From NCBI RefSeq assembly GCF_002205845.1, contig NZ_NISI01000006.1:62001-126000 (forward strand): a stretch of 64,000 bases of DNA, read 5' to 3'. The DNA is from Roseateles puraquae. GTDB taxonomy: Bacteria; Pseudomonadota; Gammaproteobacteria; Burkholderiales; Burkholderiaceae_C. The notes below the pieces were generated by a model, which was not told the origin of the DNA, did no database searches, and worked only from the letters and a program-made list of their open reading frames with translations. The translations under genes and the position numbers were made by a program. Shown here in pieces: positions 1-64,000 of this stretch; the stretch's first letter is position 1, and each line of letters opens with the position of its first letter.

Positions 1-2331
1 GAGAAATCCGACATCGCGCATCAACAGCTTTCGCTTGTAGATGCCGAACTCAGACGCCGTCAGGCCGAAGAACCAAGACGCCAAGGACGAACTCAGGATC
101 GTCGCCAGCAGATGTGCTGATTGCTTGTGTTTGCTTGGCAGCGATACGCCAAAGTACGAGTCAGTGAAGACTAGATCACGATCCGCGACGGCTACCGTGG
201 CGCGCGGATGGCCCACGACCATCTCCTTGACGATCAGCAGCGGAGCGCGATAAGTGTCTCGAGAACGCGGCCACTGGGCCTTGGCCCTATTGAATGTCTG
301 CAGGTCTCCTGGGATGTGAAAGTGCTGCATGTCGTTGGACTGCAGCAGCGCCAAGCCTCTCATCTCGTGCGCGTCGCGAGTCTGATTCGCAGGGCTACCC
401 TGTGTCAGTCCATCGCGGAACTTGGTATCAAGGCCCGAGAGCCGCTCCGCCAAGCTCTCATGCGCCACCGTCAATTCTTGCAGCAACATGAGATCGCGAC
501 GGCGCCCAACCGCAGCAGCCTTCAACTTGAGCGGTTGTTTCTCAATCTCGCCCAGCGTCAGTTGAATCACGTCGCTAGGGGCAACCTCAAATGCGTGCGT
601 TCTGGCGCCGCTGGGAGTCCAGGGGATCTGAACAACAGTCACCTGATCCTGTCGCTGCTTGGGCCTATGGCGCGCGAATAGCACCACGGCCGGCATCGCC
701 GCAGTAGCAAACAGCCAACTGCACAAGTTTGAGAGATTGACCAGCGTGACTGGAGCAAGCGCACGCATGACGTGCTGAGCCGCAGCCATCCCTGTTCCGC
801 TTCGACTGAAAAATGGCGTTGCACTGAGAATGACGCCAAAGCGGGTCTTTTCATGAGCGAACTCTGACGCCCTCAGAACAAAGTCCAGTCCCTCCCCGCG
901 CGGCTGCGCGGGCACACCGACGGCTCTGGCTTGTCGCCGGACCGCAGTTCCAGCTTGCCCCTTGAAGCTCCAGGGAGGGTTTCCAACGATCAAATCGAAG
1001 GTCTTCAGCCCGGCTGGTGTCGTCAGCACCGCCTGGCCTTCGGCTTGACTTTCTACGCTTCGCGCGTCGCCTACCAGCAAAGTCTTGCCGATTAGCGGCT
1101 GGAACTTCAACGAATGCGGTGGCTGCGGGTCTGGATCCAGTTCAAGCGCAGCCAGGTAGAGGCTGAACGCGGCAACGCGAATGGCTGCATCACTGATATC
1201 AACCCCGTAAACCTGCTTGTACAGGGTTGAGCGAATCAGATCCCTTGTTAGCGGCTGACCATTCGCTCGCAAATGCACCAAGCGTCGGAGTGCTTCGACG
1301 AGAAACACCCCCGAACCGCAGGTCAAATCGAGCACGGATTCATTGCCGGTCAGACCGTCCATGACCTCGTCAAGGACCAACGAGACAACTGACAAGCGCG
1401 TGTAGTGGACCCCGTTGCGCAATGCCTCGTTTCGCTGCCCATCGACATGGGGCTCGGCGTGCGCGAACTGTTCGTAGATCGAGCTGATCAACTCGACTGG
1501 GATCACGTCAAATTGATAGGGGAAGAAGCTGAGTTGTCCGCTTTGAGGATCGACTGCTTCGAGGAAGTCCGCAACGCGCTTCAGATGATGGCCTGCGGGT
1601 GTCGTCCTTACCGAAGACGGTGGGAACATGTCGCCGTTGAAAGTCTCAGCCAGCCAAGCAAATAGCTTGGCCGTCGCATGGCGATCTCGTAACGCTGACG
1701 GAAGTGCTAGGTGGCCGCACACGCGCTTCAAGCGCGCGGCGCTCACGATCTCGCGGTCGATCAGATACTGGGTAAAGATGACTCGGCCGATCAGTGCCTG
1801 TGCAGCGGCGCGCGCCAAGTTGCCTGCGACCAGGTCGTGTTCGAGAAACGCCAGGTCTGCAAGCAGCTTCTGATCAACACTCGTTCTGCGATCAACTGTA
1901 GGCACCTTGGCCCAGAACTGACCAGTCTCAATCGCCAGCCGCCCGGCGAGTTCGTCCAACTCGATCAGCGACGCCTCGATGTTCTCGAATCGCCTGATCA
2001 GGTGCTTCTGGGCGTCACCTTCTTTGACGGGCGCTCCGAAACCGTTGTACAGGTCAATGCGTTGCGGAGAGATGACCCACAGCAGCGGAGCGAAGCCCTC
2101 GTTCCACACCTCGCGTCGCCATTGGCTGACGACATCGTCTGAGGGAGCATGCTGCTCAAACTTAAAGTAGACGGTCAGCGAAGAGGTGCTGCGCCAAAGT
2201 GCATCCGGTGCAAAGCCGCGGCCGCGGCGCGCGGCCTTCGCTTCGGCGCCGAGCCGAAGCCCGGCGGCGGGCTTTCCGTCAGGCAGATAGCCGGTTGCGG
2301 ACAGCACATGTTCGAGGTTGGCAGCGCTCAC
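1..2331 (-). CDS. Eco57I-like N6-adenine DNA methyltransferase (partial, runs off left edge)
   Basis: The minus-strand frame is open from a GTG at 2331 to the window edge, giving at least 777 codons; the C-terminus lies outside. Two hallmark methyltransferase sites are readable: the SAM-binding motif I VLDLTCGSGVFL at about residues 333-344, and the catalytic motif IV NPPW at 451-454 within FDLIVGNPPWSF. This spacing fits Eco57I/type I-like gamma-class N6-adenine methyltransferases, which methylate adenine in restriction-modification or phage-defence systems. The N-terminal 300 residues contain SLTVYFKF and WRREVWNEGFAPLLWV segments like those of large stand-alone modification or R-M fusion proteins. 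The GTG start overlaps the stop of the upstream HTH gene (GTGA), so the two are translationally coupled. Base composition is lower in GC than the backbone, suggesting acquisition. I cannot tell whether a nuclease, helicase or specificity gene follows outside the window. Confidence 0.88.
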   Translation of the reverse strand, partial: MSAANLEHVLSATGYLPDGKPAAGLRLGAEAKAARRGRGFAPDALWRSTSSLTVYFKFEQHAPSDDVVSQWRREVWNEGFAPLLWVISPQRIDLYNGFGAPVKEGDAQKHLIRRFENIEASLIELDELAGRLAIETGQFWAKVPTVDRRTSVDQKLLADLAFLEHDLVAGNLARAAAQALIGRVIFTQYLIDREIVSAARLKRVCGHLALPSALRDRHATAKLFAWLAETFNGDMFPPSSVRTTPAGHHLKRVADFLEAVDPQSGQLSFFPYQFDVIPVELISSIYEQFAHAEPHVDGQRNEALRNGVHYTRLSVVSLVLDEVMDGLTGNESVLDLTCGSGVFLVEALRRLVHLRANGQPLTRDLIRSTLYKQVYGVDISDAAIRVAAFSLYLAALELDPDPQPPHSLKFQPLIGKTLLVGDARSVESQAEGQAVLTTPAGLKTFDLIVGNPPWSFKGQAGTAVRRQARAVGVPAQPRGEGLDFVLRASEFAHEKTRFGVILSATPFFSRSGTGMAAAQHVMRALAPVTLVNLSNLCSWLFATAAMPAVVLFARHRPKQRQDQVTVVQIPWTPSGARTHAFEVAPSDVIQLTLGEIEKQPLKLKAAAVGRRRDLMLLQELTVAHESLAERLSGLDTKFRDGLTQGSPANQTRDAHEMRGLALLQSNDMQHFHIPGDLQTFNRAKAQWPRSRDTYRAPLLIVKEMVVGHPRATVAVADRDLVFTDSYFGVSLPSKHKQSAHLLATILSSSLASWFFGLTASEFGIYKRKLLMRDVGFL

Positions 2332-2801
2332 GCCCTGCTCCGCACGGCTTCAGGTGGAAACGGCAAACTGGTCTGGCTGGGAGAGGGTGCGACGGGTAGC
2401 ACGTGCTGCTGCAACCGCGAGATGAGCGGGTTCAGCGGAATTGCCAAGGTTGGCGAAGCCGACGGGTCGATGCCCCAGCTTCCCGAATCGCAAACGCTTG
2501 CCGCAGTGGGCGTGATGATCGCGATACCGCCTTCGAGAACCGGCGCTGCGGACTCTTCCAGCAGGCGGAACAGCGTGTCAACGCCACCGCTTATCGTCCC
2601 GATGTGAACACCTAAAGAATTGACAAGTTCGTGCGTGACGGCCAAGCCCACCAAGTCAGCAAAGCTGAAGCGGGCTGCTTTCCCCGTCTTGGTCGCCAAG
2701 TAGGGAATGGTTTTGCGCCAGTGCCGCACCGTCTCAGATGAGACTCCTGTAAGGGCTCGCATCTGATCTTGGGTGAATTGGATGACTGCAAAGCCTGGCA
2801 T
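2328..2801 (-). CDS. Small MerR-like helix-turn-helix protein
   Basis: About 157 residues from the ATG at 2801; TTG codons six and five codons upstream (2819, 2816) are alternative starts, and no strong Shine-Dalgarno site decides between them. The N-terminus reads as a winged or MerR-type HTH (FTQDQMRALTGVSSETVRHWRK, split here as a helix, turn and recognition helix ending in HWRK) followed by a FSFADLVGLAVTHEL stretch, typical of MerR-like DNA-binding domains that pick tandem promoter elements. The last third (P/S-rich, ending near EAVRSRA) is not recognisable. It overlaps the methyltransferase start by four bases, so it is probably a regulator or accessory protein of that system. No catalytic motif is visible. 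Confidence 0.7.
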   Translation of the reverse strand: MPGFAVIQFTQDQMRALTGVSSETVRHWRKTIPYLATKTGKAARFSFADLVGLAVTHELVNSLGVHIGTISGGVDTLFRLLEESAAPVLEGGIAIITPTAASVCDSGSWGIDPSASPTLAIPLNPLISRLQQHVLPVAPSPSQTSLPFPPEAVRSRA

Positions 2802-3424
2802 TCGCGTTGTTGACAACAAGAAAATCAGTGGATTCTTTCATGATGAGGCGGGCTGGGCAACAGGGAACTCATAGTGTCGGCAACCCTGCTGACAAGATCC
2901 GGCTACCCAAGGAGACCGTCCAGGGAAGGGATGCGCACGGCTAGTGTGCAGACAGGCTGCCAACTTTTTTTGCAGCTTCACCCACGCCGCCGCGACAGGA
3001 AGGCTGAACTTTGGCTTGGCGAAGCATTCCAGCAGCGAGGGCGCCTACCAACTGTAGATAATGCGGGGAGGTATCTACTCCTTGCAGCTTCGTTTTGGAA
3101 CCGATTGCACGTCCAGCCGACCTTGAGCCCAGCGACCAAGAGTTGCTCGCACGGCCGTTCGTCGGACGAAGCTCGGTCAAACTGGACGTTGATCAAGCCG
3201 TCAGCAGCATTGATCGATTCGCTTGTTCTTGGCGATGGCGGAAGCCATCAACGCGCTGAGAACCTAGCACCCTGTTGCGCGCCACCCAAGACCTTCACGC
3301 TCTCGGAAACCTCCGAGAAGGTGGGTACAGCGTCAAGCAATGCGGGTAACGATGCGGGTATCAATCGAACAAATTTCGATTGATCGCCTGAAATTCTGAA
3401 TCAAATCAATGGGTTATAGAATTT
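2802..3424. other. Gene-poor junction between accessory island and trp cluster
   Basis: About 620 bases without a convincing gene. Open frames exist on both strands (for example 2874-3383 plus, 2941-3180 minus) but none has a ribosome site or recognisable protein sequence. Two perfect small hairpins are present: GATGGC/GCCATC at about 3234-3249 and TCTCGGA/TCCGAGA at 3302-3319. The last 80 bases before trpG are AT-rich and would hold its promoter, but I cannot assign -35 and -10 boxes with confidence. This could be the boundary of an inserted island. Confidence 0.5.
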
Positions 3425-4009
3425 ATGCTGCTGATGATCGACAACTACGACAGCTTCACGTTCAACATCGTCCAGTACCTCGGCGAGCTGGGCGCCGACG
3501 TGAAGGTGGTGCGCAACGACGAGATCACGGTGGCCGAGATGGCCGCGCTGAACCCGGATCACATCGTCTTCTCGCCCGGCCCCTGCACGCCCAATGAGGC
3601 GGGCGTCTGCGTGGAAGCCATCCAGCACTTCCTGGGCAAGAAGCCGCTGCTCGGCGTGTGCCTGGGCCACCAGTCCATGGGCCAGGCGCTGGGCGGCAAG
3701 ATCATCCGCGCGCAGCGGCAGATGCACGGCAAGGCCAGCACGATCACGACCGACCAGCGCGGCGTGTTCAGCGGGCTGCCGCAGAGCTTTTCGGTGATCC
3801 GCTACCACTCGCTGGTCATCGAGGAAGCCACCTGCCCCGCCGTGCTGGAGATCACGGCCCGCAGCGAGGACGGCGAGATCATGGGCGTGCGCCACCGCGA
3901 GCTGGCCGGCACCGCCACGCCGTGCGAGGGTGTGCAGTTCCACCCCGAGTCCATCTTGAGCGAGCACGGCCACGCGATGCTGCGCAACTTCCTGGAGCTC
4001 AAGCCATGA
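3425..4009 (+). CDS. trpG: Anthranilate/aminodeoxychorismate synthase glutaminase component
   Basis: 194 residues, the usual length. Class I glutamine amidotransferase that hydrolyses glutamine and channels ammonia to the TrpE (or PabB) subunit for anthranilate (or aminodeoxychorismate) synthesis in the cytoplasm. The catalytic triad is intact: Cys79 in GVCLGHQ, His173 and Glu175 in QFHPES; the oxyanion segment SPGPCTP is at 50-56. An internal ATG at codon 4 (before IDNYDSF) is an alternative start. It heads a packed run: its TGA overlaps the ATG of the threonine aldolase. In many relatives trpE lies just upstream; here a gene-poor stretch and an accessory methyltransferase are found instead. 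Confidence 0.95.
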
Positions 4010-5058
4010 GCGACTACGCGCCCACCTCGGGCGGTGCCGCGCGCGGCCCGGTGGTCGACCTGCGCAGCGACACCGTCACCAAGCCGACGCCCGCCATGCG
4101 CGAAGCCATCGCGCGGGCTGTGGTCGGTGACGATGTCTTTGGCGACGACCCGACCGTCAACGCGCTGCAGGAACGCGTCGCCGCGCTGCTTGGCAAGGAC
4201 GCGGCCCTGTTCATGCCCAGCGGCACACAGAGCAACCTCTGCGGCCTGCTCGCGCATTGCGGCCGGGGCGACGAATACCTCGTCGGCCAGCTGGCCCACA
4301 CCTACCGCTACGAAGGCGGCGGCGCGGCGGTGCTCGGCAGCATCCAGCCGCAGCCGCTGCCCAACCAGCCGGACGGCACGATCAAGCTCGAAGACATCGC
4401 GGCGGCCATCAAGCCGGACGACCCGCACTTCGCCCGCACCCGGCTGCTGGCGCTGGAGAACACCTGGGGCGGCAACATCCTGCCCGCCGGCTATGCCGAG
4501 GCTGCCTGCGACCTCGCCCACGCCCGCGGCCTGAGCACGCACCTGGACGGCGCCCGGCTGTTCAACGCCGCAGTCGCCACCGGCCGCACGGTGGCCGACC
4601 TCGCCCGCCCGTTCGACTCGGTCTCGATCTGCTTCAGCAAAGGCCTGGGCGCGCCCGTGGGTTCGATGCTGGTGGGCTCGCGCGAGTTGATCCAGCGCGC
4701 GCACCGCATCCGCAAGATGGTGGGCGGCGGCCTGCGCCAGGTCGGCCTGCTGGCCGCCGCGGCCGACCATGCGCTGACGCACCACGTCGAGCGCCTGGCC
4801 GACGACCACGCCTTGGCGCGCCGCCTCGCTGACGGCCTGGCGGCGCTGCCGGGTGTCACCGTCACGCCACCGCAGACCAATATCGTCTTCGCCCAGGTCG
4901 AAGGCGGCCGCGGCCCCGCGCTGCTGGACCACCTCAAAGCCCACGGCGTGCTGGCCACCGGCCTCATCGGCCTGCGCTTCGTCACCCACCTGGATGTCGA
5001 CGCCGCCGGCATCGACCACGCCATCGCGGCTGCCCGCGACTTCTTCGAGAAGGCTTGA
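4006..5058 (+). CDS. ltaE: Low-specificity L-threonine aldolase
   Basis: 350 residues. PLP-dependent fold-type I enzyme that splits L-threonine or L-allo-threonine to glycine and acetaldehyde. Start ATG at 4006 overlaps the trpG stop; the frame stays open further upstream but that part is only the shadow of trpG. Landmarks: [15 protein letters not shown] near residue 17, the [11 protein letters not shown] aspartate region at 179-189, and the PLP Schiff-base lysine Lys212 in [12 protein letters not shown]. It lies between trpG and trpD with no gap, so it must be transcribed with tryptophan genes. A link is not obvious: glycine supply, or simple insertion into a strong operon, are both possible. 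Confidence 0.93.
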
Positions 5059-5063
5059 CTGCC

Positions 5064-6101
5064 ATGCCGATCACCGACACCGAAGCCCTGACCCGCGTCA
5101 TCGAGCACCGGGAGATCTTCCACGACGAGATGCTCACGCTGATGCGCCGCATCATGGCCGGCGAGATGTCGCCCGTCATCGCGGCGGCCCTCATCACCGG
5201 CCTGCGCGTGAAGAAGGAAACCATCGGCGAGATCACCGCCGCCGCGCAGGTGATGCGCGAGCTGTCCAACAAGGTGCCGCTGGGCCCCCTGCCCCACCTC
5301 GTGGATGTGGTGGGCACCGGCGGCGATGGCGCGCACAGCTTCAACATCTCGACCTGCTCGATGTTCGTGGCCGCCGCGGCCGGCGCGCAAGTGGCCAAGC
5401 ACGGCAACCGCAGCGTCAGCAGCAAGACCGGCAGCGCCGACGTGCTGGAGGCGCTGGGCGCCAACATTCAGCTCACCCCGCGCCAGGTGGCCGCGAGCGT
5501 GGCCGAATGCGGTATCGGCTTCATGTTCGCGCCCAACCACCACCCGGCGATGAAGAACATCGCGCCGGTGCGGCGTGAGCTGGGCGTGCGCACGATCTTC
5601 AACATCCTCGGGCCCCTCACCAACCCGGCAGGCGCGCCCAACATCCTGATGGGCGTGTTCCATCCCGATCTCGTCGGCATCCAGGTGCGCGTGCTGCAGC
5701 GCCTGGGGGCGGAGCATGCGCTGGTCGTCTACGGCAAGGACGGCATGGACGAGATCTCGCTAGGCGCGACCACGCTGGTGGGCGAGTTGAAGGACGGCGC
5801 CATCCGCGAGTACGAGGTGCACCCCGAGGACTTCGGCTTCGCGATGGCCAGCAACCGCAGCCTGAAGGTCGAGGGGCCCGAGCAGTCGCGCGAGATGCTG
5901 CTGGGCGTGCTTGACGGCCAGGCCGGCCCGGCGCGCGACATCGTGCTGCTCAACGCCGGTGCCACGCTCTACGCCGCCAATGTGGCCGCCTCGCTGCCCG
6001 ACGGCATCGAGCGCGCCCGCAAGGCGCTGGACAGCGGTGCTGCGCGCGCCAAGCTCGACGCCTTCGTCAAGGCGACAAAGGGCCTGGGGGGCGCGGCATG
6101 A
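5064..6101 (+). CDS. trpD: Anthranilate phosphoribosyltransferase
   Basis: 345 residues. Transfers the phosphoribosyl group of PRPP to anthranilate, second step of tryptophan synthesis. PRPP-binding glycine loop [16 protein letters not shown] is at about residues 80-95, followed by [21 protein letters not shown], the substrate and metal site. A TTG at 5055 would overlap the ltaE stop, but the ATG at 5064 has a GAGAAGG ribosome site ten bases upstream and is preferred. Its TGA overlaps the ATG of trpC. Confidence 0.96.
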
Positions 6102-6892
6102 GCGCGGACATCCTGAACCGCATCGTCGAGGTCAAGTGGGAAGAGATCGCCGCCGCCAAGGCCCGGCGCTCGCTGGCCTCGCTGCGTGACGAGGCCGAGG
6201 GCCGGCGCGGCGAGCAGCGCGGCTTTGAGCGCGCGCTGCGGGCCAAGCTCGAAGCCGGCCAGCCGGGCGTCATCGCCGAGGTCAAGAAGGCCAGCCCCTC
6301 CAAGGGCGTGCTGCGCGAAGACTTCCGCCCCGCGGCCATCGCCGAGAGTTATGCCCGCCATGGTGCGGCCTGCCTCTCGGTGCTGACCGACGAACGCTTC
6401 TTCCAGGGCGCCACGGCCTATCTGCAGCAGGCCCGTGCCGCCTGCGAGCTGCCGGTGCTGCGCAAGGACTTCATGGTCGACGAGTACCAGGTCATGGATG
6501 CCGGCGCGATGGGTGCCGACTGCATCCTGCTGATCGCCGCCTGCCTGTCGGACGCGCAGATGAGCGACCTGGAAGCCGCCGCCCACGCCATCGGCCTGGA
6601 TGTGCTGGTGGAGGTGCACGACGGCGACGAGCTCGACCGGGCGCTCAAGCTCAAGACGCCGCTGGTGGGCATCAACAACCGCAACCTGCGCACCTTCGAG
6701 GTGACGCTGGACACCACGCTCGGCCTGCTGCCCCGCGTGCCGGCCGACCGGCTGCTGGTCACCGAAAGCGGCATCCTCGGCGCCGCCGACGTGAAGCGCA
6801 TGCGCGATGCGAACGTGCATGCCTTCCTCGTCGGCGAGGCCTTCATGCGCGCGCCCGACCCGGGCCAGGCCCTGGCCACGCTGTTCGGATGA
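6098..6892 (+). CDS. trpC: Indole-3-glycerol phosphate synthase
   Basis: 264 residues, a stand-alone TIM-barrel enzyme (not fused to TrpF). Converts carboxyphenylamino-deoxyribulose phosphate to indole-3-glycerol phosphate. Visible landmarks: [13 protein letters not shown] (catalytic lysine region, about 60-72), [27 protein letters not shown] and LLVTESGI, all expected in order. Start ATG overlaps the trpD stop and its own stop overlaps the ung start, so trpG, ltaE, trpD, trpC and ung form one run. Confidence 0.96.
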
Positions 6893-7581
6893 AGCTCCCG
6901 CTGGCCATTCCCGACACCGACTGGCGCCCGGTCGTCGACGCCTGGGCCGCCAGCCCTGTGGGCCAGAAGCTGCAGGCCTATCTCGCCGAGCGCGTGGCCG
7001 CCGGCGCCACGATCTACCCGCCGGAGCCGCTGCGCGCGCTGCGCCTGACGCCGCTGTCGCAGACCCGCGTGGTCATCCTGGGCCAGGACCCGTACCACGG
7101 CCCGGGCCAGGCCGAGGGGCTGTCCTTCAGCGTGCCCGAGGGCGTGCCCTTCCCGCCCAGCCTGCGCAACATCTTCAAGGAAATCCAGCGCGACCTCGGC
7201 AAGCCCTTCCCACCCACCGGCAGCCTGGTGCGCTGGGCCGAGGGCGGCACGCTGCTGCTCAATGCCGTGCTGACCGTGGAAGACGGCCAGGCCGCGAGCC
7301 ATGCCGGCAAGGGCTGGGAGGTGCTGACCGACGCGCTCATCCAGGCCGCCGCGCAAGACCCCGCGCCCAAGGTTTTCATGCTGTGGGGCAACTACGCCCA
7401 GGCCAAGGCCCCGCTGATCGAGGCCGCCGGCCAGGATCACCTCGTGCTGAAGGCCAACCACCCATCGCCGCTGTCGGCCACCAAGCCACCGCGCCCCTTC
7501 ATTGGCTGCGGTCACTTCTCGACGGCCAAGGCCTGGCTCGAAGAGCGCGGCCGCGGCGCACCTCGGCGAACCGCTGACTAA
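6889..7581 (+). CDS. ung: Uracil-DNA glycosylase, family 1
   Basis: 230 residues. Removes uracil from DNA arising by cytosine deamination or dUTP incorporation. The water-activating motif GQDPYHG carries Asp67, and the leucine-loop motif HPSPLS starts with His191; both are intact, placing it in the classical Ung family. ATG overlaps the trpC stop (ATGA). It converges with the DUF1176 gene, the two stops overlapping by four bases. A high-GC genome has a heavy cytosine deamination load, but co-transcription with trp genes is likely incidental. Confidence 0.96.
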
Positions 7582-8684
7582 GGCCGGGCCGGCACGACAT
7601 TCGCGACCCAGGTGGGCAGATGCCAGGCACCGCCCGGCGCGATGAGCCGGCACTGGCCGGTGCTCGCCGACAGGGTCGGCACGAAGGCCTTGCCGTCCCA
7701 GGTCCAGGCCTCGTGGTGCCAGCAGTCGCCCAGGCCGCGGCCCTTGTGATCGGCGCTGACCGTGCCGGCGCTGTAGTCGCTGCCGTCGGTCGTCACCAGC
7801 ACCGGCGCATAGGGCTCGCGGGCGTTGATGACCCAGAAACCCGAGCCCTGGTTGTAGGCCGCCGTCCAGCACACGCCGCTGGCCAGCAGCTGGTTGCGGC
7901 CCAGGCGTCGGACTTCCAGCTCGGCCCCCGCATTCGCCCCTGACAGCAGCTCACAGCTGTCAGCGTCGGGTGTCGCCGCCCGCAGCGCGCGCAGCAGCTG
8001 CTGCTTTTGTTGCGCGCCCAGCGTCACGGGGCGGTCGTCAGTGGCTGCAGCCTTCACCACCGGCGCGGGCAGCGGCTGCGCCACCGCGGCTTCGTCGGCC
8101 GCACCGCGCTTGACCAGAGCGCCCGACGTGCCCACGCGCCCCTGGAACTCGTCCATCTTCAGCAGCACCGCCGTCGCACCCGCGTTGGACAGGGCCCACT
8201 GCGCCTTGCCGGCCTTCCAGACGACGCGCCCGGTCCCGACCAGCGCCTGCAGCAGCGCCTGCGTCTGCGCGGGGCTCAAGGCCAGGCCGCCCGAGTCGTC
8301 TGCCCAAACCACCGTGCCCACGGCGCGGCCGTCGACGAACATGCCCAGCCGCGCGTCCTTGGGCAGCTTCGCCGCCTGCGTGTCGTCGCCATAGCTGGCC
8401 AGCAACAGCTCGCCCGTGACCGGTTCACGCGGCCCGGCCTTGCGGGTCAGCAGCACCGACACGCCCGCCATGTCGTCGTCTCCCTCGGCGTGATAGCCCG
8501 CTGCCCGGCAGGTGCGGGTGTTGTCGCACACCAGCTCCCAGTCCTTGTGAGCGAACGACAGGCTCCGCTCGGGCGCCTGCGCGCTGGCGGCGAAGGCCAC
8601 GAAGGCGAGCACGAGGGCAAGAGCGACGGCGAGGGCGGTGGTCCAGCGGCTGGAAGACATGGGGGTCGGGTGGATGAAGTTCAT
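7578..8684 (-). CDS. DUF1176 family exported protein
   Basis: 368 residues. Begins with a charged residue then a long hydrophobic signal sequence (ALAVALALVLAFVAFAASAQA, cleavage expected after SAQA at about residue 36). The mature part FAHKDWELVCDNTRTCRAAGY and the later DADSCELL, GVCWTAAYNQGSGFWV and GLGDCWHHEAWTWDGKAFV segments match the DUF1176 family of periplasmic or surface proteins with paired cysteines; its function is not known. An alternative ATG lies eight codons in (8660). Single gene; converges with ung. Confidence 0.8.
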   Translation of the reverse strand: MNFIHPTPMSSSRWTTALAVALALVLAFVAFAASAQAPERSLSFAHKDWELVCDNTRTCRAAGYHAEGDDDMAGVSVLLTRKAGPREPVTGELLLASYGDDTQAAKLPKDARLGMFVDGRAVGTVVWADDSGGLALSPAQTQALLQALVGTGRVVWKAGKAQWALSNAGATAVLLKMDEFQGRVGTSGALVKRGAADEAAVAQPLPAPVVKAAATDDRPVTLGAQQKQQLLRALRAATPDADSCELLSGANAGAELEVRRLGRNQLLASGVCWTAAYNQGSGFWVINAREPYAPVLVTTDGSDYSAGTVSADHKGRGLGDCWHHEAWTWDGKAFVPTLSASTGQCRLIAPGGAWHLPTWVANVVPARP

Positions 8685-8881
8685 GTCCAGTCTCGGCTTG
8701 TGGGGCCGGAGGATGCCAGCCGGTGCCGCGGAATCTTCCTTCCGGGCCCGCAGATTGTTCCGCCAGCAGCAACTCGTCGTTCTATTCGCCCGGCTTTATC
8801 CAACTCCAGCGAATACCTACAGTGGCGACCATCGGACAAGCCCCTAGATTTCCAAGAGGGTCCCCGAGCAGGAGAGTCCCC

Positions 8882-9034
8882 ATGAACACGCGCTCCGTTT
8901 TCACGCTGATCACCGCCGCCACCGCCGTGGCCGCGCTCGCCGCTGGCATGCTGCTGGCCATCAATGCGCCCGTGCCATCGGCTGAAGATTTCGGCCAGTC
9001 CAGCGTCGTCGCCGCCAGCAACGAGCCGGCCTGA
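8882..9034 (+). CDS. Small single-pass membrane protein, unknown
   Basis: 50 residues: MNTRS, then a hydrophobic stretch from VFTLITAATA to GMLLAIN (about residues 6-28), then a short polar tail ending ASNEPA. A good ribosome site (AGGAG, about nine bases upstream at 8871-8875) supports the ATG at 8882, against the longer open frame. No family recognised; many Burkholderiales have short proteins of this kind. It lies alone between the divergent DUF1176 gene and the convergent LysR gene. Confidence 0.55.
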   Translation: MNTRSVFTLITAATAVAALAAGMLLAINAPVPSAEDFGQSSVVAASNEPA

Positions 9035-9064
9035 GGCGGGCTCGACCGTCCCGCCCCGGGCGAT

Positions 9065-10006
9065 TCACTCGCCCGACTCGCCGCAACGCATCTTCAGGCC
9101 GCCCATCACCTCGCGGCCGATCAGCTCGACGACCCAGTCGACGAACACCCGCAACTTGCTGCTCAGGTGGCGGTTGGGCGGGTAGACCACATAGACCGGG
9201 ATGGGTTCCGCGTCCCAATCCTCCAGCACCCTCACCAGTTCGCCGCTGCGCAGCAGCGGCCCGGCCATGAAGCAGGTCAGCTGCATCACGCCCAGGTGCG
9301 CCAGGCCCGCCTGCAGATAGGCACTGGCATCGTTCACGGCCAGGATGTGGTTGCCCACGATCTCGACCTTCTCCTCGCCACGCAGGAAGGTGTCGCCCAT
9401 CACCTTGCCGGTACGGGCCGAGAAGTAGCCCACCATGCGGTGCGGGGTGTCGCCCAGGTCACGCGGATGCATGGGCTTGCCGTGGCGACGGATGTACTCG
9501 GGCGTGGCGCAAGTGATGAAGCGCAGCTCCGAGATGCGCCGTGCCACCAGACTCTGGTCGGTCAGCTCGCCGCCGCGGATCACGCAGTCGATGTTGTCGC
9601 TGATCAGGTCCACCGTGCGGTCGCTGACGCCGAGCTCGATCTGGATGTCCGGGTAGCGGGCGTAGAAGTCGGGCAGGTGCGGAATGATCATCTCGCGCCC
9701 CACCACGCCAGGCACATCGATACGGATGCGCCCACGTGGGGTGACTCGCGCCTGGTTCATGCTGCCTTCGAGCTCTTCCAGATCCGACAGCAGCCGCATC
9801 GCGCGCTCGTAATAGGCCGCGCCGTCGGGCGTGACCGTCACCCGCCGCGTGGTGCGGTTCAGCAGCTTGGTGCGCAGATGGGTTTCGAGCGTCTGGATGA
9901 GGCGAGTGACGGTGGCCTTGGGCAGGTCCAGCGAGTCGGCGGCCTTCGTGAAGGTGCCGGCTTCGACGACCCGGACAAAAGCTTGCATCGCAGAAAGACG
10001 GTCCAT
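9065..10006 (-). CDS. LysR-family transcriptional regulator, divergent to efflux operon
   Basis: 313 residues from ATG at 10006 (a TTG at 10027 would add seven residues). N-terminal winged HTH (MDRLSAMQAFVRVVEAGTF, then PKATVTRLIQTLE as recognition helix) and C-terminal periplasmic-binding-like effector domain from about residue 90. Belongs to the LysR subgroup with RTTRRVTVTPDG after the HTH. It is transcribed away from the hydrolase-RND operon across about 125 bp that must hold both promoters, the usual arrangement for the activator of a MexEF-OprN-like pump, so it probably controls that operon. The effector is unknown. Confidence 0.9.
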   Translation of the reverse strand: MDRLSAMQAFVRVVEAGTFTKAADSLDLPKATVTRLIQTLETHLRTKLLNRTTRRVTVTPDGAAYYERAMRLLSDLEELEGSMNQARVTPRGRIRIDVPGVVGREMIIPHLPDFYARYPDIQIELGVSDRTVDLISDNIDCVIRGGELTDQSLVARRISELRFITCATPEYIRRHGKPMHPRDLGDTPHRMVGYFSARTGKVMGDTFLRGEEKVEIVGNHILAVNDASAYLQAGLAHLGVMQLTCFMAGPLLRSGELVRVLEDWDAEPIPVYVVYPPNRHLSSKLRVFVDWVVELIGREVMGGLKMRCGESGE

Positions 10007-10131
10007 GGGCGAACGGTGGGCGGGCAAAGCCCCAGGGCTGGCAGGGATGCTGCGATTGTTCCACGGCCGGGAAAAGTGAGTCCGTTTTCGACCCGTTTAT
10101 CCCTAACCCATCAATCACTATCTTTCGGGCC

Positions 10132-10917
10132 ATGGACAAGCTCACGCCCCCTGCCTCCCTCCGCATCGGCCCCGCGCCGGGCCGGATGGCCCAGGTCTAC
10201 CGGGCGCGGCGGCCGCTGGACGGTGACCGCCGCGCCTTGCTGCTGTGGCTGCACGGCGGCTGCTTCACCGGTGGTACCGTGGCCGACGCCGACCACCGTG
10301 GCGAACTGCTGGCCCAAGCCGGCGCCGACGTGGTCGCCCTGGACTACCCGTTGGCTCCGGACCATCCCTTCCCGGCCGGTCTGACCGCCGCCTTCGAGGC
10401 CCTGCAGGCGATTGCCGCCAAGCCGGCCCGCCTGACCGGCAGCACGCGCACCGCGCTCTTCGTGGGCGGGGAAGAAGGCGGCGGCAACATCGCTGCGGCC
10501 CTCGCACTGATGGCCCGCGACCAGCACGCCCCCGCCCTGGCGGGCCAGCTGCTGCTGTCGCCCATGCTCGACCCGCAGCTCGGCAGCGCCTCCATGCGCG
10601 AAGGCGAATGCGGGGGCTGCGAGTGCATCTACGCCCAAGGCTGGAAGGCCTATCTGGGCGACGGCATCCGCGCCGACCACCCCTACGCCGCGCCGATCAA
10701 TGCCACTCGCCTCAGCGGCCTGGCACCCGCCCTGGTGCTGAGCCAGGCCGCCCACCCACTGAACGACGAATCTCGCCGCTATGCCGCGGCCCTGCGCCAG
10801 CACGGCTGCCAGGCCCGCGACCTCACCCTCGACACCCTCACGCCGGCCACCGCTCTCAATCCCATCCACGAATTCCTGCGTGACGCCGCCCGCCGGGCGC
10901 TGTCGCTGCCGGAGTGA
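10132..10917 (+). CDS. Alpha/beta-hydrolase fold-3 protein lacking the catalytic serine
   Basis: 261 residues, hormone-sensitive-lipase-like fold. The oxyanion-hole motif HGG is at 41-43 (LWLHGGCFTGG). Where members have GDSAGG, this protein reads GGEEGGGN at 112-119: the nucleophile serine is replaced by Glu115 and the preceding aspartate by Glu114. An aspartate in LNDESRRYA and a late histidine in LNPIHEFL remain. It should therefore not be a classical serine esterase; it may bind a ligand, act on the LysR effector, or be degenerating. First gene of the efflux operon: its stop is 29 bases before the adaptor start. Confidence 0.8.
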   Translation: MDKLTPPASLRIGPAPGRMAQVYRARRPLDGDRRALLLWLHGGCFTGGTVADADHRGELLAQAGADVVALDYPLAPDHPFPAGLTAAFEALQAIAAKPARLTGSTRTALFVGGEEGGGNIAAALALMARDQHAPALAGQLLLSPMLDPQLGSASMREGECGGCECIYAQGWKAYLGDGIRADHPYAAPINATRLSGLAPALVLSQAAHPLNDESRRYAAALRQHGCQARDLTLDTLTPATALNPIHEFLRDAARRALSLPE

Positions 10918-10946
10918 ATCCTGCCTGTCTCAAGGAGAGAACTCGA

Positions 10947-12146
10947 ATGTCATCCACCCCTCGCTTCAACCGCCTCGGGGCCATCGCGGGCGCCGTCGCC
11001 CTCGTGGCCCTGGGCACCATCGGCTTCGGCCAATTCAACCGCCCGGCCCAGGCCGACGCCGGACCGGCCACGCCCCCCGCCACGCCCGTCTCGGTGGCCC
11101 AGGTCGTCAGCCAGGACGTGACCGCCTGGCAGGAGTTCTCCGGCCGGCTGGAAGCTGTGGACCGCGTCGACGTGCGCGCCCGCGTGTCTGGGGCCGTGCA
11201 GGCCGTGCACTTCCGCGAAGGCAGCCTCGTGAAGGCCGGCGACCTACTCGTCACCATCGACCCCGCGCCCTACCAGGCCGAGGTGGCACGCATGGAGGCC
11301 CAGCTCGCCGCGGCCCAGGCCCGCGTCACCTACACCCAGAGCGAGGCCCAGCGCGCCAAGGCCTTGTGGGACGACCGCGCCGTCGCCAAGCGCGAGTTCG
11401 ACGAGAAGGACAACGCGGCCCGCGAGGCGGCGGCCAACCTGCGCGCCGCCCAGGCTGCCCTGCAGGCCGCCCAGCTCAACCTCGGCTACACCCAGGTGCG
11501 TGCGCCGGTGGCCGGCCGTGTCGGCAAGATTGAAGTGACCGCCGGCAATCTCGTCGCCGCAGGCGCCGGCGCGCCGGTGCTGACCACCCTGGTGTCGGTG
11601 AGCCCCATCTATGCGAGCTTCGACGCCGACGAGAAGATCGTCACCAGCGCCCTGGCCTCGCTGCCGGGCGACCGCCGGGGGCTGGAGCGCATCCCGGTCG
11701 AGATGGATGCCGGCGCCGAGGCCCAGACCGGCCGACTGCAGTTGGTGGACAACCAGGTCGACGCCAAGAGCGGCACCCTGCGCGTGCGCGCCGTGTTCGA
11801 CAACAAGGACGGGCGGCTGATCCCGGGCCAGTTCGCCAAGCTGCGCATGGGCCAGGCCAAGAGCGCCCCGGCGCTGCTGGTCAATGAACGCGCCGTGGGC
11901 ACCGACCAGGACAAGCGTTACGTCATCGTCGTCGGCGCCGGCAACCAGGCCGAATGGCGCCCGGTGACGCTGGGCGCGAATGTCAACGGCCTGCGCGTGG
12001 TGACCAGCGGCCTGAAGGGCGGCGAGCGCATCGTCGTGGGTGGCGTGCAGCGGGTGCGACCGGGGTCCGTCCTCGCCCCCAAGGACATCGCCATGGACGC
12101 CAAGCCTGAGCTCGCTGCTCAACAGGCGACCGGCAAGACCTCCTGA
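10947..12146 (+). CDS. RND efflux periplasmic adaptor (MexE-like)
   Basis: 399 residues from the ATG at 10947, which has an AAGGAGA ribosome site; a GTG at 10914 is less likely. Membrane-anchored N-terminus (residues 11-30 hydrophobic, no lipobox cysteine), then biotinyl-lipoyl halves around an alpha-hairpin (RMEAQLAAAQARVTYTQSEA, then ALQAAQLNLGYTQVRAP), a beta-barrel domain and a membrane-proximal domain ending GVQRVRPGSVL. It links the inner-membrane pump to the outer-membrane channel. Most like the MexE/AcrA class associated with HAE-1 pumps. Confidence 0.93.
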   Translation: MSSTPRFNRLGAIAGAVALVALGTIGFGQFNRPAQADAGPATPPATPVSVAQVVSQDVTAWQEFSGRLEAVDRVDVRARVSGAVQAVHFREGSLVKAGDLLVTIDPAPYQAEVARMEAQLAAAQARVTYTQSEAQRAKALWDDRAVAKREFDEKDNAAREAAANLRAAQAALQAAQLNLGYTQVRAPVAGRVGKIEVTAGNLVAAGAGAPVLTTLVSVSPIYASFDADEKIVTSALASLPGDRRGLERIPVEMDAGAEAQTGRLQLVDNQVDAKSGTLRVRAVFDNKDGRLIPGQFAKLRMGQAKSAPALLVNERAVGTDQDKRYVIVVGAGNQAEWRPVTLGANVNGLRVVTSGLKGGERIVVGGVQRVRPGSVLAPKDIAMDAKPELAAQQATGKTS

Positions 12147-12253
12147 TCTAGGACACCCAACCCCACCCGCGAGCGCTGTCTGCGGGCCGGCACCACCGGC
12201 CTGCGGGGGGCGTGCTGTCGCCTGAAACCGCCGCGCCCGCACCAGGAGTACCC

Positions 12254-15200
12254 ATGAATCTCTCCAAATTCTTCATCGACCGCCCGATCTTCGCGGGCGT
12301 GCTCTCGCTGCTGATCTTCATCGGCGGCCTGCTGTCGATCCGCGCACTGCCGATCTCGGAATACCCCGATGTCGTGCCGCCGTCGGTCGTCGTGCGCGCC
12401 CAGTACCCGGGTGCCAACCCCAAGGTGATCGCCGAAACCGTGGCCACGCCGCTGGAAGAGGCCATCAACGGCGTCGAGGACATGCTCTACATGAGCAGCC
12501 AGGCCACCACCGACGGCCTGATGACGCTGACCGTCAGCTTCAAGCTCGGCACCGACCCTGACAAGGCCCAGCAGCTGGTGCAGAACCGCGTGAGCCAGGC
12601 CGAGGCGCGGCTGCCCGAGGAAGTGAAGCGCCTGGGCATCACCACGGTCAAGAGCAGCCCCGACCTGACCATGGTCGTGCACCTGACCTCGCCCAACGAG
12701 CGCTACGACATGACCTACCTGCGCAACTACGCGGTGCTCAACGTCAAGGACCGCCTCGCGCGCATCCCGGGCGTGGGCCAGGTGCAGCTGTTCGGTTCAG
12801 GCGATTACGCCATGCGCATCTGGCTGGACCCGCAGAAGGTGGCCGAGCACGGCCTGTCGGCCAGCGATGTGGTGGCCGCCATTCGCGGTCAGAACGTGCA
12901 GGCCGCGGCCGGCGTCGTCGGCGCCTCCCCCGGCCTGCAGGGCATCGACCTGCAGCTGTCGGTCAACGCACAGGGCCGGCTGCAGACGGTCGAGGAATTC
13001 GGCGACATCATCGTCAAGACCGGCAGCAACGGCGCCGTCACGCGGCTGCGCGACCTCGGCCGCCTGGAGCTGGGCGCTTCCGACTACGCGCTGCGCTCGC
13101 TGCTGGACAACAAGCCCGCCGTCGCGGTGCCGATCTTCCAGGCCCCGGGTGGCAATGCGCTGGACATCTCCACCAACGTGCGCGCCACGATGGCCGAGCT
13201 CAAGGCGCTGATGCCGGAAGGCGTGGACTACACCATCGTCTACGACCCCACCCAGTTCGTGCGCGCGTCCATCGAGTCCGTCATCCACACGCTGCTGGAG
13301 GCCGTGGCGCTGGTGGTGCTGGTCGTCATCCTGTTCCTGCAGACCTGGCGAGCTTCCATCATCCCGCTGCTGGCCGTGCCGGTGTCCATCATCGGCACCT
13401 TCGCGGTGATGCACGGCTTCGGCTTCTCCATCAACGCGCTGAGCCTGTTCGGCCTGGTCCTGGCCATCGGCATCGTGGTGGACGACGCCATCGTCGTGGT
13501 CGAGAACGTGGAGCGCAACATCGCCGCCGGCTTGAGCCCGCGTGACGCGACCTACCGCGCGATGCGCGAGGTGTCGGGCCCCATCATCGCGATCGCGCTT
13601 ACGCTGATCTCGGTGTTCGTGCCGCTGGCCTTCATCACCGGCCTGACGGGCCAGTTCTACAAGCAGTTCGCGCTGACCATCGCCATCTCGACGGTGATCT
13701 CGGCCATCAACTCGCTGACGCTGTCGCCGGCGCTGGCCGCGATGCTGCTGAAGGACCACCACGCCCCCAAGGATGCGCTGACCCGCGCCATGGACCGCGT
13801 GCTGGGCGGCTTCTTCACCCGCTTCAACCGCCTGTTCACGCGCAGCTCCGAGAAGTACGGCAGCGGTGTGAAGACGCTGATGTCGCGCAAGGCCGTGATG
13901 ATGGTGATCTACCTCGGCCTGGTGGCGGCTACCGCCGGACTGTTCAAGGCCGTACCGGGCGGCTTCGTGCCGGGGCAGGACAAGCAGTACCTGATCGGTT
14001 TTGCGCAGCTGCCGGACGGCGCCACGCTCGACCGCACCGAGGACGTCATCCGCCGCATGACCGACATCACGCTCAAGACCCCGGGCGTGGAGCATGCGGT
14101 GGCCTTCCCGGGCCTGTCGATCAATGGCTTCACCAACAGCGCCAGCTCGGGCATCGTCTTCGCGACGCTCAAGCCGTTTGCCGAGCGCAAGAGCATGGAC
14201 CTGTCGGCCGGCGCCATCGCCGGGGCGCTGAATGCGCAATACGGCCAGATCGAGGACGCCTTCATCGTGATGTTCCCGCCGCCGCCGGTGCAGGGCCTGG
14301 GCACGACGGGCGGCTTCAAGCTGCAGCTGCAGGACCGCGGCGGCCTGGGCTATGAGGCGCTGGACCAGGCGCTCAAGGTCTTCATGGCCAAGGCGTACCA
14401 GACGCCCGAGTTGGCCGGCCTGTTCTCGAGCTACCAGGTGAACGTGCCGCAGCTCTACGCCGACCTTGACCGCACCCGCGCCCGCCAGCTCGGGGTCGCC
14501 GTGACCGACGTGTTCGACACGATGCAGATCTACCTCGGCAGCCTGTACGTGAACGACTTCAACAAGTTCGGCCGCACCTACTCCGTGCGCGTGCAGGCGG
14601 ATGCCGCCTTCCGTGCGCGGGCCGAGGACATCGGCGCGCTGAAGGTGCGCTCGGCCTCGGGGGAGATGGTGCCGCTGTCGGCGCTGATGAAGGTCAAGCC
14701 GAGCTTCGGACCGGAGCGTGCGCTGCGCTACAACGGCTATCTGTCCGCCGACATCAACGGCGGCGCTGCACCCGGCTTCTCGTCGGGCCAGGCGCAGGCT
14801 GCGGTGGAGCGCATCGCCGCCGAGACGCTGCCGCCCGGCATCGGCTATGAGTGGACCGACCTGACCTACCAGGAAAAGATCGCCGGCAACTCGGCCGTGT
14901 GGGTGTTCCCGCTGGCCATCCTGCTCGTCTTCCTGGTGCTGGCCGCGCAGTACGAGAGCCTCACGCTGCCCATCGCCATCCTGCTGATCGTGCCCATGGG
15001 CCTGCTGGCGGCCATGGCCGGCGTGTGGATGAGCCATGGCGACAACAACGTCTTCACGCAGATCGGGCTCATCGTGCTGGTGGGGCTGTCGGCCAAGAAC
15101 GCGATCCTGATCGTCGAGTTCGCTCGCGAACTGGAGTTCGCGGGGCGCACACCCGTGCAGGCGGCGCTGGAGGCTGCGCGGCTGCGGCTGCGTCCCATCC

Positions 15201-15472
15201 TGATGACGTCGATGGCCTTCGTGATGGGCGTGCTGCCGCTGGTGCTGTCCACCGGCGCCGGCGCCGAGATGCGCCAGGCCATGGGTGTGGCGGTGTTCGC
15301 CGGAATGATCGGCGTGACGCTGTTCGGCCTGTTCCTGACGCCGCTCTTCTACGTCATCGTGCGCCGCCTCACCGGCAATGCGCCGCTGCGCCACCACGGC
15401 GGGCAGGTCGCCGCGCCGGCCGACGTGGCCGCCGCGCCTGTCATCGATGCCCTGCCGCAGCGCGGCAAGTGA
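12254..15472 (+). CDS. RND multidrug efflux permease, HAE-1 family (MexF-like)
   Basis: 1072 residues. Proton-driven drug exporter of the inner membrane. Starts MNLSKFFIDRPIFAGVLSLL, the standard N-terminal membrane helix; GTDPDKAQQLVQNRV and the LFGLVLAIGIVVDDAIVVVENVER segment (TM4 with the proton-relay aspartate pair) are present, and the second half repeats the layout with AKNAILIVEFARE. The ATG at 12254 follows CAGGAG at good spacing; 107 bp separate it from the adaptor. Length is slightly above the usual 1030-1060 because of an alanine-rich C-terminal tail. Substrates cannot be read from sequence. Confidence 0.95.
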   Translation: MNLSKFFIDRPIFAGVLSLLIFIGGLLSIRALPISEYPDVVPPSVVVRAQYPGANPKVIAETVATPLEEAINGVEDMLYMSSQATTDGLMTLTVSFKLGTDPDKAQQLVQNRVSQAEARLPEEVKRLGITTVKSSPDLTMVVHLTSPNERYDMTYLRNYAVLNVKDRLARIPGVGQVQLFGSGDYAMRIWLDPQKVAEHGLSASDVVAAIRGQNVQAAAGVVGASPGLQGIDLQLSVNAQGRLQTVEEFGDIIVKTGSNGAVTRLRDLGRLELGASDYALRSLLDNKPAVAVPIFQAPGGNALDISTNVRATMAELKALMPEGVDYTIVYDPTQFVRASIESVIHTLLEAVALVVLVVILFLQTWRASIIPLLAVPVSIIGTFAVMHGFGFSINALSLFGLVLAIGIVVDDAIVVVENVERNIAAGLSPRDATYRAMREVSGPIIAIALTLISVFVPLAFITGLTGQFYKQFALTIAISTVISAINSLTLSPALAAMLLKDHHAPKDALTRAMDRVLGGFFTRFNRLFTRSSEKYGSGVKTLMSRKAVMMVIYLGLVAATAGLFKAVPGGFVPGQDKQYLIGFAQLPDGATLDRTEDVIRRMTDITLKTPGVEHAVAFPGLSINGFTNSASSGIVFATLKPFAERKSMDLSAGAIAGALNAQYGQIEDAFIVMFPPPPVQGLGTTGGFKLQLQDRGGLGYEALDQALKVFMAKAYQTPELAGLFSSYQVNVPQLYADLDRTRARQLGVAVTDVFDTMQIYLGSLYVNDFNKFGRTYSVRVQADAAFRARAEDIGALKVRSASGEMVPLSALMKVKPSFGPERALRYNGYLSADINGGAAPGFSSGQAQAAVERIAAETLPPGIGYEWTDLTYQEKIAGNSAVWVFPLAILLVFLVLAAQYESLTLPIAILLIVPMGLLAAMAGVWMSHGDNNVFTQIGLIVLVGLSAKNAILIVEFARELEFAGRTPVQAALEAARLRLRPILMTSMAFVMGVLPLVLSTGAGAEMRQAMGVAVFAGMIGVTLFGLFLTPLFYVIVRRLTGNAPLRHHGGQVAAPADVAAAPVIDALPQRGK

Positions 15473-15489
15473 AAGCAAAGAGGCTCTCC

Positions 15490-16890
15490 ATGAAATTGAA
15501 CCTGACCCCACTTTTTGCAGCATTGCTGCTGGCGGGCTGCGCCTCGGTCGGCTCGGTCGATCCGGCGCGGCTGCCGCAGCCGCCGGCCGCTTACAAGACG
15601 ACCGGCGCGAGCGACGCACCGGCACTGACGGAGACCTGGTGGCAGCCGTTTGCCGATCCGGTGCTGGACGACCTGGTCGCCCGTGCGCTGTCAGCCAACA
15701 CCAGCGTGCAGGCGGCGGCCAGCCGGTTGGCGCAGGCCCGCGCGGCGCTCGGCTCGGCCCAGGCAGACCGGCTGCCGCAAGTTGGCGCCACCGCCGGCGC
15801 GGGCCGCTCGTCGACGCCGGGCCAGCTGGTGCCGCAGCCCGCCACGCAGTACAGCGCGGGCCTGAACCTGGCCTATGAACTGGACCTCGGCGGCCGGCTG
15901 CTGCAGGCGCGCAACGCGGCAGCGCTGGATGTGCAGGCGCGTGAGCAACTGCTTGCCGACGCCCGCCTGCTGGTGCAGGCCAACGTCGCGCGCGGTTATC
16001 TCGCGCTGCGGGCTCTGGATGCCGAGCGCGACATCGTTCGCAGCACGGTCGCGGCCTATGCCGACACCCTGGCCCTGACCGAGAAGCGGGCCCGCGCCGG
16101 TGACGTGGCCGACCTGGACTTGGCCCGGGTGCGCGCCGAACTGGCCGCCAACGAAGCCGAAGCGCTGGCGCTGGACCGCCGCCGCGTGGAACTGGAAACC
16201 GCCCTGGCCGTGCTGCTGGGTGAGCCGGCCTCCGGCTTCCAGCTCGCACCCACGGCATGGACGACCGCACTCCCCACCGTGCCGGCCGGTCTGCCTTCGG
16301 AGCTGCTGCAACGCCGCCCGGACCTGGCCGCCGCGCGCAGTCAGCTGGAGGCGGCACGTGCCCGCGTCGGCGAGGCGCGGGCCGCCTGGTGGCCCAGCCT
16401 GTCGCTGACGGCCCAGGGCGGCGGTGTGTCCAACGAGCTGTCCAACCTGCTCAAGAGCGGCGCCAGCACCTGGGGCGTGGGGCTGCTGGGCGCTTTGCCC
16501 CTGTTCGACGGCGGTCGCCGCGAAGCCGGCGTGAATGCGGCACAAGCGCAGCTCGACGGCTCGGTGATCGCCTTCCGCGAGCAGTTCCTGCTGGCGCTCA
16601 AGGACGTGGAAGACCAGCTCGGCGCCCTCGCCTTGCTGCAGGCCCAGGGCGAGGCGAACGCCCGCGCCGTCGCGGCGGCCGGCCAGGCGCTGAAGCTGTC
16701 GGACACGCGCTATCGCAACGGGCTGGTCAGCCAGCTGGAATTGCTGGATGCGCGTCGCAGCGAGTTGGCCAACCGGCGCGCGGCGCTGCAGGTGCGCTCG
16801 GCGCAATACCAGGCCACCGTTGGCCTGATCCGCGCCCTGGGCGGCGGCTGGCGGGACGAATCCGTCCGGCTGGCGGCAGGACGCCGTTGA
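15490..16890 (+). CDS. RND outer-membrane factor lipoprotein (OprM/OprN-like)
   Basis: 466 residues. TolC-fold outer-membrane channel that completes the tripartite pump. A signal peptide ends in the lipobox LLAGC with lipidated Cys17. Two internally repeated OEP halves are visible, marked by YELDLGGRLLQARNAA and PLFDGGRREAGVNAAQ at the equator and the paired long helices rich in alanine. ATG at 15490 follows AAAGAGG; 17 bases after the permease stop. The last 25 residues (WRDESVRLAAGRR) are basic. Confidence 0.93.
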   Translation: MKLNLTPLFAALLLAGCASVGSVDPARLPQPPAAYKTTGASDAPALTETWWQPFADPVLDDLVARALSANTSVQAAASRLAQARAALGSAQADRLPQVGATAGAGRSSTPGQLVPQPATQYSAGLNLAYELDLGGRLLQARNAAALDVQAREQLLADARLLVQANVARGYLALRALDAERDIVRSTVAAYADTLALTEKRARAGDVADLDLARVRAELAANEAEALALDRRRVELETALAVLLGEPASGFQLAPTAWTTALPTVPAGLPSELLQRRPDLAAARSQLEAARARVGEARAAWWPSLSLTAQGGGVSNELSNLLKSGASTWGVGLLGALPLFDGGRREAGVNAAQAQLDGSVIAFREQFLLALKDVEDQLGALALLQAQGEANARAVAAAGQALKLSDTRYRNGLVSQLELLDARRSELANRRAALQVRSAQYQATVGLIRALGGGWRDESVRLAAGRR

Positions 16891-16903
16891 AATGACCCGG
16901 CGG

Positions 16904-16920
16904 CGCGGCGCGGCGCCGCG
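16904..16920. terminator. GC hairpin between convergent genes
   Basis: Perfect 7-bp inverted repeat CGCGGCG / CGCCGCG with a 3-base loop, directly between the stops of the outer-membrane factor (plus) and the small zinc-site protein (minus). No T-run follows on either strand, so termination is plausible but not proven. Confidence 0.4.
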
Positions 16921-17124
16921 TCAGGGCTCGGCCTTGCAGTTGGGCTTGCAGACCACCTCGTTGCGCCCCAGCAGCCGGATGGACTGCAGGCTCGACGGGG
17001 CGCGGTGCTTGCCGCACTTGAAGCAGGAGCGGGTATGGCCGCTGCCGAGAAAGGGCGATCCGCCCACTTTCGACGCATAGCGCAGGCCATCCTGGCGGAC
17101 CGCGGTGACGGTGTCTTTGCTCAT
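16921..17124 (-). CDS. Small CxxC...CxxxC zinc-site protein, paralogue A
   Basis: 67 residues. Four cysteines in SCFKCGKHR (Cys34, Cys37) and VVCKPNCK (Cys59, Cys63) look like one zinc-binding site. The N-terminal part holds DGLRYASKVGGSPF. The ATG at 17124 was chosen because the paralogue at 17994-18230 begins at the same point; an ATG at 17154 with a GGAGG site ten bases upstream would add ten residues. No known family recognised. It is closely similar to the second copy on the far side of tdk, in the same orientation. Confidence 0.65.
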   Translation of the reverse strand: MSKDTVTAVRQDGLRYASKVGGSPFLGSGHTRSCFKCGKHRAPSSLQSIRLLGRNEVVCKPNCKAEP

Positions 17125-17335
17125 TCTTCGGCACAGGTCGGACGAAAAAGCCATTGACTCACGTCCTCCATGACAACGCCATCTCGCAAGCCCGCGGTTC
17201 TGTCCGAAAAACGCCGAACTCGCGGGCTTACCCTGCCCTGATCTGCGGGGTCGGGCACGCCGGGCTAATCGCGCAACCACGGAGAACGACCGGCGCCCGC
17301 CTGCGGAGACAATGCCGCTCCGTCAGGAACGACCC
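17125..17335. promoter_or_regulatory. Divergent promoter region, tdk and small zinc-site protein
   Basis: 211 bases between divergently read genes. It should carry both promoters. I see no clear -35/-10 pairs, no riboswitch-like structure and no long repeat. Confidence 0.35.
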
Positions 17336-17896
17336 ATGGCCAAGCTCTTCTTCCGTTACGCCGCGATGAACGCGGGCAAATCCACCGCCCTGCTGCAGGT
17401 GGCCCACAACTACGAGGAGCGCGGCCACCGCGTGCGCATCTTCACTGCGCGGCTGGACGATCGCTACGGCCATGGACGGGTCACATCACGCCTCGGGCCA
17501 CAGCGGGAGGTGGAGCAGTTCGACGAGCACACCGATTTCGTCGCCCTGATGGACGCGACACCCGGCATTGCCTGCATCCTGGTGGACGAGGCGCAATTCC
17601 TGTCCAAGCCGCAGGTGGTGCAACTGCACGAGATGGCGCACCTGCGCAACCTGCCGGCCATCTGTTACGGCCTGCGCACCGATTTCCAGGGCGAGCTCTT
17701 CCCCGGTTCGGCCACGCTGCTGGCGCTGGCCGACGAGATGGACGAGATGAAGACGATCTGCGACTGCGGCCGCAAGGCCACCATGAACATGCGTGTGGAC
17801 GCCAACAACCGCAAGGTGACGCAGGGCGCGCAGGTCGAGATCGGCGGCAACGCCCGCTACCGCTCGGTGTGCGGCCGCTGCTTCCGCCAGGGCTAG
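17336..17896 (+). CDS. tdk: Thymidine kinase, type II
   Basis: 186 residues. Phosphorylates thymidine with ATP in the pyrimidine salvage route. P-loop AAMNAGKST (9-17), the base Glu85 in ILVDEAQF (Asp84-Glu85), the lid GLRTDFQGELF (112-122) and a structural zinc site CDC...CGRC (Cys142, Cys144, Cys179, Cys182) are all intact. ATG at 17336; an upstream in-frame ATG at 17312 lacks support from the family. Flanked on both sides by the small zinc-site paralogues. Confidence 0.95.
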   Translation: MAKLFFRYAAMNAGKSTALLQVAHNYEERGHRVRIFTARLDDRYGHGRVTSRLGPQREVEQFDEHTDFVALMDATPGIACILVDEAQFLSKPQVVQLHEMAHLRNLPAICYGLRTDFQGELFPGSATLLALADEMDEMKTICDCGRKATMNMRVDANNRKVTQGAQVEIGGNARYRSVCGRCFRQG

Positions 17897-17905
17897 AAAC
17901 GAGAA

Positions 17906-17986
17906 GGCGGCCAGCGGCCGCCCTTCGGTACGAGCAAGTCGACCCGGTGAGAGGGTCGAGTGGGCAGCCCGCGTCCCCGCGGGCTG
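17906..17986. terminator. Three consecutive hairpins between convergent genes
   Basis: Between the stops of tdk and paralogue B lie GGCGGCC/GGCCGCC (17906-17922, loop 3), TCGACCC/GGGTCGA (17939-17959, loop 7) and CAGCCCGCG/CGCGGGCTG (17965-17986, loop 4). All stems are perfect. No T-run follows. They may act as a bidirectional terminator; the number and strength of stems is unusual for so short a gap. Confidence 0.5.
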
Positions 17987-17993
17987 GAGCCCG

Positions 17994-18230
17994 TTACTTT
18001 GCCGCGAGCTGCGCGTCCAGCTCCTTGCAGGAAGGCGAGCAGACGGGTTGCGACTTGCCAAGCAGCTTCTTGGACTTCAGCATTGCGCGAGGCCGATGCT
18101 TGCCACAGAGAAAGCACGACATCGTGGCCGCGCCGAACGAGGAGGTCGCCGCGAAAGGCGAGCCGGGAGCTTTGGAGCGGTAGCGCAGACCATCCGCTTC
18201 GATGGTGGTCTTGGTGGTTTCTTTGGCCAC
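17994..18230 (-). CDS. Small CxxC...CxxxC zinc-site protein, paralogue B
   Basis: 78 residues from a GTG at 18230 preceded by AGGACC. Aligns over its length with paralogue A: GLRYRSKAPGSPF, then SCFLCGKHR (Cys39, Cys42), LLGK and VCSPSCK (Cys64, Cys68). Differs by a longer glycine/serine linker and an extra acidic-basic tail ELDAQLAAK. The open frame upstream of the GTG is unrelated to paralogue A and was not included. Function unknown; the four cysteines suggest a zinc knuckle that could bind nucleic acid or protein. Confidence 0.65.
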   Translation of the reverse strand: MAKETTKTTIEADGLRYRSKAPGSPFAATSSFGAATMSCFLCGKHRPRAMLKSKKLLGKSQPVCSPSCKELDAQLAAK

Positions 18231-18325
18231 GCTGGTCCTGTCGAAGAGTGTTGTAAAGGGGACGCCGGGCAGACGTCGAGGCCCCGTATTTTCCACGATG
18301 TGGCGACCACCCCGGCCTAGGGCTT

Positions 18326-19123
18326 TCAACCCCCCTTGAATTGCGCTGGCCTTTTGCCGGCCCAGGCGGCCTGGCCCTCGACCAGATCAGCCGAATCGCG
18401 GGCCCGCGCGATGTCCTGCGCCAGGCGCTGCGGATCGAGCCGGCCGGCGGCGATCGCGTTCAGGTGCTGCTTCATCGGCAGCAAGGCCAGCGGCGCCATG
18501 CCGAGCAGGTCATCGACGAGTTGCTGCACGGCCGCGTCGAGCGCGTCGATGTCGGGCAGCAATTGATCGAGGTAGCCACACGCCAGCAGTGCTGGCGCGT
18601 CGAAGCGGCGGCCGGCCAGCATCACCTGCTTGGCCATGGCCAGGCCCAGGCGGTTCACGAAGCGCTGCAGGCCGCCCGGGTAGAAATGCAGCCCGATGCG
18701 GGCCGCGGGCACGAACATCTCGCCCCCCGGGCCGCCGAGGCGGAAATCACAGGCCAGCGCGAGGTCGGCCGCGCCGCCGAAGGCGCCGCCATGCAGCCGT
18801 GCAATCGTGATGGGGCGCACGGCTTCCAGCGCATCAGCCAGCTCGCCGAAGCGCGCGCCGGCATCGATCGCGCCCAGCGCCCCGAGATCGAAGCCGGCGC
18901 AGAAATGACGCCCGGCCCCGGCCAGCACCAGCACCCGGACGGTGTCGTTCGCGTCCACCTCGTGCAGGAAGCCACGCAGCAGCGCAAGGTCTTCGGCGGC
19001 CAGCCGGTTGGCCTGCTGCGGCCGGCGCAAGGTGATGCGGGCAACCGCCCCCGTCACAGTCAGCTCGGGTGGCAGCCCGGCGCGGGTGTCATCGGGCAAG
19101 AGAGAAGCGTCCACGGGAATCAC
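18326..19123 (-). CDS. Enoyl-CoA hydratase/isomerase family protein
   Basis: 265 residues with a GTG start at 19123. Crotonase fold: first oxyanion-hole segment AGRHFCAGFDLGALG and second segment HGGAFGGAADLALACDFRLG. The glutamate usually following GGG in hydratases is not obvious (ADLALACD here), so a strict hydratase is uncertain; isomerase, hydrolase or a CoA-binding role are alternatives. Single gene reading away from the phosphatase at 19202. Confidence 0.85.
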   Translation of the reverse strand: MIPVDASLLPDDTRAGLPPELTVTGAVARITLRRPQQANRLAAEDLALLRGFLHEVDANDTVRVLVLAGAGRHFCAGFDLGALGAIDAGARFGELADALEAVRPITIARLHGGAFGGAADLALACDFRLGGPGGEMFVPAARIGLHFYPGGLQRFVNRLGLAMAKQVMLAGRRFDAPALLACGYLDQLLPDIDALDAAVQQLVDDLLGMAPLALLPMKQHLNAIAAGRLDPQRLAQDIARARDSADLVEGQAAWAGKRPAQFKGG

Positions 19124-19158
19124 GGCGCGTGCCGGCGCCTGGCTTTACAAGCCAGACA

Positions 19159-19203
19159 TTGTGACGACGTAAGCTCCGGTTTCCACCGTCACAAAACCGT
19201 CAT
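19159..19203 (+). promoter_or_regulatory. Inverted repeat and PHO-box-like direct repeat at phosphatase start
   Basis: TTGTGACG (19159-19166) and CGTCACAA (19187-19194) form a perfect 8-bp inverted repeat with a 20-bp spacer. Overlapping it, CCGTCAC-AAAA-CCGTCAT (19186-19203) has the PHO-box layout of two 7-mers four bases apart (consensus CTGTCAT). The second 7-mer covers the ATG, which is too far downstream for a normal activator site, so the assignment is tentative. A small TGGCTT/AAGCCA hairpin is at 19140-19154. Confidence 0.3.
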
Positions 19204-20869
19204 GTTGCCTACCCGCCGCCGCCTGCTGGGGCTGACCCTGGCCACCAGCCTCACCGCTGCCCTCACCGCCTGCTCGACCACGCCGCCGGCCACGCCGGTT
19301 GCCGCCGCAGCGCGCCCGCAACTCGTGGTGCTCGTCGTCATCGACGGCCTGCCCATGCGCCAGGTCACCGGTTACCGCGACCAGCTCGCGCCCGATGGGT
19401 TTGCCCGCTTCCTGGACCGCGGCCGCTGGTTCGCCGATGCGCACTACGCCCACGGCCACACCGTGACGGCCGCGGGCCACTCGGTCATGCTCAGCGGCGC
19501 CTACCCGCAGCGCAGCGGCATCATCAGCAACGAATGGCGCGACCCGGTGACGGGAGACCCGGTCTACAACACCGGCGACGCGGCCTACCAGTACATCGAC
19601 AGCCCCACGGCGCCGCTGTCGGGCACCAGCCCGCGCAACCTGAAGGTCGAGACCCTGGGCGACGTGCTGCGCACCCGCTCGCCCGCCTCCAAGGTGATCG
19701 GCATCTCGGGCAAGGACCGCGGTGCCATCCTGCCGGCCGGCCACAAGGGCACGGCCTACATGTACATGACGGAGACGGGCCGCTTCGCCTCCAGCACTTA
19801 CTACATGCCCGCCCACCCGCAGTGGGTGACCGACTTCAATGCCGCCAAGCCGGCCGACGCCTTCTTCAAGAAGACCTGGGCCCCGCTGCTGCCGGAGTCG
19901 GCCTACGCCCGCTCGGTGCCCGACGGCCAGAGCTGGCAGGTGGCCAGCGGCAACGGCAACAAGCTGCCCGCCGTCATCGGCGACAAGATGGATGCACCGG
20001 GCCCGCGCTTCTACGGCAACCTGCTGGCTTCGCCTTTCGGCGACGAGCTGACGCTGGCCTTCGCCCGCGCCGCCGTCACGAACGAAAAGCTCGGCCAGCG
20101 CGGCGTGACCGACATCCTGTCGGTCAGCCTGTCCAGCCACGACTACGTCAACCACGCCTTCGGCCCGGAGTCGCGCCTGTCGCACGACCACACGCTGCAG
20201 CTGGACCGCCATCTGCAGGCCTTCTTCCAGTTCCTGGACAAGACGGTGGGCGCCGGCAACTACGTGCTCGCGCTGACGGCCGACCACGGCTTCACCGACA
20301 CGCCCGAATGGGCCATCACCCAGGGTCGCGACGCCGGCCGCTTCACCAACGGTCCGGCGCTGGCGGTGGTCAACGGCGCGCTGGCTGCCCGCTTCGGCGT
20401 GGACAAGCTGGCCTGGAACTTCTCCGCCTCCGGCCTGCTGCTCAACGAGAAGCTGGCCGCCGACAAGGGCCTGAAGTTCACCGACGTGCAGGCCGCGGCC
20501 CGCGACGAGCTGCTCAAGCTGCCCGGCGTGGCTGCCGTGTTCACCCGCGAGCAGCTGCTGGGCAGCGACACGACCACGCCGTTCCTGGAAGCCATGCGCA
20601 AGTCCTACGACCCGACGCGCGCCGCGCAGCTGCAGATCGTGCTCAAGCCGGGCTGGATCTTCAGCTACCGCGCCGGCGGCAGCACGCACGGCAGCCCGTA
20701 TGACTACGACACCCATGTGCCGCTGCTGTTCTGGGGCCCCGGCTATGTGGGCCAGGGTGAAGTGAAGACCCGCGTGGAAGTGGCTGACCTGGCGCCCACG
20801 CTCGCCGGCATCACTGGCCTGCCCGCCCCGGCCCAGGCGCAGGGCCGCGACCTGAAGCTCAAGCCCTGA
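19202..20869 (+). CDS. PafA-like alkaline phosphatase superfamily lipoprotein
   Basis: 555 residues, type I phosphodiesterase/phosphatase fold. The N-terminus MLPTRRRLLGLTLA resembles a Tat signal and ends in the lipobox LTAC (Cys24), so it is probably an outer-membrane or periplasmic lipoprotein. Metal ligands and nucleophile are recognisable: Asp48 in VVIDGLP, the nucleophile Thr89 in HTVTAAGHS, HDYVNHAFGPES, and ADHGFTDT. This order fits PafA-type phosphate-irrepressible phosphatases, which hydrolyse phosphomonoesters. No Shine-Dalgarno site is visible before the ATG. Its 3' end overlaps the convergent PAS gene by 11 bases. Confidence 0.88.
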   Translation: MLPTRRRLLGLTLATSLTAALTACSTTPPATPVAAAARPQLVVLVVIDGLPMRQVTGYRDQLAPDGFARFLDRGRWFADAHYAHGHTVTAAGHSVMLSGAYPQRSGIISNEWRDPVTGDPVYNTGDAAYQYIDSPTAPLSGTSPRNLKVETLGDVLRTRSPASKVIGISGKDRGAILPAGHKGTAYMYMTETGRFASSTYYMPAHPQWVTDFNAAKPADAFFKKTWAPLLPESAYARSVPDGQSWQVASGNGNKLPAVIGDKMDAPGPRFYGNLLASPFGDELTLAFARAAVTNEKLGQRGVTDILSVSLSSHDYVNHAFGPESRLSHDHTLQLDRHLQAFFQFLDKTVGAGNYVLALTADHGFTDTPEWAITQGRDAGRFTNGPALAVVNGALAARFGVDKLAWNFSASGLLLNEKLAADKGLKFTDVQAAARDELLKLPGVAAVFTREQLLGSDTTTPFLEAMRKSYDPTRAAQLQIVLKPGWIFSYRAGGSTHGSPYDYDTHVPLLFWGPGYVGQGEVKTRVEVADLAPTLAGITGLPAPAQAQGRDLKLKP

Positions 20870-21500
20870 CGAGCAGCTGAGCCGCCGTCTCGCCCCAGAC
20901 GGCCTCGGTCAAGGCCAGCACGCCCAGCCGCCGGCCCAGCGCCGCGGCCTGGGCAGGGCCGGTGGCCGGCAGCATGACCAGCAGCCGGCCGTCGTCCAGC
21001 CGCATGCAGCCGTCCTCACCGCGGATCTGGGACAGCACCCGGGCCGGATCGCTACCAGCCGCAAGCGTGGCCACCGACAGCGGCCAGGCGCGCGGGTCGG
21101 CCAGCAAGGCTTGCAGCAGCTCACGCCCGACCTGGGTCGTCAGCAGTTGACCGGTCAGGGGCCGCGGGCCGGCCAGGGCGCTGATGTCGACGCCGGTGAC
21201 GGCCAGACCGCCACTGGCCGTGCGCTGCTCCACCCACCACAGACGCCGGCCATCACGCCAGGCCTGCTCGTAACCCCGCTGGGCAATGCGGCTGCGCCGC
21301 TCGGGCGGGTCCACCGGCCCGAGGCCGGCGCGCTGGGCCGCCGCCACCAGCTCGGGCCAGGCAGGCGTGACGTGCCCCTCCAGGCCCCAGGCCGCGCGGT
21401 AGGCGGCATTGGCCTGCAGCAGCCGGTCGTCGGCGTCGTACAGGGCCAGCATCAGCGGGCCCTCGGCCAAGGTCTGCCACCAGAGTTCGTCGTGTGTCAC
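20859..21500 (-). CDS. PAS-domain protein, possibly with a degenerate cyclase tail
   Basis: 213 residues with a GTG start (21500). Residues 12-110 read as a PAS sensor (LMLALYDADDRLLQANAAYRAAWGL, then RLWWVEQRTASGGLAVTGVDI). Residues 120-213 are weakly reminiscent of a shortened GGDEF domain (CMRLDDGRLLVMLPATG in the place of the GGDEF loop) but no signature survives, so catalysis is not expected. Probably follows the DUF2807 gene in one transcript (24-base gap). Function unknown. Confidence 0.65.
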   Translation of the reverse strand: MTHDELWWQTLAEGPLMLALYDADDRLLQANAAYRAAWGLEGHVTPAWPELVAAAQRAGLGPVDPPERRSRIAQRGYEQAWRDGRRLWWVEQRTASGGLAVTGVDISALAGPRPLTGQLLTTQVGRELLQALLADPRAWPLSVATLAAGSDPARVLSQIRGEDGCMRLDDGRLLVMLPATGPAQAAALGRRLGVLALTEAVWGETAAQLLVRA

Positions 21501-21524
21501 GCCCCGATTCTGGGGCGGCCGGGC

Positions 21525-22322
21525 TCAGCGGCGCTGGATCTCGCCCGAGCCGGTGACGCTTTGGCGCAACTGTGGCCGGCCGGCGTAGCTGACATCGCCC
21601 GAACCGCTCAACTGCGCGTCCAGTTGTTCGGTGACGCCGAGTGACAGGTCGCCCGAGCCACTGCTCTGCACTTTGGCCGCCCGGCCGGCCAGCGCGCGGG
21701 CGTCGACATCGCCCGAGCCGCTGAGGGTCCACGACTGCTGCTCGGCACGGCCCGCCAGGCGCACATCGCCCGAGCCGCTGATGGCGACATTCAGGTCCTT
21801 GACGTCCACCAGGCCGAAGTAGGCGTCGCCGGAGCCGTTCACGGTCAGGCCGAGGCTGTCGCCCTTGAAGTTGTCCATGCGCAGATCGCCCGAACCCTCG
21901 ATGGCGATGGCCTGCAGGCTGCGGGCGCTGAGCGTGACGGCCAGCGCACCGCGCGTGGTGAAGCTGGTGTCACGCTTCAGGCGCACCACCAGGGTGTCGC
22001 CCTCCACGACGGTCTCGACCAGGGGCTCGATGTTGTCATCGGCGATGACGGTCGCCTGGTCGCTGCCGCCCTGGCTGAGCTTCACGTCCACCGGGCCGTC
22101 CAGGCGCAGCTTGCTGAAGGCCGACAGCGCCCGCGTCTTCTCCACCTTGACGCCCGAGCCGCGCACACGGTGCTTGCCGCCGCCATATTCCACCGGGCCG
22201 GTGAAGCTGGCGGACCAGCCGTCGACTTCCTTCTTGATGCGCAGATGCCAGTCGTTCTCGCCGGCCTGTGCGGCGCTTGCGCAAAGCGCGGTGGCCAGGG
22301 CCAGCAGGGCGAGTCGTTTCAT
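21525..22322 (-). CDS. DUF2807 exported protein with GSGD beta-solenoid repeats
   Basis: 265 residues. Signal peptide MKRLALLALATALCASAAQA, then a head containing the phrase LSAFSKLRLDGPVDVKLSQGG that is typical of the DUF2807 (head GIN) family. From residue 135 on, the motif GSG(D/E) recurs seven times at spacings of about 15-25 residues, usually with an SGSGD core, expected to build a right-handed beta-solenoid. Such proteins are periplasmic or surface exposed; no activity is known. ATG at 22322. Confidence 0.82.
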   Translation of the reverse strand: MKRLALLALATALCASAAQAGENDWHLRIKKEVDGWSASFTGPVEYGGGKHRVRGSGVKVEKTRALSAFSKLRLDGPVDVKLSQGGSDQATVIADDNIEPLVETVVEGDTLVVRLKRDTSFTTRGALAVTLSARSLQAIAIEGSGDLRMDNFKGDSLGLTVNGSGDAYFGLVDVKDLNVAISGSGDVRLAGRAEQQSWTLSGSGDVDARALAGRAAKVQSSGSGDLSLGVTEQLDAQLSGSGDVSYAGRPQLRQSVTGSGEIQRR

Positions 22323-22449
22323 GAGGGTCTCCCGATTCGTCGATGCGGCGGCAGTGTGGCCAGCCGCACTGCCCCCTGCCCGGGGGACGCGACAAACTGC
22401 GCATTCGTGGGCATGAGCCGTAGCATCGGCCGATCACCAGGAGAGCCGC

Positions 22450-23328
22450 ATGAAGTGGGAAGGCCAGCGCGAGAGCGAAAACGTTGAGGATGCCCGCGGC
22501 AGTGGGGGTGGCGGCGGACGCGGCCTGCCCATCGGTGGGCGCGGCATCGGCCTGGGCGGCATCGTCATCGCGTTGCTCGCGTCGTGGGTGCTGGGCGTGA
22601 ATCCGCTGACGGTGCTGGGCTTGCTGAGTGGCGACGGGGGCGGCGTGGCGCCGGTGCAGGCGCCTGCGGGCGACTCCCATGCGCAGGACCCGGGCTACCG
22701 CTTCGTGAAGACCGTGCTGGCCGACACCGAAGACGTCTGGACCGCCTACTTCCAGCGCAGCGGCCAGGCCTACCCCATGCCCAAGCTGCGCGTGTTCCGC
22801 GGCAGCGAGCCGACCGCCTGCGGCCAGGGCGAGGCCGCCATGGGCCCGTTCTACTGCCCGGCCGACCGCAAGGTCTACATCGACCTGAGTTTCTACGACA
22901 CCCTGCGCCAGCGGCTCGGGGCGCCCGGCGACTTCGCGCAGGCCTACGTCATCGCCCACGAGGTGGGCCACCACCTGCAGAACCTGATGGGCACCACCGC
23001 CAACCTGGACGAGGCGCGCCGGCGGGTGTCCGAGCGCGAGATGAACGCGCTGAGCGTGCGGCTGGAGCTGCAGGCGGACTGCTTCGCCGGCGTCTGGGCG
23101 CAGCTGTCGCAGCGCAGCAAGGGCTGGCTGGAGCAGGGGGACATCGAAGAGGCGCTGAATGCCGCCGCGCAGATCGGCGACGACACCCTGCAGCGCCGCG
23201 CCCGCGGCACGGTGGTGCCCGAGAGCTTCACCCACGGCAGCAGCGCGCAGCGGGTGCGGTGGTTCAAGCGCGGGTTGGAGGCGGGCGACTTGAAGGCCTG
23301 CAATACCTTCGGCGCTGAAGCGCTCTGA
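22450..23328 (+). CDS. Neutral zinc metallopeptidase family protein (YpfJ-like)
   Basis: 292 residues. A glycine-rich N-terminus (GGGGGRGLPIGGRG) precedes one transmembrane helix (residues 34-50), then a catalytic domain with HEVGHH at 170-175 and the downstream LELQADCFAGVWA, where the aspartate or glutamate is the third zinc ligand. CGQGEAAMGPFYCPADRKVYIDLSF is a family hallmark. Anchored in the inner membrane with the domain outside. Ribosome site AGGAG precedes the ATG. Single gene. Confidence 0.9.
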   Translation: MKWEGQRESENVEDARGSGGGGGRGLPIGGRGIGLGGIVIALLASWVLGVNPLTVLGLLSGDGGGVAPVQAPAGDSHAQDPGYRFVKTVLADTEDVWTAYFQRSGQAYPMPKLRVFRGSEPTACGQGEAAMGPFYCPADRKVYIDLSFYDTLRQRLGAPGDFAQAYVIAHEVGHHLQNLMGTTANLDEARRRVSEREMNALSVRLELQADCFAGVWAQLSQRSKGWLEQGDIEEALNAAAQIGDDTLQRRARGTVVPESFTHGSSAQRVRWFKRGLEAGDLKACNTFGAEAL

Positions 23329-23349
23329 AGTGCTGGCCTGCGCCTGGCG

Positions 23350-24468
23350 TCAGTGGGTCGCGGCAGCCGCGCTGTCGGCGGCACTCGCCCGGCGCCGCAT
23401 CCAGGCCTTGCGCAGAAGATGCCGGATCAGCAGCCCGGTCGGCATGCGAAGCGCGTGCGACCGCACATAGATGCGCTGCCGAGCCCAGGCGGCGCGCACG
23501 CTTGTGGCGCCGGTAGCCGGCTCCAGCAAGGCTGCCTCGTAAACCGGCAACCAGCGCTGCCAGGCCCAATCGGGCGACGCGGAGGCCGACAACGCAGCCA
23601 GTGTTGCGTTGGGCACGTCAGTGCCGAAAAGGTGCACCAGCAGGCGCAAACCCAGCGACACCGGCCCCGCAAGGTCGTTGCCCGCCGCCACGGATTCCAA
23701 CCGCGCCCAGAAGTCCTCGGCGGCCGCGAACAGACCTACCATCCGGTGGGCATCGTGGAGATCGCGCAAGCCGTTGTGCAATTCCCCCTCGTGCATCAAG
23801 TGGGTCAGGCAATGGACCAGCAGGTCCTCCGGACAGGGCAGCCGCAAGGCCGGCAAACCGGGCAAGGGCCGTGAGCGGTCCAGAATAGCCTGAGCATTCG
23901 GTGCATTGCGCGCGGTGAGCGGCAAGATGTTGTGGTGCACGTCCAGCACCGTGCCCCGGCGCAAGTGGCTCATGGGCGGTAGTTCGTGCATCCACTGCCG
24001 GTAGTAGCGCTGGTCGTAGGGATCGGTCTTGGCACTGACCCAGCCGTGCAACATGAGGCGACTCTCGACATCGGCGAGCGCCGCCTTGGGCACCAGGATG
24101 TCGATGTCGCCAAACAGCCGGCCTGCGCCAATCTCGGGAAAGCCCATGACGTAGGCACTGCCCTTGAGCAGCAGCACCGGCACCTCCAGCACGCCCAGGG
24201 CAGCCTGCAACTGATGCGCCTCCCATCGGATCGACAGATGCTGGCGCTCGCCCATGGCATAAATGCCATCCAGGTGCAACTGCGCTTGGGGGTCGGCGCG
24301 CAAGCCGGCTTCCCGTAAGCGGGTGGTCAGCGCGCCCAGCAGGTTGGCTTCGCGCGCGGTGCTCACCAGCACCGACCAGGCCCGCGGGTCGAGCGCACTC
24401 GTGCGCGCCGGATCACGCAAGGTAAGCAGCAGCTCGCGGCGGGCTTTTGTGCGGCCAGGATCCGTCAT
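23350..24468 (-). CDS. Nucleotidyltransferase-fold protein of the HPr-rel-A type cluster
   Basis: 372 residues, NTP_transf_5 type. The nucleotidyltransferase core is visible as LLLKGSAYVMGF (98-110) and RLFGDIDILVP (117-127) with the metal aspartates Asp121 and Asp123. The rest is helical, with HHNILPLT and LLVHCLTHLMHEGE as expected for this family. It is the last gene of a coupled minus-strand operon; its ATG overlaps the HprK-related stop (ATGA). Proteins of this type recur beside HprK-related kinases; which substrate is nucleotidylated is not known. Confidence 0.85.
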   Translation of the reverse strand: MTDPGRTKARRELLLTLRDPARTSALDPRAWSVLVSTAREANLLGALTTRLREAGLRADPQAQLHLDGIYAMGERQHLSIRWEAHQLQAALGVLEVPVLLLKGSAYVMGFPEIGAGRLFGDIDILVPKAALADVESRLMLHGWVSAKTDPYDQRYYRQWMHELPPMSHLRRGTVLDVHHNILPLTARNAPNAQAILDRSRPLPGLPALRLPCPEDLLVHCLTHLMHEGELHNGLRDLHDAHRMVGLFAAAEDFWARLESVAAGNDLAGPVSLGLRLLVHLFGTDVPNATLAALSASASPDWAWQRWLPVYEAALLEPATGATSVRAAWARQRIYVRSHALRMPTGLLIRHLLRKAWMRRRASAADSAAAATH

Positions 24469-25334
24469 GATGCACAGATCTGCCGCACGCCCGCGATACC
24501 GTCCTGCGTTGAGCCGTACACGAGCTCATAGCAAGCGACCCCGTCGAACATCGCGCACAAGGCTTCGAATCCGGGAGCGCCCATGCGCTCGCCGTTGAAC
24601 GACTGTTCGGAGATCAACGTGAAAGCCTCCACCCGGCTCAGCGGCTCGACCTGGAGCGAGGCCCCAGCCTCGAACCTCGGGAACACCACCCAGGCCGCAC
24701 GCGCCCGCTCACTCGCCCGCAACTGAGACTCGAGCGGGCTCGCCGCGTGGGTCACCGTGCCCTTGCGCGTGTCGCGGTAGATCGGCCCGAGACGAGCACC
24801 GGGGAAAGCGGACACGACGTTGATCGAGGCGTTCTTCAGACTGATCGGCCGCGGATGCGGCACGAGCAGGCCGTCCACGGGGTCAAGCACCGTCAACTCG
24901 TCTGAGAGCAAGCGCCATCCCTCCAGGAAGGCCAGGGACGCGCACAGCGTGCTCTTGCCCGCGCCCGGAAAGCCCGGCATGACGATGGCAGCCCCGTCAC
25001 GCGCCAGCACCGCGCCGTGCATGACCAGCCAGCCCAGCGGACGTTGCGCGACGCACCAGTTCATGCCCCATTCGAACATCGGCGCTGCCTGCGCCGCCGG
25101 CAAGGGAAAGAAGGGCTCGACCCCGTCCAGCAGAAAGCGCGCCTGGGGCCGCCAAAAGCGCCGCACACCGCGGCCAGGCAGGATCTGGAGGTCGAAGTCG
25201 ACGAAGCACGCCTCGCCCACCGCACGCTGCGCCTGCGGATAGAAGGTCTGGATGTGCTGACGCACGGCCGCGAAAGGAGACCGCAACCGAACGTTGAAAG
25301 GGGGAATGTGAAGAGTGGCTTCGAACACCGTCAC
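24465..25334 (-). CDS. HprK-related kinase A
   Basis: 289 residues with a GTG start overlapping the PqqD-like stop (GTGA). P-loop GFPGAGKST at 121-129, preceded by WLVMHGAVLARDGAAIVMPG, and followed by LLSDELTVLD (Asp145-Glu146), the same layout as the HPr kinase/phosphorylase catalytic core but without the HprK N-terminal domain or the full signature loop. It probably phosphorylates a protein or small molecule other than HPr. Translational coupling on both sides indicates one functional unit with the PqqD-like and nucleotidyltransferase proteins. Confidence 0.88.
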   Translation of the reverse strand: MTVFEATLHIPPFNVRLRSPFAAVRQHIQTFYPQAQRAVGEACFVDFDLQILPGRGVRRFWRPQARFLLDGVEPFFPLPAAQAAPMFEWGMNWCVAQRPLGWLVMHGAVLARDGAAIVMPGFPGAGKSTLCASLAFLEGWRLLSDELTVLDPVDGLLVPHPRPISLKNASINVVSAFPGARLGPIYRDTRKGTVTHAASPLESQLRASERARAAWVVFPRFEAGASLQVEPLSRVEAFTLISEQSFNGERMGAPGFEALCAMFDGVACYELVYGSTQDGIAGVRQICAS

Positions 25335-25660
25335 TCGGGGGCAGGCGGAGCGACAGGTTGTATCACCCCGGCCTCAAGCAGCTGCGCCAGGGCAGCCTGC
25401 AGCTCATGGCCGGATGGCGCCGGGACGCCTGGTGCGTCGTTCACGCCAAGCGGCGCGGGTGAGGCGCCGGACTGGCGCCGCAGCAGTCGCGAGACGATGC
25501 GTTGGCCCAGGGCGTCGAGGACCCAATAGTCCCCTGAACAATCGTCGAAAGCCAGCCGATCCGAGCTTTCTTGCCAGTCCGGGCCCAGCCGAAGCTGTCG
25601 ACCCGCACGGATGGTCCACGCCGCCAGGAGGGCAGCGTCCCCATCCGTCACTGCTTGCAT
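25331..25660 (-). CDS. PqqD-family peptide chaperone of the HPr-rel-A type cluster
   Basis: 109 residues. Resembles PqqD-like winged-helix chaperones that hold the leader of a precursor peptide for its modifying enzyme: WVLDALGQRIVSRLL in the middle and HELQAALAQLLEAGVIQPV at the end match the second half of the fold. ATG at 25660 lies 13 bases inside the end of the upstream gene. By analogy with RiPP pathways, its presence implies a peptide substrate in this locus; none is named in the known gene set. Confidence 0.8.
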   Translation of the reverse strand: MQAVTDGDAALLAAWTIRAGRQLRLGPDWQESSDRLAFDDCSGDYWVLDALGQRIVSRLLRRQSGASPAPLGVNDAPGVPAPSGHELQAALAQLLEAGVIQPVAPPAPE

Positions 25661-26397
25661 AGATTGTCGACTGCCGCGTTGTCGTCGTACATGCCGCTGA
25701 TATAGGCGATCACCTCAGCCGGGCTCCAGGGCTTGCTGCACTTCATCGAGCCCGGGCAATACATGCCCGTTTTGCTCAGCTGCGTCCACATGTCGACGAC
25801 CTGCGCCTTCGTCATGGGGTAGCGGGTGGAGTTGCTGGTGAAGTAGCCCGCGTTCAGCCACGCGGCGGTCAGGTGGCGAAGCAGTTGCCCGGAGCCCGCG
25901 GCGCCGCCAAAGATGGCGTCGTTCGGCGCATTGAGGACCCACCACAGACTGACGCTGCCTTGGTACTGCGTCTTGCAGGTCCAGCCCGGGAACACGCTTT
26001 GCAGGCTGGTGCCCTGGTTGGTGATGTCGGTGAAAACCACCTTCTGGAGGGCGGTCGTGCAGGTCACGATGTTGCCGTTGACCTGCGGAAAGGTCGCGCC
26101 AGCGGGCGCCCAGTACGGCGAGTGCTGCGGCTGAACCCAGAAACCCGGGGAGCGACCGCCGGAACACACCGTGCTCGAGGCCGGACGGGGGCTGGTGTTG
26201 CCGCTCATGATGGCCGACGGGCTGCGGCAGACACCCCCGCCCAGCGCCGACTTGGCGCTGACCGCCAGCAACACCCCGGCGCCACCGCCGGCGCCTCGGA
26301 ACAACCGGCGGCGGGCCAGGTTCACGCCCGGGGCGATGGCCGATTGCGGCTCGCCGTGCAGCGCTCCCTGTTCACTGTCGAACCGATTGTTATCCAT
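25648..26397 (-). CDS. Exported cysteine-rich SPGFW-domain protein, candidate cluster substrate or partner
   Basis: 249 residues from the ATG at 26397. The N-terminus is Tat-like (ARRRLFRGAGG followed by a hydrophobic GVLLAVSAKSAL stretch at about 39-62). The mature part has seven cysteines (CRS, TVCSG, VTCTT, WTCKT, MYCPGSMKC, NLCKQ at the very end) and the phrase SPGFWVQPQHSPYW, reminiscent of the SPG(F/Y)W / QGYWKNH exported domain, followed by LRHLTAAWLNAGYF and YPMTKAQVVDMW, which fit the later parts of that domain. It overlaps the PqqD-like start by 13 bases, so it is part of the same operon. Function unknown. Confidence 0.72.
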   Translation of the reverse strand: MDNNRFDSEQGALHGEPQSAIAPGVNLARRRLFRGAGGGAGVLLAVSAKSALGGGVCRSPSAIMSGNTSPRPASSTVCSGGRSPGFWVQPQHSPYWAPAGATFPQVNGNIVTCTTALQKVVFTDITNQGTSLQSVFPGWTCKTQYQGSVSLWWVLNAPNDAIFGGAAGSGQLLRHLTAAWLNAGYFTSNSTRYPMTKAQVVDMWTQLSKTGMYCPGSMKCSKPWSPAEVIAYISGMYDDNAAVDNLCKQ

Positions 26398-26592
26398 TGA
26401 GTTCCCCTGGGTGCCGAAGGTGTGCAAGCCGCAGGCTCGCCTCTAAATTATCGCGTGGCCTCTCAGCGACGCCTCCCCCCGAATCAGGGTGAGGGCACCG
26501 ACAACCGTGTCACGAAGTCCGCAATCCCGCGAGGGCGGCGAGCCCCCCAGATGCCTGGGCTGTCACCGCAGCTGGCGTGACCCCGCTGCGCG

Positions 26593-26820
26593 TCAGGCGG
26601 TCCGGCGCGACAGCCAGCTCAACGGCGATTCCTGGGTCGCGTGCCCCGACCCCGACTGGGATTCGAGAAAGTCGCTCGGCGGCTGGCTGCGGTACTCGCT
26701 GATGCCGCCGCCATCCAGGCAGGCATCCAGACCGAAGGCGGTACCGAGGTCGGCCGGGTCGGGCTGTTGGCGTGTTGCGACGTCACGGCGGAACAGACGC
26801 AGTGAAGGAACGAATCGCAT
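26593..26820 (-). CDS. 75-residue peptide, candidate precursor for the HPr-rel-A cluster
   Basis: Starts MRFVPSLRLFRRD at an ATG with a GAGG ribosome site seven bases upstream (26828-26831). A basic, amphipathic N-terminus is followed by the compact core ADLGTAFGLDACLDGGG (residues 23-39), one cysteine, then a polar serine/glutamine-rich tail ending LSWLSRRTA. It lies 195 bp upstream of, and in the same direction as, the exported protein, PqqD-like, kinase and nucleotidyltransferase genes. Size, composition and position are what a leader-core precursor handled by a PqqD-type chaperone would look like. I do not recognise it from any family; the role is inference. Confidence 0.55.
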   Translation of the reverse strand: MRFVPSLRLFRRDVATRQQPDPADLGTAFGLDACLDGGGISEYRSQPPSDFLESQSGSGHATQESPLSWLSRRTA

Positions 26821-26865
26821 GGCACACCTCGCTTGCTGGACAACGCGGACAACCACATCCAGCGC

Positions 26866-26915
26866 TGTGAGGTCAGTGTGCGGGAATCGTGTGACAACTG
26901 TGACCCCAGCTGTGA
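26866..26915. promoter_or_regulatory. Four TGTGA repeats upstream of the peptide operon
   Basis: TGTGA occurs at 26866-26870, 26890-26894, 26899-26903 and 26911-26915, all in the same orientation on the plus strand (TCACA on the coding strand). The three distal copies are spaced 9 and 12 bases apart, just 70-95 bases upstream of the peptide start. TGTGA is also a CRP/FNR-type half site, but no matching inverted partner is visible. An AATATTTA tract follows at about 26918-26925. Confidence 0.3.
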
Positions 26916-27115
26916 GTAAATATTGCCTCGGCAGGCATTCCGACACGGCTGCCAGGGGCCTTCTTCCCAGGAGAGATGCGTTCCCACCACGCGCGGCCTT
27001 CAATCGTGGGGGTCGTTGCTCGTTTGCAATTCTTTTCTCCTGTTGACCGCAGAGCCGGTTAGGGTTTGCACCTCCGCGCTTAAGCTGTGCGCCACCCAAG
27101 CCCCCCGGCTTTCGA

Positions 27116-27277
27116 ATGAGTTCAAACCTGTTGACCTGGCTCGCCGCCGGCCTGATTGCCGTCGTGCTGGCCAGTACGTTGTGGATGGCCCATGCCATCC
27201 GTCCCGAGCAAGGCAGTTCCGCCGTGATGGTGGCCCAGGCACCTGCGGCCGCGGCTTCCGCCCCTGCGCGCCCCTGA
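27116..27277 (+). CDS. Small single-pass membrane protein, unknown
   Basis: 53 residues: MSSNLLTW, a hydrophobic helix LAAGLIAVVLASTLWMAHA (about 9-27), then an alanine/proline-rich tail ending SAPARP. No good ribosome site precedes the ATG, and no family is recognised. Its stop abuts the stop of argP on the other strand with no intervening base. Kept because the frame has a clear membrane-protein composition. Confidence 0.4.
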   Translation: MSSNLLTWLAAGLIAVVLASTLWMAHAIRPEQGSSAVMVAQAPAAAASAPARP

Positions 27278-28183
27278 TCAGGCCAGCGCCAGGCGAGCCC
27301 CCTGCGCCAGCGCCTGGCCGATGCGGTCGAGCAGGGCATCTCGCCCTTGCAACTGCCATTGGTGCCAGTACAGCGCCACGTCCACGCTGACCTCGGGCTG
27401 CAGCACCAACAAGTCGCCGCTCGCCACCCAGGGGCGGATCTGGATCTCGGGCGCCACGCCGACGCCCCACCCCATGACCGCAGCGCGCACGTAAGCCTCG
27501 CTCGACGGCACGAAACGCTCGCGCAAGCGGGGTGAGCGCACACCGAAGGCCTGTGACACCCACTGCGCCTGCGTGTCGTCCTTGCGGTTGAAGACCAGGA
27601 ACGGGGTGTCGGCAAAGCTGCCGGCATGCAGCCCCTGCGGCAACTGGGTCGCCAGGAAGCGCGGGCTGGCCACGGCCACATAGCGCATCACGCCCAGCGG
27701 CTGCACGCGGCAGCCCTGCAGCGCCTCGGCCACCGTCGAGACACACCCCAGCACGGCGCCCTGGCGCAGGCTGTCATGGGTGAAGTCCTGGTCGTCGACG
27801 ACCAGTTCCAGACCGTAGCCCTCCTGCAGGCCCTGCTGCACCAGGCCATCCAGCGCCGGCAGCACCCAGGTGGCGAGGCTGTCCGCGTTGACCGCGATGG
27901 CCAGCCGTGACTGGGGCGCCACGCGCTCACCCAGTTCCCGCGCCACATCGACCCGCAGTGCCTGCAACTGCCGGGCAAACCGCAGCAGCACCTTGCCCGC
28001 CTCCGTCAGTCGCAGCGGCCGGGAACGCACCACGAGCGGCTGGCCCACCTGCGCTTCCAGGGCCCGCAGCCGCTGGGACACCGCGCTTTGCGTGATCGCC
28101 AAGCGCTGCGCCGCGCGCTCGAAGCCGAGCTCGTCAGCCAGGGCGGCCAGGCATTCCAGGGCTGCAGGATCGAACTCATTCAT
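27278..28183 (-). CDS. argP: LysR-family regulator of amino-acid export (ArgP/LysG type)
   Basis: 301 residues from the ATG at 28183. N-terminal HTH MNEFDPAALECLAALADEL with the recognition helix ITQSAVSQRLRALE, typical of ArgP/IciA/LysG. In relatives it senses arginine or lysine and activates the divergently read exporter gene. Here the exporter starts 73 bp away on the other strand, the classical argP/argO arrangement, so local activation is expected. The effector domain contains TATWVLPAL-like and VDDQDFTHDSLRQG segments. Confidence 0.92.
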   Translation of the reverse strand: MNEFDPAALECLAALADELGFERAAQRLAITQSAVSQRLRALEAQVGQPLVVRSRPLRLTEAGKVLLRFARQLQALRVDVARELGERVAPQSRLAIAVNADSLATWVLPALDGLVQQGLQEGYGLELVVDDQDFTHDSLRQGAVLGCVSTVAEALQGCRVQPLGVMRYVAVASPRFLATQLPQGLHAGSFADTPFLVFNRKDDTQAQWVSQAFGVRSPRLRERFVPSSEAYVRAAVMGWGVGVAPEIQIRPWVASGDLLVLQPEVSVDVALYWHQWQLQGRDALLDRIGQALAQGARLALA

Positions 28184-28256
28184 AAGCACTGCTAATGTAT
28201 GGCGAAGAATATGAATGACTCTTCTGGAATTCACGCCCGCTGCCGAGAATCCGCCG
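28184..28256. promoter_or_regulatory. argP-argO divergent promoter region
   Basis: 73 bases separating the two starts (31 bases if the alternative exporter start at 28215 is used). LysR-type regulators bind T-N11-A operators in such gaps; several candidate matches exist in so short a stretch and none stands out. Confidence 0.4.
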
Positions 28257-28898
28257 ATGTCCGCCTTCGCCCACCTCGCCCATCCGCAGGCGCCTGCCGT
28301 CTTCGCGCAGGGCTGGGCCATGGGTGCGGGGCTGATCCTGGCCATCGGCGCGCAGAACGCCCTGGTGTTGCGCCAAGGCCTGAGGCGCGAGCACGTGGGG
28401 GCGGTGGTGGCGGTCTGCACGCTGTCCGACTGGCTGCTCATCCTGCTGGGCGTGTTCGGCCTGGGTGCGTTGATCCAGGCCCAGCCGCTGCTGCTGGAGG
28501 TGTTCCGCTACGGCGGTGCGGCCTTCCTGCTGGGCTATGCAGCGCTCGCCGCCCGCCGCGCCTGGCGTCCGTCTGCCGGACTGGAAGCGGCCGGGCCGGC
28601 TGCCAGCCTCGGGGCCACGCTGAGCGCCGCCCTCGCCTTCACCTACCTCAATCCGCATGTCTACCTGGACACCGTGGTGCTGCTCGGCGGCCTCGGCGCC
28701 CGGCAGCCCCCTGAGCTGAGAGCCGCCTTCGCCACCGGCGCGGGCCTGGCGTCGGCGATGTGGTTCAGCCTGCTCGGATTCGGCGCTGCCGCGGCCGCCC
28801 CGCGCCTGCGCAGCCCCGCCACCTGGCGCGTGGTCGATGCCCTCATCGCTTTGCTGATGACGGGCCTGGGTTTACAACTTCTCCTGCAACCTCTCTAA
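28257..28898 (+). CDS. argO: LysE/ArgO-family amino-acid exporter
   Basis: 213 residues from ATG 28257; an ATG at 28215 would add 14 residues ahead of the first helix. Inner-membrane exporter of basic amino acids. The family signature GLILAIGAQNALVLRQGLRREH is present (split: GAQNALVLRQG is the key part), as is FTYLNPHVYLDTVVLLG in the fourth helix. Six hydrophobic segments are visible. Divergent from argP, and followed 17 bp later by a D-amino-acid dehydrogenase gene in the same direction. Confidence 0.9.
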   Translation: MSAFAHLAHPQAPAVFAQGWAMGAGLILAIGAQNALVLRQGLRREHVGAVVAVCTLSDWLLILLGVFGLGALIQAQPLLLEVFRYGGAAFLLGYAALAARRAWRPSAGLEAAGPAASLGATLSAALAFTYLNPHVYLDTVVLLGGLGARQPPELRAAFATGAGLASAMWFSLLGFGAAAAAPRLRSPATWRVVDALIALLMTGLGLQLLLQPL

Positions 28899-28915
28899 GA
28901 ACTCGAAGGATGGCC

Positions 28916-30190
28916 ATGAAGATCGTCGTTCTCGGTGCCGGCATCATCGGCATCGCCACCGCCTGGTACCTGCTGGACGAGGGGCATGAAGTCATCGTCG
29001 TGGACCGCCAACCCGATGCCGCGCTGGAGACCAGCTTCGCCAACGGCGCGCAGATCTCGGTGAGCTTCTGCGAGCCCTGGGCCAACGCCGGCGCCCCCTT
29101 CAAGGTGGCCAAATGGCTGCTGCGCGACGACTCGCCGCTGCTGTTCCGCCCGCGGCTGGACCCCAACCAGTGGCGCTGGGGCCTGGCCTTCCTGATGCAG
29201 TGCACCGATGCCGCCTTCGAGCGCAACGTGGAAGAGCTGGTGCAGCTCGGCCGCTACTCGCACGAGTCGCTCAAGGAACTGGTCTCGCGCACTGGCATTG
29301 AGTACGACCGCCTGGAGCGCGGCATCCTGCACTTCTTCTCCAGCCAGGCCGATTTCGACAACGGCGCGGCCGGCGCCGAGATCATGCGCCGCCACGGCGT
29401 GGACCGCCGCGTGCTCAACCGCGAGGAAGTGCTGAAGGTCGAACCCGCGCTGGCCGCCTTCGGCCCGAAGGTGTTCGGCGGCACCTACACGCCCAGCGAC
29501 GAAAGCGGCGACGCCAAGGTCTTCACGCAGAAGCTCGCGCGCCTGTGCGCCGAGCGCGGCGCGCAGTTCCTGTACGAGCACGACATCCTGGGCCTGCAGC
29601 GCGTGGGCGACGGCATCGAGTCGGCCCAGATCGCCCATGTGCGCACCGGCGAGCGCAAGACGCTGAAGGCCGATGCCTTCGTCGCCGCGATGGGCTCGTA
29701 CACGCCCGCGCTGGTGCGGCCGCTGGGCGAGTGGCTGAACATCTACCCGGCCAAGGGCTACTCGGCCACGCTGCGCCTGAAAAAGCCCGAAGCCGCCAGC
29801 GTCGTCAGCCTGCTGGACGACACCCGCAAGATCGCGATCTCGCGCCTGGGCGACCACATCCGCATCGCCGGTACGGCTGAGCTCTCAGGCTTCGACCTCA
29901 ACCTCGATTCGCCCACCGCCAAGGTGCGCTGCGCGGCCCTGGTGCGGCGCTACGAAGAGCTCTTCCCGGGCGTGGCGGACACGAGCGAGCCCAACTACTG
30001 GACCGGCCTGCGCCCGAGCACGCCCACCAACATCCCCTACATCGGCCGCAGCAAGGCCGCACGCAACCTGTGGCTGAACGCCGGCCACGGCACGCTGGGC
30101 TGGACGCATGGCGCCGGCTCGGGCCGCGCGGTCGTCGAGCTCATGGCCGGCCGCAAACCGGCGATGGCCTTCCGCTGCTACAACGTCTGA
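28916..30190 (+). CDS. dadA: D-amino-acid dehydrogenase
   Basis: 424 residues. Membrane-associated FAD enzyme that oxidises D-amino acids to 2-oxo acids and passes electrons to the respiratory chain. The dinucleotide-binding start KIVVLGAGIIGIATAWYLL is followed by VVDRQPDAALETSFANGAQISVS, the DadA hallmark. The C-terminus has YWTGLRPSTPTNIPYIG and NAGHGTLGWTHGAGSGR. ATG at 28916 has GAAGG six bases upstream; an ATG two codons earlier is possible. Likely co-transcribed with argO; no alanine racemase (dadX) is adjacent. Confidence 0.93.
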   Translation: MKIVVLGAGIIGIATAWYLLDEGHEVIVVDRQPDAALETSFANGAQISVSFCEPWANAGAPFKVAKWLLRDDSPLLFRPRLDPNQWRWGLAFLMQCTDAAFERNVEELVQLGRYSHESLKELVSRTGIEYDRLERGILHFFSSQADFDNGAAGAEIMRRHGVDRRVLNREEVLKVEPALAAFGPKVFGGTYTPSDESGDAKVFTQKLARLCAERGAQFLYEHDILGLQRVGDGIESAQIAHVRTGERKTLKADAFVAAMGSYTPALVRPLGEWLNIYPAKGYSATLRLKKPEAASVVSLLDDTRKIAISRLGDHIRIAGTAELSGFDLNLDSPTAKVRCAALVRRYEELFPGVADTSEPNYWTGLRPSTPTNIPYIGRSKAARNLWLNAGHGTLGWTHGAGSGRAVVELMAGRKPAMAFRCYNV

Positions 30191-30203
30191 CCCGAGCGCT
30201 TGA

Positions 30204-32990
30204 TCAGAGCGACTTGAGCATCTCCTGCACCTGCGCCTGCTGCGGGAGCTTCGGGCCCAGCTTGGCCAGACCCTCCAGCTCCTGCTTGGCACCGGCCTTG
30301 TCGCCTGACTTCAACAAGATCTCCGCCAGGTTGAAGCGGTAGGCCGGCTGGTCCGGCAGATCGCTGACGAGCTGCCGCTGCTGGCTCACGGCCTTGGCGT
30401 AGTCCTTCTCGTTGGCCAGCACGGTGGCGTAGGTGTCGCGCAGCGGTGCGTAGTCGGGCTTGAGCTTCAGGCCGCGCTCCGCCAGCTCCCGGGCTCCTGC
30501 CTGACCGAACTTGCTGCGCAGCCAGGCCACGTTGTTGATCACGGGCAGCGCATCGGGGCTGCGCTTGAGCAGGGCCTCGTAGCGCGCGAGGGCCGGCTCC
30601 AGTTCGCCGCGCGACAGCAGCACATCGGCGGCTGCGCTCTCGAAAGTCACGTCCTGCGGGTGCGCGGCACGCCATTGCTTCTCGAACGCCAGCGCCTCGT
30701 CGCGCTTCTTGGCCGCCAGCAGCAGCGTGAACAGCCGCGCCGGCGCATCACCCGGGTCGTTCAGGGTCACGGCCTTGCGCAGCAGCGCAGCCGCGGGCTC
30801 GGGGCGATTGCGCCCGACCTCGATCTCGGCCTCGGCGATCAGCGCGAACGCCTCCTGCGGGAACTTCTTCTGGCGCTCGCGCAAGGCGGCCAAGGCTTCA
30901 TCCACCCGCCCCTGGCGCGCCGCCAGCTGGATCACCAGCCGCTGGGCCGCCACGGATGACGGCTCAGCCTCCAGCGCGCGCTTGACCTCGCGCTCGGCGC
31001 CGGCGTAGTCCTTGTCCAGGTAACGCAGCTGGCCCAGGCCCAGCCAGCCTGAGGCGCGCGTGGGAGCGAGCACGGTGAGCTGGGTGTAGGTCTTGGCGGC
31101 CTGCGCCCGGTCGCCCGAGGCGATCTGGGTGCGCGCCAGCCGCTCGATGACGTCGGCGTTCTGAGGCATGGCCGCTGACGCCTCCTGGGCCGCCTGCGCC
31201 GCCTTGGCCGCGTTGCCCATGCGCAGGTAGTGATCGACCAGGGCCAGGCGCAAGGTCGCGTCGGTCGGCTCCTCGTTGACGCCGGTGGTCAGCACTTCGG
31301 TCACCCGTTCGACCGGTGCGCGGTTCTGCACCAGCAGCTCCGCCAGCGCCAGGCGCGCGGTCGCCGAATGCTTCTGGCTGGCCACGAAAGCCTCCAGCCG
31401 CTTGATGGCCCCATCGGCCCGGCCCGCCTGGATGTCCAGGGCCACCAGGCCCAGCACGGCGGGCAGGTAGCCGGCATCGGTCTTGACGGCGGCGTCGAAG
31501 GCGGCCTGGGCGGCTGCGTTGTCCTTGCGCGCGAGCTGGATGCGACCGCGCAGGCCATCCGGCACCGGACTGCCCTGCATCTTGGGCGCCAGCTTGTCGA
31601 TCGCGGCCAGCGCGGCCGGCAGGTCGTTGCGCCGCAGAAGCGCATTGATCAGCATCAGGTCGTAGTTGTTGCCACTGTCCTTGGCCGCAAGCTCGCGCAA
31701 CTGGGCAATGGCCGCATCGGCCTTGGCGCGGCTGGCACCCCCCGGCGCGCTGCTGTCGCGCACGATGGCCGACAGCGCCAGCGCCGCGGCCGTCTTGGGG
31801 TCGTCCGGGCGCAGCTTGGCGGCCGCCCCGAAGGCCTGGTCCGCCGCCTCGAAATTGCCCTGCATCAGCTGCGCCTTGCCGGCCAGCAGCAGGGTCTCGG
31901 CGTCGGCCTTGCCCGACTCCAGCAGCGGGCGCACCGTCTCCAGCGTCTTGCCCGGCGAACGGCGCTGCAGTTGCAGCGCGGCGTACTGGCGACGCAGGGC
32001 CGGATCATCCGGCGCCAGCTTGAGCGCCTGATTCAGCAGGTTCTCGGCCTCCGCCATCTCACCCAGCTGCTGATGCGCCCCCGACGCCACGCGCAGCAGC
32101 GGCAGGAAGTTGGGCATCTGCTTGAGCAGCGGCAGCGCCAGGTCGCGCGCCTTGGCCGGCTCGTTGCGCGCCAGCGCATCCTGCGCCTGCAGGAAGCGCC
32201 CTTGAGGCTTCTTGGCCAGCGCGGGCGGCATGTCGGCCACCAGCTTGCTGGCCACGTCGAGCTTCTGCTGGCCCAGGGCGATGCGAATCAGCAGCGAACG
32301 GGCGTCATAGACGTTGGGGTCCAGCACCAGCACGTTCTCCAGCAAGGGGCGCGCGTCCTCCACCTTGCCGCGTGACAGCAGCACCTCGGCCTTGAGCTGC
32401 AGGGCCTTGGGCGACTTGGGGTTCTTCAGCAACAGCTCGTCGAGCTGGGCCAGCGCCTCGTCGCCGGCGTTGCCGGCCCACTTGACCCGCGCCGACACGA
32501 GCACCGCCTCTTCAGACTCCGGCTGCAGCTGCAGCGCACGGCCCGCGCAGGCCTTGGCGTCCACCAGGTTGCCCTGAGTCAGGTGCGCCACGGCCAGGTG
32601 GCGCTGAAGCGTCGCCATCGCCACAGGATCCGCCAGGGACTCGTCATGGAACTCACCGATCAGCTTGCGCGCCTGGCCGGAGTTCAACATCGCCTCAGCC
32701 AGCGGCGGCACCACCTCGTCCCGCGGCGCGCCAAGCTCCCAGCCCCGGCGCAGCTCGATCTCCGCGCCCGACATGTCGCCCGCCTCCAGCAAGGCCTTGC
32801 CGAGCAGATAGCGGGCCTGGGCGTTGTCGGGCGATTGCTGCAGCAGGTTCTTCAGCTCGATCGCGGCACCGGCCGAGTCCTTCTGCGCCATGCGCTTCTG
32901 CGCCGAAGCCAGCAAGTCCTGCTCGGAGCGTTGACCGCAGGCCGTGAGGGCGGCGAGCATGATGAGGGTGAGAACACGGCGCGATTTCAT
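30204..32990 (-). CDS. prsT: PEP-CTERM system TPR-repeat lipoprotein PrsT
   Basis: 928 residues. Signal peptide with lipobox LTAC (MKSRRVLTLIMLAALTAC), then TPR repeats over the whole length, beginning LASAQKRMAQKDSAGAAIELKNLLQQSPDNAQARYLLG, the characteristic PrsT N-terminus. In other bacteria PrsT is encoded with exosortase XrtA, PrsK and PrsR, where it helps export or assemble exopolysaccharide and PEP-CTERM proteins. No exosortase or polysaccharide gene is near it here. Converges with dadA; divergent from the Hsp70-like gene 81 bp upstream. Confidence 0.9.
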   Translation of the reverse strand: MKSRRVLTLIMLAALTACGQRSEQDLLASAQKRMAQKDSAGAAIELKNLLQQSPDNAQARYLLGKALLEAGDMSGAEIELRRGWELGAPRDEVVPPLAEAMLNSGQARKLIGEFHDESLADPVAMATLQRHLAVAHLTQGNLVDAKACAGRALQLQPESEEAVLVSARVKWAGNAGDEALAQLDELLLKNPKSPKALQLKAEVLLSRGKVEDARPLLENVLVLDPNVYDARSLLIRIALGQQKLDVASKLVADMPPALAKKPQGRFLQAQDALARNEPAKARDLALPLLKQMPNFLPLLRVASGAHQQLGEMAEAENLLNQALKLAPDDPALRRQYAALQLQRRSPGKTLETVRPLLESGKADAETLLLAGKAQLMQGNFEAADQAFGAAAKLRPDDPKTAAALALSAIVRDSSAPGGASRAKADAAIAQLRELAAKDSGNNYDLMLINALLRRNDLPAALAAIDKLAPKMQGSPVPDGLRGRIQLARKDNAAAQAAFDAAVKTDAGYLPAVLGLVALDIQAGRADGAIKRLEAFVASQKHSATARLALAELLVQNRAPVERVTEVLTTGVNEEPTDATLRLALVDHYLRMGNAAKAAQAAQEASAAMPQNADVIERLARTQIASGDRAQAAKTYTQLTVLAPTRASGWLGLGQLRYLDKDYAGAEREVKRALEAEPSSVAAQRLVIQLAARQGRVDEALAALRERQKKFPQEAFALIAEAEIEVGRNRPEPAAALLRKAVTLNDPGDAPARLFTLLLAAKKRDEALAFEKQWRAAHPQDVTFESAAADVLLSRGELEPALARYEALLKRSPDALPVINNVAWLRSKFGQAGARELAERGLKLKPDYAPLRDTYATVLANEKDYAKAVSQQRQLVSDLPDQPAYRFNLAEILLKSGDKAGAKQELEGLAKLGPKLPQQAQVQEMLKSL

Positions 32991-33071
32991 GAGGTCTCCT
33001 TGTCGGCGCGGATTGTGTCCCTAGAATCCGCGCCCCCTTCTCAGGTCCGGCCCCCAAGCCCGGTAGTTTGC

Positions 33072-34358
33072 ATGCTTCACCGCCCCCCTTTCTGCGCGAT
33101 TGACTTCGGCACGTCCAACTCCGCAGTCGCGGTGCCGGACGCCGCCGGCGGCATGCAGCTCATCGAGCTGGAGCCGGGCCAGCGGACCATGCCCACGGCC
33201 GTCTTCTACTTCACCGAGGGTGAGCACGATGCCGACGGCCCGCCCCGCGCCTTCGGCCGCGCCGCCGTGGCGGCCTATGTCGAAGGCCACGACGGGCGGC
33301 TGATGCGCTCCATGAAGAGCATCCTCGGCTCGGCGTTGATCGACCAGACCACCGACGTCGGCGGCGGGCGCGGCGCCAAATACTCCGACATCGTCTCGGG
33401 CTACCTCAAGCGCCTGCGCCGCCTGGCCAGCGAACCCGAGCGCGTGGTGCTCGGCCGGCCGGTGTTCTTCGTCGACGGCGAGCCCGAGCGCGATGCCGCC
33501 GCCGAGGCCCAGCTGGCCGCGTGTGCCCGCGCGGTGGGCTTTCGGGAGGTGCAGTTCCAGTTCGAACCCATTGCCGCGGCCTTCGACTTCGAGCAGCAAG
33601 CCATCCGCCAGGGGCGGGGCGAGCAGATCGTGCTGGTGGCCGACATCGGCGGCGGCACGAGCGACTTTTCCATCGTGCGCGTCGGCCCCGAGCGGGCACC
33701 GCGCCTGGCGCGGCGCGACGACATCCTGGCCAGCCACGGCGTGCACATCGCCGGCACCGACTTCGACCGCCACATCGAGCTGGCCGGCGTGCTGCAGGCC
33801 TTCGGCTACCGGGCCACGGGGCCGAGCGGGCGCGAACTGCCCAGCGGCCTCTTCTTCGACCTCGCCACCTGGCACCTGATCAACACCTGCTACGCCCCAC
33901 TGCGCGTGGCCGAGTGGCGCGGCATGAAGAGCTGGTTCAGCGACGTGCGGCAGCACGCCCGGCTGATGACGGTCCTGGAAGAGCGCCTGGGCCACGAACT
34001 GGCCGCACGGGCCGAGGGCGCCAAGATCGCCATCTCCGGTGGCGCCGACACCACCATCGACCTCAGCCATGTCGAGCGCGACCTGGTGCTGCCGCTGAGC
34101 GAGAAGACCGCGGTCGACGCGCTGCGCGCCGACCTGGACCGCATCATCGCGACCGCCCACGAGACCGTCGCCCTGGCCGGCCTGCAGCCGGCACAGATCG
34201 ATGCGCTGTACTTCACGGGCGGCTCCACCGGCCTGCGCCTGCTGGTGGAGGGCATGGCGGCCGGCTTCCCGCAGGCCCAGCGCGTGACGGGCGACCGCTT
34301 CGCCTCGGTAGCCACGGGCCTGGGCCTGCACGCGCAGCGCCAGTTCGCCGCGGCCTGA
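33072..34358 (+). CDS. Hsp70-family protein (YegD-like)
   Basis: 428 residues. Actin-like ATPase domain only, without the DnaK peptide-binding domain. Phosphate-1 loop FCAIDFGTSNSAVAV near residue 7, connect motif FEPIAAAFDFE, phosphate-2 loop LVADIGGGTSDFSIV and adenosine motif YFTGGSTGLRLL are intact, so ATP binding is expected. This layout matches YegD-type chaperones, whose clients are unknown. ATG at 33072. Reading continues into the S9 peptidase gene after 63 bases. Confidence 0.9.
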   Translation: MLHRPPFCAIDFGTSNSAVAVPDAAGGMQLIELEPGQRTMPTAVFYFTEGEHDADGPPRAFGRAAVAAYVEGHDGRLMRSMKSILGSALIDQTTDVGGGRGAKYSDIVSGYLKRLRRLASEPERVVLGRPVFFVDGEPERDAAAEAQLAACARAVGFREVQFQFEPIAAAFDFEQQAIRQGRGEQIVLVADIGGGTSDFSIVRVGPERAPRLARRDDILASHGVHIAGTDFDRHIELAGVLQAFGYRATGPSGRELPSGLFFDLATWHLINTCYAPLRVAEWRGMKSWFSDVRQHARLMTVLEERLGHELAARAEGAKIAISGGADTTIDLSHVERDLVLPLSEKTAVDALRADLDRIIATAHETVALAGLQPAQIDALYFTGGSTGLRLLVEGMAAGFPQAQRVTGDRFASVATGLGLHAQRQFAAA

Positions 34359-34421
34359 CCTCCGGCATCGCCGGCCCGGCGCTGCTACGCTGCGCGGCTT
34401 CGCACACCGAGGACGCGCTCC

Positions 34422-36824
34422 ATGATCAAAGCCCTCACCTGGGCCACCCTCGCCCTGGCCGCCACCACGGTCCAGGCCGCCGAGCCCCAGACCTACCAGC
34501 AGCCTTCCGCCGAGATCCGCGCGGTGCTGGATGCGCCGCCCCTGCCGGGCCACATGCTGTCGCCCGACCAGCGCACGCTGGCCAGCATCAGCCTGCGCCG
34601 CTACCGCAGCATCGCCGAGCTGTCTCGGCCGGTACTGCGCCTGGCCGGCATGCGCATCGACGCCGGCGCCAGCAGCCCGCAGGTGACCGGCGCCATCGAA
34701 TCCCTCACGCTGCGCGAACTGACCAACCCGGCGGCACCGGAGCGCGTGGTCAAGCTGCCGGCAGGCGGCAGTTTCTCGGCCATGCGCTGGTCGCCGGACA
34801 GCCGGCACTTCCTGCTGCACCGCCGCACCGCCAACGCCACCGAACTGTGGGTGGGCGATGCCGCCACCGGGAAGATCCGCGCGGTCAAGGGCGTGAAGCT
34901 CAACACCATCCTGAGCAGCTCGGTCGCCTGGGTGGGGCCTGACGAGATCGTTGCGCTGACGGTGCCCGAGCGGCGCGGCCCCGCGCCGGTGTTCGAGGCG
35001 CCCAGCGGCCCGAGCATCCAGGAATCCATGGGCCGCACCTCGCCCGAGCGCACGCTGCAGGACCTGCTGAAGAACAGCCAGGACGAAGCCCTGTTCACCT
35101 ACCACGCAACCTCGGCTCTGCGCCGCATCCAGCTCGCCACCGGCACCTCTCGCGAGATCGGCAAGCCGGGCTTGTATGCCGACCTCGAAGCCGTCGGCAC
35201 CCAGGGCGTGCTGCTGACGGAACGCCTGGTGCCGCCCTTCAGCTACCAGGTCACCTGGCAGGACTTCGCGCGCCAGGTGGCGCTGCACGACGCCAAGGGC
35301 CAGGTGTTGCGCGACCTCGGCACGGTCAAGCTCAAGGAGGGTGTGCCGGTCGAAGGCGTCATCACCGGCCCGCGCAACTTCAGCAGCTCGCCGCTGGCCG
35401 ATGGCGCGGTGTATTGGGTCGAGGCCCTGGACGGTGGCGACCAGCGCAACAAGGTGCCCCAGCGCGACAAGCTCATGCGGCTGGACCCGCCCTACCAGGG
35501 CGAGGGCCGCGAAGTGCACCGCACCGCGGGCCGCCTGAGCAGCCTGATCTTCGTGGAGGGCAGCCCGCGCGCCCTGGTGACCGACTTCGACCGTGACCGC
35601 CTCTGGGTGACCACCGACCTCGTCGCGCTGGATGGCAGCGGCAAGCCGCAGCGCCTGCAGGACCGCTCCTGGCGCGACCGCTACAACGACCCGGGCCAAC
35701 CCAGCCTGCGCCTGCAGCCCAATGGCCGTTATGCCGCCCGCGTGGACGGTGGCGACCGGCTGCTGTTCGCCGGTGCCGGCGCCAGCAAGGACGGCGACCT
35801 GCCCTTCCTCGACAGCGTCAGCCTGAAGGACGCCAAGGCCACGCGACTGTTCCGCTCGGGCACCACGCACTACGAGCGCCCGATCACGCTGCTGGCCGAC
35901 GGCCGCCTGCTGACCAGCCGCGAAAGCGCCGCCGAGCCGCCCAACCTGATGCTGCGCAGCGGCGACGGCTTCGCGCAGATGCAGGCGCTCACGACCGTGG
36001 CCGACCCCACGCCGCAGCTGCGCGCCATCAAGCGCGAGCTGGTGAAGTTCAAGCGGGCCGACGGTGTGGAGCTGTCGTTCTGGATGTACCTGCCGCCGGA
36101 CTACCAGGCCGGCCAGCGCCGCCCCACGCTGGTGTGGGCCTATCCGCTGGAGTTCACCGATGCCTCCACCGCCGGCCAGGTCAGCGGCTCCAGCAGCCGC
36201 TTCACGACGTTTGCCGGCTCCAGCCCGCTGATGCTGCTGCTGGACGGCTATGTGGTGCTGATGGACGCGACCATGCCGGTCGTGGGCGACCCCAAGACGG
36301 TGAACGACAGCTTCGTCGAGCAGATCACCGCCAACGCCCGCGCGATCGTGGACAAGGCGGCGGAGCTGGGCGTCAGCGACCCGCAGCAGATGGTGGTGGC
36401 CGGCCACAGCTATGGCGCGTTCATGACGGCCAACCTGCTGGCCCACACCCAGATCTTCAAGGCCGGCATCGCCCGCAGCGGCGCCTACAACCGCACGCTC
36501 ACGCCCTTCGGCTTCCAGAGCGAACGCCGCACCTACTGGGAAGCGCAGGACGTCTACCTCAAGCTCTCGCCGTTCAACTACGCCGACAAGCTCAAGACAC
36601 CGCTGCTGCTCATCCACGGTGAGAGCGACGACAACCCGGGCACCTTCCCCATCCAGTCGGCGCGCTTCTACCAGGCGCTGGCCGGCACGGGCGGCCAGGT
36701 GCGCTACGTGGTGCTGCCGCACGAGTCACACGGCTACTCGGCCCGCGAGTCCATCGGCCACACGCTGTGGGAGATGAGCACCTGGATGAAGCGGCAGACC
36801 AGCGATCCCAAGGCGCCTCGCTGA
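34422..36824 (+). CDS. Exported S9 prolyl-oligopeptidase family peptidase
   Basis: 800 residues. Signal peptide MIKALTWATLALAATTVQA, then a seven-bladed beta-propeller (several RW-P-D and GxxxxL repeats such as AMRWSPDSRHFLLHR) and a C-terminal alpha/beta-hydrolase domain with the nucleophile serine in GHSYGAFM, the acid in GESDDNPG and the histidine in HESHGY. It should cleave small peptides in the periplasm. Same strand as the Hsp70-like gene. Confidence 0.92.
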   Translation: MIKALTWATLALAATTVQAAEPQTYQQPSAEIRAVLDAPPLPGHMLSPDQRTLASISLRRYRSIAELSRPVLRLAGMRIDAGASSPQVTGAIESLTLRELTNPAAPERVVKLPAGGSFSAMRWSPDSRHFLLHRRTANATELWVGDAATGKIRAVKGVKLNTILSSSVAWVGPDEIVALTVPERRGPAPVFEAPSGPSIQESMGRTSPERTLQDLLKNSQDEALFTYHATSALRRIQLATGTSREIGKPGLYADLEAVGTQGVLLTERLVPPFSYQVTWQDFARQVALHDAKGQVLRDLGTVKLKEGVPVEGVITGPRNFSSSPLADGAVYWVEALDGGDQRNKVPQRDKLMRLDPPYQGEGREVHRTAGRLSSLIFVEGSPRALVTDFDRDRLWVTTDLVALDGSGKPQRLQDRSWRDRYNDPGQPSLRLQPNGRYAARVDGGDRLLFAGAGASKDGDLPFLDSVSLKDAKATRLFRSGTTHYERPITLLADGRLLTSRESAAEPPNLMLRSGDGFAQMQALTTVADPTPQLRAIKRELVKFKRADGVELSFWMYLPPDYQAGQRRPTLVWAYPLEFTDASTAGQVSGSSSRFTTFAGSSPLMLLLDGYVVLMDATMPVVGDPKTVNDSFVEQITANARAIVDKAAELGVSDPQQMVVAGHSYGAFMTANLLAHTQIFKAGIARSGAYNRTLTPFGFQSERRTYWEAQDVYLKLSPFNYADKLKTPLLLIHGESDDNPGTFPIQSARFYQALAGTGGQVRYVVLPHESHGYSARESIGHTLWEMSTWMKRQTSDPKAPR

Positions 36825-36832
36825 GCGCAGGG

Positions 36833-37501
36833 TCAGCGGCGCGGCGGCGGGGTGCGGCGCCGCTGCGCCGGATGCGGTGCCGGGCGTGTACCGGCGCGGG
36901 CGGCGGGCTTCAGGGGCCGTGACACATCGGCCAGCATCAGCACTGCGCTGACCAGGCCCTCCACCGCCTCTTCCAGGTCGGCCGGCGGCTCCAGGGACTC
37001 GATCTCCTCGAGCAGCGCATCGGCGTCTTCGAGGTCGTCGGGGTCCAGGTGCAGGTAGATGGCGGCCAGCGGCTCCAACATGGGCTCTTCGGGCAGCTTC
37101 ATCAGCGCCGGATGCGCGTCCAGCGCATGCGCGAAGCCAGCCACCCAGGGCAGCACGGTTTCGCTCGGGTCATCGGTCTCGTCGAGCTCGAAGATCCATG
37201 GGTCGAACCACTGCCGGCCGGCGATGGCCACGTTCAACTCCTTGTGGCGGCGGCGCAGCAGGGCCAGCAGATCGTCGTTCACGCGGGCCGGCGTGGGGCG
37301 GCCTTCGGTATCCAGCACCGGCGGCAGCCAGGCGGCCAGCGGCACCGGCTCGGGCTGCAGCAGCACGCCGCAGAGGTAGCCGTCCACCATGCTCACGTCC
37401 AGCGGCTCCAGCGGCGCCGGCAGGGCGTCCAGCAGGGCCTGCAGGCGGTCGAGATCGGCTTCGGTCAGGGCTTCGGGCGGGCGGTGCGAGGCTTGGGGCA
37501 T
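36833..37501 (-). CDS. UPF0149 / YecA-family protein
   Basis: 222 residues. Conserved YecA_fam phrases DVSMVDGYLCGVLL, WFDPWIFELDE and LPWVAGFAHALDAHPAL are present. The C-terminus is basic and proline-rich (RRRTPPPRR) and lacks the SEC-C zinc motif found in longer relatives. Function unknown. Converges with the S9 peptidase (8 bases between stops). Confidence 0.85.
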   Translation of the reverse strand: MPQASHRPPEALTEADLDRLQALLDALPAPLEPLDVSMVDGYLCGVLLQPEPVPLAAWLPPVLDTEGRPTPARVNDDLLALLRRRHKELNVAIAGRQWFDPWIFELDETDDPSETVLPWVAGFAHALDAHPALMKLPEEPMLEPLAAIYLHLDPDDLEDADALLEEIESLEPPADLEEAVEGLVSAVLMLADVSRPLKPAARAGTRPAPHPAQRRRTPPPRR

Positions 37502-37581
37502 GGACGGATTATCAATAGACCGCCGTAAATATTGCCCACCACCGTCGGAGCCCGCCGCCTACAGTGGCTCATCCCAACGAC

Positions 37582-37636
37582 GCCCTCGACCCCGAGGGCT
37601 TCCAGACCCGGCAGCTTGCTGACCGGGTCTTTTTTT
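37582..37636 (+). terminator. Tandem hairpins with T-run: intrinsic terminator, possible end of a small RNA
   Basis: GCCCTCG/CGAGGGC (37582-37599, loop ACCC) is followed by AGACCCGG/CCGGGTCT (37604-37630), whose 3' arm runs into seven T (37630-37636). The orientation terminates plus-strand transcription, yet both neighbours (yecA and gshA) are on the minus strand. It may therefore close a small RNA arising in 37502-37580; I find no convincing promoter. The hairpin could also aid gshA termination in the other direction, where no U-run exists. Confidence 0.75.
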
Positions 37637-37645
37637 GCCTGCGCT

Positions 37646-39139
37646 TCAGACCGCCATGCGCTCAGGTGACACGTAATGGCGTCGGAAGGTCTCGAAGTCC
37701 AGCGTGTCAGCCGCCTCGATGCGGGCCTGCTCGGCCAGTGACTGCGCCGCCATCTGCTCGAAGCGCTGCTGCAAGGCTGCCGGGTAGGGCAACGCCAGCA
37801 GGGCGTCACGGGTCAGGTCGCTCTGGTGCCGGATGAAGCCGACATAGCTGTTGTCAAAGCCCTCGCGCATGGCAGCCAGCATGCGCGCCGAGGGGCAGAG
37901 CTCGGGATGGGCCAGGCGCTGGGCCACGCGATCAAGCGCCTCGCGGTAGGCCCGCCCGCCGTGGGCAGCGTCCAAGGCATCGGCCTGCACCGCGCAGCCG
38001 GCGATGATCTCGCGCGCCCAGTCGGCGAGGCTGCGCTGGCCGCCTCGCCAGTGCTCCAGCATCAGGCCCGGCTCGCGGCCGCGCGCCGCCACCGCGTGCT
38101 GGTTGCGCGCATTCGAGGCGATCTCGGCGGGCGTGTCGTTGGGGCTGTCGCTGGCCAGGCAGTGCAGCAGGAAGGCGTCCAGCACGCGGATGGTGTCGGC
38201 GCCGATGCCCACCGGCTCGAAGGGGTCGAGATCCATCAGGCGCACCTCGATGTACTCCACACCGCGCTCGCGCAGCGCATGCAGCGGCCGCTCGCCCGAG
38301 CGGATCACGCGCTTGGCGCGGATGGTGCTGTAGAACTCGTTCTCGATCTGCAGCAGGCTGGTGGAGAGCTGGTTGTAGTCGCCGCCGGGCGTCTGCACGC
38401 CGATCGCCTCGTAAGCCGGATAGGGCGTGGTCAGCGCGTCCTGCAGCGAGGCGGCGTAGCTCTCCAGGCAGTTGTAGCTCACCGCGATGCTGGCCTGCGC
38501 GTCGCTCTGGTAGCCCAGCCGCCCCATGCGCAGCGAGGTGGCGTGCGGCAGGTAGAGCGTGCTGCCCGACAGGCGCTCCAGGCCGTGCTCGCGGCCGGCG
38601 ACGAAGCTCTGGCACAGCGCCGGGCTGGCGCCGAAGAGGTAGAGCAGCAGCCAGCCCTCGCGGCGGAAGTTGCGGATCACGCCGAGATAGCCGTCCGTGC
38701 CCACGCCGGGGATGGACCAGTTGTAGTGGATGCCCGAGATGGTCTGCATGCGCCGGCCATAGCGCTGGCCCAGGCCCATGCGATAGACGCTCTTGGCGCG
38801 GCCGACGTTGCTGCTGCCGTAGCGGCCGATGGGAATGGTCTCGTCCGTCGGCAGGCCGCAGGGCATGGAGCCCACCCACAGCCGCTCGTCGGCCAGCGCG
38901 CGGTAGACGGCCTGGTGGATCTCGGTCAGCTCGGTCAGCACGTCATCCACACCGGCCTGCACGCCGGTGATGAGCTCCAGCTGGCTTTCGCTGTAGTCGG
39001 TCGTGATGTGCGGATGGGTCAGCGCAGCGCCCAGGGCGATGGGATGCGGGGTCAGCGCCAGGCCGCCGCCGGGCAGGGCCCGCAGGCTTTCCTTCTCGAT
39101 GCCGCGGCGGATGCCGAGCAGGGTCTCTTTGTTGTTCAT
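37646..39139 (-). CDS. gshA: Glutamate-cysteine ligase, proteobacterial type
   Basis: 497 residues. ATP-dependent ligase joining glutamate and cysteine, first step of glutathione synthesis. N-terminal GIRRGIEKESLRAL and ITTDYSESQLELITG, then GIHYNWS, VSYNCLESYAASL and GVEYIEVRLMDLDPF are the expected gshA landmarks. The internal LIxxxYSxIRxKR phrase is present (EFYSTIRAKR). ATG at 39139. The gene follows the SulP operon by 80 bp on the same strand. Confidence 0.95.
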   Translation of the reverse strand: MNNKETLLGIRRGIEKESLRALPGGGLALTPHPIALGAALTHPHITTDYSESQLELITGVQAGVDDVLTELTEIHQAVYRALADERLWVGSMPCGLPTDETIPIGRYGSSNVGRAKSVYRMGLGQRYGRRMQTISGIHYNWSIPGVGTDGYLGVIRNFRREGWLLLYLFGASPALCQSFVAGREHGLERLSGSTLYLPHATSLRMGRLGYQSDAQASIAVSYNCLESYAASLQDALTTPYPAYEAIGVQTPGGDYNQLSTSLLQIENEFYSTIRAKRVIRSGERPLHALRERGVEYIEVRLMDLDPFEPVGIGADTIRVLDAFLLHCLASDSPNDTPAEIASNARNQHAVAARGREPGLMLEHWRGGQRSLADWAREIIAGCAVQADALDAAHGGRAYREALDRVAQRLAHPELCPSARMLAAMREGFDNSYVGFIRHQSDLTRDALLALPYPAALQQRFEQMAAQSLAEQARIEAADTLDFETFRRHYVSPERMAV

Positions 39140-39219
39140 GGCGTCCGGGGACCGGAAATTGGGCCGAAACGGTAGCAGAAGCGCGCTACAACCGCCCGGG
39201 CACGCCCATTAAACGTGGA

Positions 39220-40893
39220 TTACAGCTGGCCGGGCATGTCCCTGTCGGCCTGGCTGGGCCGCAGTTCATGGGTGCCTGCCTGGATGCCTTCGTGGTGGCT
39301 CAGATAGAGCGACACGTCGTAACGCTCCAGCCAGCCGACGGCCCGCAGCTTGTCGAGCACCGGCCCCTTGACCTCCGAGAACTCCAGCCGCAAGCCCTCA
39401 GCCGCGAGCGCCGCATGCAGTTCCTGCAGCGCCACCAGTCCCGAGACGTCGATGTGGTTGACCGGCGCCATGAGCATCAACACCCGCTGGGGCTGGCCCA
39501 CGAAGGCGCGGTGGTCGCGCACATGGCCCATGACCGCATCACCCAGGCCCCGCGCATTCGTGAACACGAGGCTTTCGTCCACCCGCAGGCCCACCACCTC
39601 GGGCTGGCACTCCACCGCGTAGCGCTCGATGTTGCGATAGTGCTGGGTGCCCGGTACGCGGCCGATGCGCGCCACGTGCGGGCGCGCAGTGCGCTGGATC
39701 AGCAGCGCCACCGAGCCCACGACGCCGATGGCCAGCGCCGCCGCGATGCTCCACAGCAGCACCGCCGCGGTGACCGCGGCCATCAGCAGCCCTTCGGCCG
39801 GCGCGTAGCGCCAGGCATCGCGGTAGGGCTGCAGCGAAAAGCCGCCCAGCACCGCCACCACGATGGTGGCCGCCAGGACCGGCTTGGGCAGATGCGCCAA
39901 GGGCCCGGCCAGCATCAGCATGGCCAGGGCCATGAAGACCGCGACGAACACCAGGCTCCAGCGGGTGCGCGAGCCGGCCTCGTGCAGCAGGATGCTGCGC
40001 GAGAAGCTGCCCGCCACCGGCATGCCGCCGCTGACGGCCGCCACCAGGTTGGCCGCTGCAAGCCCGCGCATCTCGGCAGCCGGCAAGAGCTTCTCGCCGC
40101 GGCGCTGGGCCAGGGACTCCGACACCGCCAGGCTCGACACGAAACCCATCAACGCCACCAACGCCGCCGACGGCAGCAGCTGCAGCCACAGGCCGGGCTC
40201 CAGCGACGGCAGCCCGAGCGGCAAGGCCAGCGACGGCAGCGCCCCCACCTGGGCCACGCCTTGCGCCGCCGGCGTGAAGGCCGACAGCCCCATGGCCACC
40301 ACGAGCAGCAGCAGCGGCGCCAGCCGGGCCAGCAGCGGCCGCCCGGCGCGCCGCGAGGCCAGCAACAGGCCGATCGCCACCGCGCCCCAGACCGCGCTCT
40401 GCCAACGCCAGCCGCCATGCACGGAGGAGGCGATCAGGTCCGGCAAGGTGAAGCCTGCCGCCGCGCTGCCCAGCAGCACCGGCAGCTGCCCGGCCGCGAT
40501 CATCAGCGTCGCGCCGTTCTCGAAACCGCGCAGGGCCGGCACCGACAGCAGCGACGCGAGCGCATCCAGCCTGAGCAGCGCCGCCACCGCCAGCACCCCG
40601 CCCACTTCCGCCGCCAGCACCAGCGCGCCCGCCTCGGGGCTGATGCCTGCCGGCAGGCCACCCAGCGCCTGGGCAATCATCAGCGCCAGCACCGCCACCG
40701 GCCCCAGGCCCAGCACCGGGCTGGAGCCGAGCGCCGCGTAGGCCAGCAAGGGCAGCAGGCTGGCATAGAGGCCCACCTGCGGCGGCAGGCCGGCGAGCAT
40801 GGCGTAGGCCAGGCTCTGCGGGATGAGCAGCACGGCCACCACCGCACCGGCCATCAGGTCGGCACGCCAGGTGGTGGGGAGGCGCACCCTCAT
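39220..40893 (-). CDS. SulP-family anion permease with STAS domain
   Basis: 557 residues. Starts with the sulfate-transporter core (LMAGAVVAVLLIPQSLAYAMLAGLPPQVGLYASLLP, shown in two parts by its LIPQSLAYAMLAGLP key segment), about ten to twelve hydrophobic helices, and ends in a STAS domain (HIDVSGLVALQELHAAL). SulP proteins move sulfate, bicarbonate or dicarboxylates; the substrate cannot be read. ATG four bases after the stop of the Bug receptor gene, so co-translated with it. Confidence 0.92.
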   Translation of the reverse strand: MRVRLPTTWRADLMAGAVVAVLLIPQSLAYAMLAGLPPQVGLYASLLPLLAYAALGSSPVLGLGPVAVLALMIAQALGGLPAGISPEAGALVLAAEVGGVLAVAALLRLDALASLLSVPALRGFENGATLMIAAGQLPVLLGSAAAGFTLPDLIASSVHGGWRWQSAVWGAVAIGLLLASRRAGRPLLARLAPLLLLVVAMGLSAFTPAAQGVAQVGALPSLALPLGLPSLEPGLWLQLLPSAALVALMGFVSSLAVSESLAQRRGEKLLPAAEMRGLAAANLVAAVSGGMPVAGSFSRSILLHEAGSRTRWSLVFVAVFMALAMLMLAGPLAHLPKPVLAATIVVAVLGGFSLQPYRDAWRYAPAEGLLMAAVTAAVLLWSIAAALAIGVVGSVALLIQRTARPHVARIGRVPGTQHYRNIERYAVECQPEVVGLRVDESLVFTNARGLGDAVMGHVRDHRAFVGQPQRVLMLMAPVNHIDVSGLVALQELHAALAAEGLRLEFSEVKGPVLDKLRAVGWLERYDVSLYLSHHEGIQAGTHELRPSQADRDMPGQL

Positions 40894-40897
40894 GACC

Positions 40898-41950
40898 TCA
40901 ACGATCGCCCCTGATGCCGGAGACCTCCAGCACGCGGGCCCACTTGGCCGTCTCGGCGGTCATCAGTGCCGCCAGGCCGGCCGCGCCCGTGCCATGCACC
41001 ACGAGGCCGCGCTGGGTCAGGCGGTCCCGCAGCATCGGGTTGGCCAGCGCGGCCACGCAATCGCGCTGCAGCCGCGCGACCTGGTCGGCCGGCTGGCTGC
41101 TCGGCGCGAACAGGCCCGCCCAGGCGCTGGCTTCGTAGCCTTTCAGCGCCGGGCCGCCGGCCTCGGCCACCGTGGGCAGGTCAGGCAGGCTCGGACTGCG
41201 GCTGGCGGTCGTCACCCCCAGGGCCAGCAGCTTGCCGGCGCGGATCTGCGGCAGCGCGGTGGGCAGGGCGTCGAACATCAGGTCCATGTTGCCGGCCACC
41301 ACGTCCTGCTGCGCCGAGCCGGTGCTGCGGTAGGGAAAGTGCAGCATGTAGGTCTGCGTCAGGCGCTTGAACAGCTCGCCAGCGAGATGGGTGGGCGTGC
41401 CATTGCCGCCCGAGGCGATGTGCAGCCGCCCGGGTTGGGCCGTCGCTGCATGGATGAGATCGGTCAGGCGGCGCACACCGAGGCTCTGGGCCACGGCGGG
41501 ATTCATGACCAGCACCAGCGGCACGGTGGCGACCAGGCAGACGGGCGCGAAGTCACGCACCGGGTCGTAGGGCAGGCGGCGCGACAACAGGGGGTTGATC
41601 ACGTGGGTGCTGACGCCGGCCATCAGGAAGCTGTGGCCGTCGCTGGCGCCTGCCACTTCGGCGCTGCCGATATTGCCGCCGGCCCCGGGCTTGGCTTCAA
41701 CCACCACCGGCTGGCCCAGGCTGCGCTGCAATTCAGGCGCCAGCAAACGCGCGGCAACCTCGCTTGCCCCGCCAGCCGGAAAGGGCACCACGATGCGCAG
41801 CGGCCGGGTAGGCCAGGCGGAGGGCACACCGGTCGGCTGGGACCACGCGGAAGGAGCGGAGGAACCGGCCGCCGCGGCGGCGAGGGTGATCAGCAACTCC
41901 CGGCGCCGCAGCGGACCATGCGGCCATCCGGGGGGCCGTGCGGGAATCAT
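40898..41950 (-). CDS. Bug-family tripartite tricarboxylate receptor (TctC-like)
   Basis: 350 residues. Twin-arginine-like signal (RRRELLITLAAAAAGSSAPSAWS), then the Bug core RIVVPFPAGGASEVAARLLAPEL and VVVEAKPGAGGNIGSAEVA, a solute receptor fold. No TctA or TctB membrane partners are in the window, which is normal for the many orphan Bug proteins of Burkholderiales. Its ATG overlaps the stop of the upstream cyclase (ATGA), so it is translationally tied to a c-di-GMP enzyme. Confidence 0.9.
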   Translation of the reverse strand: MIPARPPGWPHGPLRRRELLITLAAAAAGSSAPSAWSQPTGVPSAWPTRPLRIVVPFPAGGASEVAARLLAPELQRSLGQPVVVEAKPGAGGNIGSAEVAGASDGHSFLMAGVSTHVINPLLSRRLPYDPVRDFAPVCLVATVPLVLVMNPAVAQSLGVRRLTDLIHAATAQPGRLHIASGGNGTPTHLAGELFKRLTQTYMLHFPYRSTGSAQQDVVAGNMDLMFDALPTALPQIRAGKLLALGVTTASRSPSLPDLPTVAEAGGPALKGYEASAWAGLFAPSSQPADQVARLQRDCVAALANPMLRDRLTQRGLVVHGTGAAGLAALMTAETAKWARVLEVSGIRGDR

Positions 41951-43977
41951 GTCGGACCGGGCAGTTGGCGGAGTTGGACCTGCCCGTTGAGGCAGGCCCC
42001 ATCAAAGTCTTGAAGGAGAGACGCGAGCATATCCGCGTTGGGCGCCTCCACCGCCGTGATGCCGACGCCGCGGTTGCGGCCCTCGGCCTTGGCCTTGTAG
42101 AGCACCATGTCGGCCCAGTTGACCGCCTGCTCCCAGTGCAGGCGCAATTCGGCACCGGCCGCCCCACCCAGCGGGAAGCTGGCGAAGCCGATGGAGGCGG
42201 TCACGCGCAACGGGCCGGCCGGCGTGTCGATGGTTTCGCCACCGATGCCGCGCAACACGCGGTCCGCCATCAAGGCGAGGTCTTCGCCCGGCAAGGCCGG
42301 CGAGAACACCAGGAACTCTTCGCCACCCCAGCGCACGACGAGGTCGGACTCCCGCACGGCCGCACGGATGCGGCGGGCAACCTCGACGATCACCGCATCA
42401 CCCGCAGCGTGGCCATGCCAGTCGTTGATGTTCTTGAAGTGATCGATGTCGATCATCATCAGCGCGCCCTCGAAGCCCTCGTCGGGCTGCTCGCGGGTGC
42501 GCTGGTCCATGACCGCCAGGAAGTGGCGGCGGTTGGACAGGTCGGTCAGTGGGTCGCGCTCACTTTGCGCGCGCAGCAGGCGCTGGTTGGCCGTCAGGCG
42601 CGCCTGCGCGCGCCGCATGCGCACCAGCGTGACCACCACCAGGCCCAGCGACAGCAGCAGCAGCGCCCCCACCGCGAAGCCCACCTTCTGGGCCAGTTGC
42701 TGGTTGGCCAGCTGTTGGTCCTTGAGCTGGCCGTCGCGGGCCAGCAGGTCCAGATCGCGCTGCTTGGCGGCGCTGTCGTACTTGCGGCCCAGCTCCTCCA
42801 GCGCGGCGGCGCGGTTGCGCTCGTTGGCCCGGTCGGTGAGCTCACGCTCGGCATGCAGCGCGGTGAGCGCCTCCTTGAACTGCCCGGCCTCGGCCCAGGT
42901 GTCGGCCAATTCACGCAGCTCGCGCGCGCGCAGCACGAAGTCGCTCGGGTCCACGCCGAACTCGCTGACACGCATCAGCTCCAGCCGCGCCTGCTCGAAC
43001 TGGCGCAGCTTGATGTGGGCCACCGCGAGGTTGTGGTGCAGGCTGCGCTCGTAGAAGCGGTCGCCGAAGCGCTGCAGCACCGGCAGCGCCCGCTGCCCGG
43101 CGGCCAGGGCCTCCTTGAGCATGCCCTGGTGCATGTAGGAGTCAACCAGGTTGGAGCGCAGCACCGCGGCCAGATGCGGCGCGTCGGCCTGCTCGGCCAG
43201 CAGCAGACCGGCCTCGAAGGCACTGCGGGCTGCCGCCATGTCCCGGGCGCGGCGTTCGATGGCGCCTTCGTAATTGCGCACCCGCGCGCCGGCCACCAGG
43301 TCACCGGCCGCCTCCGTCTCGGCCGCACGCAGTTCGGCGCGGGCGGCATCGATCTTGTCCTGGGACTGCAATGCCACCGCGAGCATGCCCAGGCTGATGG
43401 CGGCGAGATGCTTGTCTTCCCCGCCGCGTGCCAGCGCCAGGCTGCGCCGCGATGAGCTCTCGGCCAACGCGAACGCGCCCTGCGCATACTGCTCGCGCTG
43501 CTGGAGTCGCAAGGCCTCCCAGGCACCTCGGAAGTCGCAACCCATCTCGCGCACAGCGCGTCGCTCATCGCCCGGCGGGCAGCGCTTGTCGAACTCCGTG
43601 AGCGCGCGCTGGGCCAGCGGCGCGGCAGGCTTGCCGGCACGCTCCAGCGCCAGCGCACGCAGCAGCCAACTGGCGCCTGCGCCATCGGGCAGCGACATCA
43701 GCTGTTCCGCGATCGCCTCGGCCGCGTCGGCCTGACCCGCCTGCAGCAGGATGCGGCCGCGTGCCAGCAGCCAGGCCGCCTCGCGCGGCTGCCCGTGGTG
43801 GGCCTGGGCTGGCCAGCGCTGCTGCAGCTCGGCCAGCATGGCCTCGGGCGCGTCGTAGGCACGGCGGGTGATCTGCGCCAGCAGCGCATCCTCGGCCAGC
43901 GTGTCAGGCGCAGCCGCTGCCAGCCAGCAGGTGGTCAGCAGGGCCCATCCGACGATCCAGCCAGGCCAGCGCCTCAT
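41947..43977 (-). CDS. TPR-containing diguanylate cyclase 1
   Basis: 676 residues from ATG 43977. Signal or anchor sequence at the N-terminus, periplasmic TPR-like repeats (about 60-430), one transmembrane helix (VGFAVGALLLLSLGLVVVTLV, about 470-490) and a cytoplasmic GGDEF domain. The active site reads RWGGEEF and the inhibitory I-site RESD sits five residues upstream, so a product-inhibited enzyme making c-di-GMP is expected. ATG overlaps the stop of the next cyclase gene upstream. Confidence 0.9.
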   Translation of the reverse strand: MRRWPGWIVGWALLTTCWLAAAAPDTLAEDALLAQITRRAYDAPEAMLAELQQRWPAQAHHGQPREAAWLLARGRILLQAGQADAAEAIAEQLMSLPDGAGASWLLRALALERAGKPAAPLAQRALTEFDKRCPPGDERRAVREMGCDFRGAWEALRLQQREQYAQGAFALAESSSRRSLALARGGEDKHLAAISLGMLAVALQSQDKIDAARAELRAAETEAAGDLVAGARVRNYEGAIERRARDMAAARSAFEAGLLLAEQADAPHLAAVLRSNLVDSYMHQGMLKEALAAGQRALPVLQRFGDRFYERSLHHNLAVAHIKLRQFEQARLELMRVSEFGVDPSDFVLRARELRELADTWAEAGQFKEALTALHAERELTDRANERNRAAALEELGRKYDSAAKQRDLDLLARDGQLKDQQLANQQLAQKVGFAVGALLLLSLGLVVVTLVRMRRAQARLTANQRLLRAQSERDPLTDLSNRRHFLAVMDQRTREQPDEGFEGALMMIDIDHFKNINDWHGHAAGDAVIVEVARRIRAAVRESDLVVRWGGEEFLVFSPALPGEDLALMADRVLRGIGGETIDTPAGPLRVTASIGFASFPLGGAAGAELRLHWEQAVNWADMVLYKAKAEGRNRGVGITAVEAPNADMLASLLQDFDGACLNGQVQLRQLPGPT

Positions 43978-46073
43978 GCACCGAACTCCTTGGGCATCAA
44001 CTCGCCCGCGCCGCTGCTGCGAAAACTCTGCGGGCCGGTCAGCGCCAGCAGGCCCACCTGCCCCTCGGCCCACGCGGCTTCGAGCCGGGCGGTCAGCTGC
44101 GCAGCCGCCAGCGCATCCGCGGCCTCGATGCGTTCCACGCCATAGGCCTTGTTGCGGCCATGCGCCTTGGCGAGATACATGACGGTGTCCACCAGGTCGA
44201 TGGCCCGCTCCCAGGACAGCCGCAGGCCGTGCGGCGGCACCGGCAGGCTGACGAAACCGATGGAGGCTGTGACGGGAATGCTGCGGCCGTCCTGCACCAC
44301 AGGCCGGCCGCCGATGAGGTCGAGCAGGCGCTGCGCCAGCTGCGGCCCGAACTGCGGCTCATGGCTGCGGGCCACGATCAGAAACTCCTCACCCCCCCAG
44401 CGCACGATGAGGTCGTCCTCCCGCACCGCCTCGCGCAGGCGGCTGGCAATGTCGATCAGCACGGTGTCACCCGCGGCATGGCCGTAGCTGTCGTTGATGC
44501 GCTTGAAGTGGTCGATGTCGATCAGGAAGACGCTGGCGGCCAGCCCCTCGCCGCTGGACAGGCTCTTGATGGCCGCCTGGAAATGCCGCCGGTTGGCCAA
44601 GCCCGTCAGCGGGTCGGTCTCGCTCTGGCGCTTCAGCGAGGCGTTGCTGTGGGCCAGGGCCTCGTTGGTGCGGCGCACGCGGCGGAACACCTGCCACAGC
44701 AGGCCCAGCGACACCAGCACGCAGCCGCCCAGCGCCGCCCACAGCATCAGCGCCAGATTGCGCTGATGGACCTGCTCGGCCTTGAGGGCGTTGTCGCGAT
44801 TGAGCAGCTCGATGTCCCGCGCCCGCTGCTCGGCATCCTGGCGCTCCTGGGCTTCCAGCAGCAGCTTGCGGGTCTCGTCGCGCAGCACGCGCTCGCTGAC
44901 GCGCCGGTGCTCGCGGTAGGCCGCCACGGCACCGGCCAGGTCGCCAGCACGTTCAAGATAGCCCGCCAGCTCTTCCCACCCAGCCGATGCATACGACAGC
45001 GCCCCCTGCTGCTCATCCAGGGTGTTGCCGGCGCGCACGTCGTCACGGCCTTCGGCCACGCGGCCCAGGGCGATCTTGGCCAGGCCGATGTTGGCCCGCG
45101 CCACGCTTTCCGCGCTGCTGTTGCGGCTGCTGCGGGCCAGCGGCAGGGCCTGCTCGGCGAGCTCCAGCGCCCGTGCCCAGTGACCCTGGCGCAGATGATG
45201 GTCGGCGAGGTTGGCCAGCCCCAGGGCGCGCACGGAGTCGGAGTCCGCGCGCTGGGCCTGCTCCAGCGCATCGGTGTAGGCCTGCAGTGCGATGCCGGGG
45301 TCACTGTCGCCGGAATAGACGATGCCCCGCATGGTGTAGACCCGGTTCAGTGTGACGGGGTCGGGGTCTTTCTGGGCCTCGGTGAGGGCCTGGCCGATGA
45401 GCTGGCGGGCACGCGCGGGCGTGTCGGCCCGGTTGGAGGTGAAGGCCAGCTCCATGAGACTGAGCGCCACGCGCCAGGGCTGCCCCATCTGCTCCCCCAG
45501 GCGCTGTGCGGCGTGGCCGTTGTTCAGCGCACTGTCGAGTTCACCCGAGTCGCTGCAGATGGCGGCCATCTGGTCGTGGTAGCGCCAGCGGAACACCGGC
45601 CCCGCGGCGGCGAGCTGGGTGGCATCCACGGCCAGCAGGGTCTTGCGGGCTTCGCGCAGGTCGCCATGGGCGCGCAGGTATTCGGCCGTGGCCGTGGCTG
45701 CGGCCACCAGGGCACTCGGCCGGCCGGCACCGGCCGGCCAGTCGCGCAGTTGCTGCACGAGCTGATCATTGAGGCTGCGGTCACGCGACAGGCCGGCCAG
45801 GTGGGCCCGCAGCGCCAGCACCTCCAATTCAGCGGTACTGCCGGGCGCAATGCCACCAGCCAGGGCCCGCAGCTCGCGCTCCAGCGGCGCCGGCCGCGCG
45901 CGCGCGGCCCGTTCGATGCGGTCCAGCTCCCGGCCCAGCTGTGCGTGCTGCGTGGCCGACGCGGCCTCGGCGGGCGCCCGGGCTTCCTCACGCGCGGGCG
46001 AGCAGGCACACAACAGCAGCAGCGCGGCCAAGGCCGCGCACAGCGTCGATCGTGAAGCCTGAGGAAGTTGCAT
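43974..46073 (-). CDS. TPR-containing diguanylate cyclase 2 (lipoprotein-like N-terminus)
   Basis: 699 residues from ATG 46073. Signal peptide with LLLCACSP resembling a lipobox, a long TPR region (about 100-440), a transmembrane helix (LMLWAALGGCVLVSLGLLW, about 460-480) and a GGDEF domain with RWGGEEF and I-site REDD. Same domain layout as its neighbour but only moderate similarity in the sensor half, so they are likely old paralogues or receive different signals. First gene of the coupled run cyclase-cyclase-Bug-SulP. Confidence 0.9.
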   Translation of the reverse strand: MQLPQASRSTLCAALAALLLLCACSPAREEARAPAEAASATQHAQLGRELDRIERAARARPAPLERELRALAGGIAPGSTAELEVLALRAHLAGLSRDRSLNDQLVQQLRDWPAGAGRPSALVAAATATAEYLRAHGDLREARKTLLAVDATQLAAAGPVFRWRYHDQMAAICSDSGELDSALNNGHAAQRLGEQMGQPWRVALSLMELAFTSNRADTPARARQLIGQALTEAQKDPDPVTLNRVYTMRGIVYSGDSDPGIALQAYTDALEQAQRADSDSVRALGLANLADHHLRQGHWARALELAEQALPLARSSRNSSAESVARANIGLAKIALGRVAEGRDDVRAGNTLDEQQGALSYASAGWEELAGYLERAGDLAGAVAAYREHRRVSERVLRDETRKLLLEAQERQDAEQRARDIELLNRDNALKAEQVHQRNLALMLWAALGGCVLVSLGLLWQVFRRVRRTNEALAHSNASLKRQSETDPLTGLANRRHFQAAIKSLSSGEGLAASVFLIDIDHFKRINDSYGHAAGDTVLIDIASRLREAVREDDLIVRWGGEEFLIVARSHEPQFGPQLAQRLLDLIGGRPVVQDGRSIPVTASIGFVSLPVPPHGLRLSWERAIDLVDTVMYLAKAHGRNKAYGVERIEAADALAAAQLTARLEAAWAEGQVGLLALTGPQSFRSSGAGELMPKEFGA

Positions 46074-46185
46074 CAAGGATGGGGCCTGGCGTTCCTGATG
46101 CCCGGCAGGCCCATTTCAGCGCGGTTCGGCACGCCCGCCACGCCAGATGCCCCCGGGGAGCGTTGAAAACGCACGTTACCGACCC

Positions 46186-47871
46186 TCAGGCCGGTTGTGC
46201 AGCCCCAGGGTTGTAACCGCGCGGCACCGCCCCGAGCAGGCGCTGCGTGTAGGCCTCACGCGGCGACCGGATCAAGACCTCGGTGGGTGCCTGCTCGACC
46301 ACGTCGCCGTTCTGCATCACGAGCACCTCGTCGGAAATGAACTTCACCACGGCCAGATCGTGGCTGATGAAGATGTAGCTCAGGCCGAACTCGTCCTGCA
46401 GGTCGCGCAGCAGGTTCAGCACCTGCGCCTGCACCGACACGTCCAGCGCCGACACCGCCTCGTCCAGCACCAGCACTTCCGGCTGCAGGGTCAGGCAGCG
46501 GGCGATGGCGATGCGCTGGCGCTGGCCACCTGAGAACTCATGCGGGTACTTGGCCATGGCGGCTTCGTCCAGGCCCACGCGCTGGAGCAACGCCACCGCT
46601 CGCGCATCACGCTCGGCGGCATCCTTGCCGATGCCGTGGATCTCCATCGGCTCGCGCAGCGTCTGGCCGATGGTGAAGCGCGGGTTCAGCGAGGCATAGG
46701 GGTTCTGGAACACGACCTGGATGCGGCGGCGCATCTGCTGCCAGTCGGCGCCGCTGAGCTTGAGCAGGTCGCGCCCCTCGAACAGGACCTGGCCGCCGGT
46801 GGGCTCGTGCAGGCGCAGCAGCGTCAGGCCCATGGTGGTCTTGCCGGATCCCGACTCGCCGACCACGCCCAGCGTGTAGCCTTTGCGCAGCTTGAAGTTG
46901 ACGCCCTTCACGGCCTTGAACTCGCGCTTGCCGAAGAGGCCGTCCTTGAGCCAGAAGCTCTTCTGCAGGCCCGTGACCTCCAGCAGCACCGGGGCCTCGG
47001 GGTCCTTGGCCCGCGTCTGCGCGGCGGCGCTGCGGCCGGCGATGTGGTCGTCGATGACCATCAGCCGCGCCGGGTTCTCGGTCAGCGACGGCCGGCAGGC
47101 GAGCAGCGCCTTGGTGTAGGCGTCCTGCGGGTCGCTGAAGATGCGCTCGACCGGCGCGTTCTCGCGCACCTGGCCATGGCGCATGACCACGACGTGATCG
47201 GAGATCTCACCCACCACGCCCAGGTCGTGCGAGATGAACAGCAGGCTCATCTTGTGGGTCTGCTTGAGCTTGGCCATCAGCTCCATGACCTGGCGCTGGA
47301 TGGTCACGTCCAGAGCCGTCGTGGGCTCGTCGGCGATCAGCAGCTTCGGGCTGCAGGCCAGGGCCACCGCGATCATCACGCGCTGCTGCTGGCCGCCCGA
47401 CATCTCGTGCGGAAAGGCCGACAGACGCCGCTTGGGCTCGGGGATGCCCACCTCGTGCAGCAGCTCCTCCGCGCGCACCAGGGCCTGGCGGCGCGTCATG
47501 CCCATGTGCTTCATCAGCGGCTCGCAGATTTGCGTGGCCACGTTGAAGACCGGGTTGAGCGAGCTCATCGGGTCCTGGAAGACGCAGGCGATGTCCTTGC
47601 CACGAATGGCCTGCAGCTCGCGCAGGCCCGTCTGCAGCAGGTCGCGCCCCTGGAACAGGATGCGGCCCTCGCGCTCGGCGTTGGTCGGCAGCAGGTTGAG
47701 CACCGACATGGCGGTCACGCTCTTGCCCGAGCCCGATTCGCCCACCAGCGCGACGGTGCTGTTTTCGGGCACGTCGAAGCTCACACCCTTGACGGCCAGC
47801 TGGCGTTGCATGACGCCGTCGACACGGCCCATGCGGAAGGCGACCTTGAGGTCTTGAATGCTCAGCAGCAT
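46186..47871 (-). CDS. yejF: Peptide ABC transporter, fused twin ATPase (YejF-like)
   Basis: 561 residues. Two complete ABC ATPase domains in one chain. First: GESGSGKSV, later LSAFPHEMSGGQQQRV and LLIADEPTTALDV. Second: GESGSGKTTMG, later [13 protein letters not shown] and VLVLDEAVSALDV. ATG at 47871 with GGAG upstream; a longer open frame reaches 47910. It powers the YejBE permease. Four bases after the yejE stop. Confidence 0.93.
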   Translation of the reverse strand: MLLSIQDLKVAFRMGRVDGVMQRQLAVKGVSFDVPENSTVALVGESGSGKSVTAMSVLNLLPTNAEREGRILFQGRDLLQTGLRELQAIRGKDIACVFQDPMSSLNPVFNVATQICEPLMKHMGMTRRQALVRAEELLHEVGIPEPKRRLSAFPHEMSGGQQQRVMIAVALACSPKLLIADEPTTALDVTIQRQVMELMAKLKQTHKMSLLFISHDLGVVGEISDHVVVMRHGQVRENAPVERIFSDPQDAYTKALLACRPSLTENPARLMVIDDHIAGRSAAAQTRAKDPEAPVLLEVTGLQKSFWLKDGLFGKREFKAVKGVNFKLRKGYTLGVVGESGSGKTTMGLTLLRLHEPTGGQVLFEGRDLLKLSGADWQQMRRRIQVVFQNPYASLNPRFTIGQTLREPMEIHGIGKDAAERDARAVALLQRVGLDEAAMAKYPHEFSGGQRQRIAIARCLTLQPEVLVLDEAVSALDVSVQAQVLNLLRDLQDEFGLSYIFISHDLAVVKFISDEVLVMQNGDVVEQAPTEVLIRSPREAYTQRLLGAVPRGYNPGAAQPA

Positions 47872-47875
47872 GGTT

Positions 47876-48901
47876 TCACTCCAGCCCGCGAAGTTTCGGA
47901 TCGAGGGCATCGCGCAGCGCGTCGGTGAAGAGCGCGAAGGCGGTGACGAACACGGCCATGAAGGCCGTCACGGCGGCGAGCTGCCACCAGTAGCCGAGGA
48001 TCATCTCGTTCTGCGCCTCGGCCAGCATCGTGCCCCAGGAGACCTGGTCGACGCTCACGCCCAGCCCGAGGTAGCTCAGGATGACTTCGCTCTTGATGAA
48101 GCTCACCACGTGCAGCGACAACTGCACCAGCGCCACGTGCGACACGTTGGGCAGGATGTGCTTGAACATGCGCGACCACTGGCTCGCACCGATCGCCTCG
48201 GCCGAGCGCACGTACTCGCGCACCCGGTGCTTCATGAACTCGGCGCGCACCAACCGGTAGATGCCCGTCCAGCCGGTGAAGGCCAGGATGCACACCACCG
48301 CGCCAATGCCCCGCGGGAAGATGGCCGCGAAGGCGAAGATCAGCAGGATGGTCGGGATGGCGGTGAAGACGTTGTAGACCCACTCCAGGAAGTCGCCCAC
48401 CTTGCCGCCGAAGAAGCCCGACAGCGCGCCCAGCACCGTGCCGATCAACGTGGCCACCAGCGCTGCCGCCAGGCCCACGACGATGGACACCTCGGCCCCC
48501 TTGATGACCTTGGCCAGCACGTCACGGCCCAGGCGGTCGCCGCCCAGCGGCAGGGTCTCGGCCCGGGCGATCTCCTCGGTCTTGAAGGCCTTGGCACGCT
48601 CGGCCCATTCGGCATAGCGCGGCGCGAGCGGGTCGATGTCGGTCAGGTCGACGTTGGGCCCCTTGGGCGAGACGATGGCGCCGGTGTCCTCGGCCGGCTG
48701 CGGCCCGAGCACCGTGGGTGGCGCGTTGGGCACGCCCACTTCCCTCTGCCAACCGGCGGCGATGAGGTCCGTCGCGGCCAGCAGCACCAGCACGAGGAAG
48801 AAGCCGACGATGGCCATGCAGACCATGCCGACGCGGTCGGTCTTCAGGCGCCGCCAGGAGGCGGCCCAGACGCCGCCGGAGGAGGAAGCAGCCGTTGTCA
48901 T
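47876..48901 (-). CDS. yejE: Peptide ABC transporter permease (YejE-like)
   Basis: 341 residues. N-terminal transmembrane helix (VCMAIVGFFLVLVLLAATDLI), a long periplasmic insert typical of YejE, then the permease core with the EAA loop EAIGASQWSRMFKHILPN. Five more hydrophobic segments. Its ATG overlaps the yejB stop. With YejB it forms the inner-membrane channel for oligopeptides; Yej homologues also admit microcin C. Confidence 0.92.
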   Translation of the reverse strand: MTTAASSSGGVWAASWRRLKTDRVGMVCMAIVGFFLVLVLLAATDLIAAGWQREVGVPNAPPTVLGPQPAEDTGAIVSPKGPNVDLTDIDPLAPRYAEWAERAKAFKTEEIARAETLPLGGDRLGRDVLAKVIKGAEVSIVVGLAAALVATLIGTVLGALSGFFGGKVGDFLEWVYNVFTAIPTILLIFAFAAIFPRGIGAVVCILAFTGWTGIYRLVRAEFMKHRVREYVRSAEAIGASQWSRMFKHILPNVSHVALVQLSLHVVSFIKSEVILSYLGLGVSVDQVSWGTMLAEAQNEMILGYWWQLAAVTAFMAVFVTAFALFTDALRDALDPKLRGLE

Positions 48902-49836
48902 TTCAGAACCACCCGCGGGTCGACAAGCTTGTAGAGGAGGTCCACGAGCAGGTTGAAGGTCATGGTGAGCGCGGCCAGGTAGATGGCGAAGGCCTGCAGC
49001 ACGGGGTAGTCACCGCGGTTGACCGCCAGCAGCAGCTCGCGGCCCAGGCCCGGGATGGAGAAGAACACCTCGATCAGGAAGCTGCCCACCAGCACGCCGG
49101 GCAGCAGCACCGACACGTTGGTCAGGATGGGGATCATCGCGTTGCGCAGCACATGCTTGAGCAGCACGGTGCGCTCCGTCAGGCCTTTGGCGCGGGCGGT
49201 GCGCACGTAGTCGTGCCCGATCTCGTCCAGGAAGAAGCTGCGGTACAGCCGGATCTGCGGTGCCAGCGACACCGCCACCGCCACCAGGATGGGCAGCGGC
49301 GCATAGGTGGTGAGGTTGGTCCAGTGGTTGCCCGTCCAGCCCTGCACCGGGAACCAGCCCAGGCGGAAGGCGAACAGGTACTGCGCCAGGATCACGTAGA
49401 CCAGCAGCGAGATGGACACCGCCACCGTCGTGCAGATCATCACCGCGCGGTCGGTCAGGCTGCCGCGCACGGTGGCCACGGCCAGCGCAAACGGGATGGC
49501 CAGCACCACCTCGAGGATGAGGATGGGCACCGTCACGGTCAGCGTGGCCGGCAGGCGCGTGGCGAACAGGTTGGCCACCGACTCATTGGTGGCCCAGCTC
49601 TTGCCCCAATCGAAGGTGACGATCTGCTTGATGAAGATGTAGAGCTGCTCCCAGACCGGCTTGTTCAGGCCGAGCTGTTCGCGGATCGATTCGATCTGCT
49701 CGGGGCTGGCGTTCAACCCCCCAAGGATCACGGAAGGATCACTTCCAAAATACTTGAACAAAAAGAACACGAGCAGCACGACGCCGAGCAGGGTCGGGAT
49801 CATCTGCCACACGCGCCGGATCAAATAGGCCGCCAT
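48898..49836 (-). CDS. yejB: Peptide ABC transporter permease (YejB-like)
   Basis: 312 residues from ATG 49836 (MAAYLIRRVWQMIPTLLGVV); the frame is open to 49953 but the added part has no homology character. The EAA loop TARAKGLTERTVLLKHVLRNAMIPILT and the C-terminal SIPGLGRELLLAVNRGDYP match the DppB/YejB family. First gene of the yejB-yejE-yejF operon. Confidence 0.93.
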   Translation of the reverse strand: MAAYLIRRVWQMIPTLLGVVLLVFFLFKYFGSDPSVILGGLNASPEQIESIREQLGLNKPVWEQLYIFIKQIVTFDWGKSWATNESVANLFATRLPATLTVTVPILILEVVLAIPFALAVATVRGSLTDRAVMICTTVAVSISLLVYVILAQYLFAFRLGWFPVQGWTGNHWTNLTTYAPLPILVAVAVSLAPQIRLYRSFFLDEIGHDYVRTARAKGLTERTVLLKHVLRNAMIPILTNVSVLLPGVLVGSFLIEVFFSIPGLGRELLLAVNRGDYPVLQAFAIYLAALTMTFNLLVDLLYKLVDPRVVLK

Positions 49837-49990
49837 CGAGGACTCCAGTGGGGCACCAAACAACCAGGTGCACCGCGGGTGACACGGGCAGCCTGGACAA
49901 AAAGCGGGGCGGAGTCTATGCGAGCGCAGGGCCTGCGGGCATGCCGGTTTCACTAGACTCCGCCACTTCGTTCGAACCCCCTTGCCCGAA
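49837..49990. promoter_or_regulatory. yejB-yejA divergent promoter with long inverted repeat
   Basis: Holds the perfect 11-bp inverted repeat GGCGGAGTCTA (49908-49918) / TAGACTCCGCC (49954-49964) with a 35-base spacer that itself contains a CGCAG/CTGCG stem. It sits 27 bases before the receptor ATG and 72 bases from the yejB start. A shared operator or an extrudable cruciform are possible. Confidence 0.5.
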
Positions 49991-51802
49991 ATGAAGCTGC
50001 CCGTCCTGATCTGCGCCCTGCTGCTGAGCTGCGCCCTGCCCGGTGTCCAGGCCCAGGCCCCCGCACCGCAGAAAGTGCTGCGCTACGCCTTCAAGGTGGC
50101 CGAGACCGGCTTCGATCCGGCGCAGATCACCGACGCCTACTCCAAGGCCATCGCGGCCGGCATCTTCGACGCGCCGCTGGAATACGACTTCGGCGCCCGC
50201 CCGTTCAAGCTGCGGCCGGCCACGCTGAGCGAGATGCCCGAGATCAGCGCGGACTTCAAGACCATCACCATGCGGGTCAAGCCCGGCATCTACTTCGCCG
50301 ACGACCCGGCCTTCAAGGGCCAGAAGCGCGAACTGACCGCGGCCGACTACGTCTACAGCGTCAAGCGCCACTACGACCCGAAGTTCAAGAGCGGCAACCT
50401 CTACATCCTGGAGAACGCCAAGATCCTCGGCCTGTCGGAGTTGCGCCGCGACCTGATGAAGGCCAAGAAGCCCTTCGACTACGACCGCGAGGTGGAAGGC
50501 CTGAAGACGCTGGACCGCTACACCTTCCAGATCAAGCTCGGCGTGCCGGACCCGCGCTTCGTCTACCAGTTCAGCGACGCCGGCTTCCTGGGCGCGGTGG
50601 CGCGCGAGGTGGTGGACTTCTACGGCGACAAGATCATGGAGCACCCGGTGGGCACCAACGCCTACCGCCTGGCGGAGTGGCGCCGCAGCTCGCGCATCGT
50701 GCTCGAGAAGAACCCCAACTTCCGCGAGGTGCGCTACGCCGAGACCGCGCCGCCGGATGCCAGCGAGCAGCTCAAGGCCGAGGTCGCCGCACTGCAGGGC
50801 CGCAAGCTGCCGCTGGCTGATCGCGTCGTCATCGACATCATCGAAGAGGCGCAGCCGCGCTGGCTGTCCTTCCTGCGCGGCGAGGCCGACGTGATCGAAG
50901 AGGTGCCCATCGACTTCGCCGGCGTGGCCATGCCCGGCAACCACCTGGCGCCCAACCTCGCCAAGCAGGGCATCACGATGACGCGCTACCCGCGCGCCGA
51001 CATCTCGGTCAGCTACTTCAACATGGAAGACCCGGTGGTGGGCGGCTACACGCCGGAGAAGATCGCGCTGCGCCGTGCCATCAACCTGGCGGTGGACCTG
51101 GACAAGGAAATCCGCCTGGTGCGCCGCGGCCAGGCGCTCAAGAGCCAGGGGCCCATCCCGACCACCGTGTTCGGCTACGACCCGGCCTTCAAGTCGGAGA
51201 TGACCGAGTACAGCGTGCCCAAGGCCCGTGCCCTGCTCGACATGTACGGCTACAAGGACCGCGACGGCGACGGCTGGCGCGAGCAGCCCAACGGCGAGCC
51301 GCTGTCCATCGAGTACTCGACGCTGGCCGACGGCGAGCGCCGCCAGCTGGCCGAGCAATGGCAGAAGAACATGGCGGCCATCGGCATCCGCATGACCTTC
51401 AAGATCGGGAAGTTCCCCGAGCAGCTCAAGGCGGCCAACGCCGGCAAACTGCAGATGTGGGGCGTCGGCTGGGTGGGCACCACGCCCGACGGCGACACTT
51501 TCCTGGCCTTGGGCTCGGGCAAGGCCAAGGGCTTTGCCAACAAGCCGCGCTTCGAGCTGGCCGCATTCGATGCGCTCTACGAGAAACAAAAGGCCCTGCC
51601 CGATGGCCCTGAGCGCCAGGCCCTGATGACCGAAGGTCAGCGCCTGCTGGTGGCCTACGCACCGTACAAATTTCACGTTCACCGCATCTGGACCGACATG
51701 GCACAGCCATGGGTGAAGGGCTACAGCCGCAACATCTTTGTGCGAGATTTCTGGAAGTACATCGACGTGGACCCCGCGGCCCAACCCAAATCCAGCTCAT
51801 GA
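49991..51802 (+). CDS. Peptide ABC transporter receptor 1 (YejA-like)
   Basis: 603 residues. Signal peptide ending GVQAQA. SBP family 5 fold with the YejA hallmarks KVAETGFDPAQITDAYSKA, GIYFADDPAFKG, DPVVGGYTPEKIALRRAI, the DRDGDGWREQPNG loop and a C-terminal YKFHVHRIWTDMAQPWVKGY. ATG 49991 is preferred over a TTG at 49982. Binds oligopeptides in the periplasm and feeds YejBEF. Its stop overlaps the start of the second receptor. Confidence 0.92.
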   Translation: MKLPVLICALLLSCALPGVQAQAPAPQKVLRYAFKVAETGFDPAQITDAYSKAIAAGIFDAPLEYDFGARPFKLRPATLSEMPEISADFKTITMRVKPGIYFADDPAFKGQKRELTAADYVYSVKRHYDPKFKSGNLYILENAKILGLSELRRDLMKAKKPFDYDREVEGLKTLDRYTFQIKLGVPDPRFVYQFSDAGFLGAVAREVVDFYGDKIMEHPVGTNAYRLAEWRRSSRIVLEKNPNFREVRYAETAPPDASEQLKAEVAALQGRKLPLADRVVIDIIEEAQPRWLSFLRGEADVIEEVPIDFAGVAMPGNHLAPNLAKQGITMTRYPRADISVSYFNMEDPVVGGYTPEKIALRRAINLAVDLDKEIRLVRRGQALKSQGPIPTTVFGYDPAFKSEMTEYSVPKARALLDMYGYKDRDGDGWREQPNGEPLSIEYSTLADGERRQLAEQWQKNMAAIGIRMTFKIGKFPEQLKAANAGKLQMWGVGWVGTTPDGDTFLALGSGKAKGFANKPRFELAAFDALYEKQKALPDGPERQALMTEGQRLLVAYAPYKFHVHRIWTDMAQPWVKGYSRNIFVRDFWKYIDVDPAAQPKSSS

Positions 51803-53604
51803 AGACCCTGCTTGCCACCCTGGCCACCGCGCTGGCGCTGGCACTCCCCGCAAGCGCCGCCGAACCCGCGGCGCCCGCCAAGACGCTGCGTTATGCGTTC
51901 CTGATCGCCGAGACGGGCTTCGACCCGGTGAAGCTGTCGGACATCTACTCGCGCACGATCACGGCGCACATCTTCGAGTCGCTCTACACCTACGACCCGC
52001 TGGCCCGGCCGAGCCGCATCGTGCCGCTGATCGCCGCGGGCGAGCCCGAAGTCAGCCCGGACTTCAAGACCTTCCGCTTCAAGATCCGGCCCGGCATCTA
52101 CTTTGCCGACGACCCAGCGTTCAAAGGCAAGCGGCGCGAGGTCACCGCGCAGGATTTCGTCTACAGCATCAAGCGCTACGCCGACCCGGCCAACAACGCC
52201 CAGGGCTGGGTGGCCTACGAAGACGCCGGCATCGTGGGGCTGGCCGAGCTGCGCAGCCAGGTGATCAAGAGCAAGAAGCCCTTCCCCTACGACACGGAGG
52301 TGGCGGGCCTGAAGGCGCTGGACCGCTACACCCTGCAGGTCAAGACGGAAGAGCCCCGCCCGCGGCTGGTGGAATCGATCTTTGCTGGCAACGACCTGTA
52401 CGGCGCCATGGCGCGCGAGGTGGTGGAGTTCTATGGCGACAGGATCGCCGAGCATCCGGTGGGCACCGGCCCCTTCATGCTCACCGCGTGGCGACGCAGC
52501 TCGCAGATGGTGCTGGAGCGCAACCCCGCCTACCGGGAGCGCTTGTATGAGGCCCAGCCGGCGCCCGACGATGCCGAAGGCCAGGCCATCCTGGCCAAGT
52601 TCAAGGGCCGACGCCTGCCGATGGTCGACCGCGTGGTGGTGGATGTCATCGTCGAGCGCCAGCCGCGCTGGCTGGCCTTCCTGAACAACGAGCATGACTT
52701 CATCGAGCGCGTGCCCGAGGAGTTCATCACCCAGGCTGCCCCCGGCGGCAAGCTGGCCCCCAACCTCGCCAAGCGTGGCATGCAGGCGCTGTTCACGCTG
52801 GCGCCGGATGTGTCGCTGACCTGCTTCAACATGGAAGACCCGGTCGTCGGCGGCATGACGCCCGACAAGATCGCGCTGCGTCGCGCCCTCTCGCTGGCCT
52901 ACGACGTGCGCCGCGAGATCGTGCTGGCGCGCCGCGGCCAGGCGGTGCCGGCGCAGAGCCCCATCAAGCCCCACACCACCGGCTTCGACCCGAACTACAA
53001 GAGCGAGATGGGCGACTACGACCCCGCCCGCGCCAAGGCCCTGCTCGACATGTACGGCTATGTCGACAAGGACGGCGACGGCTGGCGCGACATGCCCGAT
53101 GGCAGCCCGCTCGTACTCACGCGCAACACGCAATCCGATTCGCTCAGCCGCAGCATCGATGAGCTCTGGGACAAGGCACTGCGCGCGATTGGCATCAAGC
53201 TGCAACTCAAGATCCAGCAGTGGCCCGAGAACCTGAAGGCCGCGCAGGCCGGCAACTACCAGATGTGGCCGGTGGGCTCGACGGCCTCTCAGCCGGATGG
53301 CCTGGGCATCGTGCAGCGCTACTACGGCCCGGCCAGCGGCACGCAGAACCTGCCGCGCTTCAAGTTCGCGCCGCTGGACGAGCTGTACGACCGCATGCAG
53401 GCCATGCCCGACGGGCCGGAGCGCGAGGCGCTGTTCAAGGAGGTCAAGCGCATCGCGGCGGTCTACCTGCCCTACAAGGTGCACGTGCACCGCATCATCA
53501 CGGACATCGAGCAGCCCTGGATGACGGGCTACCGCCGCCCGCTGTTCTGGCTGGACTTCTGGCAGTACGTCGACATCGACCCCAGCAAGCAGCCCGTCCG
53601 CTGA
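51799..53604 (+). CDS. Peptide ABC transporter receptor 2 (tandem YejA-like)
   Basis: 601 residues. Signal peptide ALALALPASAA. Same landmarks as receptor 1: LIAETGFDPVKLSDIYSRT, GIYFADDPAFKG, DPVVGGMTPDKIALRRAL, DKDGDGWRDMPDG and YKVHVHRIITDIEQPWMTGY. Clearly a tandem duplicate that has diverged, presumably in peptide preference. ATG overlaps the stop of receptor 1 (ATGA), so both are made from one transcript. Confidence 0.92.
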   Translation: MKTLLATLATALALALPASAAEPAAPAKTLRYAFLIAETGFDPVKLSDIYSRTITAHIFESLYTYDPLARPSRIVPLIAAGEPEVSPDFKTFRFKIRPGIYFADDPAFKGKRREVTAQDFVYSIKRYADPANNAQGWVAYEDAGIVGLAELRSQVIKSKKPFPYDTEVAGLKALDRYTLQVKTEEPRPRLVESIFAGNDLYGAMAREVVEFYGDRIAEHPVGTGPFMLTAWRRSSQMVLERNPAYRERLYEAQPAPDDAEGQAILAKFKGRRLPMVDRVVVDVIVERQPRWLAFLNNEHDFIERVPEEFITQAAPGGKLAPNLAKRGMQALFTLAPDVSLTCFNMEDPVVGGMTPDKIALRRALSLAYDVRREIVLARRGQAVPAQSPIKPHTTGFDPNYKSEMGDYDPARAKALLDMYGYVDKDGDGWRDMPDGSPLVLTRNTQSDSLSRSIDELWDKALRAIGIKLQLKIQQWPENLKAAQAGNYQMWPVGSTASQPDGLGIVQRYYGPASGTQNLPRFKFAPLDELYDRMQAMPDGPEREALFKEVKRIAAVYLPYKVHVHRIITDIEQPWMTGYRRPLFWLDFWQYVDIDPSKQPVR

Positions 53605-53708
53605 TTTGCGCGGGTGCATCCTGCGCATTTGTCGGTCTGTCGCACGAGGCTGGCCCGCAGTGGCCCAAGCGTTAGGCTTCGCTTCATCAACACCGAGAGG
53701 AGCCCGAC

Positions 53709-54047
53709 ATGAACGACGCCGACGAACTCGCCAAACTGGCTGACCTGCATGCCCGCGGCGTGCTGAACGACGAGGAATTCGCCAAGGCCAAGGCCCGCGT
53801 GCTGAGCGGCCAGGGCAGCCCGGCCGGTGCCTACGCCGGCAGCAGCACCAGCCCGAACGTGGGCGCCGTCAACGGCTTGCGCCGCTCGCGCATGGACCGC
53901 TGGCTGGGTGGCGTCTGCGGCGGCGTGGCCCGCGCGACCGGCCTGGACTCCTGGGTCTGGCGCCTGATCTTCACGGTGCTTTTCCTGGCGTTCGGCAGCG
54001 GCATCCTGCTCTACATCCTGCTCTGGATCTTCGTACCGGAAGAGTGA
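53709..54047 (+). CDS. SHOCT-PspC domain membrane protein
   Basis: 112 residues. Residues 1-36 form a short SHOCT-like helix hairpin (LAKLADLHARGVLNDEEFAKAKARVL); residues 55-112 are a PspC domain, with RRSRMDRWLGGVCGGVARATGLDSW and two hydrophobic stretches (LIFTVLFLAF, ILLYILLWIFVP). PspC proteins sense or relay envelope stress. The ribosome site GAGAGGAG precedes the ATG. Confidence 0.88.
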   Translation: MNDADELAKLADLHARGVLNDEEFAKAKARVLSGQGSPAGAYAGSSTSPNVGAVNGLRRSRMDRWLGGVCGGVARATGLDSWVWRLIFTVLFLAFGSGILLYILLWIFVPEE

Positions 54048-54072
54048 GCCCACCCCCTACGGCCTGACGGCC

Positions 54073-54124
54073 GCCCCCTCAAGGGGGCACTGCCAGTGGC
54101 CCGGCGAAGCCGGTTCCACGGCAG
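54073..54124. repeat. Structured intergenic repeat, REP-like
   Basis: Two consecutive palindromes: GCCCCC-TCAA-GGGGGC (54073-54088) and a long stem CTGCC-a-GTGG-c-CCGGC / GCCGG-tt-CCAC-GGCAG (54090-54124, loop GAA). Together with the flanking GGCC-tgac-GGCC at 54061-54072 this looks like a dispersed intergenic palindrome of the kind seen in related genomes (recollection, not searched). Only this copy is in the window. It could also terminate the PspC gene. Confidence 0.45.
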
Positions 54125-54199
54125 TTGCTGGAGGGGTCGGCCCTGAAGGGCCTCCGAAAGTCTCCCGGGTATGCTGGGCTTACAACACGGAGACAGCGG

Positions 54200-55834
54200 A
54201 TGAAGCAGCTTGCCGGGCTGGATGCCAGCTTCCTGTACCTTGAAACCCCGCAGATGCCGATGCATGTCGGTGCACTGCATGTGCTGGAGCTGCCGGCCGG
54301 GTACGACGGCGATTTCGTCGAGGACCTGCGGGAGCACATGCGGGCGCGGCTGCCGCTGCTGCCGGCGCTGCGGCGCAAACTGCTGGCGATGCCGCTGGGC
54401 CTGTCCAACCCGGGATGGGTCGATGCCGACCCCGATCTCGACGAGCACATCGTCGAGATCCCGCTGCCCGAAGGCAGCGGCATGGCGGAGCTGGAAGCGC
54501 AAGTGGGCGAGTTGCATCCGGTGCTGCTGGATCGCAGTCGCCCGCTGTGGAAGTTCCACGTCTTCACGGGCCTCGCGCCCAGCGACGAGCCCGGGCACGA
54601 GGGCCAGCCCCGCGTGGCGCTTTACACGCAGCTGCATCATGCCGCGGTTGACGGGCAGGCCGCCGTCGCCCTGGCCCAGGTCATCCTCGATCTGAGCCCC
54701 GAACCGCGCCCGGTGGAGGCGCTGGCCGCCCGCGGCAAGAAGCGGGGCCAGATCGGCACCGTGGGGCTGCTGCGCGCGGCCGTCTCGCAGCAGTGGCAGC
54801 AGACGGTCAAGCTCGCCCGCTCGCTGCCGGGCGCGGCTGGCATCCTCGGGCAGATGGCCGCGGGCTATGTGGGCGGCGCGGCGGCAGGCGCTTCGGTGGG
54901 CAAGCTGCGCCAGCTGCTGGCCGACGTGGCCGCGCAGACCACGGCCGTGGTGCGGGGTCGCGCGGCGGTGTCCAGCCTCGGGCCGGCGCCGCGCACGCGC
55001 TTCAACGTGAGCCTCTCGGCCACGCGGTCATTCGCCGGCGTCACCTTGCCACTGGCCGAGCTGAACCGCACCCGGCGGCTGCACGGCGCGAGCCTGAACG
55101 ACGCCGTGCTCTTCGTCATCGGCGGTGCCTTGCGGCGCTACCTGACCAAGCATGGCCCGCTGCCGCGCAAGTCCCTCATTGCGGCGGTGCCGGTGTCCAC
55201 CCGGGCCGCGGGCGACACCACGTCCAACAACCAGGCCACCATGACCCTGATGAGCCTGGGCACCCACCTCTCCAGCCCTGCCGAGCGCCTGGCCCACGTG
55301 ATGGCCGCCAGCCACGCGATGAAGGCCCAGATGGCGCAACTCAAAAGCCTGATGCCGACCGACTTCCCGAGCCTCGGCATCCCATGGCTGATGCAGGCGG
55401 GCGCGCTGCTCTACGGCCGCGCCAAGGTCGCCGAGAAGCTGCCGGTCATCGCCAACGTCGTCATCTCCAACGTGCCTGGGCCGCAGGTGCCGCTGTACCT
55501 GGCCGGCGCACGCATGCTGACCAACTACCCGGCCTCGATCGCCGTGCACGGTCTGGCGCTGAACGTGACCGTGCAGACCTACGACCAGTCACTGGACATC
55601 GGCCTGATGGCCTGCGGCGAGGCCCTGCCCGGCACCGCCGAGCTGGCGGCCTACATCGAGACAGCCTTCATGGAGTTCCAGGCCCTGCCGGTGGCCGAGC
55701 CCGTGCCGACGGCGCGCAAGTCGGCGGCTCGCAAGACACAGGCACGCAAGACGACCGCTCTCAAGACGACCTCTCGCAAGGCCCCCGCCGCCAAGCCCGC
55801 TCGCACACCGCGCCGAGCGGCCAAGGCCGCATGA
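54200..55834 (+). CDS. Wax ester synthase/diacylglycerol acyltransferase with basic tail
   Basis: 544 residues. Transfers acyl groups from acyl-CoA to a fatty alcohol or diacylglycerol, giving storage lipid. The acyltransferase motif HHAAVDG at 146-152, the preceding PLWKFHVF, and later ASLNDAVLFVIGGALRRYL and NVVISNVPGPQVPLYLAG fit the family. Unusual: the last 45 residues (from about 500) are a run of ARK, RKT and KAPA units ending RRAAKAA, like AlgP or histone-H1 tails. ATG at 54200; its stop overlaps the start of the next gene. Confidence 0.9.
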   Translation: MKQLAGLDASFLYLETPQMPMHVGALHVLELPAGYDGDFVEDLREHMRARLPLLPALRRKLLAMPLGLSNPGWVDADPDLDEHIVEIPLPEGSGMAELEAQVGELHPVLLDRSRPLWKFHVFTGLAPSDEPGHEGQPRVALYTQLHHAAVDGQAAVALAQVILDLSPEPRPVEALAARGKKRGQIGTVGLLRAAVSQQWQQTVKLARSLPGAAGILGQMAAGYVGGAAAGASVGKLRQLLADVAAQTTAVVRGRAAVSSLGPAPRTRFNVSLSATRSFAGVTLPLAELNRTRRLHGASLNDAVLFVIGGALRRYLTKHGPLPRKSLIAAVPVSTRAAGDTTSNNQATMTLMSLGTHLSSPAERLAHVMAASHAMKAQMAQLKSLMPTDFPSLGIPWLMQAGALLYGRAKVAEKLPVIANVVISNVPGPQVPLYLAGARMLTNYPASIAVHGLALNVTVQTYDQSLDIGLMACGEALPGTAELAAYIETAFMEFQALPVAEPVPTARKSAARKTQARKTTALKTTSRKAPAAKPARTPRRAAKAA

Positions 55835-56322
55835 GCGCGGCTTGCCGCTGCCAGGGCTGTGGCGATCTGCTGCCCCAGCCCGATGCCATCTGCCCACGCT
55901 GCGATGCGGCGCTGTCGACACCGCCGACCGACACGGGTCGCTTCGTCTGCCCGCACTGCCAGGGGCGCTTCAGCCAACTGGCGGAGGTGCCTTGGCCGCC
56001 GCAGGTGCCCTGGTGGCGGCCGACGACGCTGCAGCTGCAATGCCCTCACTGCCACACGCCGCTGCGCGACCGCTTCGCGTCGCCGCCGTCGCGGTGGCTG
56101 GTGGCCTTCGCCATCGCCGCCGCCGTAGCGTCACAGCTCTACACGACGGGATGGACGCGACTGCTGCTGGGCCTGGCCATCCTCGGCGCCGTGTATGCGC
56201 CGCTGGCCTGGGCCGTGTGGTGCCACCGGGCCCACCGCAACGACCCGCACCGCTTCGTGCCCGGCACGACACGCCTCTGGGCCCAGGGCAACGACCGGCT
56301 GCGCCGACCGAGCGCTTTCTAG
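55831..56322 (+). CDS. Zinc-ribbon membrane protein, unknown
   Basis: 163 residues. Three CxxC pairs make likely zinc ribbons: CQGC...CPRC (about 8-26), CPHC (41-44) and CPHC (69-72). Then two hydrophobic segments (about 88-105 WLVAFAIAAAVASQLY and 109-130 LLLGLAILGAVYAPLAWAVW) and a basic tail. No known family. The ATG overlaps the stop of the WS/DGAT gene, so it is translationally coupled to it. Confidence 0.7.
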   Translation: MSAACRCQGCGDLLPQPDAICPRCDAALSTPPTDTGRFVCPHCQGRFSQLAEVPWPPQVPWWRPTTLQLQCPHCHTPLRDRFASPPSRWLVAFAIAAAVASQLYTTGWTRLLLGLAILGAVYAPLAWAVWCHRAHRNDPHRFVPGTTRLWAQGNDRLRRPSAF

Positions 56323-56421
56323 CAGGTCGCGCAGGCGACACGCCCGCCCCGGGCAAGCACGCCCCGGGCGCAGGCGCGGTCTGACTAACAATGACGGCGC
56401 TGTCCTGACTCCTGATTCCGC

Positions 56422-57243
56422 ATGCCCAGCCCCCGCTCTCCGCGCTTCTCGCGCTGGCAAACCACCACCGCCGCGCATGTGCCCGACTGGTCCGACCTGC
56501 GCGCGCCCAATGCCTGGCTGCTGCTGCTGGAAGGCCGCGCGCCCTGGGAATACGCCGCCCTGCTGGCCGCCACGCCCTGGCTGAAGAAGCTGCCCCACGG
56601 CGACGGTCACCCGGTGCTGGTCTTCCCCGGCCTGGGCGCCAACGACCTGACCACCGCGCCGCTGCGCGCCCTGCTCGACTCGCTGGGCTATATGACCCAG
56701 CCCTGGGGCCAGGGCTTCAACTTCGGGCCGCGGGCCGGCGTGCTGGAGCAGATCAAGCACGACCTGCAGGCCCTGCACCGGCGCCACCATCGCAAGGTCA
56801 GCCTGCTGGGGTGGAGCCTGGGCGGCATCTATGCCCGCGAGCTGGCCAAGGAATGCCCCGACCTCGTGCGCTGCGTCATCACCCTGGGCACGCCTTTCAC
56901 GGGCCACCCGCGCGCCACCAACGCCTGGCGCTTCTTCGAGCTGGTCAGCGGCCACACGTCCAACGACCCGGCCCTGATGGAGGCCATCCGCCAGCCGCCG
57001 CCCGTGCCCACCACCTCCATCTACTCCAAGACCGACGGCGTGGTCGCCTGGCGCTGCAGCGTCAACGAGCCCGGCCCGCTGGTGGAGAACATCGAGGTGC
57101 ATGCCAGCCACATCGGCCTGGGCTTCAACCCGATGGCGCTCTACGCGCTGGCCGATCGCCTCGCCCAGCCCGAAGGCGCCTGGCAGCCCTTCGAGCCCAA
57201 GGGCGCGCGGCGCTGGTTCTACAAGACGCCAGGCGCTGCCTGA
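56422..57243 (+). CDS. Alpha/beta-fold esterase/lipase
   Basis: 273 residues. Nucleophile elbow GWSLGG at about 132-137, oxyanion segment VFPGLGANDLTT, and the typical phrase LGTPFTGHPRATNAWRFFELVSG used by PGAP1-like and PHB depolymerase-like lipases. The catalytic histidine is probably in EVHASHIGLGFNP. No signal peptide is evident, so cytoplasmic action on lipids or esters is likely; a wax or triacylglycerol lipase role next to the WS/DGAT gene is inference. Confidence 0.8.
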   Translation: MPSPRSPRFSRWQTTTAAHVPDWSDLRAPNAWLLLLEGRAPWEYAALLAATPWLKKLPHGDGHPVLVFPGLGANDLTTAPLRALLDSLGYMTQPWGQGFNFGPRAGVLEQIKHDLQALHRRHHRKVSLLGWSLGGIYARELAKECPDLVRCVITLGTPFTGHPRATNAWRFFELVSGHTSNDPALMEAIRQPPPVPTTSIYSKTDGVVAWRCSVNEPGPLVENIEVHASHIGLGFNPMALYALADRLAQPEGAWQPFEPKGARRWFYKTPGAA

Positions 57244-57318
57244 GCACGCGCAGCAGCCCGCCCGGCGCGCCGCTTTCGATCTCGCGGTAAGGTATCGCCT
57301 TCAACCCGGACCTGAGCC

Positions 57319-57915
57319 ATGCACCACACCACCCTCGCCGCCGACGACAAGGCCGCCAAGAAAGAAGCCCCCGAGAAGATGGAAGAGCAGCTGCTCTTCA
57401 AGAGCCGCTACGTGATGATCTTTGGCGAGATCGACGACAAGATGGCACACGCCACCTGCCGCCGCCTGCTGGCGCTCGCCCAGGAGTCCGACGCGCCGAT
57501 CACGCTGCTCATCTCCAGCCCCGGCGGCCATGTGGAAAGCGGCGACGCCATCCACGACATGATCCGCTTCGTGCGCGCCCCGGTCACCGTCATCGGCACC
57601 GGCTGGGTCGCCAGCGCCGGCACGCACATCTACCTGTCCGTGCCCAAGGAACGGCGCCTGGCCCTGCCCAACACCCGTTTCATGATCCACCAGCCAGCCG
57701 GCGGGGCCGGTGGCCAGGCCAGCGACATCGCCATCCAGGCCAAGGAAATCATCCGCACCCGCGAGCGCATCGCGGCCGTCATCGCCCGCGAGACTGGCCA
57801 GCCGCTGTCGCGCGTGGCGGTCGACATCGAGCGCGATTTCTGGATGAGCACCGACGAAGCCATCGCCTACGGCCTGGTGTCGCGCGTCATCGAGAAGCAG
57901 AGCGAACTCGGCTGA
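57319..57915 (+). CDS. ClpP-family serine peptidase homologue
   Basis: 198 residues. The catalytic triad is intact: Ser99 in GTGWVASAGTHIY, His124 in RFMIHQPAGG and Asp173 in ERDFWMSTDEAIAYGL. The sequence around the serine (VASAG rather than AASMG) and the acidic/lysine-rich N-terminus (KAAKKEAPEK) set it apart from housekeeping ClpP, so it is a second, divergent copy. Not next to clpX or tig. It may form its own tetradecamer or mix with ClpP1. Confidence 0.88.
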   Translation: MHHTTLAADDKAAKKEAPEKMEEQLLFKSRYVMIFGEIDDKMAHATCRRLLALAQESDAPITLLISSPGGHVESGDAIHDMIRFVRAPVTVIGTGWVASAGTHIYLSVPKERRLALPNTRFMIHQPAGGAGGQASDIAIQAKEIIRTRERIAAVIARETGQPLSRVAVDIERDFWMSTDEAIAYGLVSRVIEKQSELG

Positions 57916-57946
57916 TGCTCGCCGCGCGTTCCCGGGGCGCGGGCTG

Positions 57947-58852
57947 ATGCAGCTCTCCTGCAACGGCGTGCGCCTCGAGGTGGAGGTGCACGGCCCCGAC
58001 AGCGGCGAACCGCTGCTGATGATCATGGGCCTGGGCATGCAGCTCGTGGCCTGGCCCGACGGCCTGGTCGAGCAGCTGGTGGCGCGCGGCTTTCGCGTCA
58101 TCCGCTACGACAACCGCGACGTCGGACTCTCCCAGCCCTTCGACGCCCTCGGCGTGCCCAACCTGCCGCTGGCCGCGTTGCTGCACACCTTCGGGCTGCC
58201 GGTGAAGGCGCCCTACCAGATCGCCGACCTGGCGCGCGATGCCGTCGGCGTGCTGGATGCGCTGGGCATCGCCCGGGCGCATGTCTGCGGCGCCTCCATG
58301 GGCGGCATGATCGCCCAGCACCTGGGCTTTGCCCATGGTGACCGGCTGAAGAGCCTCACGCTGATGATGACCACCAGCGGCCACCGCAGCCTGCCCAAGG
58401 AGAGCCTGAAGGTGCGGCGGGTGCTGCTGTCGCGCCCCAAGCCGGGCGCCACGACGGCGCAGAAGTTCGAGAACGTGCTGGACCATTTCGCGCACGTCTA
58501 CGGCGTCATCGGCAGCCCGGGCTACCCGGCCGCACCCGAGGCACTGCGGGCGCGCATTGCAGCCGTGGTGAAGCGCTCGCACCGGCCCCAGGCAGTCACG
58601 CGCCAGCTTGTGGCCATTGCCGCCGACCGCCACCGGGCCGCGCGCCTGCCGCGCATCACCGCGCCCACCCTGGTGCTGCATGGCGAGGCCGACCCGCTGA
58701 TCCCGGTGGCCGCCGCGCACGACCTGGCGCGGCGCATCCCGGGGGCGCAACTGCAGACGCTGCCGGGCTGGGGCCATGACCTGCCCGAGGCGCTGTGGCC
58801 GACGCTGGCCGAGGCGGTGGCCGCCAACGCGGCCCGGTCCGAAAGGTCCTGA
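57947..58852 (+). CDS. Alpha/beta hydrolase
   Basis: 301 residues. Canonical layout: VIRYDNRDVGLSQPF near the start, nucleophile in GASMGGMIAQHL (serine of GxSxG at about 120), acid in LHGEADPLIPV and catalytic histidine in LPGWGHDLPE. Close to the aclacinomycin methylesterase/haloperoxidase-like subgroup; the substrate is unknown. 31 bases after the ClpP-like gene on the same strand. Confidence 0.88.
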   Translation: MQLSCNGVRLEVEVHGPDSGEPLLMIMGLGMQLVAWPDGLVEQLVARGFRVIRYDNRDVGLSQPFDALGVPNLPLAALLHTFGLPVKAPYQIADLARDAVGVLDALGIARAHVCGASMGGMIAQHLGFAHGDRLKSLTLMMTTSGHRSLPKESLKVRRVLLSRPKPGATTAQKFENVLDHFAHVYGVIGSPGYPAAPEALRARIAAVVKRSHRPQAVTRQLVAIAADRHRAARLPRITAPTLVLHGEADPLIPVAAAHDLARRIPGAQLQTLPGWGHDLPEALWPTLAEAVAANAARSERS

Positions 58853-58868
58853 ACTCGGCGCTGAACCC

Positions 58869-59210
58869 TCAGCGCTGCGCGTCCGCCAGCGACGCGATGG
58901 TCTGGTAGGCCTGCAGCGCCTGCTCCAGGTCGGGGCTGCCTTCCAGCATTGCCCGCTTCAGCGCCAACTGCGCGTTCTCGGTCTGCTGTTCCTGGTCGGA
59001 CACCGTGCCGTCCTGGTTGACGTCGGCCGAGGCCTGCACGATGCCGGTGGCGACCTTGGCGCTGTCCTGTGACGCCGCCGCACGGGCGCCCGCCGCCGAG
59101 ACGTTCACCACCACCGAGGCCGGCTCTTCCTGCGGCCGGCGCGCCGGCACGGGCGACTCCATCGTGCCCGCCATAGCGGGGTTCGGGGTGGAGGAGACCG
59201 GGGTGACCAT
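58869..59210 (-). CDS. Small protein with one EF-hand-like loop, unknown
   Basis: 113 residues. No signal peptide; a proline/alanine-rich N-terminal half with MESPVPARRPQEEPAS is followed by ADVNQDGTVSDQEQQTEN, a single EF-hand-like DxNxDGxxxxxE loop that could bind calcium (residues about 67-78), and a helical tail. Family not recognised. ATG 59210. Converges with the hydrolase. Confidence 0.55.
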   Translation of the reverse strand: MVTPVSSTPNPAMAGTMESPVPARRPQEEPASVVVNVSAAGARAAASQDSAKVATGIVQASADVNQDGTVSDQEQQTENAQLALKRAMLEGSPDLEQALQAYQTIASLADAQR

Positions 59211-59271
59211 GGCGGATTCGGCGCGTTCGTACCGGGTTATCGGCCGCCGCCCGCAGAACTGAAGGCCAATC

Positions 59272-59691
59272 TCAGCGCCCGCGCGCCTCGGCCTTGATTT
59301 CGACCGTGGTGCGCTGCTTGTCCTCGCCCTCCACGGTGAGCGTCAGCGGCACGGTGTCACCGGCCTTGATGGGCGCCTTCAGGCCCATCAGCATCACGTG
59401 ATAGCTGCCCGGCTTCAAGGCCACCGGCTGGCCGGCCGGCAGCGCCAAGGCGTCGACCGCGCGCATCTTCATGACGCCATCGTCCATCTTCATCTCGTGA
59501 ATCTCGACCATCTCCGCCACCGGCGAACTCGCCGCCACCACCTTGGCGGCCTTGGTCGAGGTCAGCTGCATGAAGGCCCCCGTGGCCTTCTGCGGCGCCA
59601 CGGTGGCGCGCACCCAGGGGTCGTCAACCTTGACCTGGGCGTGGGCAGCAAAGACGGTGAAGAGGGCGGAGGCGAGGAGGAAGCGGCGCAT
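59272..59691 (-). CDS. PCu(A)C-family periplasmic copper chaperone
   Basis: 139 residues from ATG 59691 with signal peptide MRRFLLASALFTVFAAHAQ; the longer frame to 59901 is not protein-like. The copper site H(M)-x10-M-x21-HxM is readable as the histidine and methionines of EIHEMKMDDGVMKMR and the HVM of SYHVMLMG. Delivers Cu(I) to the CuA centre of cytochrome oxidase, usually with Sco. No sco gene is beside it. Confidence 0.93.
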   Translation of the reverse strand: MRRFLLASALFTVFAAHAQVKVDDPWVRATVAPQKATGAFMQLTSTKAAKVVAASSPVAEMVEIHEMKMDDGVMKMRAVDALALPAGQPVALKPGSYHVMLMGLKAPIKAGDTVPLTLTVEGEDKQRTTVEIKAEARGR

Positions 59692-59809
59692 GGGGTGGAG
59701 ATCGAAGTGCTGTGAGCCTTGAACTCTACCCACGGTGAGATCCAGCATGGCCGGCGGGCTTTTCGGTGACGCGTGCCAGCCCCGTCGCCGCCGATGCGCG
59801 CCAGGCGCG

Positions 59810-60960
59810 CTAAGGCCTTCGAGCCGTGCTGTCGACGAATTCGGCGCGCTGAGGCTTGAGGCGCGGGCCGTCGATGTATTGCGCGAGCTGGTCGATGTCA
59901 CGAGGGCTCACGCCCTCGGCCCTGAAGAACTCTTTCCAGCCATCCACGACCACCGCCACCCGCTTGACCGCCTCGACGGCCGCATCTTTGGTGAGCCCAA
60001 AGGCCTGCACCTCCGACAAAGCGTTGTCGATCGAAGCATCGGCCTGATCCTTGCCGACCCTGAGCTGCTGCTGGCCCAGCCCCTGGACAGACGGCACCAC
60101 GTCATAGGCCGGCGACAGGTCGTAGAACCCATCGGCTGCGCGCACGAAGGCATGGTTCTTTTCGTGGTCGTCCGTGTTGTCCATCAGGATGTTGAAGACC
60201 ATGCGCTGGAACAGCTCCTTCTGCTGCGCACGGATGTCGGACGCGCGACCCAAACGCCGCAAGCTCTGAGCGAGCTCCGGGTAGCCCATGGGCAGGCCAT
60301 TGGCCCGCAGCACGGTGTTGGCCGAGATCACGTGGGAACGCTTGTCGCCGGAGCGATCAAACCGCCTCACGGCGACGGCGTGACCGCGGCTCAGCGGCAA
60401 CGCGCGGGTCTGCGCCACGGCCAGCCCGCAGTGGCTTGCCAAGCGCAGCGTGGCGTGCTCGACGAGCTCGGTGTTGAAGTCTTCGCCTTCGGAGAACTTC
60501 ACGACCCATGGCGCACCGTCCATCTCGATCAGGGATTTGGGCCGGGCCCCGCCGAAGGATGGGCCGGGCCTGACCAGTCGCACAAGCCGTTCGTCCAGCT
60601 TCTCATCAGCGAGGATGGCGGCGATGGCGCGCCGCATCTCTTCGAGGTTGGCCAGGCTCGCCATGGCCCCCCCGGTGCTGGGCACATAGCGGCCCACCTC
60701 CGCGGAGACGCCCAACCCGCCGAAGCGGTCGTCGCCCGCAAAGTAGAGGTACTCCAGCACCGAGAGACGAGCCGGCTTGTAGAGGTTGCGAATGACCCGC
60801 TCACCCCAGCGATCGGGGCGCGCGTCATCAACGGCACCGGCGGCCATGTCGCGCTCCTTGGGCAGGTAGATCCCGCGGCCGAGCGGCAGGTCCTCGCTGA
60901 GCGCAAAGCCGTGCCGGATCCAGTCGGCCGCATACGCCAGGCCGACCTTGCGGTTGCCCA
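59810..60960 (-). pseudogene. HipA-type toxin kinase, N-terminus replaced by ABC ATPase fragment
   Basis: About 380 residues match the HipA kinase fold from [17 protein letters not shown] to the end. Core sites are intact: glycine-rich loop [14 protein letters not shown], lysine in WVVKF, catalytic loop [12 protein letters not shown] and the metal aspartate in [11 protein letters not shown]. The first 20-30 residues of a normal HipA are missing: the frame continues without stop into an HlyB-like ATPase. No HipB antitoxin is next to it. HipA kinases phosphorylate tRNA synthetases; whether this one is made is unknown because its own start is lost. Junction near 60955. Confidence 0.75.
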
Positions 60961-61762
60961 CCTCGACGATGCGGCCCTTGTCCATCGCGATGATGCGGTG
61001 CGCGTTTCGCACGGCCGAGAGGCGGTGGGCAATGATGAAGACGGTGCGGCCCTGGCAGATGGCGCGCATGTTGTGCTGGATGATGGCTTCGCTCTCATAG
61101 TCCAGCGCGCTGGTGGCCTCGTCGAAGATCAGGATGCGCGGCTGGCTGAAGAGGGCCCGGGCGATCGCGATGCGCTGGCGCTGGCCGCCGGACAGGCTGC
61201 TGCCTTGCTCACCCACGACGGTGTCGTAGCCCTGCGGCAGCTCGGAGATGAACTCGTGGGCGCCCGCCAGCTTGGCAGCGTGGATGACGGCTTCCAGCGG
61301 TGCCGCCGGGTCGGCAATGGCGATGTTCTCTCGCACGCTGCGGTTGAAGAGCATGTTCTCCTGCAGCACCACGCCCACCTGGCGGCGCAGCTGGGCGGCG
61401 TCGATGAGGGCGATGTCGTGGCCGTCGACTTGCACGCGGCCACTCTCCGGGACGTAGAGGCGCTGGATGAGCTTGGTCAGCGTGCTCTTGCCGGAACCGC
61501 TGCGGCCGACGATGCCGATGACTTCGCCGGGGCGCACGTCCAGGCTCACGCCGTGCAGCACGGGCGGCGCGTCCGGGCGATAACGGAAGGTGAGGTTGTC
61601 CAGCGTCACACGGCCCTGCAGGCGCGGCAGCGGACTCACGCTCTGGGGCGGCAGTTCGGTGCGGGTGTTCAGGATGTCGCCCAGGCGTTCCATGGACAGG
61701 CCCGTCTGCTGGAAGTCGGTCCACATCTGCGCGATGCGCATGATGGGCTGGGCAAACGGATC
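60950..61762 (-). pseudogene. Type I secretion ABC transporter, ATPase half only (HlyB-like fragment)
   Basis: About 270 residues, in frame with the HipA part. From [19 protein letters not shown] (end of the last membrane helix) through a full ATPase: Walker [10 protein letters not shown], signature [10 protein letters not shown], Walker [13 protein letters not shown] and H-loop IIAHRLS. The membrane domain (about 440 residues) and the C-terminal 15 residues are gone. No HlyD or TolC partner and no toxin gene adjoin. Read together with the next entry it forms one open frame (59810-61903) of 697 codons, a gene fusion by deletion. Confidence 0.8.
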
Positions 61763-61902
61763 GCGCCGTCGTCCTCGAGGCGCTGCCACGGCAGGCCCAG
61801 CACCAGGGCGTGCAGCTGCGGCTGCGTCAGCGGCATCTGTTCCAGCGTGACATCGCGAAGCCATACGAAACGGCCCTGGTGCAACCGCCGCGCTGCCAGC
61901 CA
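61756..61902 (-). mobile_element. IS66 TnpB (Orf2) C-terminal remnant
   Basis: In the frame reading from 61899, 48 codons give [14 protein letters not shown], then [17 protein letters not shown] and LEDDGAIR, which is the C-terminal half of IS66 accessory protein TnpB. Nothing of TnpA, TnpC or the terminal inverted repeats remains. It sits exactly between the end of the S8 subtilase homology and the start of the HlyB fragment, in a frame different from both, so IS66 insertion and later deletion probably created both truncations. Confidence 0.75.
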
Positions 61903-63848
61903 TCGACCTTGTGATACGGCTGGATCAGGTCCTGCACGATCATGGTCAGCGAATTGCTCGCGCTATACAGGGCCCGCTTCAGGCTCGGCACGCCGTAGCC
62001 GCAGTGCCGCAGCAGCTGGCGCATGGTGGCTTGGTTTCGCTGGCCGCCCGGGGTGTAGGTGTCGAGCATCGGCGGTGTCCAGCGAGCCGAGTGAACCATC
62101 AGACCTCGAACGGTTTCCGGCCAAAAACTGGGATAGGAGGCGGCGATGCGTGCGCACATGCCAGCGGCGAGTCCAGTGGATGCGCTAGTGGCCCAGCTGA
62201 GAGCAAACAGCCGCTCATGCGGCTCATGGCCTGTAGTCAGCAAGGACAGGCTGTCCATAGAACTGGTGAAACCGGAGGCCTCGATGGCGGCATTGCCGCC
62301 TTCCATGACGATGTCCGGCTTGTAGGGCCAGCCTTGCTGCCAGGTGGCCGACGTCGTCGTGTACGGGCTCAGCCCGCCGGCGCAGGCGATGGGCTGGTAT
62401 GCGGGCGCGTCTGCCGAGATGGTTGTCATCTCGGAATACGCCCCGACGGTCAGCGCATTCCACGCTTGGCCAGGGTCATGGATGGAGCTGGTGCTCAAGC
62501 TGTGCGGGTACGCAGCCCAAGCGGCACTGTCATTGGTGTTGCCTGCGGAAAGAACGAACAGCCGTCTTGTCGCGCCCTGTCCCTCGTAGTCGCAAGCCAG
62601 CCGGTCGACCTCGGCTGACCAGGATGAAGGCCGACCACGGTCGCGGCCGTCGGTGGAAGACACCGCCATCGCGAATACGCGGCGGCGCTCGACATCGGTG
62701 ATCTCCACACGAGCGACAGCCTCCGCCGTGATCGCGCCAAATGACTCACCCTCGTTGTCGCCCGGCCCGCGCAGCACCTTCACAGACTCAAGGCGATGCG
62801 GAACCACCAGCGGCGCGTTCTCGGCCAGTGCGGCCGTGAGGTCGCCCAGCAGTGCCAGGCCGGCGAGCTCACTTCCATGGCCGTTCGCATCGTCTGGCCC
62901 CCAGGCCGGCTCTATGGCGTGGCGGTCCTCGTCGGCCACGAACGGCGCAAGAAGTGGGTGGCCGTGATTCACGCCGGTGTCCAGCAGCGTCACGTACGCG
63001 TTGCCGGTCGGTTCGGGAACCAGTCGCTGCAGCAGATCGTCCTGCCAGTCCGCCTGCTCACCGAGCGGCAGATTTGCGAAGAACTCCGCAGTGGTCTTGG
63101 CGCGGCGCAGTTCCGCGATCATGTTCAACACCAGTGGCGACTGCAGGAACTGATGCTTGGTACCGTGGACCTGGGCGACCATACGCTCGGGAAAGTGCAG
63201 CACGCGATCGCTGACCCGCAGCCCTGCCATGCCGGTCACCTTGCGGAAGTCGGCCAGCGTGCGCTCGGCATGCCCGCCGAGCGGGAGCCATGCCTCCCAC
63301 CAAATGGCTTGATCCGCGGTGTCAGGCAAGGCCGCGACGTCATCCGTCCAGAGCGAGTCGAAGGTCGCCACGCGCAGCGCGCTGATGGCGTCCACGAGCG
63401 CTTGGTGATCAAGCGGAGTGCCGTTCTTGCTGGTCTTTCCGTCGACGTACTCAGTGATCAGGTTCTCGAAATGGCTCAACTTGCCTTGCGGCACGAACAC
63501 TGTGGCCAGGATCTGCGCGCCCTGGTGCCGGACGTTCATCAGCTCGATGCCGCGATGGTCACGAGCAAGGCTCGCGGCGGCCATGGCCACACCCTGCTCG
63601 CTCTCAAACTCAACCTGGATGCCGATCGCACTCTGCACGCCAGCTTCGGCTTGCTCGGCCACACGCTGCTGTTGGGCGGTGGCGACCTGCGCCAACTGGG
63701 CGCGTAGCGCCCCCGCATGCTGCTGCCGGTCTTTCGCCGGTACCGTCGGTTTGGCGCCCCCGCCGATCGGCTTGGCGGTATAGCCCTCAACGCTGCAGGT
63801 GCCTTGAGGAAACAGGTGCGGGCGGTGCTGCTGATCTCCGGTAGCCAT
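61827..63848 (-). pseudogene. S8 subtilisin-like peptidase, C-terminus lost to IS66 remnant
   Basis: The frame is 673 codons, but only about 650 are native. Catalytic residues are intact: Asp290 in YVTLLDTGVNHG, His324 in NGHGSELAG, oxyanion Asn437 in LSAGNTND and Ser555 in SWATSASTG. There is no signal peptide; an N-terminal domain of about 230 residues precedes the peptidase. After [10 protein letters not shown] (residue 650, 61901) the frame reads out-of-register IS66 sequence and stops, so the expected C-terminal domain is missing. The protease fold itself may still be produced. It lies 15 bases after the stop of the gene at the window edge. Confidence 0.78.
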
Positions 63849-63863
63849 TCAGCGAACGCGCAC

Positions 63864-64000
63864 TCAGACCTTGGCCACAGACGTGCGGCGACGCACGGCC
63901 TGGCGTTGTTGGAGAAGAACCTTCACGTCGTCAATCGGCACACTGACCTGGTCATGCATCACGGCTTCCTTGACCGCATCGCTTACGGCCCGCGTGATCT
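63864..64000 (-). CDS. C-terminus of upstream gene, probably the AAA ATPase partner of the S8 peptidase
   Basis: Only the last 45 codons are inside the window, reading ITRAVSDAVKEAVMHDQ, VSVPIDDVKVLLQQRQAV and RRRTSVAKV before TGA at 63864. The composition (short helix, V-P-I-D-D, basic end) resembles the lid-domain end of AAA ATPases that are commonly encoded just upstream of such S8 peptidases. The identification rests mainly on that neighbourhood habit. Confidence 0.4.
   Translation of the reverse strand, partial: ITRAVSDAVKEAVMHDQVSVPIDDVKVLLQQRQAVRRRTSVAKV

What the first reader, a model, noticed from the sequence alone, without database searches (positions are those of the whole stretch)
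23350..26820. HPr-rel-A type operon with an unrecognised candidate substrate peptide
An HprK-related kinase, a PqqD-like chaperone and a nucleotidyltransferase are translationally coupled (GTGA and ATGA overlaps). PqqD homologues normally hold a precursor peptide, yet no substrate is established for this gene set. Just upstream, in the same direction, lies a 75-residue gene with a good ribosome site, a basic leader-like N-terminus and the compact core ADLGTAFGLDACLDGGG. The parts (chaperone, kinase, nucleotidyltransferase, small peptide, exported cysteine-rich protein) could make a peptide-modifying pathway using phosphorylation or nucleotidylation instead of radical-SAM chemistry.
Basis: partly seen in the sequence, partly recalled or inferred. 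Interest (0 to 1): 0.8.

Follow-up and report, generated by a model that had tools for sequence, protein, structure and literature searches.

The report
Swappable four-gene exported-protein modification cassette
A kinase, a peptide-holding chaperone and a nucleotidyltransferase nearly always come with a fourth gene for an exported, highly variable protein, which is probably what they modify; the small 75-residue gene singled out at first looks like a conserved neighbour only.

Summary
The 75-residue frame is a real gene (median pN/pS 0.24) but very unlikely the substrate: it is near 18 of 97 kinase loci, all in one genus, and upstream in the same direction in 5. Outside the genus it is unlinked, and on a tree it does not follow the kinase. 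The recurring partner is the "exported cysteine-rich protein" (25648-26397), whose gene overlaps pqqD. Its family is found at 91 of 97 kinase loci by HMM, 94 with three by eye, and in 48 of 49 kinase-positive but 0 of 151 kinase-negative family genomes; the 49th has one by eye. It has a recognisable twin-arginine leader and a variable body, and within the genus the cassette genes are exchanged together at one address. Best reading: the chaperone holds the leader, kinase and nucleotidyltransferase modify the protein, Tat exports it. No chemistry was shown.

The parts
25648..26397 (-). exported variable protein (called ExpCys here), 249 aa: the likely substrate; no Pfam or NCBIfam model found
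   Evidence: family HMM finds it at 91 of 97 kinase loci, 94 with three by eye; 48 of 49 kinase-positive vs 0 of 151 kinase-negative genomes; no significant Pfam/NCBIfam match for 25 members
26236..26313 (-). leader of ExpCys: twin-arginine signal-like stretch, residues about 29-54 (ends set by eye)
   Evidence: R29 R30 invariant in 25 aligned members, all from the window's family; leader-only HMM
26203..26229 (-). post-signal motif C57..S65, proposed acceptor region (inference)
   Evidence: C57 and S65 conserved in at least 90% of 25 members
25331..25660 (-). PqqD-like RRE protein, 109 aa
   Evidence: TIGR04353 below cut-off; family profile hits TfuB1 at E 1.7e-7; model pLDDT 76, best Foldseek hits TbiB1/TfuB1
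24465..25334 (-). HprK-related kinase A, 289 aa, GTG start
   Evidence: TIGR04352, 354.4 bits; P-loop G124/G126/K127/S128/T129 and H106, D145, E146, K167, K191 conserved in 92-97 of 97
23350..24468 (-). nucleotidyltransferase-like protein, 372 aa
   Evidence: PF14907, 160 bits; K102, G103, R117, D121, D123 identical in 94 of 94
26593..26820 (-). 75-residue conserved small gene: flank, not part of the exchanged cassette
22450..23328 (+). left flank: KPN_02809/YpfJ-like zinc metallopeptidase
   Evidence: NF050010, PF04228; near the cassette also in G013 and G007
27278..28180 (-). right flank: argP/lysG regulator
   Evidence: NF002964; beside the 75-residue gene also in G013 and G007

Best explanation
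The window holds an HPr-rel-A cassette of four overlapping genes, not three: an exported variable protein, its RRE-like PqqD chaperone, an HprK-related kinase and a PF14907 nucleotidyltransferase. Inferred mechanism: the PqqD-like protein binds the twin-arginine leader of the new protein and presents it to the kinase, which phosphorylates a Ser/Thr (perhaps in the conserved stretch just after the signal); the NTase then adds a nucleotide or sugar to the phosphate. The modified protein is exported by Tat and the leader is removed by signal peptidase. Shown: the genes, their linkage, co-occurrence, joint exchange, and the conserved-leader/variable-body design. Inferred: binding, both chemical steps, the site, Tat dependence. 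Unknown: the role of the product; the exchange of cassettes at one address suggests selection for diversity at the cell surface or outside the cell.
For: Fourth gene at 91 of 97 kinase loci by HMM, plus L206, L237, L238 by eye. Of 85 ExpCys-PqqD gene pairs placed by script, 14 overlap, 54 are 0-60 nt apart and 14 are 61-150 nt apart. Same 200 genomes: 48 of 49 kinase-positive and 0 of 151 kinase-negative have a strong family hit; taking one place per genome, 46 of the 48 lie 325-509 nt from the kinase match and two (G069, G175) about 1.2 kb off on its downstream side; the 49th (G011) has one by eye directly upstream of pqqD. A 32-residue leader-only HMM gives 38 hits at E<1e-4 in 200 genomes: 35 at such genes (33 of the 49 kinase-positive genomes; 14 of the 33 supplied training rows, 19 did not), 2 beside divergent HprK-like kinases under the TIGR cut-off, 1 elsewhere. 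Leader identity exceeds shuffled (0.36 vs 0.21) while the body barely does (0.23 vs 0.21) in the 368 of 700 sampled pairs whose kinases are 35-45% identical. ExpCys bodies, kinases and PqqDs fall into the same five classes in 19 genus loci while flank proteins have medians of 73-91% identity; on a tree of six flank proteins of 18 genomes the class needs 8 changes. RRE resemblance. Chemical precedent: PadeK, PsmK, PsmN, LppK.
Against: No chemistry, binding or export was tested. The window's own leader lacks the [Y/W]xxPx motif of lasso/LPP leaders, and its PqqD scores under the TIGR04353 cut-off. The first homology search was iterated and could drift toward generic Tat signals, so the genome-wide controls carry the claim; one search also gave weak hits (E 1.7e-4 to 9.3e-4) in 5 kinase-negative genomes, and the leader model missed 16 of 49 kinase-positive genomes at E<1e-4. 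The partial Mantel test ties PqqD to the leader (r 0.34) no more than to the body (0.34). The GFWKN..LNA body domain also occurs inside a large repeat protein (L249, G052) away from the cassette, so that domain does not always need these enzymes. Three of 97 kinase loci show no such gene (L225, L232, L242). Cassette classes are still somewhat clustered on the flank tree (8 changes, shuffled mean 10.3).
Confidence: 0.62

Rival explanations
1. The 75-residue gene is the substrate peptide.
For: Near the kinase in 19 of 20 genus genomes, under purifying selection, and all 28 family genomes with a match at E<1e-3 are kinase-positive (of 8 weaker matches at E 0.0017-0.0094, 7 are in kinase-negative genomes).
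Against: Near 18 of 97 loci; two orientations; unlinked outside the genus; stays with the flank (median identity 0.82) while the cassette is exchanged. Its co-distribution fits one clade: 1 change against 4 for the kinase, and it follows in 0 of 2 independent pairs (too few pairs for a sign test, and 30 of the 200 genomes).
Confidence: 0.03
2. The exported protein is a partner, not the substrate: for example a periplasmic sensor or effector whose production is coupled to enzymes that modify another protein or a glycan.
For: Only linkage and design are shown.
Against: An RRE-like chaperone coupled to a protein with a conserved leader and a variable body is the usual substrate arrangement; in the window no other gene lies inside the exchanged block.
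Confidence: 0.22
3. The cassette is a competition or phage-related locus (toxin, decoy or surface identity marker) and the modification is secondary.
For: Cassette exchange at a fixed address in one genus, 8 class changes on the flank tree.
Against: No immunity gene seen in the window's block; no PADLOC match for 7 proteins at E<=0.01. Not exclusive with the best explanation.
Confidence: 0.12

Closest known systems
HPr-rel-A system (NCBIfam TIGR04352 kinase, TIGR04353 PqqD-related chaperone)
   Same: Same kinase family over cut-off, same kind of chaperone, NTase next door.
   Different: The model names seen here name no substrate (the models' own notes were not seen), and 25 + 10 fourth-gene proteins matched no NCBIfam or Pfam family over its cut-off; in two plasmid records the gene is annotated 'hypothetical protein'. 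The window's chaperone is under the TIGR04353 cut-off.
Linear polyphosphorylated peptides, LPP (PMC13381572, passages read)
   Same: Discrete RRE, HprK-like kinase, NTP transferase, precursors (35-200 aa) with conserved N-terminal region and variable C-terminal part; LppK phosphorylates Ser3 just after the leader.
   Different: LPP: Bacillota genomes, own signal-peptidase-like LppS and MsbA-like exporter, YxxPxV leader. Here: Pseudomonadota, twin-arginine leader, no peptidase or exporter in the window's block, bodies of about 85-238 aa.
Paeninodin / pseudomycoidin lasso peptides (PMC9266682, passages read)
   Same: Kinase acting on a C-terminal Ser of the precursor; PsmN-dependent hexose on the phosphorylated Ser; discrete B1 protein.
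   Different: No lasso cyclase or B2 protease in the window's block.
DUF2063-type RREs with DUF2282 precursors (PMC12710340, one passage read)
   Same: An RRE paired with precursors that carry an export signal.
   Different: Sec signal there, twin-arginine here.

Membership tests
HPr-rel-A system (NCBIfam) | HprK_rel_A kinase over the TIGR04352 cut-off | tested here: met
   354.4 vs 200 bits
HPr-rel-A system (NCBIfam) | PqqD_rel_X over the TIGR04353 cut-off | tested here: not met
   15.9 vs 35 bits for the window's own protein; best hit all the same, and 23 of 24 members of A2 match at E<=0.1
HPr-rel-A system (NCBIfam) | PF14907-type NTase beside the kinase (feature taken from the neighbourhoods here, not from the model notes) | tested here: met
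   160 vs 31.2 bits; found near 94 of 97 kinases
RRE domain | PqqD/lasso-B1-like fold | tested here: met
   model pLDDT 76.2; best Foldseek hits 5v1v and 6jx3, E 0.0099 and 0.026, prob 0.99, TM (target) 0.57-0.59, none at E<=0.001; profile hit to TfuB1 at 1.7e-7, though the same search gave partial hits to designed helical proteins at 2.4e-5 and 1.6e-4. Moderate strength
LPP / lasso type RRE pathway | [Y/W]xxPx[L/V/I..] leader motif | tested here: not met
   Absent from the window's leader; present as YVAPAI in the short relatives L254, L255, L256
LPP | LppS-like peptidase and MsbA-like exporter in the cluster | tested here: not met
   The window's block holds four genes between its flanks
LPP / paeninodin | Ser phosphorylation of the precursor by the kinase | not testable with these tools
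   needs mass spectrometry
Lasso peptide | macrolactam cyclase and B2 protease in the cluster | tested here: not met
   not among the four genes of the window's block; the other loci were not searched for them
Tat substrate | twin-arginine motif before an uncharged stretch | tested here: met
   89 of 92 by pattern, the other 3 by eye
Tat substrate | TatC-dependent export | not testable with these tools
   needs an export assay

The most novel reading that the evidence does not exclude
HPr-rel-A systems are a widespread class of phosphorylated (and further nucleotidylated or glycosylated) exported proteins in which the twin-arginine signal doubles as the RRE leader, so that modification is checked before Tat export; in at least one genus the four genes form allelic cassettes that are exchanged together, either way round, at one chromosomal address, as expected for an outward-facing product under diversifying selection.
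Probability: 0.4. Interest if true: 0.88.

Novelty: new variant of a known kind. Interest (0 to 1): 0.72.

Why it matters
The NCBIfam names for the kinase and chaperone of this system name no substrate. A gene that accompanies the kinase in 49 of 49 kinase-positive genomes of the sample (48 by HMM, one by eye), with a leader that can be recognised on its own, makes the substrate question directly testable. It would extend the phospho-peptide chemistry described for lasso and LPP peptides (passages) to larger, probably Tat-exported proteins of Pseudomonadota, and suggest that an RRE can act as a checkpoint before export. The exchange of cassettes within one genus gives a handle on function.

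Tried and rejected
The 75-residue peptide as substrate: rejected (see above). Its co-distribution with the kinase was first taken as possible support, then tested on a TrpC+TrpD tree of the 30 genomes whose TrpC loci were returned, not of all 200, and found to fit a single clade.

Structure of the exported protein: model of mean pLDDT 47.7, not searched. PDB search with its profile: one hit at E 0.08, to thiocyanate dehydrogenase, query positions 14-46, not significant. Kinase and NTase against PDB by single sequence: best E 0.15 and 0.51, no meaningful hit. PADLOC: nothing for 7 proteins. Promoter/terminator scan: no more than in shuffles. Partial Mantel test: p 0.001 but not specific to the leader. 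P-x-[VILM] in the leader: 42 of 91, without a background, so not used as evidence. Plasmids: 9 records matched the kinase, 3 were opened. The Methylobacterium one has the kinase match inside a gene annotated as a PqqD family chaperone, and the one hypothetical gene read there has no such leader; it was not counted.

Paper searches: 'HPr-rel-A' and 'HprK-related kinase A' gave no paper in the held open-access library; most subscription papers are not held, so this is no proof that the substrate is unpublished. Papers seen as passages only: PMC13381572, PMC9266682, PMC7533575, PMC12710340 (one passage); PMC7470986 was searched with no match. All else was search listings.
Full report
What is there. 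On the - strand lie, in order of transcription, an exported protein (26397-25648), a PqqD-like protein (25660-25331), an HprK-related kinase (25334-24465) and a PF14907 nucleotidyltransferase (24468-23350); each gene overlaps the next, by 13, 4 and 4 bases. The kinase is a clear HprK_rel_A (354.4 bits, cut-off 200), the NTase a clear PF14907 (160 bits). The PqqD-like protein is a diverged member: 15.9 bits against TIGR04353 (cut-off 35), but 23 of the 24 members of alignment A2 match that model at E<=0.1. The family profile finds the lasso RRE TfuB1 in the PDB at E 1.7e-7, next to partial hits to designed helical proteins at 2.4e-5 and weaker, and its model (pLDDT 76) has the lasso RREs TbiB1 and TfuB1 as best fold hits (E 0.0099 and 0.026, prob 0.99, none under 0.001). 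The 17 named close loci are Roseateles and Pelomonas genomes and MAGs under other labels.

The 75-residue gene. It is genuine: 18 orthologues, median pN/pS 0.24 over 153 pairs, present in all 20 genus genomes. But it behaves as backbone. In the genus the order is alkP, PAS, DUF2807, zinc peptidase, [cassette], 75-residue gene, small ORF, argP, lysE, dadA, prsT, with some of these missing in some loci. In the five class B loci (window and four others) the cassette points the same way as the small gene; in the 13 class A loci it points the other way, so the small gene is convergent with it. In G013 and G007 the cassette lies near the zinc peptidase and DUF2807, and the small gene beside argP, about 170 and 220 kb away. 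Of 25 genomes outside the genus with a match at E<1e-3, 11 have it on the same contig as a cassette, 63 kb to 2.9 Mb away, and 14 on another contig. Of 101 loci laid out, four were dropped (L088: kinase cut by a contig end; L095, L111, L113: fetched around the small gene, no kinase), leaving 97 with a kinase, the window among them; not every kinase hit was fetched. Of the 97, 18 have the small gene nearby, all in the genus.

On a TrpC+TrpD tree of 30 of these genomes the small gene has one change (a clade with support 100/99) against four for the kinase, and in the two independent kinase contrasts the small gene did not follow. So clade membership explains it well enough; two pairs are too few for a sign test.

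The real fourth gene. Iterated HMMs find relatives of the exported protein at 91 of 97 kinase loci, PqqD at 89 and the NTase at 94. By eye, L206, L237 and L238 have the same kind of gene, leaving L225, L232 and L242 without one. Of 85 ExpCys-PqqD gene pairs placed by script (start codons chosen by rule), 14 overlap, 54 are 0-60 nt apart, 14 are 61-150 nt apart, one further copy in L107 is 818 nt away, and in L197 and L202 the gene is far downstream; in L215 both genes lie downstream of the kinase. Because iterated HMMs can drift, I tested an alignment of 25 members on the same 200 genomes as the kinase: 48 of 49 kinase-positive genomes and 0 of 151 kinase-negative have a strong hit (E<1e-8, hits inside very large frames set aside; Fisher p 1e-45, which ignores relatedness). 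Five kinase-negative genomes have weak hits at E 1.7e-4 to 9.3e-4. With one place per genome, 46 of the 48 lie 325-509 nt from the kinase match, room for one PqqD; two (G069, G175) lie about 1.2 kb off on the downstream side. The 49th genome, G011, whose only HMM hits were in a very large frame, has a gene of this kind by eye directly upstream of a PqqD-like frame.

Design of the protein. A short polar N-terminus, a twin arginine (invariant in 25 aligned members of the window's family), an uncharged stretch with a frequent TLxSRPVxA-like end, then Cys and Ser (C57 and S65 in at least 90%) and a variable body. In the 368 of 700 sampled pairs whose kinases are 35-45% identical, the leader keeps 36% identity against 21% shuffled, the body 23% against 21%. 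Bodies fall into several kinds by eye: a GFWKN..LNA type as in the window, short types ending in SCWxS or TCFASLQ, and in L206 a Ser-rich tail. No Pfam or NCBIfam model matched 25 plus 10 members over its cut-off. Two named plasmid records, Sphingomonas parapaucimobilis and Vibrio alfacsensis, have such a gene upstream of the kinase, annotated 'hypothetical protein'.

Is the leader just a Tat signal? A leader-only model of 32 segments gave 38 hits at E<1e-4 in the 200 genomes: 35 are cassette genes, in 33 of the 49 kinase-positive genomes (14 of the 33 supplied training rows, 19 did not, some of the latter being of a training genome's genus); two sit beside HprK-like kinases that fall below the TIGR cut-off; one is elsewhere (G108, model positions 1-19 only). 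At E<=1, 194 of 200 genomes have matches, as expected for twin-arginine signals. The two below-cut-off loci (L254, L255) hold short precursors (63 and 74 aa) with SRRxFVKxGxYVAPAILTLAAAPxFAKAGS: inside the signal lies YVAPAI, which fits the [Y/W]xxPx[L/V/I..] RRE motif quoted for lasso and PQQ leaders, and their PqqD proteins match a lasso PqqD model at E 4e-12 and 2e-12, under its cut-off. A third such gene (L256) had no kinase within the 9 kb read. The window's own leader lacks this motif.

Exchange of cassettes. Among 19 genus loci the flank proteins have median identities of 73-91% (the small gene 82%), while kinase, NTase, PqqD and the body of the exported protein have medians of 45, 44, 29 and 28%. 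With thresholds of 0.6, 0.45 and 0.40 chosen by me, kinase, PqqD and body fall into the same five classes (5, 5, 5, 3 and 1 loci); the NTase was not classed. On a tree of six flank proteins for the 18 genomes of the four larger classes, the class needs 8 changes (shuffled mean 10.3, as low in 7 of 200); L087 and L090, neighbours with support 100/100, bear different classes, and the window and L092 (class B) group with L085 and L089 (class A3) at 100/100. A quick kinase tree puts class B with two loci from outside the genus (nearest L245 of G195), and the class A loci do not form one group. Class B lies in the opposite orientation to class A. In class B and in L079, L085, L086 and L093 there is no room for a further gene between the cassette and the small gene; in the other class A loci 0.6-0.74 kb beside the NTase match was not examined.

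How it most likely works. Precedents: PadeK and ThcoK phosphorylate a C-terminal Ser, PsmN is needed for hexose on the phosphorylated Ser (PMC9266682); LppK puts several phosphates on Ser3 just after the leader, with RRE LppB in the cluster (PMC13381572). The kinase here keeps its P-loop, H106, D145, E146, K167 and K191 in 92-97 of 97, the NTase its K102-G103, R117, D121 and D123 in 94 of 94. I infer that the PqqD-like protein holds the twin-arginine leader, the kinase phosphorylates the protein, the NTase extends the phosphate, and Tat exports the product. The site after the signal is a guess from conservation and the LPP precedent.

Limits. Nothing biochemical was shown. The co-occurrence sample is one family of genomes as grouped by the tool; wider loci (order and phylum) were examined by neighbourhood only. 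The literature search covers an open-access library only.

Noticed in passing
window 27116-27277 (+): Small 53-residue frame with one hydrophobic stretch between the 75-residue gene and argP; tblastn finds it at the same place in many genus loci (42-78% identity).
   Followed up: no
window 26593-26820 (-): The 75-residue gene is a conserved, constrained, clade-specific small gene, beside argP where read; its own function is unknown.
   Followed up: partly
L254 4064-5573, L255 1395-3058, L256 4361-4636: Short precursors (63-84 aa) whose twin-arginine signal contains YVAPAI, next to divergent HprK-like kinases and lasso-like PqqD proteins (L254, L255); a possible bridge between lasso/LPP and HPr-rel-A systems. 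L256 has no kinase nearby.
   Followed up: partly
L253 (G000 C12, about 937-945 kb): A second HprK-like gene in the window's genome lies between a radical-SAM/B12-like frame and a frame with NTase-like KGSA..DVDLLV motifs (families by eye).
   Followed up: no
L249 2-3889: The GFWKN..LNA domain of the window's exported protein recurs twice inside a large repeat protein of G052 that looks like a surface protein.
   Followed up: no
L206, upstream of PqqD: Fourth gene with a twin-arginine leader followed by GN repeats and a very Ser-rich tail.
   Followed up: no
window 30204-32990 (-): XrtA/PEP-CTERM system protein PrsT lies in the same conserved neighbourhood.
   Followed up: no
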